NCBI RefSeq assembly: GCF_015207655.1
Contig: NZ_JADEWN010000001.1
Coordinates: 1 to 64,000, forward strand
DNA from: Gloeocapsopsis crepidinum LEGE 06123
GTDB lineage: Bacteria > Cyanobacteriota > Cyanobacteriia > Cyanobacteriales > Chroococcidiopsidaceae
Length of the DNA: 64,000 nucleotides
Direction: 5' to 3'
In this document: one piece after another, positions 1 to 64,000 of the stretch
Numbering within the stretch: the stretch's first letter is position 1
How the letters are laid out: the number at the start of each line of letters is the position of its first letter
Translations under genes and position numbers: made by a program
The notes under the pieces: model-generated
Seen by the model: only the letters and a program-made list of their open reading frames with translations
Told to the model about the DNA's origin: nothing
Database searches by the model: none

Positions 1-1
1 C

Positions 2-103
2 TGGTGTCGGAGACTGAGCAAAGATTATGAGGTTTTACCTGCCACTTCTGAGGCGATGATTCAAGTTGCGATGATTCGTCTTATGTTGAGACGATTGGTA
101 TAG
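2..103 (+). pseudogene. C-terminal end of IS5/IS4-type transposase (continues left of window or remnant)
   Basis: Frame from position 2 reads WCRRLSKDYEVLPATSEAMIQVAMIRLMLRRLV*, typical C-terminus of cyanobacterial IS5-type DDE transposases. Confidence 0.7.
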
Positions 104-235
104 TCTTTGACTTTTCAGACATCCTCTAAGCTTCTGTTAAAGTTTGATGATTGAAGTACAGAGAAGGTAAATTTAACAACAACCCTGCTAAATCTTGGTA
201 GTTTATGCTTTCTCGTATCATTTACGGGTGAGGAG

Positions 236-617
236 ATGAGCAAAGAAACTCAGGTAAACGTATTGAGGTGGTTGCTCCCTACTGTTTTCTTAAGCATTCT
301 AACTATTCCTTCCTTTATAAATCTGATTGCTCAAGCAACATCTAGATGCAATTCTCTATCCTCACCAGAAGCGACTGATAGTTCCTGTTGGGGAAGATCA
401 GGTCGAACGTAACGGCGTTCTCTCAAATAGCACTGGTTTTCCATCAATGACATTTCCAGGTGGATTTTCTCATCCTACCGAATCTGCACCAATTGGAGTT
501 CCTATTGGGATTGAACTATTAGGTCCAGAATGGTCAGAAGCAAAGTTGCTTAACTATGCATACGCATTTGAACAAGCAACGCAGTATCGCCGCCCTCCTC
601 AACTCAAAGCTGATTAA
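236..617 (+). pseudogene. Secreted amidase remnant: signal peptide followed by frame-shifted C-terminal amidase-signature fragment
   Basis: ATG at 236 after GAGGAG gives MSKETQVNVLRWLLPTVFLSILTIPSFINLIAQA (signal-peptide-like), which runs out of frame into the ORF 327..617 (DAILYPHQKRLIVPVGEDQVERNGVLSNSTGFPSMTFPGGFS..., amidase C-terminus); the amidase core is missing. Confidence 0.65.
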
Positions 618-763
618 GTAAAGCGAGCCTGCAAATCAAAAATGAAAAACAAGGCGATCGCACAATAATACAGATCGCCCGTAACTCAGACTTTTATATA
701 GTTTTTAAATTTTGTAGTCTACTATTAATCTATACTGAGTTAAAAAGTGTTGACATAATTACT

Positions 764-944
764 TTATCTTTTTACTCCTTTTGGTATTAAATAAACTCGG
801 TTTCCGGTTGTGTTTGCTAATGAATTATATTGGTTGACCTTAGAATTATAAGTAGTTAAAGCAGATTCATACTTAGTTGATTCAGCACGATAAGTATTTA
901 AAACTTGATTATATATAGGAACACTTTGGTTGTATGCATCTACT
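764..944 (-). pseudogene. C-terminal fragment of a hypothetical protein interrupted by the IS6 element
   Basis: Frame DAYNQSVPIYNQVLNTYRAESTKYESALTTYNSKVNQYNSLANTTGNRVYLIPKGVKR* abuts the left IR of the IS element; the ORF-track N-terminus (MHQVNLTIPV) is IS sequence. Confidence 0.45.
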
Positions 945-1798
945 GGTATTGTCAAATTAACTTGATGCAAGCAGTAGGGTAACAGAGATGGCAGTGAGTG
1001 AGATAATTTTCTCTTCTCATGACTGCAAATCTCCCCTCATACCACCGCCATCGCTTTCCTGCCGAGATTATTAGCTACTGTGTCTGGCTGTACAACTGTT
1101 TCTCGCTCAGCTACCGCGACATTGAAAAGATGATGCTGTATCGCGGTATCTGTGTCACCTATGAAGCTATCCGCTATTGGTGTCGTAAGTTCAGTATGAC
1201 CTTTGCTAATCAAATTCGTCGCCGTCGCCCCAGCTTAGGGAGTAAGTGGCATCTAGACGAGATGCGCGTGAAGATCAAAGGAGAAGTGTTGTGGTTGTGG
1301 CGAGCAGTAGATGAAGACGGTAACTTGCTAGACATCTTGATGCAGAAAAGTCGGAACAAGGCAGCAGCCAAGAAGTTTCTGAAAAAGCTTCTGAAAAAGC
1401 AAGGGTTTGCCCCAAGGGTGATAGTAACGGATAAGCTCAAAAGCTATGCTGCTGCGAAAAAAGAGATTTTGCCATCCCTAGAGCATCGGCAGCACAAGGG
1501 TCTGAACAATCGGGCGGAAAACTCGCATCAATTGACACGACTGAGAGAGAAGAAGATGCGGCGCTTCAAGTCTATCAGTCAAGCACAGCAGTTTTTGGCA
1601 GCTTCAGAATTGATTTATCAGCATACGCAACCGAAGAGACATCGCTTGCCTGCCTTCATAACTAAACACGTAATGGTAGAGCGAATGCGCTCTTGGCAAA
1701 AGATGACTGGGATTGGTGTGTCTATTTAGAGCCAAAAGAGCTTTTTTTCCAGCTGATTGTAGCTGCTTGTTTTTCAAGCGATTTAATTTGACGATACC
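945..1798 (+). mobile_element. IS6-family (IS26-like) insertion sequence
   Basis: Terminal inverted repeats ggtattgtcaaattaa (945-960) and ttaatttgacgatacc (1783-1798), 15/16 complementary, bracketing one DDE transposase ORF. Confidence 0.85.
1019..1729 (+). CDS. IS6-family DDE transposase
   Basis: 236 aa; FPAEIISYCVWLYNCFSLSYRDIEKMMLYRGICVTYEAIRYWCRKF ... WHLDEMRVKIKGEVLWLWRAVDEDGNLLDILMQKSRN ... VIVTDKLKSYAAAK; characteristic IS6 transposase. Confidence 0.93.
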   Translation: MTANLPSYHRHRFPAEIISYCVWLYNCFSLSYRDIEKMMLYRGICVTYEAIRYWCRKFSMTFANQIRRRRPSLGSKWHLDEMRVKIKGEVLWLWRAVDEDGNLLDILMQKSRNKAAAKKFLKKLLKKQGFAPRVIVTDKLKSYAAAKKEILPSLEHRQHKGLNNRAENSHQLTRLREKKMRRFKSISQAQQFLAASELIYQHTQPKRHRLPAFITKHVMVERMRSWQKMTGIGVSI

Positions 1799-1923
1799 TG
1801 TCAAACAAACCCTGTTCCTTCAACGGCTCTGGCTCTCTTGGGTGTCTCAGATGTCATTACAATACCAAGATTCCCAGTGCTTGAACAGCTTCTTGCCAAA
1901 ATGAGAATTGCTGGGGTTTTGAG

Positions 1924-2286
<363 letters not shown>

Positions 2287-2432
2287 CTATGGTTTTACTT
2301 TGAACCATATCTTTAATTTTATGCCAAAAATCGGCGAATCCACTACCCTCTGTTGAGAAAGATTGACTCAGATTAGCGGAAGCATTTTATAAAAAACACT
2401 TATCCTTTTAGCGCTATGACCACCATTCAACA

Positions 2433-2747
2433 TCAGATTGCCGGGGTCACTAGGGACGAGGGTTCTACAGTTTTGCGATGGACTGGGGAATTGACAAAAT
2501 ACCCTGAACCTTGGCGCGCTGCAATTAACCCGTCAGCTACAAGAACGTTGTAGGCTTCGAGAACTGTTAATTTATTAACTCCTGTATTTTCGGCTAAAGC
2601 ACGAATTGAGGGAAGTTTGTCGCCGGTTTGTAAAGCTCCAGTTTCAATTAAATGACGAATGCGATCGCGGATTTGTAAATAAACTGCTTTGGATGAATGC
2701 CGTTCTAAAGGGATTCTTACGGTTCCGTTCTTCTTGAAGAATGACAA
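2433..2747 (-). pseudogene. N-terminal wHTH of a GntR/MocR-type transcriptional regulator, aminotransferase-like domain missing
   Basis: SKAVYLQIRDRIRHLIETGALQTGDKLPSIRALAENTGVNKLTVLEAYNVLVADGLIAARQGSGYFV is a GntR wHTH; ends after 104 aa. Confidence 0.65.
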
Positions 2748-2933
2748 ACCGATGATGTTTTGTCATCATAAATGATTCTTCAATAAATGTCTTGGTACAC
2801 TTCTACTTTATTCATCTAGAACAGTTGATTTTGAATAAAACTGTACTATTTAAAATATTTCAATTTGTACCTTCCTTTTAAGAAAAAAGTATAAGAAAAC
2901 TAAAGATAAGAGCTGAACTAATTATATAAATCA

Positions 2934-3179
2934 ATGAAGACTTCTAGTTTTACACATATCCATCTACAAAGAAAGCAGGATATTAAAAGTCTATTTAGAA
3001 TTCTTTTGTTACGTTTGCTTCAAGCTTTAACGAGTCGCGATCGCCTACAAGTTTGGCAAAAAAAAGATCGTTATGGTCGCTCTTATTGGCAAGCGTACGA
3101 TCCAGTCTCAGACAGTAAAATTAGCCTTGCCTCAGAAGCAGAAATGCGAGTCTGGATTGAACAACGCTATTACAAATAA
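2934..3179 (+). CDS. Conserved-looking small hypothetical protein
   Basis: 81 aa basic ORF with cyanobacterial codon usage and an internal HIP1 site. Confidence 0.45.
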   Translation: MKTSSFTHIHLQRKQDIKSLFRILLLRLLQALTSRDRLQVWQKKDRYGRSYWQAYDPVSDSKISLASEAEMRVWIEQRYYK

Positions 3180-3181
3180 TT

Positions 3182-3343
3182 ATGGAACCTACAGTTTATT
3201 TTCTGACTTATGGATGTTGGTTAACTTATTGTTGGTTATTAACTAACGCTAAAAATCAACCGCTTCCTCCTCCATCACGTTTTAAGCGTAAGCGTTCTCA
3301 AAAAATAAAGATCCGTCTTCGTTGCCAGCAATTTTGGTTTTGA
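3182..3343 (+). CDS. Small hypothetical protein (53 aa)
   Basis: ATG at 3182 immediately after the 2934 ORF: MEPTVYFLTYGCWLTYCWLLTNAKNQPLPPPSRFKRKRSQKIKIRLRCQQFWF*. Confidence 0.3.
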   Translation: MEPTVYFLTYGCWLTYCWLLTNAKNQPLPPPSRFKRKRSQKIKIRLRCQQFWF

Positions 3344-5787
3344 ACGAGCAATCTAAAGTTTAAAGATACTAATACACGAAAAATAGCACATACTTGCAAT
3401 ATTATAAAAAATGCAAACGCCTATTGATTCAGATATTGAAGTTGAGCAGTAAATTAAACCCAATAAACATCTTAATAGCGCTTCTGGTTAAGCTATCAAT
3501 ATTCAGTCGAACCCACTAATTATTTATGATGTCTTCTGTATGAATTCGCTGCTAAATAAAGAAAGTCTACGAAGATGAACTCATTGCTAAGTCTCTTATT
3601 TTAGAGTGCAATCGTCAACTATTCTCTAATTCATTCTTAATGCTTTTCGCAATAGCATTTGATCTTCTAAATTAGCTTAGAAACAATTCATTTTTGATCC
3701 CGCAAACCCAACTTTGGTTTTTACCCGTTAGCTGTGCCAATTCTCTTTGCTTCTAAGATGTATTCAGTAGAGAGTGATACCTGTGTTTTTGATTTTGTTT
3801 TGCGATGAGTACGTGGCTTCTTTTTTCGACTTCGCAAGTTGTTGTTCCCACTCTGGCGGCAACTCAAAATATACAATACGGACATTTATTAATCGATTCC
3901 ACTTACCGCGTGGAGCCACATCAGTTAAGCGAGTGCCATTACTACAATCATCGATCCAAAATTCCAACGCTGCTTCTACATCTTTTGGAATATTAACTAG
4001 CGTAGCTCACAAAGGTTGAATTTCTGCTAGATATGTTACTGGATCGAATACAGGTTTGAGTCCATAGCGGTTGAGAACTTCAAGTCACTTTCAAAAATTC
4101 TGAGTAGACATTGGCGATCTGGTTGTCAAGAAACTTGACTCAGTTTGCGATCGCCGTAAGCAATCCGCATAAGTGTGAGAACAGTAGTCGTTGGAATGCA
4201 GTTGTGGTATGCCATTACTGCTTTAATGAGTGTTATTTTCCTTGGAGATCAATATGAATATCTAACGCTGGAATACAGGTGAACAACTAACGTATTTGCT
4301 AATTATTTTTACTTGATAACAGGCTTTCACGGGTTAATCTTAGGTGTGTTGTGGCGATCGCGACGGTTCGGGTCATTATTCTGCAACTAAACACACAGGC
4401 ATTGCAATAGCAGAAATCTACTGGCACTTTGTAGATATTATCTGGATTGTTCTGTTTACACTGCTATACGTCCTGACTCAATCGTAAAGGAGTGTTTTGT
4501 GAACAGTCTTCAGGAAAATCGAGAAGCGATCGCGTTTGGGAATAACCACCTGTTTTGGTATTGCGATGTAAAAGCTGAAGCGAACTGCATCGCACCTTTT
4601 GGTTATAGTTATGCTGGATTGCTACGCAGGACAAGTAATACTGTTTTGTTTTGAAGTTGTTACAGACAAGGAAGCAGAGGTACACAGGAGAGTAGAGAAT
4701 TATGATTTATGGCTCATTTTTACTTATCAAGAAATTAGACTTGGGCAATTACTACTATTGATAGTTGTCAATAACTTAGTCTTTCATTAGTTGCTTATTT
4801 AATATCTACCTTCCAAATACACTTTTTATAAAAATTTACCTTATCTTTTTCAAAAAAATGGAAAGGACTTATAGATAAATCTTATCGTTATTATAAGTAT
4901 AAACTTATTTGTAAGCGTCAAACAAAGTAAAGTGCTATACAATTGCTCGCTTCAAAAGCAGCAAATATTAAAAAAATCTTAAAAACTAACGTTGTTTATT
5001 GAAAATGAGCTTCCCTGGAAGAGAGGTTAACAAAGAAACAAAGCCTTAACTTGAAGTAGTTAATGATACAAGCAAGTTGAAAAATATGCATTTTATAAGC
5101 TTTAGTCATCATAATTACTTTTTTAAAATTTACTGTATGTCAAAATAATAGATACACAGTAAACTATGAATCAAGAGCTAAAAGCTTAATTAACAAATGA
5201 AAATCTTAAGAACGAAGCATAAAGTAGATGCCGCATAAATAAATTAGCAGTATTTTTCTACAAGTACTAGAATTCTGCAATCAGGTCAATAGCTCATTCA
5301 TAAATCTGTCAAACTTTAAAACTAAACGTTCTCCTAATGAATTTTCTATTGATATACAAAGTTATTACCGTATTGGATAAACTCTAACTTAATTCAGAAT
5401 TCTAGATGACATTAACAAATAAAAAAAACACTAGAAAATAAAAAGAGTAGCAATCTGTAATAAGTTATTACTTATCAAGTTTAGAAGAGAGTTTTTAAAA
5501 AATAGTTCTAATTTTAGAAATATTCCCTATAGTAAGCATTGTGATTAACATATTTAAAATTGCTTCTCAGTTTAAGCAATGTGATTTGTTACTTCAAAAG
5601 TGGAAAACCAGCAAATTTTTGTTGATTCAATAGTATTTCAGTAGATGAGAAAGAAACATATTTTGTTCTCTGCTTCCCAATTATTATATCGACATTAAAA
5701 TAAATAAGTTTCCTAAGCTTAGTGTCTTGATCAAGCATGAAGCAAAAAGGAATTGATGTAGATTTCTAAAACTGACAAGGAAGGTAT

Positions 5788-8277
5788 ATGAGTATGGTTC
5801 AAGCGATCGCTTCTGCACCCCAAGCAGGTTCTTTGTCTGGCGAGGAACTAGGCAAGATGAATGCGTACTGGCGTGCAGCAAATTATCTTTCAGTAGGACA
5901 AATCTATTTACTCGATAATCCACTGCTAAGAGAACCGCTAAAAATAGAACACGTCAAGCCGAGACTACTAGGACATTGGGGAACAACACCAGGATTAAAT
6001 TTTATCTATGTCCACCTCAATCGCGTCATTAAAAAGTACGACCTCAACACCATCTACATTGCAGGTCCTGGTCATGGTGGTCCTGGATTAGTTGCGAATA
6101 CTTATTTAGAGGGGACATACAGCGAATACTACCCGAATATTTCGCAAGATGCGGAGGGGATGCAGAAACTCTTCAAACAGTTTTCCTTTCCTGGCGGTAT
6201 TCCTAGCCACGTGGCGCCAGAAACTCCAGGTTCAATTCATGAAGGCGGTGAGTTAGGGTATGCGGTTTCGCACGCTTACGGCGCAGCGTTTGATAACCCT
6301 GATTTGCTTGTGGCTTGCGTTGTTGGCGATGGCGAAGCTGAAACAGGACCTTTAGCCGCAAGTTGGCACAGTAATAAGTTTCTCAATCCCGTCTACGATG
6401 GTGCAGTGTTGCCGATTTTGCATCTCAATGGTTACAAAATTGCAAATCCGACAGTATTAGCGCGGCTTTCGCACGAAGAGTTACAAAGCTTATTTATCGG
6501 TTACGGCTACAAACCGTATTTTGTGGAAGGGTCAGACCCAGAAACGATGCACCAGTTAATGGCAGCAACTTTAGATATAGCGATCGCAGAGATTAAAGAA
6601 ATTCAAAATGAGGCGCGCAGCAATGGATTCACAAAACGTCCTCAGTGGCCGATGATTATTCTGCGATCGCCCAAAGGTTGGACAGGACCCAAGGAAGTTG
6701 ACGGTAAGAAAACTGAAGATTACTGGCGATCGCATCAAGTTCCTTTGGCAAATATGGCTAGTAACCCAGAACACGTCAAACTGCTAGAAGAGTGGATGAA
6801 GAGTTACAAACCCGAAGAACTCTTCGACGAGAATGGTAAGTTCATCCCTGAATTAGCAGAACTTGCGCCGCAAGGACAACGACGCATGGGCGATAATCCC
6901 CACGCTAATGGTGGAATTGTGCTCAAAGATTTGAAAATGCCTGATTTTCGCGACTATGCGGTTGAAGTAGATCAACCAGCAACAGTTGAAGCAGAAGCTA
7001 CCCGTGTGATGGGAACCTTTCTCCGTGACGCGATCAAGCGCAACCTAGAAAGCCGCAACTTCCGTCTTTTTGGTCCTGATGAAACCGCATCAAACAGACT
7101 CAATAATGTGTTCGAGGTGACAGATAGAACTTGGGTAGCCGAAATCTTGCCAGAAGATGACCAACTCTCACCAGATGGTCGCGTGATGGAAATTTTGAGC
7201 GAACACACTTGTCAAGGATGGTTAGAAGGATATCTCCTCACAGGTCGTCACGGCTTATTCTCCTGCTACGAGGCGTTTATTCACATTATCGATTCGATGT
7301 TCAACCAACACGCCAAATGGTTGAAGACAACCCGTCATATTCCCTGGCGTAGACCGATCGCCTCGCTCAATTACTTGCTAACTTCGCATGTTTGGCGACA
7401 AGATCACAATGGCTTTTCGCACCAAGATCCTGGTTTTCTCGACCATGTCATGAACAAAAAAGCAGAAGCAATCCGCGTTTATCTACCCCCTGATGCTAAT
7501 ACTTTACTCTCAGTCACCGACCACTGCTTGAGAAGTCGCCACTATGTCAACGTCATTGTTGCAGGTAAACAACCAGCATTGCAGTACCTCGATATGGATG
7601 CAGCGATCGCGCATTGCACCAAAGGAATCGGCATCTGGGAATGGGCAAGTAACGATCGCGGTAGCGAACCTGATGTCGTGATGGCTTGTGCAGGCGATGT
7701 TCCCACACTAGAAACTTTAGCGGCAGTTGATCTTTTACGGGAAAACTTCCCCGATCTCAAAGTGCGCGTCGTCAACATCGTCGATTTAATGACATTGCAG
7801 CCTCAGACAGAACATCCTCATGGTTTAAGCGATAAAGACTTCGACAGTATCTTCACCACCGATAAACCGATTATCTTTGCCTTTCATGGCTACCCCTGGT
7901 TAATTCACCGCTTAACTTATCGCCGCACGAATCACAAAAACTTGCACGTCCGCGGTTACAAAGAAGAAGGAACTACTACCACACCGTTTGACATGGTTGT
8001 TCTTAACGATCTTGATCGCTTCCACCTCGCAATCGATGTGATTGACCGCGTGTCCAAACTAGGATACACCGCTGCTTATGTTAAACAAATGCTCTCCGAC
8101 AAATTGATTGATCACAAGCATTACATCAACAAGTACGGTGAAGATATGCCAGAAATTCGCGACTGGAAATGGCGGTACTACGGTTCTGATGGAGATCAAG
8201 CACCACCGCAACGCAGTGGTAGTAGTGATACTAATCCTTCACAAGAGGGTGCCGAAGGAACAGCAACACGCGCTTAA
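5788..8277 (+). CDS. xfp: Phosphoketolase (xylulose-5-P/fructose-6-P)
   Basis: 829 aa; [70 protein letters not shown] (TPP motif). Confidence 0.97.
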
Positions 8278-8302
8278 GCCCCCCTAAACCAATTACTGAA
8301 AG

Positions 8303-8320
8303 TCCCCCACTTGTGGGGGA
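8303..8320. terminator. Strong hairpin in xfp-glgP intergenic region
   Basis: tcccccac-tt-gtggggga, perfect 8-bp GC-rich stem 26 nt after the xfp stop; no obvious U-tract. Confidence 0.5.
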
Positions 8321-8376
8321 TATATGGAGTTTCTTTTTGCAACGCTTCAAGTAAACAAACAATTAATGCTATAGCT

Positions 8377-10950
8377 ATGAGTGAATCGTTCGAGCATGAC
8401 TACCGCAGATTGGCAAGCGAAGATATTCAACTCAAAAATGAAAGCACCGATTTGAGTATAGAAGCACTTAAACTGGCTTTTGTAAAAAATCTGTATCACG
8501 TCCAAGGTAAAGATGAATACTTTGCTACACTCCACGATTACTACATGGCTGTTGCGCATGGTATCCGCGATCGCCTGACTCAACGCCGCATTCAAACTGC
8601 AAAAACTTATGTTCAACAAGATGCTAAAAGTGTCTATTACCTCTCGGCAGAATTCTTGATGGGTCGCCATTTGGGTAATAGCTTAATTAACTTAGGTCTT
8701 TACAAACAAGTCCGCCAGATTTTACATGAATCTGGGCTTGAGTTGGATGATTTATTAGAACGCGAACGCGAACCAGGTTTAGGAAATGGTGGCTTAGGGC
8801 GGTTAGCGGCTTGTTTTCTCGATTCCTTAGCAACGTTAGAAATTCCCGCAGTTGGTTATGGCATTCGCTACGAGTTTGGCATTTTTGAGCAAGCAATTCA
8901 AAATGGTTGGCAACGGGAAATTCCTGATAAATGGCTGAGTTTCGGTAATCCTTGGGAAATTCCACGCCCTGATTATCGAGTTGCCGTCAAACTCGGCGGT
9001 CATACCGAACACTATACCGATGAACACGGTCACTATCGCGTGCGGTGGATTGAAAAGCAAACTGTCTTAGGAATTCCCTACGATACGCCTGTTCCTGGCT
9101 ACGACACTAATACGGTTAATACCTTACGTCTGTGGAAAGCCGAGGCGAGTGAAGAGTTCAACTTTCAAGCGTTTGATGCAGGAGATTATTTCGGCGCAGT
9201 CGCTAATAAGATGTTCTCGGAAAATATCTCTAAGGTTCTCTACCCTAACGACAATACAATCCAAGGACGCGAACTGCGCCTAGAACAGCAGTATTTCTTT
9301 GTGTCTTGTTCGCTGCAAGATATCATCCGCTTGCACCTACGCACGCACGATAGTTTAGATAACTTACACGAAAAATCCGCACTGCAACTTAACGACACTC
9401 ACCCAGCGATCGCAATTGCTGAATTGATGCGCTTGTTGATTGACGAACATCAGATGACTTGGGAGCAAGCATGGCATATCACGCAAAATGCTTTTGCCTA
9501 CACCAATCATACTTTGTTGCCAGAAGCTCTAGAGCGTTGGTCTGTGAGTCTGTTTAGTCGCATCTTACCGCGACATCTCGAAATCATCTATGAAATTAAC
9601 TACCGCTTTCTCAATTACGTCTATACTCGTTATCCTGGTGAATTTGATCGCATCGCACGGTTATCGCTAATCGAAGAAGGGCACGAAAAGCAAGTCCGCA
9701 TGGCGCATCTAGCATGTGTGGGGAGTCACGCGATTAACGGTGTTGCTGCGTTGCATACCGAATTACTGAAAAACGAACTATTACGGGATTTCTACGAACT
9801 ATTTCCTGAAAAGTTTAGTAACAAAACGAATGGTGTCACGCCGCGTCGTTGGCTGTTGCTAGGGAATCCTCGGCTAGCGAATTTGATTACCGAAAAGATT
9901 GGCAAAAACTGGATTAGAAATCTCGAAGATCTCCAGCAACTCGAGGCGTTTGTCAATGATGCCAATTTTCGCGATCGCTGGTGGGAAATTAAACTTGCCA
10001 ACAAGCAAGATTTAACTAACTATATTCAACAGCATCACGGCATCGAAGTCAATATCAACTCGCTGTTTGATATTCAAGTTAAACGGATGCACGAATACAA
10101 GCGGCAGTTATTAAACGTATTGCACATCATCACGCTATACAACCACATCAAACGCCATCCACAAATCGAGATTCTTCCGCGTACTTTCATCTTTGGCGGC
10201 AAAGCAGCGCCTGGTTATTACATGGCAAAGCTAATTATTAAATTGATTAATTCCGTCGCCGATGTCGTCAACCACGATCCCGATGTTCGAGGTCGTTTGA
10301 AAGTTATCTTTTTAACGAATTACAGCGTATCGCTTGGTCAACGAGTTTACGCCGCTGCTGATCTTTCCGAACAAATCTCGACAGCAGGGAAAGAAGCTTC
10401 TGGTACGGGTAATATGAAGTTTGCAATGAATGGCGCACTGACGATTGGTACTCTTGACGGTGCGAATGTCGAAATTCGTCAAGAAGTCGGCGCAGACAAT
10501 TTCTTTCTCTTTGGTTTAACTGCTGAAGAGGTTTCTACACTCAAAACATCAGGATATCACCCGCAACACTACTACAAAACGAATCGCGAACTTCAGGAAG
10601 TCCTGCAATACATCGCACACGGCTACTTTTCGCCTGAAGATATTAATTTATTTAGACCAATTGTCAACTCGCTGCTACATCACGACGAATATCTGCTGAT
10701 GGCAGATTACCAATCTTACATCGACTGTCAAGAACAAGTCAGTCAAGCTTACCGCGATCGCGACAGTTGGATACGAATGTCTATTCTCAATACTGCACGC
10801 ACAGGAAAATTTTCATCAGATCGCACAATCAAGGAATACTGTGAAGAAATTTGGCGAGTTAAGCCCGTCAAAATTGATATAGATGCTTGTGAAGATGCAG
10901 ATTTGCAAGTGCAACAACCTGCGTTTCAGTTGAGCGATCGTAGGTTATAG
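8377..10950 (+). CDS. glgP: Glycogen/starch/alpha-glucan phosphorylase
   Basis: [85 protein letters not shown] (PLP site); start assigned to ATG 8377 (MSESFEHD) rather than TTG 8311 inside the hairpin. Confidence 0.97.
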
Positions 10951-11398
10951 ATAAACAGCGATGCGCAGGCGCAGGAAAAATATCAATTTATGTTAGCTGG
11001 TTGTTAGCATAAAAATAAGAATTAATCTCAATTTAATTTTAACATACTTTACTTTGGTGGCGCTGATAGTCATGACTAAAAGCTCTTTTTGAGTTCATTT
11101 TTTAATCAATCCTTTACAGTTTTCTAATCAATTGATTTTTTTGCTCAAGCAATATATTTAAAAGGTGAATTAAGAGATTTATTTATTCAAATTCCGATTT
11201 ATTATTAGTTTACATATAAATTAATGTCAAATTAAGTATTGTGCGATCGCAGTAGCTATCACTTATCTAAGATAACTATAATCTATATCCAGCTTGGCTT
11301 TATTTTTTAGCATCTACATTAAAATTTTGCTACTGACTTTATTAGAAAAATTGATAAAGGAGTTATAAAATTAAGCGGAAAACAAACAAATAACTTGT

Positions 11399-11454
11399 TT
11401 TACAAAAATATGTAAACTTATATTTACAAATTATCAAGATATCCATTTTTTACA
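11399..11454. promoter_or_regulatory. Array of TTTACA/TGTAAA half-sites upstream of pflB
   Basis: TTTACA 11399-11404, TGTAAA 11411-11416, TTTACA 11423-11428 with exactly 6-nt spacers, and another TTTACA at 11449-11454. Confidence 0.4.
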
Positions 11455-11536
11455 AAAAACAATAATAATATAGAGGTGATTAAACGAGTAGAGAGTTAAC
11501 CGAAGACAAGACTGATTTACTAATAGTAAATTAAGG

Positions 11537-13774
11537 ATGGTTAAGTCTATGACGCAATGGCAAGGTTTTATACCAGGTGAATGGATGGAAGAAATTAATG
11601 TGCGTAATTTCATCCAAAAAAACTACAAACCCTATGAAGGTGACGAATCTTTTTTAGCAGCTTCCACAAATCGAACTCAAGCGCTATGGGATAATGTGAA
11701 AGCGCTGATGCGTGAAGAGAGGAAACAGGGAATTTTAGATACAGATACCAAAGTCGTATCCAGCATCACTTCGCACAGCCCTGGATACATTGATCGCGAT
11801 TTAGAACAAATTGTTGGTTTGCAAACCGATAAACCTTTGAAACGGGCAATTATGCCTTTTGGCGGCATCAGAACAGTCAAAGCATCACTCGAAGCTTATG
11901 GTTATAAGCTCGATCCGCAAACCGAAGAAATCTTCAAGAAGTATCGCAAAAGCCATAATGATGGTGTCTTCGACGCATATACCAAAGCTATGCGCTTAGC
12001 ACGACACTCTGGTATTATTACAGGTTTACCCGATTCTTATGGTCGCGGTCGGATTATTGGTGACTATCGGCGAGTTCCACTTTACGGAGTTGATTTCTTA
12101 ATTACTGACAAAAAGCAACAACTCGAATCTTTAGACGTTGATTGCATAGATGCGTGTATCATCAGACGGCGTGAGGAAATTTCTGAGCAAATTCGCGCCT
12201 TGTTTGAACTCAAAGAAATGGCAGCTAGCTACGGATTTGATATCAGTCAACCAGCAGCTAATGCACAAGAAGCAGTACAGTGGCTATATTTTGCGTATCT
12301 CGGTGCAGTCAAAGAACAAAACGGCGCGGCGATGTCTTTGGGGCGAGTTTCGACGTTTTTAGACATCTATTGTGAACGTGACTTGCAAAATGGTACGGCG
12401 ACCGAAACGCAACTGCAAGAACTGATTGACCATTTCGTGATGAAATTGCGGATGGTGCGTTTCTTACGAACTCCTGATTACAACGAACTATTTTCCGGCG
12501 ATCCAACTTGGGTGACAGAAGCGATCGCAGGTATGGGTGAAGATGGCAGAACTTTAGTCACAAAAACAAGTTTCCGCTTTCTACACACACTATACAACTT
12601 AGAAGCAGCACCTGAACCAAATTTAACCGTTTTGTGGTCAGAAAAACTCCCCGCGAACTTCAAGCGCTTCTGTGCCAAAGTTTCTGTAGATACTAGCTCA
12701 ATTCAGTACGAAAACGACGATTTGATGCGTCCGTACTACGGCGACGATTATGCGATCGCTTGCTGTGTCAGCGCGATGCGTGTCGGCAAACAGATGCAGT
12801 TTTTTGGGGCGCGGGCGAATCTTGCCAAAGCGTTACTATACGCCATTAATGGCGGTAAAGACGAAAAATCTGGCGAACAAATTGCCCCCCAATTCGAGCC
12901 AATAACCGCTGATTACTTAGATTATGACGAAGTGATGGCGAAGTTTAACCAGATGATGGACTGGTTAGCAAAGCTATACATCAACACTTTAAACGTCATT
13001 CACTATATGCACGATAAATATTGCTACGAACGCCTAGAGATGGCGCTACACGATCGCGATGTTTATCGGACAATGGCGTGTGGAGTCGCAGGGTTATCCG
13101 TCGTCGCCGATGCACTGTCTGCAATTAAATATGCCGAAGTCAAAGTATTGCGCAATGAAAGTGGTTTAGCCGTTGATTACGAAATTGCAGGCGATTATCC
13201 TAAGTTTGGCAACAACGACGATTGCGTCGATCAAATTGCCACAGATTTAGTCACAACGTTCATGAATAAACTGCGGGCGTGTAAAACTTACCGCGATGCT
13301 GTACCGACGCAATCAATTTTGACGATTACCTCGAATGTTGTGTATGGCAAGAAAACGGGAAGTACCCCCGATGGACGCAAAGCGGGAGAACCATTTGCAC
13401 CAGGTGCGAACCCAATGCATGGCAGAGATACCAAAGGTGCGATCGCTAGCCTCGCTTCGGTTGCCAAACTTCCCTACGAACACGCGCAAGATGGAATTTC
13501 CTATACCTTCTCAATTGTGCCGCAGGCGTTAGGAAAAACTTCTGAAGCTCAAGTTAACAACTTAGTCGGAATGTTGGATGGTTACTTTCACGATAGCGGT
13601 CATCATGTTAACATCAACGTCCTGCAACGAGAAACCTTGTTAAAAGCAATGGATCATCCAGAGACATATCCGCAATTAACAATTAGGGTATCTGGTTATG
13701 CGGTTAATTTTATTAAGTTAACTCGCGAACAGCAGTTAGATGTTATCAAGCGAACATTCCATGATTGCCTTTGA
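11537..13774 (+). CDS. pflB: Formate C-acetyltransferase (pyruvate formate-lyase)
   Basis: Catalytic Cys-Cys in [27 protein letters not shown] and C-terminal glycyl-radical motif RVSGYAVNF. Confidence 0.97.
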
Positions 13775-13877
13775 GTTTTCGCCCTCGCCCGCCAAATCTA
13801 CGCCACTTGCACGCCAGTTGCACTCAACGGGGGCGACGAAGTCCGCGATAGCGCCACCCCCGCAACGCAGTGGTTCC

Positions 13878-14216
13878 TCAACCTCGGAGAACTTTATCTA
13901 AGTTGGTTATGAATTCTTGATTGCGAAATCTTATTACTCGTAAGCTAAATTGCTGAAGTTTTGCAGTACAGGCGGGATCATAGTCAACACGTTGGTCGTG
14001 AATTTCACCATCAAGTTCAACTAATCGACACTCAGTGCAGTAGAAATCAACAACAAATGAATCAACAGCATGTTAACAACGAAATCTCAAGCCATTGAGT
14101 TGTCGGTTTCTTAAGGCTTCCTATAAAATCTTTTCCACAGGTGTAAGGTTCTGTCGCAGTCGTCTTGCCGCAGCAATAACACCAGGAGTAGTGCCTCTAA
14201 TGGGCTTAGATTTCAT
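13878..14216 (-). pseudogene. DUF559-family (Vsr/endonuclease-like fold) protein, inactivated by in-frame stops
   Basis: Continuous minus frame: MKSKPIRGTTPGVIAAARRLRQNLTPVEKIL*EALRNRQLNGLRFRC*HAVDSFVVDFYCTECRLVELDGEIHDQRVDYDPACTAKLQQFSLRVIRFRNQEFITNLDKVLRG*. Confidence 0.75.
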
Positions 14217-14338
14217 CGTTAAAAGTTTGTTATAGCCCCTGATTAGAGTACCCAAAACACTTACTAATACTTCAAAGTCCCTCAGCATTGGAGATTTAGG
14301 GGGCGAAATCTCTCCACCTTTAAACACAAGGTACTCTT

Positions 14339-15070
14339 ATGACTACCATCGGCAAAATTCATTCCATCGAAAGCTGCGGTACAACAGATGGACCTGGTAT
14401 CCGCTTTGTCATTTTCACCCAAGGTTGCCCGCTGCGCTGTCTTTATTGCCACAATCCAGATTGCCGAAATCTGACAGATGGTAAGCAAGTAAGTGTGGAT
14501 GAACTGATTGCCGAAATTCAAAAATATACTTCCTATATTCGCTTTTCTGGTGGGGGTGTCACTATTAGTGGCGGCGAACCATTAATGCAGCCTCAATTTG
14601 TTAAAGAAATTTGTCAACGCTGCCAAGAAATTGATCTGCATACTGCACTAGATACTTCTGGTTTTGTTGATTTGGATACTGTAAAAGATGTCCTAAATTT
14701 TGTAGACTTAGTTTTATTAGATATTAAGTCTTTCGATCCCGAAATTTATCGGAAGTTAACGAGTGTTTCTCTAGAACCTACTTTAAAATTAGCTCGCTAT
14801 CTAAGTGAAATTCATAAACCTACTTGGGTTCGCTTTGTCTTAGTTCCTAACCTAAGTGATGCTCATCATAACGTTACAGAATTGGCTCATTTTGTCTCTA
14901 GCTTAAGTAACGTAGAAAAAATAGAAGTTCTCCCCTTCCACAAAATGGGAGAATATAAATGGGAACAATTGGGCTATGATTACCAACTTAAAGATACACC
15001 ACCACCATCACCAGAGTTAGTACAAAAAACAATCGACATTTTCAAAAGCTACGGTCTTAAAGTCAACTGA
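14339..15070 (+). CDS. pflA: Pyruvate formate-lyase activating enzyme (radical SAM)
   Basis: TDGPGIRFVIFTQGCPLRCLYCHNPDC (CxxxCxxC), GGGVTISGGEPLMQPQF. Confidence 0.96.
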   Translation: MTTIGKIHSIESCGTTDGPGIRFVIFTQGCPLRCLYCHNPDCRNLTDGKQVSVDELIAEIQKYTSYIRFSGGGVTISGGEPLMQPQFVKEICQRCQEIDLHTALDTSGFVDLDTVKDVLNFVDLVLLDIKSFDPEIYRKLTSVSLEPTLKLARYLSEIHKPTWVRFVLVPNLSDAHHNVTELAHFVSSLSNVEKIEVLPFHKMGEYKWEQLGYDYQLKDTPPPSPELVQKTIDIFKSYGLKVN

Positions 15071-15073
15071 AGA

Positions 15074-17725
15074 ATGAGGAAGAGTATAATGATTACAAAT
15101 ATTCAAGAATTGGAAAAACTCATTCAAAGAGTAAAAGTAGCACAGTTAGAATACGCACATTTTACTCAAGAACAAGTTGACACTATATTTAAAAAAGCTG
15201 CGCTTGCTGCCAATGCAGAGCGAATTTCTTTAGCTAAAATGGCAGTAGCTGAAACAGGGATGGGGATTGTTGAAGATAAGGTAATCAAAAATCATTTTGC
15301 TTCAGAATATATCTACAACAAATATAAGCACGAACGGACTTGTGGCATTATCGAAGAAGATCAAACTTTTGGTATTCAAAAGATTGCTGAACCTGTAGGG
15401 ATTCTAGCGGGAATTGTACCAACAACAAATCCTACATCAACAGTCATTTTTAAAGCTTTGCTAGCGCTAAAAACACGCAATGCAATTATCTTTTCTCCGC
15501 ATCCCCGCGCTAAGAAATGTACGATTGAAGCCGCCCAAATTATTTTAGACGCCGCTACTGCTGCTGGTGCACCTGCGGATATTATCGGTTGGATTGATGA
15601 ACCAACTGTACCGCTTTCTCAAGCTTTAATGCAGCATCCAGATATTAAGCTGATTCTGGCGACAGGTGGTCCAGGAATGGTGAAAGCTGCCTATTCATCA
15701 GGACATCCTTCATTAGGTGTGGGTGCGGGTAATACTCCGGCGGTGATTGATGAAACTGCGGACATTAAAACAGCAGTTAGTTCGATTTTGATTAGTAAAA
15801 CTTTCGATAACGGAATGATTTGTGCTTCTGAACAATCTGTGATTGTTGTTGATGAAGTTTATGAAAGTATTAAACAAGAATTTCGCGATCGCGGAGCATA
15901 TTTTCTCACATCAGAAGATAAAGAAAAACTAGGTAGTAAAGTCATTATCGATGGTCGTCTTAATCCTGAAATTGTCGGGCAATCAGTCGAAAGAATAGCT
16001 CAAATTTCTGATTTAGAAATAGCTGAAGCTAAAGTGTTAATTGGTGAAGTAAAAGAGATTAGTAAAAAAGAACCATTCGCGTACGAAAAATTATCGCCAA
16101 TTTTAGCAATGTACCGTGCTGAAAGTTTTCAAAAAGCAGTAGATAAAGCTGTTCAATTAATTGACTTTGGCGGACGCGGACATACTTCAGTTCTTTACAC
16201 CAATCCAGCAAATAAAGAGCATATTGACTACTTTGAGTCAATGGTAGAAACTGCTCGTGTTCTGATTAACACACCTTCTTCACAAGGTGCGATCGGTGAC
16301 TTGTACAATTTCAAACTTGATCCTTCACTGACTTTAGGATGTGGTTCTTGGGGAGATAATTCAGTATCAGGAAACGTCGGAGTACACCATCTATTAAACA
16401 TTAAAACCGTATCAGAGAGACGCGAAAATATGCTGTGGTTTCGCGTTCCACCAAAGATTTATTTCAAGTATGGTTGCTTGCCCATCGCATTACGTGAACT
16501 ACAAAGTAAGAAACGTGCTTTTATTATTACTGACAAACCATTATTTGACTTAGGAATAACGAAGAAAATTACTGACGTTCTTGATGAAATTGGGGTAGAT
16601 TATTCGATGTTCTACGAAGTTGAAACTGACCCCACACTATCAAATGTCAACAAAGGTTTATCACTACTGCGAAACTATCAACCAGATGTGATTATTGCTG
16701 CTGGCGGTGGTTCGCCAATGGATGCGGCTAAGGTGATGTGGTTGATGTACGAACAACCAGAAATTGAATTTGAAGGTTTGGCGATGCGGTTTATGGATAT
16801 CCGCAAGCGCGTTTATGAACTGCCAGAGTTAGGTAAAAAAGCGATTATGGTTGCGATTCCTACAACTTCAGGTACGGGATCAGAGGTCACGCCATTTGCA
16901 GTTGTCACCGATGACTCAGTAGGAATTAAATATCCATTAGCAGACTATGCACTCACACCAAATATGGCAATTGTCGATCCAGAATTAGTGTTAACAATGC
17001 CGAAAAAACTCACAGCTTATGGAGGAATTGACGCTTTAACTCATGCACTTGAAGCTTATGTTTCGGTTCTAGCAACAGAATTCACCGAAGGATTAGCATT
17101 AGAAGCGATCGCACTCTTATTTAAATACCTACCACGTTCTTACAAAAATGGCGCAAACGATCCCGAAGCGCGTGAAAAAGTCCACTACGCCGCAACAATC
17201 GCCGGACTTGCTTTTGCCAATGCCTTCTTAGGAATTTGTCACTCAATGGCACATAAACTTGGTTCAACGTTCCACGTACCGCATGGTTTGGCAAACGCAC
17301 TCATGATTTCGCACGTCATTCGTTACAACGCCACTGACGTACCCTTTAAGCAAGCTATATTTCCCCAATATAAATATCCTAATGCGAAAGAACGGTACGC
17401 GCAAATTGCCGATCATTTGCGACTTGATGGCAATACACTCGATGAAAAAGTAGAAAAATTAGTCGAAGCAATAGAAGACTTAAAACGCTCCTTAGACATT
17501 CCCGCTACGATTAAAGAAGCACTACCAGAAGATGAGCAAGAATTCTACTCACATCTCGAAGAATTAGCAGATCGCGCCTTCGACGATCAATGTACAGGTG
17601 CAAATCCCCGCTATCCCCTCATCCGCGATTTAAAAGAACTCTACATTTTAGCCTATCGAGGATGTCGAGTCGATGCTGCTTTATATCACCCAGAAACAGA
17701 ATTAAGCGTCAGCCATTACAAATGA
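15074..17725 (+). CDS. adhE: Bifunctional acetaldehyde-CoA/alcohol dehydrogenase
   Basis: ALDH part with DNGMICASEQSVIV; Fe-ADH part with GGGSPMDAAKVMW and FLGICHSMAHKLGSTFHVPHG; translation may start at ATG 15089 (MITNIQELE). Confidence 0.97.
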   Translation: MRKSIMITNIQELEKLIQRVKVAQLEYAHFTQEQVDTIFKKAALAANAERISLAKMAVAETGMGIVEDKVIKNHFASEYIYNKYKHERTCGIIEEDQTFGIQKIAEPVGILAGIVPTTNPTSTVIFKALLALKTRNAIIFSPHPRAKKCTIEAAQIILDAATAAGAPADIIGWIDEPTVPLSQALMQHPDIKLILATGGPGMVKAAYSSGHPSLGVGAGNTPAVIDETADIKTAVSSILISKTFDNGMICASEQSVIVVDEVYESIKQEFRDRGAYFLTSEDKEKLGSKVIIDGRLNPEIVGQSVERIAQISDLEIAEAKVLIGEVKEISKKEPFAYEKLSPILAMYRAESFQKAVDKAVQLIDFGGRGHTSVLYTNPANKEHIDYFESMVETARVLINTPSSQGAIGDLYNFKLDPSLTLGCGSWGDNSVSGNVGVHHLLNIKTVSERRENMLWFRVPPKIYFKYGCLPIALRELQSKKRAFIITDKPLFDLGITKKITDVLDEIGVDYSMFYEVETDPTLSNVNKGLSLLRNYQPDVIIAAGGGSPMDAAKVMWLMYEQPEIEFEGLAMRFMDIRKRVYELPELGKKAIMVAIPTTSGTGSEVTPFAVVTDDSVGIKYPLADYALTPNMAIVDPELVLTMPKKLTAYGGIDALTHALEAYVSVLATEFTEGLALEAIALLFKYLPRSYKNGANDPEAREKVHYAATIAGLAFANAFLGICHSMAHKLGSTFHVPHGLANALMISHVIRYNATDVPFKQAIFPQYKYPNAKERYAQIADHLRLDGNTLDEKVEKLVEAIEDLKRSLDIPATIKEALPEDEQEFYSHLEELADRAFDDQCTGANPRYPLIRDLKELYILAYRGCRVDAALYHPETELSVSHYK

Positions 17726-17892
17726 AACCAATACAAGAAAAGAACCTTCTCTAAAACTCTCTTCCTTCGTGTCCTTTGCGTCCTAGCCTAGTGCCTTCGG
17801 CTAACGGCAACCCCTTCGGGGAATGTGGTTCGTCTCTCATAGTTAAGCGTGTGGCGGAAACCCCAAGATCTTCCTAACCCCAAAAAACTGTT

Positions 17893-20673
17893 ATGCAAAA
17901 ATCCATCCTATCCACCATCGAAGCTGGTGCGGATCTTAGGCAGTGTACTCGCCATCCTCTTAATACCATTTTTGCACCAAAAACTGTTGCCCTCATCGGT
18001 GCGACGGAAAAACCTGATAGCGTCGGACGAACAGTTTTATGGAACTTAATTAGCAATCCCTTCGGAGGAACAGTATTCCCAGTTAATCCCAAACGACCCA
18101 GCATTCTTGGAATTAAAGCTTATCCCAATATCGCCACCGTCCCTGAACCTGTCGATCTTGCTGTTGTTGTCACTCCTGCTGCAACTGTCCCTGGGGTGAT
18201 GTGCGAATGTGCGGCAGCGAAGGTTAAAGGTGCAATTATCATCTCCGCTGGTTTTAAAGAAATAGGTGCAAAAGGAATTGAACTCGAACAACAAATTTTA
18301 GCAGCGCAAGCATCATCAGGTATGCGTATTATTGGTCCTAATTGCTTGGGTGTTATGAGTCCCATAACCGGATTAAATGCCACCTTTGCCCCACACACAG
18401 CGCTTCCTGGTAGTGTGGGATTCATTAGCCAAAGTGGTGCTTTATGTACCTCAATTCTTGATTGGAGTCGTCGCGAAAATGTTGGATTTAGTGCCTTTAT
18501 TTCTATTGGTTCGATGCTGGATGTGAATTGGGGTGACTTAATCGATTACTTTGGTGACGATCCGCATACCAAAAGTATTGTGATTTATATGGAATCGATT
18601 GGCGATGCGCGTTCTTTCCTCTCAGCAGCGCGCGAAGTCGCACTAACTAAGCCTATTATCGTCATCAAAGCAGGTCGAACAACCGCAGCAGCCCAAGCAG
18701 CAGCCTCGCACACGGGCGCGTTAAGTAGTAGTGACGAAGTTCTTGATGCCGCTTTCCGGCGTTGTGGTGTCTTGCGCGTTAACAGTATCGACGACTTATT
18801 CAATATGGCAGAAGTGCTTGCCAAACAGCCGCGTCCCAAAGGAAAAAGACTGACAATTCTCACGAATGCTGGCGGTCCTGGCGTGATTGCCACCGATGCT
18901 TTAATTGCCCAAGGTGGCGAACTTGCAGAATTAGCACCAGAGACAATTGCAACACTCGATCGAATACTTCCACCTCAATGGAGTCATCATAATCCAATTG
19001 ATATCTTAGGCGATGCTGACCCCGATCGCTATGCCAAAGCCTTAGAAATTGCGGCACAAGACCCTAATAGTGAAGGATTATTGGTCATCTTAACACCCCA
19101 ATCAATGACCGATCCGACGCAAACCGCCGAGCGATTAAAGTCCCACATCGAAAAGAATCAGCAACCGATCGCATCTAAAATTGGAATGCCGATCCTTGCT
19201 AGCTGGATGGGCGGTGCAGATGTGGCGACTGGCGAAAGAATTCTCAACTGCGCCCATATTTCGACTTTTGCTTTTCCTGATACTGCTGCGCGTGTATTTA
19301 ATTATATGTGGCAGTACAGCTACAACTTGCGGGGGTTATATGAAACTCCAACCTTACTTATAGGCGATTCAGGAATTGTACACCGTGCTGGTGCTGAGGA
19401 AATTATTTGGAAAGTGCGTCAGCAAAATCGGACGATTCTAACAGAATGGGAATCGAAGCAACTGCTTGCTGCTTATGGTATCCCGAGTGTAGAAACTTAT
19501 GTTGCGACCAACGTTGAAGAAGCTGTGAGTCTTGCTGAGGCGATCGCTTATCCTGTGGTTCTCAAGTTGTTTAGTGAAACAATTACGCACAAAACTGATG
19601 TCGGTGGCGTGCAGTTAAACTTACAAGATGCCGACGCGGTACGGACTGCTTATCAAGCGATCGAGTCAGCCGTGCGTGAAAAAGTCGGTGCTAACCATTT
19701 TATGGGTGCTACTGTTCAACCAATGATCTCACTCGATGGTTACGAATTGATTATTGGTAGCAGCATCGATCCGCAGTTTGGTCCAGTTTTACTATTCGGT
19801 ACTGGTGGGCAACTCGTAGAAATCTTTCAAGATCGGGCGCTAGCATTACCACCGCTCAATAGCACCCTAGCACGGCGGATGATGGAACAAACGCAAATTT
19901 ATCAGGCACTTCAAGGAGTACGCGGGCGTCCAGCAGTCGATTTAGCTAGCTTAGAGCAACTTTTAGTCAGATTCAGTCAACTCGTTATTGAACAACGGTG
20001 GATCAAAGAAATTGATATTAATCCGTTGTTAGCGAAGCCAGGACAAGATAATGGTTTAATCGCCCTCGATGCGCGGGTTGTCCTCCACGAACCAACAATC
20101 ATAGAAGACGAACTACCGAAACTGGCAATTCGTCCTTATCCAATGCAATATATTTCATCTTGGCAGCTAAAAGATGGCACAAACGTCACAATCCGCCCGA
20201 TTCGTCCAGAAGATGAACCGTTGATGATTCAGTTTCATCACTCACTTTCCGAAGAAAGCGTTTACTTACGCTATGCTCATGTGACAAAGTTGAGTTATCG
20301 TACTTCCCACGAACGACTAACGCGGATTTGCTTTATCGATTACGATCGCGAAATTGCTTTAGTAGCCGAGTACGAAGATCCCCAAACTAAAAAGTGTCAA
20401 ATTATCGGAGTGGGACGATTAAGTAAATTACACCAGTCGAATGAAGCCGAGTTTGCTTTGGTCGTGAGCGATCGCTACCAAAATCAAGGATTAGGAACTC
20501 AATTACTGCAACAATTATTACAAATAGGTCAAGATGAAAAACTCAACCGCATGACTGCTGACATTCTCCCCGACAATCTGGCAATGCAGCATTTGTGTAA
20601 AAAACTCGGTTTGCAGATCTTTCGTGACTCACAAGCAGCAATGATGAAAGCAGACATTGAACTTCTTGGATGA
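17893..20673 (+). CDS. ADP-forming acetate/acyl-CoA ligase fused to GNAT acetyltransferase
   Basis: CoA-binding [55 protein letters not shown]-grasp [20 protein letters not shown]-terminal GNAT ...[22 protein letters not shown]. Confidence 0.93.
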
Positions 20674-20773
20674 ATTATCGCCCTTATCCTAAATACCTAT
20701 TCCAGGCTTAAGTGATTAATTATCTATCAGAGGTCAGGGTCATAAAAGCTAGTAGTGAAAGTTCTGATTCGCC

Positions 20774-20995
20774 TCATTGCTCGGTTAACTGAGAATCAAG
20801 TCGGTCGAGTAATGCTACTGCTGATATACTTCCTTTTGCTACCATAGCTCGAAATCGGGTTTCGGCATCAAATTCAGCTAAAGCGATCGTTGAGAGTTCT
20901 TCAATCAGCTTATTAATGCTAATATTTCTTCTTCTTGCCAATTCTTTCAATCTCTCGTGTTTGTCATCAGGTAAGCGAATTGTTAATGTAGCCAT
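20774..20995 (-). CDS. Ribbon-helix-helix antitoxin-like protein
   Basis: MATLTIRLPDDKHERLKELARRRNISINKLIEELSTIALAEFDAETRFRA, Arc/CopG-type RHH. Confidence 0.8.
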   Translation of the reverse strand: MATLTIRLPDDKHERLKELARRRNISINKLIEELSTIALAEFDAETRFRAMVAKGSISAVALLDRLDSQLTEQ

Positions 20996-21005
20996 ATGCT
21001 ATCTC

Positions 21006-21386
21006 CTAATTAAGATTAATCACCTCTTCAGGTTTGAGAATCAACAATTCGGGAAAAGAAAGTTGTGCTTGCTTAAAGTCTTTAGTATTATGAGTAACAA
21101 TGATACTGGTATTACCAGCGATGGCTAGCTCAATCAAGTGATTATCTGCTTCATCGATTAAATTAGGTCGCCACAAGTAGTAAATACGCATCCACTCGCA
21201 AACACTCATGAATGAAGCTAAAAGTGTTTCTATCTCCTCAATTGATAAAGAACACAAGCGTAAAATCTCATCTCTACCCGTAACTTGTTCGTACTCAGAA
21301 AATAAAGCATTACCCATTAGTGGTTGATACTTCAATAACAAGCACTGCCTTAAAAGCTCTCTACTTGCTCCTTGGGAACTAATCAA
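21006..21386 (-). pseudogene. PIN-domain (VapC-like) toxin lacking N-terminus
   Basis: ISSQGASRELLRQCLLLKYQPLMGNALFSEYEQV...LIDEADNHLIELAIAGNTSIIVTHNTKDFKQAQ; the usual (V/L)DTNVL(V/I)SAL start is absent because sequence upstream is an IS6 remnant. Confidence 0.75.
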
Positions 21387-21388
21387 CG

Positions 21389-21590
21389 GGTATTGTCAAA
21401 TTAATCGGAGTTGGCAGGAATTGCAGTCGATGAGATAAATTTCTACCATGACTGCAAAATCTAAGTTGTACCACCGCCACCGCTTCCCACCAGAAATCAT
21501 CAGCTACTGCATCTGGTTATATAATGCGTTTTCCTTCAGCTTTCGAGATATCGAGCGTGTTGATGCTGTATCGCGGCATCTGCGTTACTG
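21389..21590 (+). mobile_element. IS6-family element remnant (left end only)
   Basis: IR ggtattgtcaaattaa identical to 945-960, followed by degenerate transposase start (ATGACTGCAAAATCTAAGTTGTACCACCGCCACCGCTTCCCACC...) collinear with 1019-1150, with a frameshift and no right end. Confidence 0.85.
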
Positions 21591-22101
21591 ACGGTGCAAA
21601 AATATCTTTTGCGTTCGCTCTACTTAAGTCTTATCCTCCTTCTCTCACAAAGCTATAGTTTTGCTCTCATCAATCTTAATTCAGAATTACGCTTATCTTT
21701 TATGCAACTTATCAATTGTTTTTAATAGTTTTTTACAAGTTTTGCCTAATAGCGTTACTCGTAACAGTAATTAAAGAAAATAGTACTTAAATAGCTTTAC
21801 ACTATACCTAAATTAAATTACTTTTAGTCTCAATAATCGCTACCCTCAGCGTTATTTGAGGAAATTTGGCTCAATAGCATGAATAACTAAAGTTAACTGA
21901 CAAATCTAAAGAATAAAAATATTTGTACAAAAGTAACAATCACTTTATAAAGCAACTGCACACTCTGCAATACAACCATTTAGAAGTTAACTTAACGGTT
22001 TAGCTCTTATAATAGAAACTAAAGAGACACATTTAAAAAATCAACCCTCTAACTCTCTCTTGTTTGAAAAAACTTGAGCAATAGAGAAAGGAAGTCTGGA
22101 T

Positions 22102-23067
22102 ATGACTGGATTTGTTCAGCAAACAATAGAATTGTCTAGAATTGACGCTAGTTATGATGAGCTATTAATAGTAGGAACAAACGATGGTTTGTTATTGTTC
22201 TCGAAATCCGAGCAGAGGACTGAACTAGAGGATCGCAACATCACTGCTATTGCCCCAAGTCGCAATGGAGTGTGGGTAGTGGTTGATCGTAAATCAGTAT
22301 GGCATCGCGACGATCGGGGCGAGTGGCAATTAGTAACCTCAACTATCCAAGATTTGCAACTGAATTGCATCGAGCCACTCAACGGAAAAGTTCTTGCGGG
22401 TACATCAGATGCTCATCTCCTATGGGTTGCACATGGGAGTATTGAATTCATCAATAGCTTTGACTTAGTTTCAGGAAGAGTCAAGTGGTATACGCCTTGG
22501 GGGGGTCCGCCATCAGTTCGCTCTCTTGCAGTAGGGCACTCAGGCGAACTTTACGCAAACGTACACGTCGGCGGTATCTTGCGTTCCAAGGATCGCGGAC
22601 GCTCGTGGCAGCCAACTATCGATCTGCACTCGGATGTTCATCAAGTGCTCACTGTTCCAGATCGTCCTAGTTTTGTGCTAGCAGCTACGGCAAAGGGACT
22701 AGCTACTAGCATATATGGAGGAGATTCGTGGAGCTTTGACCAAGCCAACCTGCACGCCACCTACTCTCGTGCTGTAGCAGTTTGCGGCAAGACGATTTTG
22801 ATGAGTACATCGGTCGGTCCATCTGGTGCTAAGGCAGCAATTTATCGGCGATCGCTTGACCAACCAGGGACGTTTGAGAAGTGCGAACAAGGTTTGCCAC
22901 AATGGTTCTCAAACAACATAGATACGGCTAGCCTTACTGCATTAAAGGATAAGGCTGCTTTTGGCACGAGCGATGGTCAACTCTTTGTGTCAGAGGATGC
23001 TGGTTTAACATGGAAGCAACTGGCGTCAGGGCTTCCTTCAATTCATTGTTTGACCTTTTTACATTAA
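22102..23067 (+). CDS. BNR/sialidase- or Ycf48-like beta-propeller protein
   Basis: 321 aa with repeated blades such as GGILRSKDRGRSWQPTIDL, GGDSWSFDQANL, DGQLFVSEDAGLTWKQLASGLP. Confidence 0.75.
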   Translation: MTGFVQQTIELSRIDASYDELLIVGTNDGLLLFSKSEQRTELEDRNITAIAPSRNGVWVVVDRKSVWHRDDRGEWQLVTSTIQDLQLNCIEPLNGKVLAGTSDAHLLWVAHGSIEFINSFDLVSGRVKWYTPWGGPPSVRSLAVGHSGELYANVHVGGILRSKDRGRSWQPTIDLHSDVHQVLTVPDRPSFVLAATAKGLATSIYGGDSWSFDQANLHATYSRAVAVCGKTILMSTSVGPSGAKAAIYRRSLDQPGTFEKCEQGLPQWFSNNIDTASLTALKDKAAFGTSDGQLFVSEDAGLTWKQLASGLPSIHCLTFLH

Positions 23068-23161
23068 CCATTGCTTATCCATAAGGTTTCAGATAGTTAC
23101 CACAATTTTTTATAAAACTTTTTAAAATGGGTACTAGTCCCAACGAAAATGGGAGGATTTT

Positions 23162-23320
23162 ATGACAAACCAAAAAGAAGAAGTTCCCTCTGATAGCACA
23201 CAAAAACTGGCACAAGAGGTAGAAGTTGACGATACTACTCCTTCGGACAGTGAAAATCCAGAAGATCCTATTTCAGAAGAGTCGGAGGTTCCCAAATCTA
23301 GTGATGCTCCTGCTGATTGA
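23162..23320 (+). CDS. Small highly acidic hypothetical protein (52 aa)
   Basis: ATG after AATGGGAGGATTTT: MTNQKEEVPSDSTQKLAQEVEVDDTTPSDSENPEDPISEESEVPKSSDAPAD*. Confidence 0.5.
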   Translation: MTNQKEEVPSDSTQKLAQEVEVDDTTPSDSENPEDPISEESEVPKSSDAPAD

Positions 23321-23903
23321 TCAACTTCAGCGACCCAAAAGCCTGCACTAAATTCTCAATGGATTTAACGCAGAATACAAACGAGCCGTTGCTCTGCAAA
23401 AACAATGGTGGATAAGTAAAGTTTCCCGTTTGGATATGAAGCATCAAGTACGAAGGAAGCATAGAAATAGTTCCTTATTAAAGGTACTAAGACTAAGATA
23501 TTCTGGAAGCGATCGCACTGAGTAAGTAAAATGACTAAACCTAGCGTCCGCCGGAACTATTCAAGCCACGCTCAGGTGAATAAGGAGTTTAATGCGAGTG
23601 CATCTAGTCCTGTGTGGCTCTCATTAGCCATGAGAATCAAATTGAGTATTATTTTTAGCGGCTGCATCGAAGCACACAAGCAGGAATTTTATTTCTCCTC
23701 AACAGTTTGAAAAAACGAATACTCCTCTTGTGTCATTTTCCGAAGACAATGAATAAAGGAATTGAAAGATAAAACTCTATAAAGTAGACAGGTCAATGGA
23801 TGTAGAGTTACAAATTCTAAAGCATTTGGCTTTCTTATGCCCATCCCACAATTGCCATCATAGATGAATATTGTGCCGAGCATAAAGACTGATTTAAAGA
23901 TAT

Positions 23904-24461
23904 ATTCGAGAAATAGTTTATGGGAAAAGAAGAGCCGTAACTTACTGGGAAATAACTACTGACCCAGAAACAATGCCAGAAAATTTTACTTCATTCATTC
24001 TGACGAATCTTTAAGGGGATTTGAAGAAAACTTTAGGCGACCTATACGGATTAAGGACATGGGTAGAATATGGTTTTCGGCAGTGCAAGCAAGAATTAGG
24101 CTGGACAGATTATTGTTTTACTAATTTCGAGCAGATTGAGAAGTGGTGGGAGATTATTTTTTGTGATTATACAATGATTAGTTTAAATTCTCCAGCTTTT
24201 TTAGCTTTAGATGAATCCGAGCAAATTGAAACTGAGGTACAAAAAAATTATTGGGGAGATTTTTCTAATCATCAACAATGGAATCATGAAAGCGGATGGA
24301 AGAATGTTCTAAATAATTTTCGATTAATTGTCCAACCACTCTTACTATTTTGGTTGATTTATCCTGGGGTAGATATTTTTCCCAATTCTAATTTATTGCT
24401 TGGATTTAATCACTTAATTAGTGCAATGAATCAATTCAAATTCTTTTATTCTTCTGGATGA
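23904..24461 (+). pseudogene. IS701-like transposase C-terminal remnant with nonsense codon
   Basis: Frame IREIVYGKRRAVTYWEITTDPETMPENFTSFILTNL*GDLKKTLGDLYGLRTWVEYGFRQCKQELGWTDYCFTNFEQIEKWWE...; in-frame TAA where CAA (Q) is expected; 5' part missing. Confidence 0.8.
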
Positions 24462-24581
24462 AAAAGTTTATCTAGTACTTGTTGATTTCGGAAAGTGACA
24501 GAAGAGGGATAGTTGAAACCTCCGCTGCTTTAACTATCTTTTAACTCTGACCCCTGCCATACATCGCATGGGATCGTCTTA

Positions 24582-27500
24582 TCAAAGGTATTGTTGCAAC
24601 TGTTGTGCTAGGGTTTGAACGTGAGGCTGCTTCAGCATAGAGAGATGATTTCCTGGTACTTGATGAACTTGGATAACTTTAGCTAGTTGACTCCAACCTA
24701 GTGTCAAATCTTTTTGGTGAGAGGAATCATCAGTTTTAAATAGCGTAATGCGCTTAGGGTAGTTTTGTGGTGCATACCGATATGCTGCTTGGCTATTAGC
24801 ATAATAAATCCGCAACATTGGCGCGATCGCAGATTCATCAACTAACCGTAATTGTGACTCTTCAGGAATCAAATTGGCGATCGCTAACCATTGCCAGCGA
24901 GAAAACCAATTGTGGCGTCGGCGGCGAGTTAGGTTTGTGACAATCGCACTATAATCTAGTAAAAACGGCAGTGTAGACCAAATTGCTGTTTTGAGGAGAA
25001 GCTTTAGGCTGTGACTAAGAGATGGTTGGTTGGCAGGAATCGGTGCTGGAGTATCTAGAATTGCCAAAAGTGCGACTTCGTGTCCTAACTGCGTTAGTTG
25101 TTGCGCCATCTCAAAAGCAACAAGTCCCCCAAAAGACCAACCACCGAGAAAATAGGGACCATGCGGTTGAACAGTTTGAATGGCTTGGATGTAATACCTT
25201 GCCATCGCTTCAATTTGTTGAAAGGGAGTGTGTTTGCCATCTAATCCTAAAGGTTGCAGCCCATAGAAACTGCGATTGCCTCCTAAATAATGTGCTAACT
25301 CCAAGTAAGGAAAGACAATACCAAAGATAGGATGAACGCAGAAAAAGGGTTGCTTGTTATTTCCCTTTGTGAGGAGGACTAATGGCGACCAAACTTCTGT
25401 AACCTGCTGCGGTGATGGAGTTTGAGTTTGGATTTGGGCTGAGTTGTCACTTGTTAATGACGATCGCAATCGGCGGTATGATGCTCGATCGAGTTGAACT
25501 AATGCGGGTTGTTGAGTGATGGTATCCTGTAATTCTTCTATCACTACAGCTAGTTGTGCAATCGTTGGCGATTCAAACACGCTACGCAAGGGCACTTCAG
25601 TTCCAAAAACATCGCGCACGCGGGAGACAAGTTGTGTTGCGAGTAAAGAATGTCCGCCTGATTCAAAAAAGTTGTCGTGAATACTTGTGGATTTAAGATG
25701 TAATTCTTGCCAAATTTCAGCAAGCTTATATTCTGTAGGCGATCGCGATGCAATTGTTGTCCTTGATGTTGAAGTCACGTCTGGCAACGCACGGCGATCA
25801 ATTTTACCTGTAGAAGTCAGACTGAATGACTCTACTGGAATAAATACAGAAGGGATCATGTATTCAGGTAGAGTTTGCCCTAAATAGTCGCGGAGTTGAG
25901 GAATGAGTTGACGCGCAAATTGAGCTTGTAGCGGATTATTAGCATAATCACTCCAGGTTGGTGGTGCTGATTGCTGAACAAGAGGTAAATCAACTTCTCC
26001 CACCCCATGCCGAATCAAGACGACATCATAGTCACCTGTTTGTGTTTGCGTAGACCAACTAATTTCTACGCGGTAGGGTAATACAGATTCTAAGTTCCAC
26101 CAATCTTGGGGATCAATTGCTAGTTCAGTAGAGTGTAATTCACGCATTCGCCCCAGTGTTTTTGGCACAGATTGATGAAATAGCCAGCTGGCAGTTTGAA
26201 CTGCGGTATGTACTCGAGAGTTGGTAACGTTAGCAATGCCAAAGACTTTTGGGTCAGTCTCTCGTAAATGATTTTGCACGTCAGTGATTGTGAGTGGCTG
26301 TTGTTTCCAGTTCCTCCACGTTGTTGAAGCCACAGTAGCTGCCTCATCCATATGTAACAACACGTTGTAGCGAAATTGTGTCATTTCATTATGGCTATGA
26401 CCTCGCGTTAGGTAAATTTGCACGCGCTGAATTCGAGGAAAGCGATCGCGTAAAGCATTAAAAAACTGGGGATCAATCGCTAATTCAGGTTCCTCAAAGT
26501 GCGATCGCTCAACTTGTTGTCGGAGTTGCTTTTGTTCTAATCCTGGATCGACTTGTGAAGCTTGCATCCAAGTATGAAAGGCAGTCAGTAACGGCAAACT
26601 GCGGACATCACCAATAAACAGCACACCTTTTGGTGCTAATGCCTCAATGGATTTTTCTAGTACCTGTATGAGATAATCTAGACTAGGAAAATACTGCACT
26701 ACCGAATTGAGAATCACAACATCAAATGTTGCAGCAGGAATTCCGGTAAAATCTGTTGCTGTTTGATGGAGTAGTTTAACTTGAGTTAGATTGCCTAACT
26801 GATTTTGAATAGCTGCTAAGGAGTTTGAAAAGTCTGTTGCCCAATAACTTTGACAATGAGGGGCAATTGGAAACAACAATAATCCTGTTCCACAACCGAT
26901 TTCTAAAACTTTTTGGGGATGAAGTGCCAGAATTTGCTTAACGCGATCGCTTACCCATTCTTGCATTTGTTCAACTGGGATGGGCTGTTTAGTGTAGCTA
27001 CTATTCCAACCAGTAAAATCACAGTCGCTGGCATTGGTAGATTGATACGTTTGGTTATACAGCGTTTGCCAGCGTTGCACCTGCTGCATTTGCAGAGATT
27101 CCCGTACTTGCTGATGCTTGAGGCTAAAATAGGCAATTAAGCGTAAATCGTTCGCTGCTGCTTGAAATACAGTTGTGACAGCATCTTGTATAGCAGGATT
27201 TCGCTGTAGTGTTGCTTCAATTTCACCCAACTCGACACGAAAACCGCGAATTTTAATCTGGTTATCAATCCGCCCTAAAAACTCAATTGTGCCATCAGTA
27301 TGATAGCGGGCGCGATCGCCTGTTTGATAAAGACGAGGATTGCGGCATTCATCATCAAAAGGATTGGCAATAAACTTTTGAGTTGTTAATTCTGGGCGAT
27401 TGAGATAGCTGTGCGCAACTCCTGCACCACCAATATATATTTCACCAGGTACACCGATAGGAACTTGATTTAAAGCAGCATCTAGAATATAAACTTGAGT

Positions 27501-30014
27501 GTTAAATACTGGACGACCGATTGTAATGGGCTGTCCTGGAAATAATTCTCCCACGGTTGCCCAGATTGTTGTTTCTGTTGGTCCATACGCATTGAAAAAT
27601 TGACGATTTACTGCCCAGCGATCTACTATCTGAGGCGAACAAGCTTCACCGCCTGTAATTAGCGTTTGCAGTGCAGGAAGTTCCGCAGATGGCAGAACAT
27701 TTAACACTCCTGGAGTCAGCAGTGCATGAGTAATGGCATTGTCTTGAAGAAATTGGATGAGTGCTGTTCCTGGTAACTGCGCAGACTTGGGTGGAATATA
27801 AAGCGTACCTCCCGATCCGAATGCTAATGCTATCTCAAAAACAGAAGCATCAAAACTGAGAGAGCTAAATTGTAAAACGCGAGGGCGTGAGGCTTGAAAA
27901 ATTTGACGTTGTGCTGCAACAACATGACATAAACTACGATGCGTAATTAAGACACCTTTGGGTGTCCCTGTGGAACCAGAGGTGTAAATGACATAAGCAA
28001 GATTGTCACGCCCTACAACTTGATGTGGTGTTTTCTGATTGAGTTCTGGTAGTTGATCCAGGTATAATTGTACTGGTGTTGCTGGTATCTCACTCAACCA
28101 CGATTGGGTTAGTACAATTGAAACTTGCGTATCTTCAAGAATAAATTGCAGGCGGTGCTGTGGATACTGAGGATCGAGCGGTACGTAAGCACCACCCGCT
28201 TTGAGAATTCCTAAAATACCAATGACCATTTCTGGCGATCGCTCGACACACAACCCTACTAAGTCATTCGGCTGAATAATTTGCTGCAATGTTTGTGCTA
28301 GTTGATCGGCACGTTGATTTAACTGTTGATAGGTAAGTGTTTCATGTTCTCCAACGAGTGCGATCGCTTTAGGAAATAGCTGTGCTTGTGCCTCAAATAT
28401 CTGATGAAAGCATTCTTGAATGGGTTCTTCTGATGCAGTATTGTTCCATTCACAAAACTGCTGCTGTTCTCCAGAGGTGACGAGGGGAAGTTCTAACAAA
28501 CGAGCATCTGGATTGACAATGATGCCTTCTAGTAGAGTTTGAAAATGTTCTATCAAGCGACCGATTGTATGTCGATCGAATAAATCTGTACTGTAAGATA
28601 TAAAGCCACTTAAGCCTTCTTGCGATCGCCACAGGCTGCGTAGTCCGTGATTTGGTTCCCACAAATGAACTTCTAAATCAAACCGCGTCGTTCCTGGTTC
28701 TATGGCAACAGGTTCTAGGGTGACTCCTGGTAATTCTAAAGGCTGCATGGGGGCATTTTGCAGCGCAAATGCCACTTGAAAAAGTGGATTGCGGCTGAGA
28801 TCTCGCTGGGGATCTAATTCTTCAACAAGTTTTTCAAATGGCAAGTCTTGATGTATGTACGCTGCAAGAGCAACATCTCGAACTCGCTGGAGTAATTCGC
28901 GAAATGTAGGATTACCGGATAAGTTTGCACGCAACACTAGACTATTGACAAAAAAGCCAATTAAGTCTTCAAGTTCACTGCGATATCGATTCGCAATGGG
29001 AGAACCCACAACAATATCTTCTTGCCCTGTATAGCGGTAGAGTAACGTTTGAAAGGCGGCTAGCAGCAGCATAAACAGCGACACGCCTGCTTGCTGGCTC
29101 AAGTTTTCTAACGCTTGAGTGAGAGCAGGAGAGTACTGTAAACGATAGGTTGCACCTCGGTAAGTCTGTACTAAAGGACGAGGGCGATCGCTCGGTAATT
29201 CCAGCACTGGTAAATTCTGCAATTGCGATCGCCAGTAAGTCAGTTGTTCTAATTCTTGTAACTCATTACGTTGCCAGCAGGCAAAGTCTGCATATTGAAT
29301 TGGTAATGCAGGTAATGTTGGCGTTTCTTCTTGCACAAAAGCACTATAAAAGCAAGCAAGTTCGCGTACAAGTATCCCCAATGACCAACCATCTGCAACG
29401 ATATGATGCATCGTTAACAGCAAAATGAACTCGTTGGCATGAAATTGCAGCAACGTGACTCGTAAAAGCAGATCGCTACTGAGATTAAATGGGCGTTGTG
29501 CTTCAGCAGTTGCTAACTTTTGGATTAGGCGATCGCGTTCCTCTTGCGGTACAAATTGTAAATCCACTACAGGTAACGTCAGCTTGACTTGGGCAGCAAT
29601 AACTTGAACAGGTTGTCCATCAACAGTTTTAAATGTGGTACGCAGTGCTGCATGACGCCGGATAATTTCATTAAATGAGCGCTCTAATGCCTCTTGATTG
29701 AGTGTTCCTTGCAACCGAATTGCCGCAGGTACGTTATAAAAAGGATTATCGGGTGCTAGCTGATACAAAAACCACAATCGCTGTTGGGCAAATGATAAGG
29801 GATACGTTGTCGCACAGGCAACAGGTTGAATAACAGTCGAGTGTAACGATTGCTGATGCAGTGCTAAAATTTCGGCTTTGCGCTCAACTAACTGTTGTCG
29901 CAGTTCGGGCGTGAGAGTTCCTTCAGGTGCATGACAACGCAGGCGATCGCCTTCTACTGATACTTGCACATCTAAACTTTTTAAATATGCTAAAAATTCA
30001 ACAGTTGTCGTCAT
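24582..30014 (-). CDS. NRPS: TubC-type docking domain - C - A (with inserted N-methyltransferase) - PCP - thioesterase
   Basis: N-term TTTVEFLAYLKSLDVQVSVEGDRLRCHAPEGTLTPELRQQLVERKAEILALH (TubC_N-like); HHIVADGWS; YTSGSTGTPKGV; VLEIGCGTGLLLFPIAPHCQSYWATDFS; DNFFESGGHSLLATQL; TE GWSFGG. Confidence 0.95.
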   Translation of the reverse strand: MTTTVEFLAYLKSLDVQVSVEGDRLRCHAPEGTLTPELRQQLVERKAEILALHQQSLHSTVIQPVACATTYPLSFAQQRLWFLYQLAPDNPFYNVPAAIRLQGTLNQEALERSFNEIIRRHAALRTTFKTVDGQPVQVIAAQVKLTLPVVDLQFVPQEERDRLIQKLATAEAQRPFNLSSDLLLRVTLLQFHANEFILLLTMHHIVADGWSLGILVRELACFYSAFVQEETPTLPALPIQYADFACWQRNELQELEQLTYWRSQLQNLPVLELPSDRPRPLVQTYRGATYRLQYSPALTQALENLSQQAGVSLFMLLLAAFQTLLYRYTGQEDIVVGSPIANRYRSELEDLIGFFVNSLVLRANLSGNPTFRELLQRVRDVALAAYIHQDLPFEKLVEELDPQRDLSRNPLFQVAFALQNAPMQPLELPGVTLEPVAIEPGTTRFDLEVHLWEPNHGLRSLWRSQEGLSGFISYSTDLFDRHTIGRLIEHFQTLLEGIIVNPDARLLELPLVTSGEQQQFCEWNNTASEEPIQECFHQIFEAQAQLFPKAIALVGEHETLTYQQLNQRADQLAQTLQQIIQPNDLVGLCVERSPEMVIGILGILKAGGAYVPLDPQYPQHRLQFILEDTQVSIVLTQSWLSEIPATPVQLYLDQLPELNQKTPHQVVGRDNLAYVIYTSGSTGTPKGVLITHRSLCHVVAAQRQIFQASRPRVLQFSSLSFDASVFEIALAFGSGGTLYIPPKSAQLPGTALIQFLQDNAITHALLTPGVLNVLPSAELPALQTLITGGEACSPQIVDRWAVNRQFFNAYGPTETTIWATVGELFPGQPITIGRPVFNTQVYILDAALNQVPIGVPGEIYIGGAGVAHSYLNRPELTTQKFIANPFDDECRNPRLYQTGDRARYHTDGTIEFLGRIDNQIKIRGFRVELGEIEATLQRNPAIQDAVTTVFQAAANDLRLIAYFSLKHQQVRESLQMQQVQRWQTLYNQTYQSTNASDCDFTGWNSSYTKQPIPVEQMQEWVSDRVKQILALHPQKVLEIGCGTGLLLFPIAPHCQSYWATDFSNSLAAIQNQLGNLTQVKLLHQTATDFTGIPAATFDVVILNSVVQYFPSLDYLIQVLEKSIEALAPKGVLFIGDVRSLPLLTAFHTWMQASQVDPGLEQKQLRQQVERSHFEEPELAIDPQFFNALRDRFPRIQRVQIYLTRGHSHNEMTQFRYNVLLHMDEAATVASTTWRNWKQQPLTITDVQNHLRETDPKVFGIANVTNSRVHTAVQTASWLFHQSVPKTLGRMRELHSTELAIDPQDWWNLESVLPYRVEISWSTQTQTGDYDVVLIRHGVGEVDLPLVQQSAPPTWSDYANNPLQAQFARQLIPQLRDYLGQTLPEYMIPSVFIPVESFSLTSTGKIDRRALPDVTSTSRTTIASRSPTEYKLAEIWQELHLKSTSIHDNFFESGGHSLLATQLVSRVRDVFGTEVPLRSVFESPTIAQLAVVIEELQDTITQQPALVQLDRASYRRLRSSLTSDNSAQIQTQTPSPQQVTEVWSPLVLLTKGNNKQPFFCVHPIFGIVFPYLELAHYLGGNRSFYGLQPLGLDGKHTPFQQIEAMARYYIQAIQTVQPHGPYFLGGWSFGGLVAFEMAQQLTQLGHEVALLAILDTPAPIPANQPSLSHSLKLLLKTAIWSTLPFLLDYSAIVTNLTRRRRHNWFSRWQWLAIANLIPEESQLRLVDESAIAPMLRIYYANSQAAYRYAPQNYPKRITLFKTDDSSHQKDLTLGWSQLAKVIQVHQVPGNHLSMLKQPHVQTLAQQLQQYL

Positions 30015-33000
30015 AACTCTATTTCCTCGCGTCGCTGCTTGAGATGATCAGAAGTCGCCTGCGCTTGCATCGAAACTGCATCAATTTTCTGTGCAAGTTG
30101 GGCAATTGTGGGAGTTTCAAACAAACTCCGCAGTGGAATTTCGACTTGAAAGTGATCGCGGACACGCGAGATTAGTTGTGTTGCTAGCAGCGAATGTCCG
30201 CCTAATTCAAAGAAATTATCGTGAATTCCTACCTGTTTGCGTCCCAGTAGTTGACACCACAGATCTACTAAAGATTTTTCTACCGAGGTACTAGGAGTCA
30301 CTAATATTGTGTCTGGTGTAATTGTGGGTAATGGTAATGCTTGGCGATCAATTTTGCCGTTAATTGTCAAAGGTAGTGTCTTTAATGGGACAAACACCGC
30401 AGGAATCATATATTGAGGTAGTTGCGTTTTTAAAAAAGATCGCAATTCGCGATCGCTAACTACTACCGTTGGTTGGGGAACAAAGTAAGCAATTAATTGA
30501 CGATCTCCGGCAATTTCGCGCACATTTACCACAGCCGTTTGCACACTCGGATGCTGCGCTAAAACTGTTTCAATCTCACCCAACTCTACCCGAAATCCGC
30601 GAACTTTGATTTGATTATCAATGCGACCCAAAAATTCAATATTGCCATCTGCACAACGACAAGCGCGATCGCCAGTTTTATAAAGACGAAGATTTCTATC
30701 TCGATCAAATGGATGAAAAATAAACTGATCTGCAGTCAAATCTGGACGATTGAGATATCCTTGTGCTAACCCATCTCCACCAAGATAAATTTCCCCACTG
30801 ATTCCTGCAGGAACTGGGTTGAGGTTAGCATCTAACACATAAACTTGAGTATTTGCAATTGCCTGTCCAATGGGAATTGTTATTGCATTTTCTGGTACTT
30901 CTTGCACTTCATACCAAGTAGAAAATGTTGTATTTTCTGTAGGTCCATAAACATGAATAAGATGCTGAGGTTTACCATGTTGTAGTACTGTACGGATGCG
31001 ATCGGGATTTGCTGCTTCGCCACCAAATAAGAGATATTTCAACGATTGAAACGCATCAGGAACTTCAGCCACAGTTTGATTGAATAATGCTGTTGTCAAA
31101 AACATGACATTGACGTGCTGTTGCTGAAGCGCAGTTTTAAAATCTGTAGGTGACAGCGTTGTTTCCCGTTCAATGTCTACTAACTCAGCACCATTGAGTA
31201 GTGCACCCCAAATCTCAAAAGTAGCCGCATCAAAAGCAACATTGGCGACTTTGGCAACGCGATCGCCTGGTGCAATTTCTATGTAGTCAGTTTGGCAAAC
31301 TAACCGATTAACCGCACGGTGAGCTACCATAACTCCTTTGGGGGTTCCTGTTGAGCCGGAAGTATAAATAACATAAGCTAGCTGATCTACGTTGCAAGGA
31401 GTATCCAGATTTTCCTCTGATTCTTGTGCGATCGCTGTCCATTCTTGGGCTAAATCAATTATTTTGACATTAGGTGTATTTAAAAATACTTCTTTTTTAT
31501 GTGTTATTACTAATGTAACTTGGGCATCTTCTACCAAAAAGCGCAGTCGTTCGGAAGGATAAGTAACGTCGAGAGGAACATAAGCACCGCCTGCTTTGAG
31601 AACTGCTAGCATTGCAGCAACGGTTTCTGTAGCTTGTTCTAGACAAATGCCTACACGTTCTGATTTGCCCAATTTCTGTAAATAACGTGCGAGTTGATTA
31701 CTACCTTGATTTAATTGTTGATAGGTAAATTGGTTTTGTGCGCGGATGGCGATCGCTTGTGGTTGTTGACTAACCTGTGCTTCAAATAATTGATGAATAC
31801 AAGCTGTGGGATAATTAGTGTAAGTACCATTTCCACTCATTAACACTTGCTGCTCTTGACTTGTTAACAGTGGCAATGCCGATAAAGGCGTATCTGGATT
31901 CGTCACAATTGCTGTAAGCAGTGTCTGAAAATGACTTCGTAGAGATGCGATCGCAGCTTCATCAAATAAATCAGTATTATAGATAACGACACCGCGTAAT
32001 CCGTCAGTTTGTTGCCATCCTTTGCCCCATAAATTTCTAAAATTACCCGTACATTTCCACATATATACTTCTAAATCAAAGCGCGTTGTTTTAACCTCAA
32101 ACTCAACAGCACTAAGAGTTAATCCTGGTAACTCTAGTTGCTCCATAGGGGTGTTTTGCAGCGCAAAGACGACTTGAAATAACGGATTTTGGCTCAGACT
32201 GCGCACAGGTTGCAGTTCTTCTACAAGCTTTTCAAACGGTAAATCTTGATGTGCATAAGCGGCTAGTGTGACATCCCGCACCCGATTTAATAACTCGCGA
32301 AAGGAGACGCCAGCTAGATTTGTCCGTAAAACAAGACTATTTACCAGAAACCCGATGATTCCTTCTAACTCACTGCGATGACGATTGGCGATCGGCGAAC
32401 CAATGGCAATATCAGTTTGTGCGGTGTAGCGATACAGTAAAGTTTGAAACGCTGCTAGCAAGGTCATAAATAGCGTGACACCTGCTTGCTGACTTAACTG
32501 TTCTAAGGCATCAAGTAACTGCTGTGGTAACTCTAATAATTGACTTGCACCTTGATAACTTGGGATTAAAGGACGAGGAGCAGAAGGTAAATTTAAAGTT
32601 GGTACATCTTTTAACTGCTGTTTCCAGTAGTTTAATTGAGTATTTAACACTTCTCCTTGCAACCACTCACGCTGCCAATGGGCAAAATCAGCATATTGAA
32701 TGGGTAACTCTGGCAGTGCAGCAGGTTGATTGTTCACAAACGCAGAATAGAGTTTACCTAACTCTCGAATTAAAATACCGCTTGACCATTCATCAAAAAT
32801 GATGTGGTGTAGTAAAATCAGCAGCAGATGTTCGGTACGATTCAATTGCCATAACTGTACTCGAAATAGTGGTCCCTGCTTTAAGTTAAAAGGCTGCTGA
32901 ATTTCTTGCTGAATTTGCTCTAAGGCGACTTGTTCGCGGGTTAAGGCTGGTAATGCTTGGAGGTTAATCGAGGTAAACGGTACCTGCATCAAACTTGGAG

Positions 33001-33256
33001 CAATAATCTGTACTAATTGCCCATCGATAACATCAAAAGTTGTCCGCAGCGTTTCGTGACGACAAGCGATCGCTTGAACACTTTGTTCTAGTGCTGAGTG
33101 ATGCAACAAACCTGTGAGTCGAAAGACTAGTGGAATTGTATAAAGAGAAGCCCTTGGAATTAATTGGTCGATGAACCACAATCGCTGTTGGGCAAATGAA
33201 GCTGGAAAGACAAACACTTCATCAACAGAATTACACTCTGTGCTTAAATCATTCAC
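30011..33256 (-). CDS. NRPS: C - A - PCP
   Basis: HHIIFDEWSSG; YVIYTSGSTGTPKGVMVAH; LTINGKIDRQALP; DNFFELGGHSLLATQLISRVR; stop overlaps the start of the downstream NRPS by 4 nt. Confidence 0.95.
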   Translation of the reverse strand: MNDLSTECNSVDEVFVFPASFAQQRLWFIDQLIPRASLYTIPLVFRLTGLLHHSALEQSVQAIACRHETLRTTFDVIDGQLVQIIAPSLMQVPFTSINLQALPALTREQVALEQIQQEIQQPFNLKQGPLFRVQLWQLNRTEHLLLILLHHIIFDEWSSGILIRELGKLYSAFVNNQPAALPELPIQYADFAHWQREWLQGEVLNTQLNYWKQQLKDVPTLNLPSAPRPLIPSYQGASQLLELPQQLLDALEQLSQQAGVTLFMTLLAAFQTLLYRYTAQTDIAIGSPIANRHRSELEGIIGFLVNSLVLRTNLAGVSFRELLNRVRDVTLAAYAHQDLPFEKLVEELQPVRSLSQNPLFQVVFALQNTPMEQLELPGLTLSAVEFEVKTTRFDLEVYMWKCTGNFRNLWGKGWQQTDGLRGVVIYNTDLFDEAAIASLRSHFQTLLTAIVTNPDTPLSALPLLTSQEQQVLMSGNGTYTNYPTACIHQLFEAQVSQQPQAIAIRAQNQFTYQQLNQGSNQLARYLQKLGKSERVGICLEQATETVAAMLAVLKAGGAYVPLDVTYPSERLRFLVEDAQVTLVITHKKEVFLNTPNVKIIDLAQEWTAIAQESEENLDTPCNVDQLAYVIYTSGSTGTPKGVMVAHRAVNRLVCQTDYIEIAPGDRVAKVANVAFDAATFEIWGALLNGAELVDIERETTLSPTDFKTALQQQHVNVMFLTTALFNQTVAEVPDAFQSLKYLLFGGEAANPDRIRTVLQHGKPQHLIHVYGPTENTTFSTWYEVQEVPENAITIPIGQAIANTQVYVLDANLNPVPAGISGEIYLGGDGLAQGYLNRPDLTADQFIFHPFDRDRNLRLYKTGDRACRCADGNIEFLGRIDNQIKVRGFRVELGEIETVLAQHPSVQTAVVNVREIAGDRQLIAYFVPQPTVVVSDRELRSFLKTQLPQYMIPAVFVPLKTLPLTINGKIDRQALPLPTITPDTILVTPSTSVEKSLVDLWCQLLGRKQVGIHDNFFELGGHSLLATQLISRVRDHFQVEIPLRSLFETPTIAQLAQKIDAVSMQAQATSDHLKQRREEIEL

Positions 33257-33408
33257 GCCTTCACCTTCTCAACCTACTCTGTATTTAAGGCGAAAGTTCT
33301 TTTGCAAAACTATGCTTTGAGATAGATTTAAAAATAATTTTCTGTTACCGACGCATCGCAAGTGAGGAAAAGCGTAGTATCAAATAAACCTCAAATCGGA
33401 GAACTCAG

Positions 33409-34857
33409 TTGACACGCTGGCGGCGGTTGTTGTTACTGCTATCTATCTTGCTGATTGGACTATCGTGGTGGGGAATCATTGCAGCCCGAAATGGATTGGT
33501 TGTGCGCTCGTTTGAACGTGAGGGTATTCCGCTGTTGTATCTTGCACCCCAACAAGCAGCTGTTCCTGGAGTTTTGATTGCACACGGGTATGCAGGTTCT
33601 AAGCAACTCATGCTAGGCTACGCGCACGTTTTGGCTCGTGCTGGTTATGCTACGATGCTATGGGATTTTGACGGACATGGCGCAAACTCAAATCGATTGC
33701 AACGATTTGAATTACAACAAAACCTCAATGTGGCACTAAATGCTTTACTAGAGCAACCGGAAGTTGATTCCACTCGCCTAGCTTTACTAGGTCATTCTAT
33801 GGGAAGTGGCATCGTGATGAATGCGGGAATTGAGCAGGTTGATTTATTTGATGCTGCGATCGCCGTTTCGCCAACAGGTGCATCTGTCACATCTCAAGCA
33901 CCGCGTAACTTACAACTTCAAGCAGGTAGTTGGGAAGGTCGATTTATTGCGAATGCTGAACGATTACTAGCTGCAAGCGGAGGTTCTAATGATAACTTTG
34001 CTACAAGTACTGCTCGCGAATTGGTAATTGTTCCTAATGCAGAACACATCACGATTTTATTTAACGACGTCAGCCATCAAGCGGCTTTACGTTGGCTCAA
34101 TACTACCTTCAACCAGTCTAGTACTAGCAATTATGTTGATCGTCGCATGGCTTGGTACGGCTTGCATCTACTTGGGTGGTTATTATTACTAACAGCAGTG
34201 ATTCCTAGTGTTGTACCACATCAACCTCACTTCAAAAAAGTTTCTTCATTAAGATGCTGGAGTGGGTTATTTCTTGCACCTTTAATTACTGCGGGCAGTT
34301 TAACACTGTTAAATCAAGTTGGGGTGGAACTTGCGGGTCTAGGAGGAGTGCAGGTAGGCGGAGCCGTTGGATTGTGGTTTTTCGTTGCAGGAATCACTTG
34401 GTTGGCGTTGCTAGCTCGTCTGCCACGTCCTACATTAAAGGCTGCAAAATGGGGATTAATCTTATTTGCTCTATTATGGATAGCATTTGGTGCAATGGCA
34501 CAAGTCGTTTGGTTGCAATGGTGGCTAATTCCAGCTCGACTGCAAATTTGGTTGCCTTTAGCTGTTGCTTGTCTACCCTGGTTTTTAGCATCTGGTATTG
34601 CCCAACAAGGAACTAAAAGCAAAGAGCGATTTGGTTGGTGGTTTGCTCAGAGCGTCATTTTAATTAGTGGCTTTTTGTTGACGTTGAACTTTCTGCCTCA
34701 ATTAGGCTTTATGTTTCTACTATTGCCTTTATTTCCACCTTTAATTGCTGTTCTCTCGTTAGTAGTTGCACTCGTCAAAGAAGCGTGGATTTCAGCACTT
34801 GCGAGTGCTTTATTCTTCGGTTGGATTCTCGCTGCTGGCTTTCCACTTTCTGGTTAG
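33409..34857 (+). CDS. Alpha/beta hydrolase with C-terminal multi-span membrane region
   Basis: GVLIAHGYAGSKQLMLGYAHVLARAGYATMLWDFDGHG, ALLGHSMGSGIV nucleophile elbow; hydrophobic C-terminal half; TTG start. Confidence 0.8.
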   Translation: MTRWRRLLLLLSILLIGLSWWGIIAARNGLVVRSFEREGIPLLYLAPQQAAVPGVLIAHGYAGSKQLMLGYAHVLARAGYATMLWDFDGHGANSNRLQRFELQQNLNVALNALLEQPEVDSTRLALLGHSMGSGIVMNAGIEQVDLFDAAIAVSPTGASVTSQAPRNLQLQAGSWEGRFIANAERLLAASGGSNDNFATSTARELVIVPNAEHITILFNDVSHQAALRWLNTTFNQSSTSNYVDRRMAWYGLHLLGWLLLLTAVIPSVVPHQPHFKKVSSLRCWSGLFLAPLITAGSLTLLNQVGVELAGLGGVQVGGAVGLWFFVAGITWLALLARLPRPTLKAAKWGLILFALLWIAFGAMAQVVWLQWWLIPARLQIWLPLAVACLPWFLASGIAQQGTKSKERFGWWFAQSVILISGFLLTLNFLPQLGFMFLLLPLFPPLIAVLSLVVALVKEAWISALASALFFGWILAAGFPLSG

Positions 34858-34858
34858 T

Positions 34859-34888
34859 GCTAATAGCTAACAGCTAATTGCTAATCGC
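34859..34888. repeat. Degenerate heptanucleotide tandem repeat (GCTAAYN)
   Basis: gctaata-gctaaca-gctaatt-gctaatc-gc between convergent genes. Confidence 0.6.
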
Positions 34889-34899
34889 TTTATTAATAA

Positions 34900-35718
34900 T
34901 TAACGTCCATAGTAGACTCGTGCATTGCTTAAGCCAGAGTTGAGGAAAAATTGATTCCACTGTTCTGCTAAAGAACGATTTGAAAATGGTCCTACTCGCA
35001 CATGAGGTCCACGCGGTTGTGTTCGCTGACTGACATCAATGACAACATTTTGCTGCAATTGCCTGATTTGATCTGCGATCGCTGGTAAACTTTCTCGTCT
35101 ATCTGGAATCACAACATAATAAGTGCGAGAATCTCCAGTAAAAGCTGTGTCGGTACCTGTGTTAAGATTGGCAATTCGTGCAACGACACCAGCCGATTTT
35201 AGTTCTTGGGCGCGTTGCTCAGCATTGGAATTTTGCTCGAATGCTCCAGCTTGCACGACTGCTCGTCCATTGTATTGTCGTACAAAGGCTTGTGGTTCAA
35301 GTTGTTTGACTTGTTCTAAAGTTGGGGAACTTGCATCATCAACATAAACTAAGTAACTTAAATTGTCACTGCTAGGAGTATTAACTCTAGGTGGTGTATT
35401 CGATGATGGTGCTTGAAAATCGAATTCACGAGGAACAAAAATCGACGCTGGTGATTGTCGTGCCCCATCTGGCGTCTGTGGTGGCGGCGGCAGGCGATCT
35501 ACGGCTTGAGATATTAAATCCTGAGATGCTAGTGCGACCTTGTTAGCTGTTGTGAACCAACCTCCTAACACGATGGCAGCAAAGGATATGATGAGTGATA
35601 GGTTAGTAAGTTGAGCAAATAAGCTGGCATTGCACAATTGATGACGTGTCTTCATCTTGGTGTGTTGTAATGCTGAGAGCAAACGGAGATTGATTTTTAT
35701 GAGTGATAAATTAGACAC
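34900..35718 (-). CDS. SPOR-domain-containing protein
   Basis: Two SPOR-like repeats: AVVQAGAFEQNSNAEQRAQELKSAGVVARI and HVRVGPFSNRSLAEQWNQFFLNSGLSNARVYYG; N-terminal hydrophobic segment. Confidence 0.8.
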   Translation of the reverse strand: MSNLSLIKINLRLLSALQHTKMKTRHQLCNASLFAQLTNLSLIISFAAIVLGGWFTTANKVALASQDLISQAVDRLPPPPQTPDGARQSPASIFVPREFDFQAPSSNTPPRVNTPSSDNLSYLVYVDDASSPTLEQVKQLEPQAFVRQYNGRAVVQAGAFEQNSNAEQRAQELKSAGVVARIANLNTGTDTAFTGDSRTYYVVIPDRRESLPAIADQIRQLQQNVVIDVSQRTQPRGPHVRVGPFSNRSLAEQWNQFFLNSGLSNARVYYGR

Positions 35719-35984
35719 TTTAGCGTCAAAATAGGTTGCTTGACTGACTAAAATGCATAAATGTTACAAAAGCAAATTACCGCTATTAGAGCCAGATCTT
35801 CAAGCGCAATTTCGCTGAGAAATATTAGAACTCTGGTGCTTATTTTACCCGTAAATCAGTAAATATACAGTAGGCGATCGCGTGCAATAAACTACTTACT
35901 CAAATTTTATTCCCTGTAGTGATAAATATTATGACTATAAAGGATGGGTCGCAGCGATCGCCTCTTGTGCTAATTCCAACTTGT

Positions 35985-36746
35985 TTAGCGTTGAATCAAG
36001 ATGAATATTGCTACAGCAAGCACAAAGTAACCAAAGCCTTTTTCTAGATTTTTTGCTGGTACAAATCGAGTGAGGTATGCTCCAATCAGGATTCCGGCAC
36101 TAGCAGCGATAGTGAAAGAAAAAAGTAAATTCCAGTTGATTGTAACTTGATCTAAATAGCCGATAAATCCTGTAACTGATTTTAGTGCCAGGATGACAAG
36201 CGATGTACCAACGGCTTCTTTCATCGATGTTTTGCCGAGTAGAACTAAAGCAGGAATCACGAGAAACCCGCCACCAATACCAACAAATCCGGTAATGATA
36301 CCAACACCGAGTCCTTCGAGTGCGATCGCTAACCCACGAAATTTGTGCTGAGAAGTTGCATTGAGTTGAGGCTTGGCTGTTCGTGCGTCTTTACGGATCA
36401 TCGAGATTGATGCAATGAGCATCATCAGTGCAAATGCCACTAACTGAATTGTGGAAGTCACAAAAGGAAAAGCCGCAATCCGCGCACCAAGATATGCTCC
36501 TAGCATTGCTGGAGGTGCAAAAAAAGTAACAGTTTGGAAATTAACGTTTTTCTGCATCCAGTGGGGAATGACACCAATGAGACTGGCAACACCCACAATA
36601 ACGAGAGTCATCGCCAGGGCTGTTTTTGTTGGTACACCCATGATATAGATTAAGGCTGGAGCCGCTAGCACTGAGCCACCACCGCCAATTAAGCCCAAAC
36701 TTAACCCAATACTTACAGCAAGAATGTGCCCAATTATCCACAGCAT
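35985..36746 (-). CDS. TauE/SafE-family sulfite/anion exporter
   Basis: GLSLGLIGGGGSVLAAPALIYIMGVPTKTALAMTLVIVGVAS and repeated GFVGIGGGFLVIPALVLLGKTSMKEAVGTSLVIL. Confidence 0.92.
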   Translation of the reverse strand: MLWIIGHILAVSIGLSLGLIGGGGSVLAAPALIYIMGVPTKTALAMTLVIVGVASLIGVIPHWMQKNVNFQTVTFFAPPAMLGAYLGARIAAFPFVTSTIQLVAFALMMLIASISMIRKDARTAKPQLNATSQHKFRGLAIALEGLGVGIITGFVGIGGGFLVIPALVLLGKTSMKEAVGTSLVILALKSVTGFIGYLDQVTINWNLLFSFTIAASAGILIGAYLTRFVPAKNLEKGFGYFVLAVAIFILIQR

Positions 36747-37298
36747 TTAATTAATCCCTGTTTGGTTGTAGGGAAGTTTGGCAAGAAGCATTGCTAAGCC
36801 GCAGTTTCCTGTTATTCCTGCAAATGTTAATCCTGCACCGACAAATCCACTGAGAATCAGGAACCAGGGAGAAATAAACACACTCAGTAAAGTGCCAAGT
36901 AAAACTAGAGATCCTGCAACAATTTGAACTTGTCGCATCAGACTAATGGGAGCATTTTTATTCACTTCTGTTGGGTAGCCAGCTTGTTTCCATGCCGAGA
37001 TTCCACCTTGAAGATGGGTGACTTGCTCAAATCCATTTGCAAGTAACTTTTGAGCTGCTTGCGCCGAACGATTACCTGATTGACAATGTATGATTAGTTT
37101 TTTGTGAGTGTTTGAGATTTCACTAGGGTCAAATTTAGATAAGGAAACGAGTTTAGCACTAGGAATATGTTCGCTTGCGTATTCCGATGGTTCGCGTACG
37201 TCAATTAGATCGACAGTACCTTCATCGATCCAGTGTTTTAATGTTTTGGCATCAACTGTTTGCAAGCGATCGCTTAGTTTCTCTTTAGTTGCAGTCAT
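36747..37298 (-). CDS. Rhodanese with C-terminal DUF2892-type membrane domain
   Basis: DLIDVREPSEYASEHIPSAKLV, IHCQSGNRSAQAAQKL, C-terminal RQVQIVAGSLVLLGTLLS...FAGITGNCGLAMLLAKLPYN; start at ATG 37298. Confidence 0.9.
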   Translation of the reverse strand: MTATKEKLSDRLQTVDAKTLKHWIDEGTVDLIDVREPSEYASEHIPSAKLVSLSKFDPSEISNTHKKLIIHCQSGNRSAQAAQKLLANGFEQVTHLQGGISAWKQAGYPTEVNKNAPISLMRQVQIVAGSLVLLGTLLSVFISPWFLILSGFVGAGLTFAGITGNCGLAMLLAKLPYNQTGIN

Positions 37299-37330
37299 AG
37301 TAATCTGAGTGTGTGGTATTGAGTAAATTG

Positions 37331-38035
37331 CTACACAGCAACAGCAACGTTGCCACAACGTTCGTTTGCTGGAACTGCTTCCATTATTTTTTGGGGATTG
37401 GGCAAGTTGAGATTGTCCATGAATTCGATAAAGTTATCGCGCGTACGTCCTACAAAGCGCGGATTCCACTGCTTTTCTTCCCTGATTGTGGATACTGTGT
37501 GTCCTCGATAATCGTGCCCAGGATAGACTAAAGTGTCGTCTGGAAGTGTAAACAGGCGCTGAGTGACAGAGTCGTATAATGTTCCTGCATCACCACTCTG
37601 AAAATCGGTACGTCCACAGCCACGAATAAATAAAGCATCACCTGTTAATAAATGCGTGTTGTTGACAAGGTATGCTATGTGGCTATCGGTATGTCCAGGA
37701 GTTGCGATCGCTTTAATTTGTACATCGCCAATTTGCAATGTTTCGCCATCTCGAATGAAGCGGTTAGCACAAGCTGCATTGGCTTTTTCTGGTACAACTC
37801 CGTGACATCCTGTGAGTTCGCGTAGTTTTGCTGTACCAGTGATGTGATCGGCATGGATGTGTGTTTCTAAGCAGTAGCGGAGTGTTAAACCTAACTCGTT
37901 AATAAGTTTGCGATCGCGTTCGACTTGTTCCACGACTGGATCGACAAGTACTGCGTCTTTTGTTTTGGCATCTGCAATGAGATAAGTATATGTTCCGGTG
38001 TTTTGATCGAATAGTTGACGAAATAGCATATACAC
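37331..38035 (-). CDS. MBL-fold metallohydrolase, ETHE1-type persulfide dioxygenase
   Basis: MLFRQLFDQNTGTYTYLIAD, ETHIHADHITGT, ATPGHTDSHIAYLV, GDALFIRGCGRTDFQSGDAGTLYDSV. Confidence 0.92.
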   Translation of the reverse strand: MYMLFRQLFDQNTGTYTYLIADAKTKDAVLVDPVVEQVERDRKLINELGLTLRYCLETHIHADHITGTAKLRELTGCHGVVPEKANAACANRFIRDGETLQIGDVQIKAIATPGHTDSHIAYLVNNTHLLTGDALFIRGCGRTDFQSGDAGTLYDSVTQRLFTLPDDTLVYPGHDYRGHTVSTIREEKQWNPRFVGRTRDNFIEFMDNLNLPNPQKIMEAVPANERCGNVAVAV

Positions 38036-38182
38036 TTGCTCCTAATTTTTCACATGAATAAACTATTAATTAGTTAATTAATAAATTGTTAATATAACTA
38101 TATAGTAGAATAACAATTAAGAAATTGCAATACTGTGAGCTAATCGCTAAGTATTTACCTAGAAAGTCTTATGATTTCATCA

Positions 38183-38575
38183 TCAAGCGCGACGTAACTT
38201 TCCTAGTTGCTCTAGCTGTTCGCTTTGCTGGGTTATTTGAATAGATAGAGAGTCACAAACCATCTCGCACAGCTCAAATAGAATCGGATTTGCAATTTCG
38301 TAGTAGACGCACACACCGCGCTGTTCGCGGGAGACAATACCCGCCTGTGTAAGAATTCTTAAGTGCTTTGAGACGTTTGCCTGTCCGAGTTCGGTAGCCT
38401 CAATAATTTCGCTCACATTCTTAGCTCCTGATTTGAGCGAACAGACAATTTGTAAACGACTGACTTCTGACAGAACCTTGAAAAATTCGGCAATCAGCCC
38501 TAATGCCGCTGGCGATAACTGTGTCATTTCAGATGCTGTTAGAGAGCCGTTATTAGAGTGCAGTGTCATATACAT
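38183..38575 (-). CDS. ArsR-family transcriptional regulator (BigR/SqrR-like candidate)
   Basis: wHTH NVSEIIEATELGQANVSKHLRILTQAGIVSREQRGVCVYYEI; Cys in RLQIVCSLKSG and in the C-terminal helix ELCEMVCDSL. Confidence 0.9.
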   Translation of the reverse strand: MYMTLHSNNGSLTASEMTQLSPAALGLIAEFFKVLSEVSRLQIVCSLKSGAKNVSEIIEATELGQANVSKHLRILTQAGIVSREQRGVCVYYEIANPILFELCEMVCDSLSIQITQQSEQLEQLGKLRRA

Positions 38576-38662
38576 TGACTAATATATTGTGAACATAACA
38601 TGAATTAGCTTTCATTTTTTATTATATAGCTATTTAGTCATAAATTTCATTGCCCCTAAACT

Positions 38663-38938
38663 TTAGCGTTTTGCTTGCTCTAAGCGAGCATCACGAATAA
38701 CATTAATGCTTCCATACAAGACAATGATTGCAATTATGCTACCGATGATTAAGTCTGGAAGCGGCAAATTTGACAAACTGACCAGGAATCCTGCCAAAAT
38801 AACACCAAAGTTGGCAACAACATCGTTCAGCCCCGCAATCAATTCAACGACAAACATCATGCCATTGATGGCAAGCAGCAAGCGGAGTGCTTAACGCTGT
38901 GCCGCATCTGCTTTTATCTGACAACCACAATCTGACAT
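38663..38938 (-). pseudogene. Cation diffusion facilitator (cation transporter) pseudogene
   Basis: MSDCGCQIKADAAQR*ALRLLLAINGMMFVVELIAG joined directly to C-terminal TM region LNDVVANFGVILAGFLVSL...GSINVIRDARLEQAKR; in-frame TAA plus internal deletion. Confidence 0.75.
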
Positions 38939-39092
38939 ATCAAGCTCCTAACACAAGTATTAAATTACTGTGAAACAGGCATTTTATTGTCCATCTTGAC
39001 CAGAAGATCTGAAATCATCCACCCATAGCCAGATATTTTTATATAAACAATTAGTAATATAGTAAATTAATGAGTTAGTGGAATAAATAAAA

Positions 39093-39548
39093 ATGCAAAA
39101 CGTCAAAAAAATTAATGATGAAATTGCAGTAGCAACAAATCAATTAACATCAGAAGATTTGCAGCAAGCAGCACAAGTAGGATATCGTACCGTATTGAAT
39201 TTGCGATCGCCTAATGAAGAGGGAGTGTTGTCAGAAGAACAGCAGTATGCAGAAGCCGCGGGACTACAGTATGTCAACATTCCCGTCAAACCTGACAATT
39301 TGAATCAAGAATTAGCCGATCGCGTGCTACAGCAAATTGAGCAATCACCAAAACCTGTACTAGCTCATTGTAAAAGTGGTTTGCGTTCTGGTGCAATGGC
39401 ATTAATGTACGTTGCCACTCGCGAAGGAATGAGTGCAAAGGAGGCAATGCAGCGAGGTCAACAAATGGGGTTTGACTGCAACGCTAATCCAGCGATGAAA
39501 AAGTTTTTTGAAGAGTACGTAACGACATACTTCCAACGCTCAGAATAG
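39093..39548 (+). CDS. DUF442/Blh-type phosphatase-fold sulfurtransferase-like protein
   Basis: LTSEDLQQAAQVGYRTVLNLRSPNEEG, active loop AHCKSGLRSGAMALMY. Confidence 0.88.
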   Translation: MQNVKKINDEIAVATNQLTSEDLQQAAQVGYRTVLNLRSPNEEGVLSEEQQYAEAAGLQYVNIPVKPDNLNQELADRVLQQIEQSPKPVLAHCKSGLRSGAMALMYVATREGMSAKEAMQRGQQMGFDCNANPAMKKFFEEYVTTYFQRSE

Positions 39549-39566
39549 GAAGCAGGAGAACGGACA

Positions 39567-40958
39567 ATGGCATTAATACTAGAACAAATTAACGTAGAAG
39601 GTCTAGCGCATTTATCGTATATTATCGGTGATGATAAAGCTGGAGTCGCAGCAGTCATCGATCCACGGCGGGATGTTGATATTTATCTACAGAAAGCGCG
39701 AGAAATTGGAGTCAGGATCGCTGATATTGTAGAAACACACATTCATGCTGATTTTGTTTCAGGGGCAGGTGAATTACAAGCACGTACACAAGCAACAATT
39801 CACGGTGGAAAAACTGCTGATTATCAGTTTGAATTGCATCAGTTGCAAGAAGGTGATGAAATTAAATTAGGAAGTGTCACTTTAAAAGTTTTACACACAC
39901 CAGGACATACACCAGAGCATATTTCCTTACTCATCTACGACTCAAAGCAAGGTAAAGAACCGTTTGCTGTGTTTACAGGAGACACATTATTCAATCTTGA
40001 TGTGGGGCGTCCTGATCTACTTGGTGCTGGAACAGAAAAGCAACTAGCTCAACAATTGTACAACTCTTTGTTGGATAAACTCGTGCCTTTGGGCGATCGC
40101 ATCGAAGTGTATCCTTGTCATGGTGCAGGTTCAGCTTGTGGTAAGTCAATTGGCGATCGCCGCCATAGTACAATTGGCAACGAGCGTATTTATAATCCGG
40201 CATTACAAGAACGTAGCAAGACAGAATTTGTTGAGTGGTTGATGCAGGATATGCCAGAACCACCACGTCACTATGCTCGTCTGAAGAAGGTCAATGCTAA
40301 GGGTGCCAAAGTGATAGGATGCGTACCTACGTTGCAACCGCTAACACCCCGAGAGTTTCAACAGGCAATGCAACAACCGAACACAGTAGCGATTGATACG
40401 CGTTCAATTCTAGCATTTGGGGGCGGACATATTCCTGGTGCAATTAATATCGCACTGCGTCCAGAGTTTCCTAACTGGGTAGGTTGGATGATCGATCCTG
40501 AGCAAACAGTGTTGTTGGTTGTTGAAAGCGAACGCGATGTCAAACTAGCAACAGAACAACTATTCCGTCTAGGATACGATCATTTAGGTGGATATCTGCA
40601 TGATGGCATGACATCCTGGCAAAATGCCGGTTTACCTTTAGATCGTGTTGGTGAATGGACGGTACAAGAGTTGCATCAACACAAAGAAGATCCTGATGTC
40701 CTTGTGCTAGACGTGCGCGGTGATGATGAATATCAAAAAGGTGCGGTTCCAGGAGCAAAACATATGTTTGTAGCGCATCTTGAGGAACATTTGCACGAGC
40801 TAGACAGGTCTAAGCATATAGTTACGTACTGTGGTAGCGGTTTTCGCGCTGCGATCGCTGCTAGTCTGCTCAAAAAGCATGGATTTGAAAACGTGACTAA
40901 CATTCCTGGCTCTTGGATTGCTTGGAAAGCAGCAGGATTACCTGTAGAGACGACTTAG
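39567..40958 (+). CDS. MBL-fold persulfide dioxygenase fused to tandem rhodanese domains (CstB-like)
   Basis: VETHIHADFVSGAGEL, HTPGHTPEHISLLI, GDTLFNLDVGRPDLLG; then a rhodanese-like domain without loop Cys (VLLVVESERDVKLA) and a C-terminal rhodanese with YCGSGFRAAIAA. Confidence 0.93.
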   Translation: MALILEQINVEGLAHLSYIIGDDKAGVAAVIDPRRDVDIYLQKAREIGVRIADIVETHIHADFVSGAGELQARTQATIHGGKTADYQFELHQLQEGDEIKLGSVTLKVLHTPGHTPEHISLLIYDSKQGKEPFAVFTGDTLFNLDVGRPDLLGAGTEKQLAQQLYNSLLDKLVPLGDRIEVYPCHGAGSACGKSIGDRRHSTIGNERIYNPALQERSKTEFVEWLMQDMPEPPRHYARLKKVNAKGAKVIGCVPTLQPLTPREFQQAMQQPNTVAIDTRSILAFGGGHIPGAINIALRPEFPNWVGWMIDPEQTVLLVVESERDVKLATEQLFRLGYDHLGGYLHDGMTSWQNAGLPLDRVGEWTVQELHQHKEDPDVLVLDVRGDDEYQKGAVPGAKHMFVAHLEEHLHELDRSKHIVTYCGSGFRAAIAASLLKKHGFENVTNIPGSWIAWKAAGLPVETT

Positions 40959-40981
40959 GACAAAACTATAACAAAGAGTAA

Positions 40982-41017
40982 GCTCTTGGGAACTTTCCGA
41001 GTTTCGATCCCAAGAGC
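40982..41017. terminator. Hairpin, likely terminator of the 39093-40958 operon
   Basis: gctcttggga (40982-40991) / tcccaagagc (41008-41017), perfect 10-bp stem, followed by CTTTTC. Confidence 0.65.
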
Positions 41018-41221
41018 CTTTTCAATCCAGTTCACTCCTCACACAACTAAGTCTAAGATTTCCTATAGGAGAAATATGAACAAGAGTGACACTTTTCATA
41101 TTGTCATCCTAAGTACAGAAAACGAAAAACACTGGCGTAGTAAGGAGAATACTCTTCAAATTTAACTCCTCTGGCTTTCTGCTTTCCCAGAAACGAAATA
41201 TTTTGTTACTGAAAGTTTTAT

Positions 41222-42034
41222 TTAGTTTTGGGCGATCACTGGTGTTTTTACACGTAAGCGTTGAAACATAGCATCTCGTGCTTGTTGTGCCAAAGCATCA
41301 TTGAGAGGTGAAAGTGATATTGGTGATTGATACTTTTGTCTAAGTGCAGTTTGAATGAGCCAATCGGCAACAAACGGATTTTTGGGTAGCAAAGGACCAT
41401 GCGAATAAGTAGCGATCGCATTTTGGTAAAATGCCCCTTCTGTACCATCTTCACCATTGTTGCCCAACCCTTGAACAACTTTTCCCAAAGCTTCGACTTT
41501 TCCTAACTTGGTGCGTCCGCCATGATTTTCAAACCCAATCAAGTATGCAGGAGAACCAATCATTGCTGCAAGTTCTTGTGCCAATCGTTTTGCACTCACT
41601 TCAACAACAAGATTGCCAATACAACGGCGGGCGTTTGTTCCTGGATGAATTGAGACAAAATCTAGTAAACCTAATCCTTCAATTCGTTGTCCTAATGCAG
41701 GTTCGTAGTAGTGTCCGAGTAATTGTGGCGCACCGCAAGTAAATACACCAGGAGTCCCGTTATCAATTTTTTCTCGCAAGGTTTCAGCTTTAGTACCGCG
41801 TAAATCGCGCATCACAATTTCTTGTTGTCGATCTTGCGCACCACCACCGACAATCATATCTACGCTTTGAAAGTCTACTGCTGTCGCGTTTTGATCGAGA
41901 GGTAATACTTTTACTGTATACCCGCGCCACTCACAGCGTTTTCGCAGACAAATTACATTTCCGCGATCGCCGTAAGTACTCATCAAGGTAGGATATAACC
42001 AGCCGATTGTTAGTTCGATTTTTGTTACTTTCAT
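41222..42034 (-). CDS. gatD: Lipid II isoglutaminyl synthase glutaminase subunit
   Basis: IELTIGWLYPTLMSTYGDRGNVICLRKRCEWRG, GVFTCGAPQLLG, FENHGGRTKLG. Confidence 0.88.
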   Translation of the reverse strand: MKVTKIELTIGWLYPTLMSTYGDRGNVICLRKRCEWRGYTVKVLPLDQNATAVDFQSVDMIVGGGAQDRQQEIVMRDLRGTKAETLREKIDNGTPGVFTCGAPQLLGHYYEPALGQRIEGLGLLDFVSIHPGTNARRCIGNLVVEVSAKRLAQELAAMIGSPAYLIGFENHGGRTKLGKVEALGKVVQGLGNNGEDGTEGAFYQNAIATYSHGPLLPKNPFVADWLIQTALRQKYQSPISLSPLNDALAQQARDAMFQRLRVKTPVIAQN

Positions 42035-42117
42035 AAAAGTCAAGACTGTGGGATGGTAATGGGTAATGGGGAACGCGGTCATCAGTTTGACAATTACCAG
42101 TTAGCAATTACCAAGAT

Positions 42118-43458
42118 TTAAAGAATCTTCCGTCCTGTGAGAACTTCGCGCACTTCTAACATTGCTGAGTAAGTGGGAAGAATGTGGAGTGTTTGATCGG
42201 CTGGTGTGTGTTCTAAAGCAGTGGCGATCGCATCGCGCAAGTTTTCCTTAACAATAAGTTGCAAATCTTCTTGCTGAGAGTAGCGTAACCGTAGTGCCAT
42301 ATCATAAACGCGATCGCCACTGACAATGAATGTTCCACCTTGATCGACCAGTTTTTCAGTATCGACATCCCAGATCCAAGAGACATCAGTACCATCAGGA
42401 ATGCGATCGTTTAATACAAACAAGACTGGTGCAAGTTGTGAAGATTGTTGCCTTACTTGATTAACTGCGCGGATTGTCTCGTTCATTCCCACAGGATTTT
42501 TGGATAAGAGAATACGTACGTGTTTGCCATTGATGTGTAACTCTTCTGCACGTCCGAATGCTGCCTGAAAATTACTAATTGTGTCGCGGATTGTTGCTTC
42601 ATCAACACCAAGTTGTTGCGCAGCTAAAACTGCAGCTAAAGTGTTGTACTTGTTGTACAATCCAATTAAAATCTGAGGGTATTCTTGACTGTTGATTGCT
42701 ACTGGTGCTTTATGGAAACCGCAACTAGGACAGCAAAAATCTCCTAAATGAGATAGATAAACACCTTGGTAATCAAGCGAATGTCCGCAACTAGGACAGT
42801 AGATAGAGTCTACTGCGTGGGGAATTTCTTCTAGGTAGTGTTCAGGTTCGTTTAAACCAAAAAATAAGACTTTTTGAGGTAATTGTTGACCCATGTAAGA
42901 AAGGGTGGGATCGTCGGCATTAGGAATAACTACGGTATCGGGTGGTAAAGTTGCGATCGCTTTTCCCCAGCGTTGGCTAATACTGTCTACTTCGCCATAG
43001 CGATCGAGTTGGTCGCGAAATAAGTTTAAACACAGAATGATCCTTGGTTCAATTGCGGCGACAACTTTAGGAACAACATTTTCATCGACTTCTAAAATTG
43101 CGTAATCGACATCGAGTTTGCCTACCAAGTCAGTGTTAGCAAGTAGTGTTGTCATTAAGCCATTCTCTAGGTTTGCACCAGTTGCATTGTGTGCAATCCG
43201 CTTGCCTTGACGTTCTAGCATAGTGCGTAACAGCAAAGATGTTGTTGTTTTGCCGTTTGTCCCTGCAATGAGAATCACACCGTGTTTGACTTGGCGGCTG
43301 AGTAGCTGTAGTAATTGGGGCTGTAAGCGGCGTGCAATTTCACCTGGTAAGACACTGGCTGCGCCGAGTTTAAGCGATCGCACTGCAAACGTCACTGTTT
43401 TTGCGGTTAATACTGCTAAACCTAGTTGTAGTCTATCTTTAATCTGAATTTTTGCCAT
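42118..43458 (-). CDS. murT: Mur ligase family protein, lipid II isoglutaminyl synthase subunit MurT
   Basis: VILIAGTNGKTTTSLLLRTML, Cys4 motif YCPSCGHSLDYQGVYLSHLGDFCCPSCG, SKNPVGMNETIRAV. Confidence 0.92.
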   Translation of the reverse strand: MAKIQIKDRLQLGLAVLTAKTVTFAVRSLKLGAASVLPGEIARRLQPQLLQLLSRQVKHGVILIAGTNGKTTTSLLLRTMLERQGKRIAHNATGANLENGLMTTLLANTDLVGKLDVDYAILEVDENVVPKVVAAIEPRIILCLNLFRDQLDRYGEVDSISQRWGKAIATLPPDTVVIPNADDPTLSYMGQQLPQKVLFFGLNEPEHYLEEIPHAVDSIYCPSCGHSLDYQGVYLSHLGDFCCPSCGFHKAPVAINSQEYPQILIGLYNKYNTLAAVLAAQQLGVDEATIRDTISNFQAAFGRAEELHINGKHVRILLSKNPVGMNETIRAVNQVRQQSSQLAPVLFVLNDRIPDGTDVSWIWDVDTEKLVDQGGTFIVSGDRVYDMALRLRYSQQEDLQLIVKENLRDAIATALEHTPADQTLHILPTYSAMLEVREVLTGRKIL

Positions 43459-44939
43459 TTCCCCTACTACATGTATATAAGCTGCAGCCAATCTTCACTT
43501 GCGCTTATATTTTTGCACTATCTTTATGCATCGTATAACTGACACGCTAGAAATCTTTAACCGACTGATTTGAATCTAATGCTTTCGTTTCAACTAACGT
43601 TGTGCGCAATTCTGTTTTGGCATGGAATACCGCTAATAGCCCACTCATGATATAGGTATGTTGATACTGAAGCTTGACTTGACTAAAAAACAGCTGAGCA
43701 TATTTGCGGGCGATCGCAAACATGTATAATAAAAGCTAATATTCTTCTTTTCAGCCAAAATTAGATAAACATCAGAAAAAAGTTACTAAAAATTCGTACC
43801 TCAATGATAAAATTTGTATTCGTTCATCTTGATTAAAACTCAATCAGTACAGACTGCTTAAAGTCATTCGACTGGCTAACTAGAAGTCACTATAAGAGCT
43901 AAACAAAAGAAGGCTACTTCATTTGGTTAATGTGCTGCGCTTAACTAGCAAGTTAACAAATCTGCCATAAGCTCAAGCTTGCTTTGTATGTCTTAAGTAC
44001 TACTTACAGCACGTTCAACTTAGATATCTTTAACTAATCTAGTGATTGTTTAATCAGGAATTATATCTTGTTTTTGCCTAAAGCTTTGGTTGTCTAAAAT
44101 ACTCTATTTTTGGAGTAGTAAGGCTTACAGACAAGGATAAGCAACTCATCACAGTGTCTATGGCTCTGATGCTTATTGACTATATTAATCAAATACAATT
44201 TTGTACAAAATATTAGTATTTCAGTATATGTTGCTGATTCAGTAGTTATTAAAAGTTATAAATATTTGAATGTTTACAGTTATCCTACTTTGGTATTTTG
44301 TAATACAGCATTCTTCAAATGCTATTATGTAATCTTTAGAGTAACATATTTGACAACCTACTCACATACATGGTAAAGACAAGATATAAAGCTCATTAAA
44401 GATAGAATTTAAAAGTATGAATTTAATTAAGTAAGCTTAAGTTTTTTGACAGTCTATATAATAGAGGTAAATGTTACATAAATTGTCAACGGCTATTAGA
44501 CAAGTTATTTTTATCTTAGAAATAAGAGATTCTTATATAGATAGGAGAAATATAAGATATTTTTATTTTTATGTCACTATTTGTAGTTAAATAAAAAGAC
44601 TGTGAGTTACTAGCTTAGGATTCAATTAATAAGATTTATGAGTTCGCTTGAGTCAAGAAATACCAAATTGCCTAAAAAATTTATTGTAAGGAGGTTCTGT
44701 AGAATCAATTGAGTCAATGGATAAAGCTAATTGAATTAACATTTAGTCCTTTTTTCAGATTCTGAGAAACGGAATATACTTATAGCTTATTTTAGATTTT
44801 ACATACATAATGACCGCTACCTAAAAATAAAGTAATTTGTTTTTTCATCAATAAGTTAAGCTCAGCATTAAGTTTTGTAAACTTTAGAAAAAAACACTAA
44901 AAATGACCTGAGAAATTAGTTAAATACTTTTGAATAAAA

Positions 44940-46361
44940 ATGAAAATATCAGTAGAAGAAGCAATAGAAATAGTGGAAAGCGTCACTCAACAGGGTGGTT
45001 TAAGTAAAGTACAAGAAATTGTCTTTCGTCAATGTTGGGAAGGATGTTCTTATCAAGAAATTGCTAGAAAATCTGGATATCAACTAGGCTATATTAGGGA
45101 TGTTGGTCATAAACTGTGGCAATCACTTTCAAGAGCTTTTGGTCAAAAAATTACAAAAACTAATTTTCAACGAGCTATTAAACAATATCAAATAACTGCA
45201 TTATCTCCCAAGAATGAAACTCAGACATCTCCAACAAGTGCTTGTAATTTACCCTCTGTACAATTAAGTACAGTAAGCCAAAGGCAAGATTGGCAAGAGA
45301 AAATTGATGTTTCTACATTTTTTGGTCGTACGACTGAATTATCTCATTTGGAACAGTGGATGATTAGCGATCGCTGTCGCGTAATCTCGCTTTATGGAAT
45401 GCCAGGAATTGGGAAAACGTTATTAGCTGCATTCTATGCAGAACAGATGCAATATAAGTTTGAGTATTTCATCTGGCGCAACGTGCGTAATGCTCAACCA
45501 ATTAGAGAATTATTAACAGAAATTATTTTATTTTTATCACAACGACAAATAGGAGAATTGCCGCAGACAACAGACGACTTAATCTCATGTTTAATGAAGT
45601 ATTTAAGACAGCATCGTTGTTTGTTGATCTTAGATAACTACGAATCTGTTTTACAAAGTGGTGGAAAAGCTGGGCGTTATCGCGGTACTTACGAAGGATA
45701 TGGTCAATTACTACGGCAAGTGGCCGACGAAAGTCATCAAAGCTGCTTGTTGTTGACGACAAGAGAGATGCCCATCGGTTTAACAGTCAAAGAAGGCGAT
45801 CAGTTACCTGTGCGATCGCTGCAATTAAGTGGTTTGTCATCAGAACCAGCCTATGAAATTTTAAGAACGAAAGGTCTAGTATTCACTAATGAAGAAGCAC
45901 AAGGTTTAGTGACTCGCTATTCAGGTAATCCACTTGCTTTAAAAATTGTAGCTGTATCAATTCAATCTCTATATAAACAAGATATATCTAAGTTTTTGTC
46001 TCAAGGTCGAATTGTTTTTGGAGAGATATGGGATCTGTTAGAACAGCAATTTAATCGTCTATCGAACCGTGAAAAGCAAGTGATGCTGTGGTTAACAAGT
46101 TATCAAGAAAACACCTCTTTACTGAAACTAGATGAAAACAACTTGCCTGGATTATCTACAAGAGTAGTGTTAGAAGCTTTGCAATCTCTACAAATGCGAT
46201 CGTTCATAGAAAACAACTCATTGCGTTTTACTCAGCCCAATATGGTTTTAGAGTACATTAAAGAAGTAACTCACTATAAAAGCGAATCTAGTATTCTCAA
46301 ATTTGCAACAATCTCTTCAGAATTGAGTCAATTTCCAATACTTACAAAAAACCAAGGTTAA
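44940..46361 (+). CDS. STAND/NB-ARC NTPase with N-terminal vMAP-type HTH domain
   Basis: MKISVEEAIEIVESVTQQGGLSKVQEIVFRQCWEGCSYQEIARKSGYQLGYIRDVGHKLWQSLSRAFGQKITKTNF; Walker A YGMPGIGKTLLA, Walker B CLLILDNYESV. Confidence 0.88.
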   Translation: MKISVEEAIEIVESVTQQGGLSKVQEIVFRQCWEGCSYQEIARKSGYQLGYIRDVGHKLWQSLSRAFGQKITKTNFQRAIKQYQITALSPKNETQTSPTSACNLPSVQLSTVSQRQDWQEKIDVSTFFGRTTELSHLEQWMISDRCRVISLYGMPGIGKTLLAAFYAEQMQYKFEYFIWRNVRNAQPIRELLTEIILFLSQRQIGELPQTTDDLISCLMKYLRQHRCLLILDNYESVLQSGGKAGRYRGTYEGYGQLLRQVADESHQSCLLLTTREMPIGLTVKEGDQLPVRSLQLSGLSSEPAYEILRTKGLVFTNEEAQGLVTRYSGNPLALKIVAVSIQSLYKQDISKFLSQGRIVFGEIWDLLEQQFNRLSNREKQVMLWLTSYQENTSLLKLDENNLPGLSTRVVLEALQSLQMRSFIENNSLRFTQPNMVLEYIKEVTHYKSESSILKFATISSELSQFPILTKNQG

Positions 46362-46391
46362 CTAAACAGAAGTGTATTAATCGCATTACTA

Positions 46392-47372
46392 TTAAAATTG
46401 CTTCTCTAGTTCCGCTGTTTGTGTTGTAGATTGCTGAGTTTGCTCAATGTCCAAGCGAGAACAGAAATTTTCCATTGTCAGCTTTAAACCTTGTTGTAGA
46501 GAAATTGCCGGTTCCCAATTAAGCCAGGCTTTGGCGCGTGTAATGTCTGGACAGCGATGGCGCGGATCGTCTAACAGTGGTGGTGCAAACTCAATCTTGA
46601 CGTTAGGATTGACTAGCTTTTGCACATTTTGAGCTAGCTCTAGAATAGTACACTTATTTGGGCTACCCAAGTTGACTGGACCAATGTATTCACTATTCAT
46701 CAGCCGCATCAATCCTTCTACTAGATCAGAAACATAGCAAAAACTTCGAGTTTGATAACCGTCACCATATACTACCAAAGGCTGATTTCGAAGAGCCTGA
46801 ACGATTAAGTTACTTATGGCTCTACCATCATTTTCTAACATACGCGGACCATAAGTATTAAAGATGCGGGCGACACGAATTTTTACATCATTTTGCCGAT
46901 AGTAGTCGAAAGCAAGAGTTTCAGCAACTCGCTTACCTTCGTCATAGCAGGAGCGAATTCCGATCGGATCGACGTTTCCTCTATAGTCCTCACTTTGAGG
47001 ATGAATTTGTGGATCGCCATAAACCTCGCCAGTAGAGGCTAAAAGAAATCTAGCTTTCACCCGCTTGGCAAGCCCTAGCATATTTAACGTCCCGATCACA
47101 TTAGTTTTAACTGTTTTGACTGAATTAAATTGGTAATGCACCCGTGCTGTAGGACAAGCGAGATGATAGATTTGCTCAACTTCTAATCGTAAAGGTTCAG
47201 TGACATCGTGTCGTAGCAGTTCAAAATTTGGATACTCCATCCACTTAAGAATGTTACGTTTATGTCCCGTATAAAAATTATCTAAACAAATGACTTCATG
47301 CCCCTGTGTCATCAATCGATCTATTAAATGAGAGCCAATTAAGCCCGCACCGCCCGTAACTAATATTCTCAT
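46392..47372 (-). CDS. NAD-dependent epimerase, UDP-glucuronate decarboxylase type
   Basis: [95 protein letters not shown]. Confidence 0.92.
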
Positions 47373-47491
47373 CTCTACCTTGCTCGTGAGCTATTTTTTA
47401 TGCTTTGTTGGTCAAATTCAATTTATGAAGATTGGCATCTTTGCTTATCTTTTTGTGTTCTACAAAATTAAAAATTCCGATCAATATTTGT

Positions 47492-47776
47492 TTAAACTTT
47501 AATAAGTTCATTAGATTCTCTATTCACAGATAGATTAATTTGGTAGTTTAGCTGTTGAAACTGATTGTGCATCCAACTATAACCCTTAGCAATACAATGC
47601 GTACAAGCTTCACCACAGTTATTTCCCTGATCGTCACAAAGAATTACACTTGCTTCTTTTCTCTCGAAATGCTGCTGACATAAGTAGCAAAGCTGATAAT
47701 TTTCACAACAGCTACTATTACTATTAGTATGTTCAATTTGAATTTGCATGGTTTCTAATTTTACTTGAATGTTCAT
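47492..47776 (-). CDS. Small Cys-rich, zinc-binding-like hypothetical protein
   Basis: CCENYQLCYLCQQHFERKEASVILCDDQGNNCGEACTHCIAKGYSW; several CxxC-type pairs. Confidence 0.55.
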   Translation of the reverse strand: MNIQVKLETMQIQIEHTNSNSSCCENYQLCYLCQQHFERKEASVILCDDQGNNCGEACTHCIAKGYSWMHNQFQQLNYQINLSVNRESNELIKV

Positions 47777-47884
47777 TTGGAGAAATTGTATAAATTAGTT
47801 ATCAATTTAACGTAAATACTCCAGGCAAAAGCCTTTTAATACCTATTTTTCTAGTTAACTATGGGGAGAATAACTAACTACTAC

Positions 47885-48637
47885 TTAGTAAGCACCACGT
47901 TTAGTTAAAACAATATATAGCGTTTTGAAGAGTAGATACAAGTCGTAAGTAACAGACCATTTACGTTGGTAATCCAAATCCATTAGCACGATCGCTTCAA
48001 AATCTTTGATACTAGAACGTCCATTTACCTGCCATTCACCTGTTATTCCTGGTTTAACCCACAGCCTTTGCCAGTGGTGAGGTGCGTAATGCTTGACTTC
48101 ATCCTTTGTTGGTGGTCGAGTACCAACTAAGCTCATTTGCCCCAGTAAAACGTTCCAAAACTGCGGCAATTCGTCCAGACTAGTGCGGCGCAGAAAGCTA
48201 CCTACACGAGTAACACGGGGATCGTTTGAATTCTTAAAAATTTGTCCTTGAGCTTCATTTTTGACTAAATGTTGTAGTTTCTCAGCCCCAACCACCATAG
48301 AGCGAAATTTCCAAATGCGGAAAAGACGACCATTTAACCCACAGCGCATCTGGCTGTAGAAGATAGGACCAGGGTTATCTAATTGCATTGCAATTCCCAC
48401 TGGAATCGTGACCAAGGCAGTAATTAGTAATCCAAATATAGCCCCGAAGATATCAATTAAACGTTTAGTACGACTAATAGTAGAGGGATGTATAACTGAC
48501 CTTACTACACAATTCTTGTGTTCCTTTAAAGGAAGATTTATTGATTCTTGCGTTTCAGTTTGCGTATGTTTTTCTTGACTAATATTCCCAATCTTTGGAT
48601 TTGAAATACGTGATATCAATGGAACTATCTTTATCAT
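47885..48637 (-). CDS. Exopolysaccharide sugar transferase (bacterial sugar transferase family)
   Basis: [18 protein letters not shown]..., [55 protein letters not shown]. Confidence 0.95.
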
Positions 48638-49302
48638 TCTTCTACCTTAGAGTATCACATGTTTCTACAAAGTCATAAACCAGGTATTTAATTATTATTG
48701 CTTGCTAAAATGTACAAAAATGATAGATTATTGAGCTATCCTCATGCGTTGAATCTGTAATAATAGCTTTACTATTGGCATATTTATATTTAATTCTCTA
48801 AAAGTAATGAGTTTCACTTAAAAATATCTATAAATTACACTAAGTTTGCCCTGTTTATTTCCTTATGTAGCAGAGTTCAGGAGTCAGAGATCGGAATTAA
48901 AAGCTAGTTGGCTCAATAGTTCTAAGTTTCTATAATGTCCTAAGTATATTGATTATTGCTATAAAAATAGTGCGATCGCATTTATATTGATAATCCTTTA
49001 TTTGATTTGAATACATCCTGAATTAGTAAATTTATGTAAATATACTAATTCTCATAAACAAAAGTTATCTTTTAGTTTATTTACAATAATAACGAGTCTT
49101 CGACTTAAACTCATCAAACGAATATTTAGAGTATCATTATTAATTATCTAGAGGAAATGTCTACGATTATGTTCAAGAAAATGTTTGATTTAAGATATCA
49201 GTTGTATAACTTCTTATTATTTTTGTTGAACACGAGTTTTGCGAGCAGTCTCTACTTTATCCCTCGTACTCATAACATTAATCGAGCCGAGTAAGTTAGA
49301 TG

Positions 49303-50640
49303 CTATTGCTTTTTAGAGAACGAAGGCTTAACCGTATGCAAGTAAAAATTCACTCCAGACAAACAACCTAAAACCTCTACTAATAGTGTGCTGTGTCTGG
49401 ATTCAAAACCTTTTAATAGCCCACGTAAAAACAGCTTTACATAGTACTTCGGTAGAGTGAAAAACAAGTGACGCAGATTACCCCAGTGCCGATACTTAGA
49501 AAACTGAATCAACCGCGCTGCCGCATCTCCTCGCAAATAAGAGTATATCTGCTGTTTCAAGTCATCTATATCTTTGCGATGATAGTGGTAAACGACAGCT
49601 GTTGGCTCATAGCGACACGCCCAGCCTTCGGCAAGCACTCGGTACCATAATTCAGAATCTCCATTACACCCAGCAGCTCCTGCGTCTAAACGTTCGTCAA
49701 AATTCCCCACTAGTTCAAAAGCCGTACGTCGGAACGCCATATTGGCACCAGCTCCTATACGCCAAACAGGAACACCCCAATGCTTGTGCTGCTCAAAAAA
49801 GTGGGTATCAAAAGTCAGGGCACGGTACCCTCGATGAAAGCTCCAGTATTTTTCAAAGATGAATTGTGCTTCTGTTTCTAGTTCTGCTGGTAGAACCATT
49901 CCGGTAACAGCCATCACCTTGGGGTCATCAAAGCTTTGCTGCAGTTGAGCAAGCCAGTCAGGATGAACTGTCACGTCATCATCAGTAAAAGCAATAATAT
50001 CGCTTGTCGTGTGACGAATACCTGTATTACGTGCTATGTCTAAACCAGGGTTGGGTTCTAGCACATATCGGATATGGGGCATCTGGGCAACGAGCTGACG
50101 TGTAGTATCTGAACTCGGGGCATTGTCTACAACTAGGATTTCCTGTGGGTACTGGGACAAATTTTGTAACGAATGCAGACATCGTGCTAATTGTTCTGGT
50201 CGATCCCGCGTACAGATGACCACACAAACAGATTGACTTGTAGGCAGTAACAAACATTCACAAAGCTGAGCCAGAGGCTGCTGTAATTCCACAAGTGCAT
50301 CAAAGTTTGGCGGAATTGAATTTTTATTAAACAGTTCAGGCAAGTGTACTTTAAAACCTTGCTCAAAAAGGCGATCGCCGACTGCTGGGGTAATAGTTTG
50401 CAGTACCAGGTTTGTCAATTGCGTAGCGGGCATCGGTAACTGAGTGGCTTGAATTTCCAGATGACCAAGGGGGATGCCATGCCACCAAAACACTATATAT
50501 AGCCCCTGATAGTCTGATGCAAGTAGTGCAGGAATGCCTTCACTCAGCTCAAGGTGCAGAATCTTCCAGGGAGCAAATGTATTCACAATTAACTTACCTC
50601 TAATTTCGCTCAGTCTATTAGCTACTTCTAAATAGAACAC
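49303..50640 (-). CDS. Family 2 glycosyltransferase with N-terminal accessory domain
   Basis: VCVVICTRDRPEQLARCLHSLQNL, ILVVDNAPSSDTTRQLVAQ, DIIAFTDDDVTVHPDWL. Confidence 0.92.
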   Translation of the reverse strand: MFYLEVANRLSEIRGKLIVNTFAPWKILHLELSEGIPALLASDYQGLYIVFWWHGIPLGHLEIQATQLPMPATQLTNLVLQTITPAVGDRLFEQGFKVHLPELFNKNSIPPNFDALVELQQPLAQLCECLLLPTSQSVCVVICTRDRPEQLARCLHSLQNLSQYPQEILVVDNAPSSDTTRQLVAQMPHIRYVLEPNPGLDIARNTGIRHTTSDIIAFTDDDVTVHPDWLAQLQQSFDDPKVMAVTGMVLPAELETEAQFIFEKYWSFHRGYRALTFDTHFFEQHKHWGVPVWRIGAGANMAFRRTAFELVGNFDERLDAGAAGCNGDSELWYRVLAEGWACRYEPTAVVYHYHRKDIDDLKQQIYSYLRGDAAARLIQFSKYRHWGNLRHLFFTLPKYYVKLFLRGLLKGFESRHSTLLVEVLGCLSGVNFYLHTVKPSFSKKQ

Positions 50641-51557
50641 AATGAATTAAGGAAAAGGTTTACGCTAGACTGCACCGACCACTGAGGACTAAAACCTAGA
50701 AGTAACTTTGCTTTTGATATATCTGCTTGCGAATGCTGAATATCTCCAGAACGGGAAAATGAAAATCTAGCTTCTGCTTTCCATTGAGGAAAACAAGCTT
50801 TGAGAATATCAACAAGTTGAATAAGAGAAGTTGCTTTTCCTGTGCCTAAATTACAAGTTACGTAGGAACCTGGGGCAAGTGGAATAGTTAAGGCTTTGGC
50901 AAAGGCGATCGCTACATCTTTGACGTAGATGAAGTCTCGTGTCTGAGTTCCATCTCCATAAATTGCGATCGGTAGACCTTGCTGCATTGCTGAAACAAAA
51001 ACCGAGATTACACCAGAGTATTGACTAGGTAATTGTCCCAGACCAAATACATTAAACATTCGTAATGCCACAAATGAAAAACCTAGTTCCTGGGCGAACA
51101 AACTCGCATATTGCTCACAAGCTAATTTTTGTAAACCATAAGGAGAAATAGGACAAGTGTCTTGATGCTCTGAAATAGGCAAATAACTTTGTTTTCCATA
51201 TACAGCTGCAGAGCTAGCAAAGACTAACCTGGGGATATTTAGATCTTGACACAGTCGAATCACTGCAACCATTGTAGAAAGATTATGATGATGAGCCTCT
51301 AGTGGTCTTAGCCAAGATTCTGTTACAGATGGAATAGCTGCTAAATGAGCAATTCCATCAATGCTCTCAGCAAAATCTTCCGGCTGACACATAAATATAT
51401 CTTTTTGCAGGAATTTTAAACAGGGATGTTTAGGTAGGTTTTGTAAGTTACCTGTAGCCAGGTTATCGACTACTGTTACAGTGTGACCTTCTAATAAAAG
51501 CTGTTCCGTAACATAAGAGCCAATAAAACCTGCTCCTCCGGTGACGATAAAATGCAT
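50628..51557 (-). CDS. NAD-dependent sugar epimerase/dehydratase
   Basis: FIVTGGAGFIGSYVTEQLLLEGHTVTVVDNL, FASSAAVYGKQ, SPYGLQKLACEQY. Confidence 0.93.
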   Translation of the reverse strand: MHFIVTGGAGFIGSYVTEQLLLEGHTVTVVDNLATGNLQNLPKHPCLKFLQKDIFMCQPEDFAESIDGIAHLAAIPSVTESWLRPLEAHHHNLSTMVAVIRLCQDLNIPRLVFASSAAVYGKQSYLPISEHQDTCPISPYGLQKLACEQYASLFAQELGFSFVALRMFNVFGLGQLPSQYSGVISVFVSAMQQGLPIAIYGDGTQTRDFIYVKDVAIAFAKALTIPLAPGSYVTCNLGTGKATSLIQLVDILKACFPQWKAEARFSFSRSGDIQHSQADISKAKLLLGFSPQWSVQSSVNLFLNSLCSI

Positions 51558-51637
51558 AACTTTAAAGTTTGAATGAGCGGCTTGAGTGTAAATAACTGTC
51601 GTTTTTCAAAATCTTCTCATCCTATGCCATCTGACGC

Positions 51638-52654
51638 TCACCAGCTCGATTGACGGACAATATTCACAACTTTGCTATTAGCCCTCTTAGTATTAGCCTT
51701 TAGCCAGAGATGAACAGGAGCAGGCGCTATCAGCTTTAATAGCGTTTTCACCCAGTACAAAAGATAAAAGATCTTCATCTGATACAAGCGGTATAAAATT
51801 GGCTGCCGATAAGGCCATAGCGCCTGTTGTAGAGATTCCCAAACTTTGGTGTCTTTAACTCCTTGTTCAGACAAATACTTCTCTAACCAATTCAAGAAAG
51901 TCAGTTGAGCAGAATTCATCTGGGAAAAATGAAATTCCCCTGTTTTTACTGCTACATAGCAACTGGAGTCTGGATGCTGTCGATACCTGTCCCAACAGCC
52001 ACTTTCGACAAATACAGGTACTTTGAGACACAGCTTGGCAAAGAAGGCTTGATCCTCATGCATGCCTCGAAAAGTCTCGACAAATCCTCCTATGTCTTCT
52101 ATTGTCTTCCTTCGGATTAGGACGCCACAAGTAGCAGGTGTTTCAGCGTCTTCTCCTTGTAAGAACAGAGCAAGCAGTTGCGGTGGCTGCACCAAAGTAT
52201 CAGGCTGAACACCAAGTTTTCGTCCGCGATCGCGTCGAACATCTTTAGGTTTCCCTGTCCAGCTATACCACATTTGAGTAGACCCATAAACCATTGCAGC
52301 TTCAGGCTGTGAGTTTAAAATTGCCACTTGTCGCTCTAATTTAGGCGGCAACCAAATGTCATCTGCATCCAAAAAGGCAATATACTCGCCTTTGGCGTTG
52401 CTAATACCCAGGTTGCGCGAAGCACTCATGCCGCGATTTTGATGACCGTCGTGTTCTAGATAACGCACTTTCTCAGGATATTGTGTTGCATAGCGTTGGG
52501 CAATGGCAGTGCTAGCGTCAGTTGAACCGTCGTCTACAAGCAACAATTCCCAGCGATTGTAGGTCTGAGCAAACACGCTCTCTATGGCTTCTTGGATGAA
52601 CTTCTCAGCGTTCAAGAAGATGATGATACCAGAAACCAGTGGCTTGCTACTCAT
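51638..52654 (-). CDS. Family 2 glycosyltransferase
   Basis: LVSGIIIFLNAEKFIQEAIESVFAQTYNRWELLLVDDGSTDAST, YIAFLDADDIWLPPKLERQ. Confidence 0.94.
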   Translation of the reverse strand: MSSKPLVSGIIIFLNAEKFIQEAIESVFAQTYNRWELLLVDDGSTDASTAIAQRYATQYPEKVRYLEHDGHQNRGMSASRNLGISNAKGEYIAFLDADDIWLPPKLERQVAILNSQPEAAMVYGSTQMWYSWTGKPKDVRRDRGRKLGVQPDTLVQPPQLLALFLQGEDAETPATCGVLIRRKTIEDIGGFVETFRGMHEDQAFFAKLCLKVPVFVESGCWDRYRQHPDSSCYVAVKTGEFHFSQMNSAQLTFLNWLEKYLSEQGVKDTKVWESLQQALWPYRQPILYRLYQMKIFYLLYWVKTLLKLIAPAPVHLWLKANTKRANSKVVNIVRQSSW

Positions 52655-52702
52655 TGCCTTTCCTTCCTACTAAAGTTGTGTTCAGCTACACATATAAGCC
52701 AT

Positions 52703-53740
52703 TCAGTCATAAAACGACTCCTTCAATCGACGGGCAAACTCTTCCCCATCCCAGTCCTCAATTACAATACGAGGAAGCTGGAAGCAGTTGGTGTGTGACC
52801 AGACAGTCTCAGCATCTGTGGAGCAGGCACAGGTAAATCCGGCTTGGCGAACAAGGGTAGCTGTCTCTGCCGTATAGTTGCCATGAGGATATGCAAAGCT
52901 ACTCACTGCATGACCTAGGTTTTCTTCTAGCTGGGCTTTGCTTTGCAGAATTTCATCTTGTTGTAAAGCCAACGGAAGTGTAGAGAGAAACGGGTGTGTC
53001 ACCGTATGAGAGCCGACTTCGATCAGTTCCCCTTGTTCTAAAGCGATCGCTTCCGCTAATGAAAGACAGCGGTGAGTTGGGCGGTTCTCTGGCTCGGTAC
53101 CAGACCATACAAGGAGATCGTCTAGTACTTTTTGGCGATCGCCTGCGCGTAAAAAGCACAGCAGTTGATACACTGAGCGATAGAGATCATGGCGCTGACT
53201 GGGAGTATCTTTGTGTTCAAACTGCCAGTAACAATGGCGCTGATATGCCTCCTCGGTATAATTAGCTGCTTCGCCTAACTTCCATTGGTAGGTATTGCCG
53301 TTAATGTTCAGACAAAGCATTTCCGGTAATGTCCCAGGTTGCAAAAGTAGCCGTTCTAGTTCGTCCCACCAAAATTCACGCTCGTTCCCCATATAGCCAC
53401 TAGTCAAGAAAACTGTTGCAGGGATGTCGTAGCGCTCTAGCAGCGGTTTGGCATTGTGGAGATTATCAGCATAACCATCGTCAAAGGTAATGCTTACTGA
53501 GCGGTGTGCAAGCTTTCCATCCTGAAGATTCTGAGTTAATTGCTGCAGCGGCATCGGGCAACCATATTTTTGCAAAACTTCAAGGTGTTCGGCAAAGTGC
53601 TGTGGAGTTACACACAGCGACCAAGGGTCCGAGTCCACTTCAGCCACGCGGTGATAAAGCAGGATGAGTCCCTCTGGCTCGAATCTGTTTTTAAGTCGTC
53701 TAGCAATCCGCCGCAATTTACTGAGTCCGCGTATCCTCAC
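52703..53740 (-). CDS. Polysaccharide deacetylase (NodB-like)
   Basis: SVSITFDDGYADNLHNAKPLLERYDIPATVFLTSGYMG; EVGSHTVTHPFLSTL. Confidence 0.93.
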   Translation of the reverse strand: MRIRGLSKLRRIARRLKNRFEPEGLILLYHRVAEVDSDPWSLCVTPQHFAEHLEVLQKYGCPMPLQQLTQNLQDGKLAHRSVSITFDDGYADNLHNAKPLLERYDIPATVFLTSGYMGNEREFWWDELERLLLQPGTLPEMLCLNINGNTYQWKLGEAANYTEEAYQRHCYWQFEHKDTPSQRHDLYRSVYQLLCFLRAGDRQKVLDDLLVWSGTEPENRPTHRCLSLAEAIALEQGELIEVGSHTVTHPFLSTLPLALQQDEILQSKAQLEENLGHAVSSFAYPHGNYTAETATLVRQAGFTCACSTDAETVWSHTNCFQLPRIVIEDWDGEEFARRLKESFYD

Positions 53741-55422
53741 GACGCCACCTCAGGTTTTAGCGCTCTGACTGTGATGATGACCTGATAATTGCGATCGCGG
53801 TAATCTAGTTCTTCCTGGTGCAGTTCCTCTGTTGCTAGCCCTTGCAGAAACGCAGTCGCCGCCAGCACATTTCCATAAGTTTCAACGTTGACTGCTATTG
53901 GAAAAACCTCCTCGAACAACCGCTGTGCTGACAGGCTGGTGAAACTCCAATACCAAGAATCACCCCACTCGTCGTTGCTGATTTGGCTGATACCTGGAAA
54001 TGTTACTAGCGCAACTCCACCTGGCTTCAGAATGCGGTAAAGCGTCTTGAGTGCTGCTGGCACATCGTAAATGAGGTGGAGCGTTTGCGTTAGGATACAG
54101 CAGTCGAAGGTATTTGAGGGAATATGGTCAGCACAGGTGAGATCGCCGAAGATGGTAGCGTCTGTGTTGGTTTCTGCCACGTGTAGTACATCACTTTTAG
54201 TAACGCGATCGCCACCAAACTTGCGAGTATAAAAGTTATCTCCGATCTCTAGTACACGCCCTTGAATATCATTGGCATGGCTGGCAAGAAAGTTCTCAAT
54301 GTAGTAGCGGTCAACCGGAAGACCTCGGTCAAAACCAAACTCTCGACTGATTGGTGTTATCCTTCGCAAGTTACCAAAGCGTACTAACCTTACTGGGGGA
54401 TAATATTTGTGGCTCTGCTGTTGAGCCCGTAACCAACGGCGGATATAGATCGGCAATGTTCGCCGCCCTATTGACTTCAAGAGTCCTTTCATTTGTGCCG
54501 CCTGATCAGTTTCAACAACTTCTTTCATATGCTTTCTAAGATGCTGAGCAAGTTCCAATAGCCGGTACAAGCGCGGATGTTGATGGGACCACAGTGCTTT
54601 TCGTAGCATCTGCCAGATCTCGTTATCCTTAACTCCTTGCGCGGACAAATACTTTGCTAGCCAATTCAAAAAAACTAGCCGGACAGAATGGTATTGTCCT
54701 GCCTTCGTCACTATAGAACTGCAAGAATCAGGGTGCAGTCGATACCTGTCCCAACACTCATTTGCCACAAATACAGATTCTTTGAGGTACACCTTCGTCA
54801 AAAAGGCTTGATCTTCGTACATCTGGTATATACCCCGAAAGTCTTCTTCAAACCCCCCTATCCGTTCCACCACCTCACGGCGTAGTAAAAGATCCGAGGG
54901 GCAAGGGGCACTAGCTTTTCCTAAGGGATAGCAGGCAGTTAGCAGTGTTGGTGGTTTAAATAAAGTGTCGGGTTGGACACCCAGATCTGGCACAAAGTCG
55001 CGTCGAATATCCTCAGGTTTCTCTGTCCAGCTGTACCAATATTGAGTAGAACCATAAACCATAGCAGCCTCAGGCTGTGAGTCTAGGATTGCTACTTGCC
55101 GTTCCAATTTGTGAGGCAACCACAGGTCATCAGCATCCAAGAAGGCAATATATTTACCTCTGGCATTGCGGATACCCAAGTTACGCGTCGCACTCATGCC
55201 ACGATTTTGATGATCATCGTGCTCTAAATAGCGCACTTCCTTTGGGTGTTGTGTTGCATAGTGCTGGGCAATGGCAGTACTACCGTCAGTTGAGCCATCA
55301 TCTACTAGTAACAGTTCCCAGTGGTCATAGGTCTGAGCGAATACGCTCTCTATGGCTTCTTGAATGAACTTCTCAGCGTTTAAGAAAATCACGATCGCAG
55401 AGACTAAAGGCTTGCTGTTCAT
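53737..55422 (-). CDS. Family 2 glycosyltransferase fused to class I SAM methyltransferase
   Basis: N-terminal half a paralog of 51638..52654; C-terminal RVLEIGDNFYTRKFGGDRVTKSDVLHV...FDCCILTQTLHLIYDVPAALKTLYRILKPGGVALVTFPG. Confidence 0.93.
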   Translation of the reverse strand: MNSKPLVSAIVIFLNAEKFIQEAIESVFAQTYDHWELLLVDDGSTDGSTAIAQHYATQHPKEVRYLEHDDHQNRGMSATRNLGIRNARGKYIAFLDADDLWLPHKLERQVAILDSQPEAAMVYGSTQYWYSWTEKPEDIRRDFVPDLGVQPDTLFKPPTLLTACYPLGKASAPCPSDLLLRREVVERIGGFEEDFRGIYQMYEDQAFLTKVYLKESVFVANECWDRYRLHPDSCSSIVTKAGQYHSVRLVFLNWLAKYLSAQGVKDNEIWQMLRKALWSHQHPRLYRLLELAQHLRKHMKEVVETDQAAQMKGLLKSIGRRTLPIYIRRWLRAQQQSHKYYPPVRLVRFGNLRRITPISREFGFDRGLPVDRYYIENFLASHANDIQGRVLEIGDNFYTRKFGGDRVTKSDVLHVAETNTDATIFGDLTCADHIPSNTFDCCILTQTLHLIYDVPAALKTLYRILKPGGVALVTFPGISQISNDEWGDSWYWSFTSLSAQRLFEEVFPIAVNVETYGNVLAATAFLQGLATEELHQEELDYRDRNYQVIITVRALKPEVAS

Positions 55423-55484
55423 TTGATTTCCCTGCTACTAACGTTCAACATGAGCTGTAGAATCTCCCAGAGGATATAAAGTGC

Positions 55485-56720
55485 TCATGAGCATTGCCTC
55501 CGAATTTGTTCAATACGTGCTAAGGAGCGGGAATATTCTCCCAAAAGCCCAACAACACCCCCCCACAGTTCTGCTACAACTATGTCTGGGGGCAAGATAT
55601 AACGACCTATCAAACTTTTCAGCAGGCGGCGCAACTGATCCTTGAACCACCAGCCAACGATACGGCGCAGCTTGGAGCGTTGGGATGGATCGCTTTGATA
55701 AGACTTGACTACAAAAGCCATAAAGCCCATACCCCAACTTTGACAATATTGGTGACGCAGTTTTTTATATTCCTGACGATGTTGGTGAAACACTAAATAT
55801 TGTGGTTCATATACCAGTGGGTAGCCTGCCCGAATTACTCGATAAAAAATATCCAAGTCACCGCCGCCTGGAAGAGAAGCTCCTGTATCAAGAGCCTCAT
55901 CAAAGCCACCTAATTTCTGTAAAACCTCTCGGCGAAATGCCATGTTACATCCATTTCCGAACATTCCAGCTCCGCAAGGGTACATATAATAGTCAGGTAA
56001 GGTTTGTCCATAACGGATTTTCTCAAAACCATTACGAAAGCCTCCATTTTGTTCTGCTAGAATCTGCGCTTTTGTGGTCAATTCGGAAGCTAAAACTTGT
56101 CCTGTGAAAGCCGCTGCATCTGGATTTTCTACCCATGCTTCCATCAGTCCATCCAGCCATCTCCGGTCTACCGTTACATCATCATCAACAAAGGCTAAAA
56201 TTTCGCCAGTTGCTTCGTGTAAAGCCCGATTGCGAGCAAAGTCTAAACCAGGTTTAGGTTCTCGAACGTAGCGCACGCTTGGCAGTGAGGCAACCAATTC
56301 TTGGGTTTGTTCATTGGTAGGAGCATTATCAATAACTAATATTTCAAAGCAATAAGAAGCTCTTGATACAGGCTGTTTTAAGTTCAGCAAAGATTTTAAG
56401 CAGCGAGCCAGGTTTTTAGGACGATCCTTAGTACAGATAGCAACCGTTAGTGAGGGCAAATGAGTCGCAGTCGCAGGAGAAACTAGTTCTTCTCGGATAC
56501 TTTCCTGAAGTAGTTTTGTTCCGACTTCTCGGCTGATTAATTGAGCTAATTCTTCAGGGGTGAGCACACTTTTTGCTGGTAGTGCTTTCATCAAAAAGCC
56601 AATTAGTCTATCTTTGCGCCGCAGGATCAAAGCAATACCTGTATCGCTCTCAGGAACACAGATGATAGGTAGAGGTTGTGTAACTTCGATTTCAGTAATG
56701 GTATAGGGCATAAGAGACAC
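55485..56720 (-). CDS. Family 2 glycosyltransferase (paralog of 49303..50640)
   Basis: LTVAICTKDRPKNLARCLKSLLNL, ILVIDNAPTNEQTQELVA, EILAFVDDDVTVDRRWLDGL. Confidence 0.92.
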   Translation of the reverse strand: MSLMPYTITEIEVTQPLPIICVPESDTGIALILRRKDRLIGFLMKALPAKSVLTPEELAQLISREVGTKLLQESIREELVSPATATHLPSLTVAICTKDRPKNLARCLKSLLNLKQPVSRASYCFEILVIDNAPTNEQTQELVASLPSVRYVREPKPGLDFARNRALHEATGEILAFVDDDVTVDRRWLDGLMEAWVENPDAAAFTGQVLASELTTKAQILAEQNGGFRNGFEKIRYGQTLPDYYMYPCGAGMFGNGCNMAFRREVLQKLGGFDEALDTGASLPGGGDLDIFYRVIRAGYPLVYEPQYLVFHQHRQEYKKLRHQYCQSWGMGFMAFVVKSYQSDPSQRSKLRRIVGWWFKDQLRRLLKSLIGRYILPPDIVVAELWGGVVGLLGEYSRSLARIEQIRRQCS

Positions 56721-56728
56721 ACTTGGTC

Positions 56729-58522
56729 TTAAGTCAGTACACTGCGGTATTGCAGGTGGTAGAGTTTGGCAAACATGCCATTGAGTTTTAACAAATGCTG
56801 TAAGCTACCTTGTTCGACGACTCGTCCCTCCTCGATCACCACAATCTGATCGGCTTGTTCTATCGTCGATAAGCGATGAGCGATCGCAATTACTGTACGA
56901 TCTTGACTAAAGGTGTTGATTGCCTTCTGGATGAGGTGCTCCGAGACACTATCAAGCGCATTAGTAGCTTCATCCAGAATCAGAATTTCTGGATTGCGTA
57001 AAATGGCACGTGCTAAGGCAATACGCTGTCGCTGTCCGCCTGAAAGGCGAATCCCCTGATCGCCTACTTGAGTATCGTAACCTTGAGGTAGATTGCTGAT
57101 AAATTCCTGGGCATGGGCTTGTCTAGCTGCTGCTATAATTTCGTCTTCTGTCGCCTCTAATCGACCATAAGTGATGTTCTCCCGCACAGTTGTATTGAAA
57201 ATATGGATATCCTGACTGACAATAGCAATGCGACTACGCCAGTCAGCAAGATGAAGCTGACGCAACGGGCAATCATCTACATAAATCTCTCCCTCCGTAA
57301 TGTCATAAAAACGGCAGATTAGGTTAATCAGTGTGGATTTACCCGCACCTGAAGAACCCACTAAGGCAGTAGTTTTAGCTCGTGGAATTTGGATGGAAAC
57401 GTTACGCAATGCAGGTTTATCCAGGGGGTTGTAGCGAAAGGAAACAGATTCAAAATAAATGGCTTGCTTCAGACCTTTGAAGGAAGTTCGACCAGAGCGA
57501 ATATATGGTTTATCTGAACAGTCTAGAAAGGACATGACATCCTCTACAGAAGGTATCAAAGCATTCAGATTAACTCGGGCACTATCTAACTGCTTCACCT
57601 TGGGTTGCAGACGGTAAAGAATAAAGATAAAAGTTAATAAAGTTGGTAGGGTAGCTCGGTCTTGAAGAAGCGCGATGACTAGAATGCACAACAGTAGAGC
57701 AGCAGAGAGAACTTCAGACAGCGGTTCTATAGTCGCGTAGAGCTGATCGAGCTTCATAGAAGTATTACGCACCTGCGCTGATGCTTGGTCAAAACGCTTC
57801 TGCTCGTAAGATTCTTGACCAAAAGCCCGAATGAGCCTCATACCATAAAACCCTTCAAGCATTCGGTTGGCAAGATGATCATTCGCTTGTACTGCCTGTT
57901 TCCCCAGCTGCTTTGCTTGGCGTGACACTTGCTGAATACTGAACGAAATTAATATCAAGGCTACTGCAACCAACAACGTTAGTTGCCAAGAGACAAGCAG
58001 TAACAGCATGACAAAAACAAAGACTGTACAAGCACTAATAATGAGGTCAACCAAGACTGACAGGGCATCACAGGCTCGCCAGGTTTCGGTAGCTAGTGTG
58101 TTCAGCAGTTTACCTGATTGATGAGAGTCTAAAAAGCCATAACTTACGTTCAGTAGTTGCTTAAAAACACTGGAGCGTAATCGATAACTGATGTGTGAGT
58201 AGAGCCAAGAAAAGAGAATCGCATTGCTGTAGGAAAGGCAATTCTTGAGAAGAACACTACCGAATATGCATAAGGGAATAATTAAAAGACGATGATTGGA
58301 TGGAACGTAAATAAATAATTGATTGAGAAAATTTAATAATAAATTGCTGCTGACTGATTGAGAAGTTGTTTGCTCCAAACTTTGAAGAAAAGGGATAAAT
58401 AAACTAATTCCCAATCCTTCCGACAGAGAAGACAATAACCCTAAGATGATAATTAGTGGAATTACCCAAGGATAAGGCTTGAGTAGCGGTAGTAGTTGCC
58501 TAATTGTCTGTGCCTCTTTCAT
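56729..58522 (-). CDS. ABC exporter, TM + ATPase (MsbA/HepA-like)
   Basis: TTALVGSSGAGKSTLINLICRFYD, IRLSGGQRQRIALARAILRNPEILILDEATNALD. Confidence 0.94.
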   Translation of the reverse strand: MKEAQTIRQLLPLLKPYPWVIPLIIILGLLSSLSEGLGISLFIPFLQSLEQTTSQSVSSNLLLNFLNQLFIYVPSNHRLLIIPLCIFGSVLLKNCLSYSNAILFSWLYSHISYRLRSSVFKQLLNVSYGFLDSHQSGKLLNTLATETWRACDALSVLVDLIISACTVFVFVMLLLLVSWQLTLLVAVALILISFSIQQVSRQAKQLGKQAVQANDHLANRMLEGFYGMRLIRAFGQESYEQKRFDQASAQVRNTSMKLDQLYATIEPLSEVLSAALLLCILVIALLQDRATLPTLLTFIFILYRLQPKVKQLDSARVNLNALIPSVEDVMSFLDCSDKPYIRSGRTSFKGLKQAIYFESVSFRYNPLDKPALRNVSIQIPRAKTTALVGSSGAGKSTLINLICRFYDITEGEIYVDDCPLRQLHLADWRSRIAIVSQDIHIFNTTVRENITYGRLEATEDEIIAAARQAHAQEFISNLPQGYDTQVGDQGIRLSGGQRQRIALARAILRNPEILILDEATNALDSVSEHLIQKAINTFSQDRTVIAIAHRLSTIEQADQIVVIEEGRVVEQGSLQHLLKLNGMFAKLYHLQYRSVLT

Positions 58523-59195
58523 TGAGAATAACCTTCCATATAAGTTGGAAGGAAATTAATCTGTTTCACTATATACAAATGGTGATTAGCAACTCAGATA
58601 TCTTTGCTAACTGAAAGTATTGAGCTTGTTATATTATAAAATTTGCTTTTACGTATCTCTTGAGAGCTTATAGCTGGTAGTAATTCTTAACCTCTGTTAG
58701 GTACAAGGAAGCCACACATTCTGATGAAATTTCGCCAATGATGTTGCAGATGCTTACCTATAAGAGACTTGGCAACTTGCTCACTTCTCTCGGGGCTATC
58801 ACTGTGAAAATACTTAATTTTTTTCAGTCTTCATAACTGTTTTTTAGCTTTATTCATTTTTCTTTAACTTCGCCTACTTTAGTTAAGTATGCAAATGACC
58901 TGTTTGCGATCGTGTATATGAATAGGTATAAGTTGTGATCTCAGTACATTACAAAAACTCACAAAAGTAGATTTGCAAGACCAATCATTAATGGATCATT
59001 ACTTATTTAGCACTACCCACAGCCAGGTCATAGCAACACTACCGTAAAATCACTCAACTAAAATTCACCTGTGCAGAATTTACTGAATTATACTGAAGTA
59101 CTTCAAGTGACAACGAAAATATAATTTAATCACTAGTTCACAAAAGCTAGTTTTTGTGAACATACCCTAGTTGATTTCAGGCAATTTCAGAAATT

Positions 59196-60347
59196 ATGTA
59201 CATTATTTGTTGGACAGGAATAAAGAAGCTTCTACTGCCTAGCAAAACTGCACTTGTTCTGAGTATGGCGGTTGGTATTGGTGTTGGAAATTATTCAACA
59301 ATAGCTGCTAATAAAACTGCTAACTTTAACCGCAATAGCGGTACTAGTGATAATACCATCCTTGCTACGAATAAACTACGTCCTACACGAGATAAGTGGT
59401 TGTGGCCTTTTGCATCCACATCTCCTTGGAACATGCCTATTGGCTCAAACGCACGCTACGTGCCAGCAAACATTCAAAAGGCAGAATGGGCGGTGGCGGA
59501 TGTGGAGTACTTTTACAAGATCCAAGCAAACGATCCCTTAAGGTCAGTCTATGTCCCTGGTGCTTGGGGATCTGGACGCTGCACAGGCACTATTTCTCAA
59601 GGAAAGCTACCGGTTCCTGATAATCTAATTGTTCCAGATGCTGGCAAATACAGTACGCCTAACAATCCTGCTGCTTTCCTCTTGCCTGATGGGAAAACGC
59701 TCGTACAGCTCAACCCACTTACACGTTGTACTGCGGGAGGAAATGTGTACGGATGGCGCACTGAGGACGTCAGTATATACGGAGATGGGTTACGTGGAGG
59801 TCGCGGAGGATCTGGTCTTTCAAGTATCGGTGGCTCAATTCGTCTAGGCGAACTCACGGGTACTAAACCTATTCGTCATGCATTGAAAATAAACCTTTGG
59901 GCAAACAAATACTTACACTATTCCTCATCTAATCCAGGATATCGCTGGCCTGCAGATCGTGCCGATGGCTACGCGGCTGAACACTACAAAGGTACTAATC
60001 CTAAACTTGTGATGGGGACACTGCTAGCGATCCCACCAAATGTGACAAAAGCGAGCCTTGGTCTTCAAACACCAGCTGGACGAAAACTTTTCCACGCACT
60101 GCAAAATTATGGGGGTTACGTTGTCGATGATTCTGCTGGGGACGCACACTACTTATCAGTAGAAAACGGAGTCTTGGAAGAGTTCCGTGCTACCTACAGC
60201 TATGACTTTGGTGGCACAAGCGGTATTTTTTACAACGACCTTATGAAGCTATTCAGAGCGCTTCATATTGTTGAGAACAACGGACCGAACAGTGTCGGCG
60301 GTGGTGGTACGCCACGAGTTCGTATGGCACCGCCAATTGGAAACTGA
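59196..60347 (+). CDS. Secreted protein of unknown function
   Basis: N-terminal signal-like LLLPSKTALVLSMAVGIGVGNYSTIAA; conserved-looking WPFASTSPWNMPIGSNARYVPA, RHALKINLWANKYL, YRWPADRADGYA, GGYVVDDSAGDAHYLSVENG. Confidence 0.75.
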   Translation: MYIICWTGIKKLLLPSKTALVLSMAVGIGVGNYSTIAANKTANFNRNSGTSDNTILATNKLRPTRDKWLWPFASTSPWNMPIGSNARYVPANIQKAEWAVADVEYFYKIQANDPLRSVYVPGAWGSGRCTGTISQGKLPVPDNLIVPDAGKYSTPNNPAAFLLPDGKTLVQLNPLTRCTAGGNVYGWRTEDVSIYGDGLRGGRGGSGLSSIGGSIRLGELTGTKPIRHALKINLWANKYLHYSSSNPGYRWPADRADGYAAEHYKGTNPKLVMGTLLAIPPNVTKASLGLQTPAGRKLFHALQNYGGYVVDDSAGDAHYLSVENGVLEEFRATYSYDFGGTSGIFYNDLMKLFRALHIVENNGPNSVGGGGTPRVRMAPPIGN

Positions 60348-60802
60348 AGCGCGTAAGATGACTAGGACGAGTATTAAAGGGTAGGCTTTGCCTATATCCC
60401 TACCTTAAAAATATAACTTTACAGCTGATAAGCTTGAGTAAAAAATAGATAAATTTTTCTGATAATGATTTTTAAAATTAAGCCTTGAGTATAGACTTCT
60501 AGCAGAATCGAAGGTTATATGCAGATTGCCTTCAATATTTTCCTCACTGCCAATCTCAGACTATCAAAATTACTTTTATACTTCAAATATTGTTTGCTAA
60601 ATACTCATAATTTGACACGCATTTAGATTAGAATTTTTGAAGCTTAAACTTTTGATAAAAAGGCTTTCGAGCGAGAAAAATAAATACATAACTGCTTAGC
60701 CCTATGCAAGTCTCTAGCACTTGAGATATTAATGCTTTAGAGAACCAACTTTAAACGCGCGATTAATCACAGTTAGCATACTCTTACTTTAAATCATACT
60801 CT

Positions 60803-61747
60803 CTAATTTAAATTCGTAAGGACACTATACACAAGTTGGGTTTTGAGGTAAAGCTTTTTCACATACATTTTTATTAGCATAATGAGTTGCTGCCTCAAGA
60901 AATAGTTCATATCTAATATAAAAATTCTTACCTGAAAAATGATAGAGCATTTACAAGCCATTTCGTGTTTGAATATAAAATTTCTTTTGGACATCTTTAT
61001 AGCATAATATCCGTTTGAGTTTTTACATTCAGGGCTATTTACATCAGGAAAATTACTTTGCCAATCTTTCCACCATAGTTTAAGGGCGTATGGAGGTTTT
61101 TCTTGCAAAATCATTTTTACATCTTGATTATTTGTTATCATCATCATTCTATTGTGACGAGCCAATGAGTGAGCTTGACCTTTTAACTCACTATACAAGT
61201 GAGGTGCAAGTTTCCATTTGTTCTTAAATTCAACATCAGATTCAAATAATTTTCTAAATAGTCCATCAAACCAAAAATAACTATCGGCTTCAGTTCTATT
61301 TCTCCAATATTCATCGCATGCACTTTTCCATTTACTTATCATTAAAGAATTTTTTTCAGATATAATTAACCAAATAGCTGGTCCGTTTTTGCCACTCATT
61401 CCAGCACCATGACCGTGATACATCCATAAGCCTGCAGGCTTTACGGCTTCTTCTACCCATGTACTTAATGGTTGCATGCATAGCATAGTGGCATCAGCCC
61501 AAACGCCACCATAATTTTTTAATAAGCTTAGCCGAATAATATCAGCTTTATGTTGAGGACTTATGTTTTTACTTTTATCATATATGTAGTCTATATCATT
61601 AACATATTTATGAATGTTGTCTAATGTAACGTGTTTAATATTCCATTGCGGATTATTTATCTCCCATGATTCTGCAACTTGTTCAACTAACCAAGGCACA
61701 TTCTCCCATCCTTGTAACCAAAGTAGCCATATAGTTTTATTTAACAT
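60803..61747 (-). CDS. Capsular polysaccharide synthesis/GT32-like glycosyltransferase
   Basis: KTIWLLWLQGWENVPWLVEQVAESWEINNPQWNIKHVT, ADIIRLSLLKNYGGVWADATMLCMQPL. Confidence 0.88.
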   Translation of the reverse strand: MLNKTIWLLWLQGWENVPWLVEQVAESWEINNPQWNIKHVTLDNIHKYVNDIDYIYDKSKNISPQHKADIIRLSLLKNYGGVWADATMLCMQPLSTWVEEAVKPAGLWMYHGHGAGMSGKNGPAIWLIISEKNSLMISKWKSACDEYWRNRTEADSYFWFDGLFRKLFESDVEFKNKWKLAPHLYSELKGQAHSLARHNRMMMITNNQDVKMILQEKPPYALKLWWKDWQSNFPDVNSPECKNSNGYYAIKMSKRNFIFKHEMACKCSIIFQVRIFILDMNYFLRQQLIMLIKMYVKKLYLKTQLVYSVLTNLN

Positions 61748-61928
61748 ATTTCAAAATTATGAAACTATACTTTTTAAAATTATCTCATGAAGATGCAATG
61801 CCCTAATCTATATATCCAGATTCTCGGGTAGATTGTCGAAATAGCTAGTTTTGCTGCTAAATTTCCTATGTAACTGTTTGAGAGGATTTGATGCCAGTAT
61901 TTTTTAATTTAAATTGTCAAAATTGTAA

Positions 61929-63212
61929 TTAATCCAAGGCTTTAAAAGTATTTTGAGTTGCCCAGGTACTAAACAGCAAAGTTAGTATTTGACAAACTAA
62001 TACCGTTATTGCTACCGATAATACTCCCCCTCTTACAGCCAGTAATAAGGTAGAGGCAAAAACTATGGTGTAGATGATATTCCACTGCAATGTAAGTTTA
62101 ATTTTTCCTACTGAATTTAGTAGTTGGTAAGTTGCCAAAGTAAATGCTAGAGGAATTGCCGATAGACAAATAATCATTAAAATTGGAATAGCTGAGTTCC
62201 ATTTGGAGCCAAATACAATTGGTACATACAGTGGTGCTAAGCTAGACTGCAGTAGTACTAAAGGCACAATAATCATTGCTATGGTTTTAAAGCTACTAAA
62301 ACAGCGTTCTCTAAGCTTCTTCAAGTTATCTCTAACTTCACACAAATAAGGAAATAATGCTGAAATAATAGCATTAACAACATTCTGGCTTATGCCTAAT
62401 CCAGCACTAAAGGCAAAAAAGTATATACCAAGAGCTTCAATACTTAAAAAGCGTCCAACGATCAGGTAGTCTAAATTTAGTCTGATTTTATCAAGTAATT
62501 CGATGCCCAGCATACTGCTACCAAAACTGGTAATATCGCGCCACTGCTCAATTGTAAAAGCTTTTGAAGGTCGCCAAGAATGATTGCGGTATGTAATGAA
62601 AATCCATACTGGTGTAGATAAAACCATTGCCCAGACAACTGCCCATACTCCACAACCTAACAAAGCAAGACAGACGATAATAAGATTACTAATAATTGAC
62701 TGAGTAGCAGTACATATAGCAATAATTTTGAGTCGATTTTCCCGTTGAACCAGGGCAGACTGCACCATGAATATAGGAAACATCAAATACATCAAACTAA
62801 GAACACAAATGGGAAAAATTAATTGGCGCTCCTCATAAAATAATGCAACTGGATAAGCTAAAAGACACTGAACTATAACTAGTGCTATGCAAAACAGCCA
62901 GTTAAGCCAATAAGCAGTTTGGCATATTGATTCTAGTTGTGGTTCCTCAGCTTGAATAATCTTAGCCCCAATTCCAGCTCTGAGACTAAAGACATCTGCA
63001 AAGCTGTGAACAGTGTAAATGATAGCTACTAGACCATAATCATGGGGGTCGAACAAGCGAGCAAGTGTAACTGTTGTACCAAGGCGAAATATACGATTTA
63101 CCAATTCAGCTATTCCAAGCCAACCGATGTTGCGTGTGAACTGCCCTGTAAATCGCTGTTTTAATTTAAGAGATATCATCCTAGACTTATTAGTCAAATA
63201 AACTTTTGGCAA
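61929..63212 (-). CDS. Lipopolysaccharide/polysaccharide flippase (Wzx/RfbX-like)
   Basis: IGWLGIAELVNRIFRLGTTVTLARLFDPHDYGLVAIIYTV and multi-span hydrophobic topology. Confidence 0.93.
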   Translation of the reverse strand: MPKVYLTNKSRMISLKLKQRFTGQFTRNIGWLGIAELVNRIFRLGTTVTLARLFDPHDYGLVAIIYTVHSFADVFSLRAGIGAKIIQAEEPQLESICQTAYWLNWLFCIALVIVQCLLAYPVALFYEERQLIFPICVLSLMYLMFPIFMVQSALVQRENRLKIIAICTATQSIISNLIIVCLALLGCGVWAVVWAMVLSTPVWIFITYRNHSWRPSKAFTIEQWRDITSFGSSMLGIELLDKIRLNLDYLIVGRFLSIEALGIYFFAFSAGLGISQNVVNAIISALFPYLCEVRDNLKKLRERCFSSFKTIAMIIVPLVLLQSSLAPLYVPIVFGSKWNSAIPILMIICLSAIPLAFTLATYQLLNSVGKIKLTLQWNIIYTIVFASTLLLAVRGGVLSVAITVLVCQILTLLFSTWATQNTFKALD

Positions 63213-63229
63213 GATGAATCCTGGTAGTT

Positions 63230-64000
63230 CTAACGAATCAAGAAAGGTCGGCTAATATTTAAGACAGATTGGCGGAGAGAATAAAGCTGCTCTAGCAATT
63301 TTTGATATCCGTAAGAACCAAGCCATTGCAGCAGTCTAATCGATAAATTCAGGCGGAGATATTCAACAGAATATTGTCTTTGAGGGGCGCAGGCAATAGC
63401 TTCCTTTTGAAAGTAAAGTGCCTGCTGGCAGTCTCCATTCTTAGTTGCCAACCAACTTAAATAAAAATACAAAGAATTGTAAGCTTGTTTTTTTATGTAG
63501 AGCAAATCCTTTGGAACAGATTGAAAAGCTTTCTCAATCACCTTACAGGAAGATTTCCACATTGATAGATAAGATTTTGACAAGCTACTGGAGTTTGCTC
63601 TGTAGCGAACCAGCGGTTCTTTGATGACAGCAAAAGAATAATTTGCAGCAATTTTTAACCACATGTCCCAATCTTCCGCAGGAGTCAACTCAGAATCGAA
63701 TAAACCAACTGTCTTAAAACAAGACTTACGGATTAAAGGTGTACTGCCACAGCCAATAAAGTTAAATTTGATTAGCTGCTGCCAGACATCTCCTTCTGCA
63801 TTAGAGGTAACAAGACGACCAGTTGGTTTTCCGTCTCGGTCTGCTAATGCTGTCCAAGTATAAACTAAGCCTACTTCAGAGTAAGCTTCTAAACAGCAAA
63901 CCTGTGTTTCTAATTTAGTTGTCTCCCAAAGATCGTCAGCATCTAGGAAAGCAAGATACTTTCCTTGTGCGTGGGTGATTCCCGTATTGCGAGCAGGTGC
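63230..64000 (-). CDS. Family 2 glycosyltransferase, N-terminus beyond window end
   Basis: Frame stays open from 63688 to 64000 reading APARNTGITHAQGKYLAFLDADDLWETTKLETQVCC...; ORF-track start MTPAEDWD is internal. Confidence 0.9.
   Translation of the reverse strand, partial: APARNTGITHAQGKYLAFLDADDLWETTKLETQVCCLEAYSEVGLVYTWTALADRDGKPTGRLVTSNAEGDVWQQLIKFNFIGCGSTPLIRKSCFKTVGLFDSELTPAEDWDMWLKIAANYSFAVIKEPLVRYRANSSSLSKSYLSMWKSSCKVIEKAFQSVPKDLLYIKKQAYNSLYFYLSWLATKNGDCQQALYFQKEAIACAPQRQYSVEYLRLNLSIRLLQWLGSYGYQKLLEQLYSLRQSVLNISRPFLIR

Follow-up and report, generated by a model that had tools for sequence, protein, structure and literature searches.

The window analysed here, a 64,000-nucleotide stretch of Gloeocapsopsis crepidinum LEGE 06123, carries two adjoining ORFs on its minus strand, P0002 (30011-33256) and P0001 (24582-30014), both intact and with the same limits as in the initial annotation. 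P0002 is the upstream gene, and its stop codon overlaps the P0001 ATG by 4 bp, as it does in the orthologues. Pfam analysis of P0002 revealed Condensation (residues 17-472), AMP-binding (491-835), AMP-binding_C (894-968) and PP-binding (996-1056) domains, and that of P0001 a TubC_N docking domain (5-55) followed by Condensation (69-519), AMP-binding (540-871), Methyltransf_12 (1037-1132), PP-binding (1431-1489) and Thioesterase (1556-1804) domains. Since the scores of both proteins are far above the curated cut-offs, chance matches are of no concern. Together the two proteins contain the C, A and PCP domains of a modular NRPS with their catalytic motifs, including the serines of both PCPs, and a terminal TE (Table 1). 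The order C-A-PCP, then docking-C-A(N-methyltransferase)-PCP-TE, which the initial annotation had read from the letters, was reproduced exactly by ORF calls and Pfam, and domains and gene order likewise support its view of a collinear two-protein NRPS.

Table 1. Features of the P0002/P0001 locus (positions in the window)
Feature	Position	Strand	Remarks
P0002, module 1	30011..33256	-	C-A(Ile)-PCP, 1081 aa, GTG start
Module 1 C domain	31841..33208	-	active site HHIIFDEW; HHxxxDE replaces HHxxxDG
Module 1 A domain	30353..31786	-	code D-A-F-F-L-G-V-T-F(-K), predicted L-Ile (Val)
Module 1 PCP	30089..30271	-	FFELGGHSL
C-terminal acidic motif RREEIEL of P0002	30014..30049	-	putative ligand of the P0001 docking domain
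P0001, module 2 and TE	24582..30014	-	docking-C-A(MT)-PCP-TE, 1810 aa
TubC_N-type N-terminal docking domain (P0001)	29850..30002	-	Pfam PF18563, E=9e-19
Module 2 C domain (LCL-like)	28458..29810	-	HHIVADGW
Module 2 A core domain	27129..28397	-	code D-A-F-L-I-G-A-I-W
N-methyltransferase between A8 and A10	25980..27017	-	VLEIGCG...NSVVQYFP
Module 2 PCP	25548..25724	-	FFESGGHSL; GGHS is the module-2 type, GGDS/GGNS the module-3 type
Fossil tail PALVQLDRASYRRLRSSL...	25410..25517	-	same as the C-terminal end of module-2 proteins that stand alone in three-gene relatives
TE domain	24585..25391	-	starts WSPLVLL; GWSFGG nucleophile motif, GNHLSML His motif

The checked genes adjoining the pair include no PKS, FAAL, halogenase, PPTase or transporter gene, as had been stated before. 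The neighbours encode an alpha/beta hydrolase, a SPOR protein, TauE, rhodanese and MBL proteins and a fusion of an NDP-forming acyl-CoA synthetase with GNAT, none with an obvious biosynthetic role; a PPTase-superfamily gene (247 aa) lies about 100 kb away on the same contig. Apart from the pair, positions 35985-40958 hold a sulfur-handling group comprising a TauE/SafE exporter, a rhodanese with a YgaP-like membrane domain, a BLH-type phosphatase and two metallo-beta-lactamase proteins, one of them fused to rhodanese, which looks like a persulfide/sulfide detoxification set. The GNAT acetyltransferase fused to an NDP-forming acyl-CoA synthetase at 17893-20673 has a Pat/PatZ-like architecture.

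Substrate codes, N-methylation and docking

A-domain codes were read by mapping onto GrsA positions 235-331. Mapping of module 1 gave DAFFLGVTF. DAFFLGVTFK is the Ile code in cyanopeptolin OciB-A5/OciC-A7 (PMC2533009), and A domains of aeruginosin-type synthetases carry the same DAFFLGVTF code for Ile (PMC13122637), so that these published precedents predict Ile/Val as residue 1. The module 2 code, DAFLIGAIW, is invariant in the complete two-gene orthologues; neither it nor similar codes found a match in the literature searched. The nearest codes in our data set are DAFIIGAIW and DAFTIAAVW of the relatives described below, the latter resembling DAWTIAAIC, the GrsA Phe code. Our guess is that module 2 would use an aromatic or bulky hydrophobic residue.

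The methyltransferase is inserted into the A domain of module 2, between A8 (KIRGFRVELGE) and the C-terminal subdomain (A10 TSTGKIDR), and the A-MT-A stretch of P0001 aligns end to end with PDB 5wmm, a solved A domain interrupted by an MT. P0001 thus has the SAM methyltransferase between A8 and A10 that defines an interrupted A domain, and this position and similarity indicate that the methyl group is probably placed on the backbone nitrogen, in support of the N-methylated second residue predicted initially. The two proteins also show, at the sequence level, both halves of a TubC-type docking pair: PF18563 on P0001 and a conserved acidic C-terminus on P0002, with RE[ED]x[EDK][LFI] as the C-terminal end of module-1 proteins in two- and three-gene relatives. 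These features support chain transfer from P0002 to P0001 as the likely direction. The intact terminal TE, with its GWSFGG and GNHL motifs, is consistent with the predicted release by this domain.

Two- and three-gene relatives and the origin of the terminal thioesterase

The same two-gene pair, with the same order, 4-bp overlap and identical codes, occurs in at least 14 genomes from several families and orders. The set comprises G001 and G002 from the genus of the window, G014, G022 (with its module-2 gene broken across contigs) and the loci L009, L010, L011, L012, L015, L019, L021, L022 and L025, hosted by Nodosilinea, Leptolyngbya, Pantanalinema, Phormidium tenue and others. The A-domain codes are identical in all complete pairs, though P0001 identity drops to about 60%. 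Neighbourhoods are common to the genus of the window and G014, and among the Nodosilinea-type strains; otherwise they differ, so the two proteins are the sole conserved unit and the pair is self-contained. In an even sample of 386 genomes of the phylum, a full-length match was found solely in the genome of the window, together with the split match in G022, and about ten genomes had module-2 proteins without a TE, from which we take the two-gene form to be uncommon but widely scattered. As a member of a widespread gene-cluster family the pair is not a one-off. Literature searches returned nothing recognisable as this family or its product, in agreement with the initial statement that it matches no known pathway.

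At least 15 genomes contain three-module relatives, in which modules for Ile and for NMe-X or NMe-Leu are followed by an aromatic-like third module with a TE. In L014 (Aliterella atlantica CENA595), G005, G007, G013, G015 and G016 the third gene lies directly after module 2 and encodes C-A-PCP-TE where fully read; the codes read in this arrangement are DAFFLGVTF / DAFIIGAIW / DAFTIAAVW or DAFTIAAIW. A Leu-type code (DAWFLGNVV or DAWFLGNVI) is found in module 2 of G020, G037, G038, G043, G049, G050 and G056. Their third gene is some kb off or on another contig, the latter in G037 and G043; in G006 the third gene is separated by 1.1 Mb within one contig. The intervening genes inspected in the split relatives are apparently unrelated to peptide synthesis, and in G049 a PPTase adjoins module 1. 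That one predicted three-module line should be scattered (over contigs in G037 and G043, over more than 1 Mb in G006) or interrupted by unrelated genes (G050 and G056) is unusual for an NRPS. The three-gene family shares with the window pair a module 1 with HHxxxD[E/D] and DAFFLGVTF, a docking-C-A(MT)-PCP module 2 and the TE type, whereas it differs in having a separate gene with a third C-A(DAFTIAAVW/DAFTIAAIW)-PCP before the TE and, in its more distant members, a Leu-coded module 2.

When module-1 proteins were placed in a tree with module-3 proteins as the root, the two-gene forms (14 rows) made up a clade (100/100) nested within the three-gene forms as sister to G006. Forcing monophyly of the three-gene forms cost 99 log units and was rejected (AU p=6.3e-5), and the module-2 tree had the same shape. 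The TE of P0001 clustered with the module-3 TEs of the three-gene family, apart from the other cyanobacterial TEs in the set (100/99), and among the module-3 TEs it grouped with that of G006 (98/93). The TE tree alone is indecisive on polarity, since a placement of the two-gene TE outside all those of module 3 is not rejected (AU p=0.096); the direction of change was therefore read from the module-1 tree with its module-3 root. Alignment of the junction in P0001 revealed a module-2-type PCP, the PALVQLDRASYRRLRSSL tail and then WSPLVLL, the start of a module-3-type TE, in that order; the stand-alone module-2 protein L105, used for comparison, ends ...ALVRLDRAAHRRLRSSLTNESSDGV, and module-3 TEs share the start motif WSPLVPL. 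The junction between module-2 PCP plus tail and the WSPLVPL of the TE was resolved to about 25 residues. A module-3 orthologue is present in G006, G037 and G043, and none was found in the genome of the window (G000) or in G001, G002 and G014. The initial annotation had named additional NRPS genes elsewhere in the pathway as grounds for rejecting a two-protein system; the missing module-3 orthologue in this genome leaves that system standing.

The rooted trees, the module-3-type TE, the retained tail and the absence of module 3 together indicate a single loss of the module-3 C-A-PCP with capture of the module-3 TE. From these comparisons we conclude that the window system is in all likelihood a shortened tripeptide synthetase, with the TE of module 3 fused behind the tail of module 2. 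This apparent descent of the pair from a three-module family had escaped the initial annotation. The two-gene form occurs in several families and family f1 has both forms, which suggests horizontal transfer. The sister of the two-gene clade in the module-2 tree is a module-2 protein of Leptolyngbya sp. FACHB-36 (L013), in which DAFIIGAIW is the code. As its contig ends before PCP and TE, it could represent either the final three-gene stage or an early stage of the two-gene form.

The first condensation domain and the starter question

The residue after HHxxxD is E or D in 26 of the 26 module-1 C domains of the family, and all module-2 and module-3 C domains have HHxxxDG; the single E counted outside module 1 in the motif tally belongs to the truncated module 1 of G006. 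In fetched loci beyond the family, this residue is Gly in 162 C domains and another residue in 39, the exceptions including FAAL-linked starters (F, L), C domains with an Asp-code donor, several of them carrying A or E, and N-terminal C domains of proteins that contain no donor module. The residue seems to track unusual donors and could be usable as a marker of donor class.

The initial annotation had proposed a C-domain subtype phylogeny, starter versus LCL, and the outcome was divided when judged by the starter C characters of Rausch et al. (PMC1894796). The C domain of P0002 is the first in line, two-gene relatives having no upstream NRPS gene. It does not group with other starters apart from its own line: the family's C domains from modules 1, 2 and 3 fall into a single clade (99), which stands apart from a clade with three of five FAAL-linked starters, a comparison set that is small and itself not monophyletic in this tree. 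The first C domain thus appears, from the phylogeny, to derive from the family's own elongation C domains. Purifying selection acts on every domain of the pair (omega about 0.04-0.20), and the omega of the module-1 C domain, 0.10-0.11 across the orthologues compared, is similar to that of the other domains. HHxxxD[E/D] combined with purifying selection suggests a specialised donor, namely an acyl cap, and not a vestige; such a donor is the simplest reading of the first C domain.

An N-terminal starter without a loading gene had been expected, and both parts find support in a first module that begins with a C domain and in the lack of a loading gene. For a starter C domain without a loading gene there is a precedent in cyanobacteria, C1 of NosA, which takes up a fatty acid as starter (PMC12184294). 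No conserved loading, transport or tailoring gene emerged from comparing flanks between genera or from the intervening genes inspected in the split three-gene relatives, and no acyl donor was identified among the flanks or in a lyase/ligase candidate on contig C36. This candidate (C36:57795-62410, L165) has an aromatic amino acid lyase, an AMP-binding CoA-ligase-like protein and a PCP-TE in tandem, the lyase being found at 93-98% in nearby genomes and at 76% in G003, G009 and G013. The operon was rejected as starter supplier for a mismatch of distribution: searches of G003, G004, G009 and G010, which have the lyase, returned no close P0001 orthologue, and G022 and the Nodosilinea/Leptolyngbya pairs lack the lyase.

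The one further large NRPS locus in this genome, on contig C32 (C32:31000-85000, L111-L114), comprises FAAL-C-A, PKS (KS-AT-KR, one with MT) and NRPS genes, the codes being of the Ser, Thr and Asp types. It further has a terminal reductase and a C-TauD dioxygenase fusion, and is presumably similar to the cyanochelin-type clusters for beta-hydroxyaspartate siderophores. As a FAAL-C/PKS/NRPS locus in the same genome, it might supply the donor for the first C domain, the two loci then forming one larger pathway. However, C32 is provided with a start (FAAL) and a terminal reductase of its own, the pair recurs in other orders with unrelated flanks, and the C-terminal motif of module 1 already fits the docking type of its own partner, which makes such a joint pathway extremely improbable.

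The first C domain might also not acylate at all, so that the line would begin with free-amine Ile and release Ile-N-Me-Xaa as a free dipeptide or a diketopiperazine, which an N-methyl amide would favour. The absence of a loading gene or conserved companion near the pair, the kinship of the domain with elongation C domains and not with FAAL-linked starters, and the replaced Gly of HHxxxDG all fit a free-amine start. Nevertheless, the domain keeps HHxxxD under constraint like that on other domains (omega 0.10) and occurs in all two- and three-gene relatives, which would be unexpected for a dead domain; we consider a free-amine start unlikely. Diketopiperazine formation, which had been allowed for initially, is less likely than supposed: an N-cap would prevent such ring closure, and all orthologues compared keep the first C domain under constraint (omega about 0.10).

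Returning to an acylating first C domain, we tentatively extend it as follows, while doubting that the whole extension will hold: the domain would represent a distinct starter class marked by HHxxxD[E/D]W, evolved from elongation domains of the family, taking its acyl donor straight from cell pools without a loading gene, and one-step TE capture would then have made a tripeptide line an acyl-dipeptide line that is conserved across cyanobacterial orders.

Predicted product and known systems

Most likely, the pair makes a small isoleucine–N-methyl-amino-acid dipeptide, probably N-capped. P0002 would load L-Ile (or Val) onto its own PCP, and its first C domain would most likely N-acylate Ile, using a small acyl group that CoA or a carrier protein provides in trans. 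The C-terminal REEIEL would then dock onto the TubC-type N-terminus of P0001, which would load a second, hydrophobic or aromatic residue, N-methylate it while PCP-bound and condense both residues before the TE frees X-Ile-N-Me-Xaa. This sharpens the X-aa1-N-methyl-aa2 product of the initial annotation, with residue 1 now predicted as Ile/Val by its code and the module 2 code found conserved. The ancestor would have been a three-module synthetase for Ile, N-Me-Xaa and an aromatic-like residue in this order, with the TE in its third module; the third C-A-PCP would have been removed and the TE fused behind the module 2 tail. Taken as a whole, a complete two-module NRPS with an X-Ile-N-Me-Xaa product and a single origin from the three-module line is an explanation that we consider probable. 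Its direct support comes from domain order, conserved codes, orthology, nestedness, the junction and selection; we infer the substrates, their order of use (from docking) and the release.

Few modules, a terminal TE and the alternation of plain and N-methylated residues would also suit an iterative pair, in which the TE oligomerises and cyclises Ile-N-Me-Xaa units by a gramicidin S- or enniatin-like logic. No tested sequence feature sets apart an oligomerising TE, though; an N-cap would block head-to-tail joining, and the TE type is shared with the ancestral three-module line. Iteration is accordingly judged highly unlikely.

The role predicted for the first C domain of P0002 has a counterpart in nostopeptolide NosA, likewise a cyanobacterial NRPS, in which the first C domain couples a fatty acid starter to an amino acid held on a PCP; unlike the pair, NosA is tetramodular and part of a larger PKS/NRPS cluster (PMC12184294). 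The cyanopeptolin Oci system shares the identical Ile code DAFFLGVTFK and has an N-methylated aromatic residue adjoining Ile, but it makes a heptapeptide with Ahp and its module-6 code is DAWTIAGVCK as against DAFLIGAIW (PMC2533009). With two modules only and no tailoring genes, the pair is not a cyanopeptolin or aeruginosin cluster. Product lines shortened by natural module deletion are known from cyanobacteria in nodularin, derived from microcystin, and nostopeptolide KVJ3 (PMC8097286, PMC12184294), and the pair is likewise a cyanobacterial line shortened by module loss. A-T-C type boundaries have been reported for module-loss cases (PMC12184294); unlike nodularin and KVJ3, the pair lost a whole C-A-PCP, and the TE was captured behind the preceding PCP and tail. 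Dimodular NRPSs are a known kind and module loss is known in cyanobacteria, so that the surprise is moderate, while the history is here unusually clear. The pair represents an orphan, widely conserved cyanobacterial NRPS family that needs two genes, which makes it an easy target for heterologous expression, and it offers a natural example, with outgroups, of the removal of a whole C-A-PCP and re-attachment of the TE, an operation that NRPS engineers attempt.
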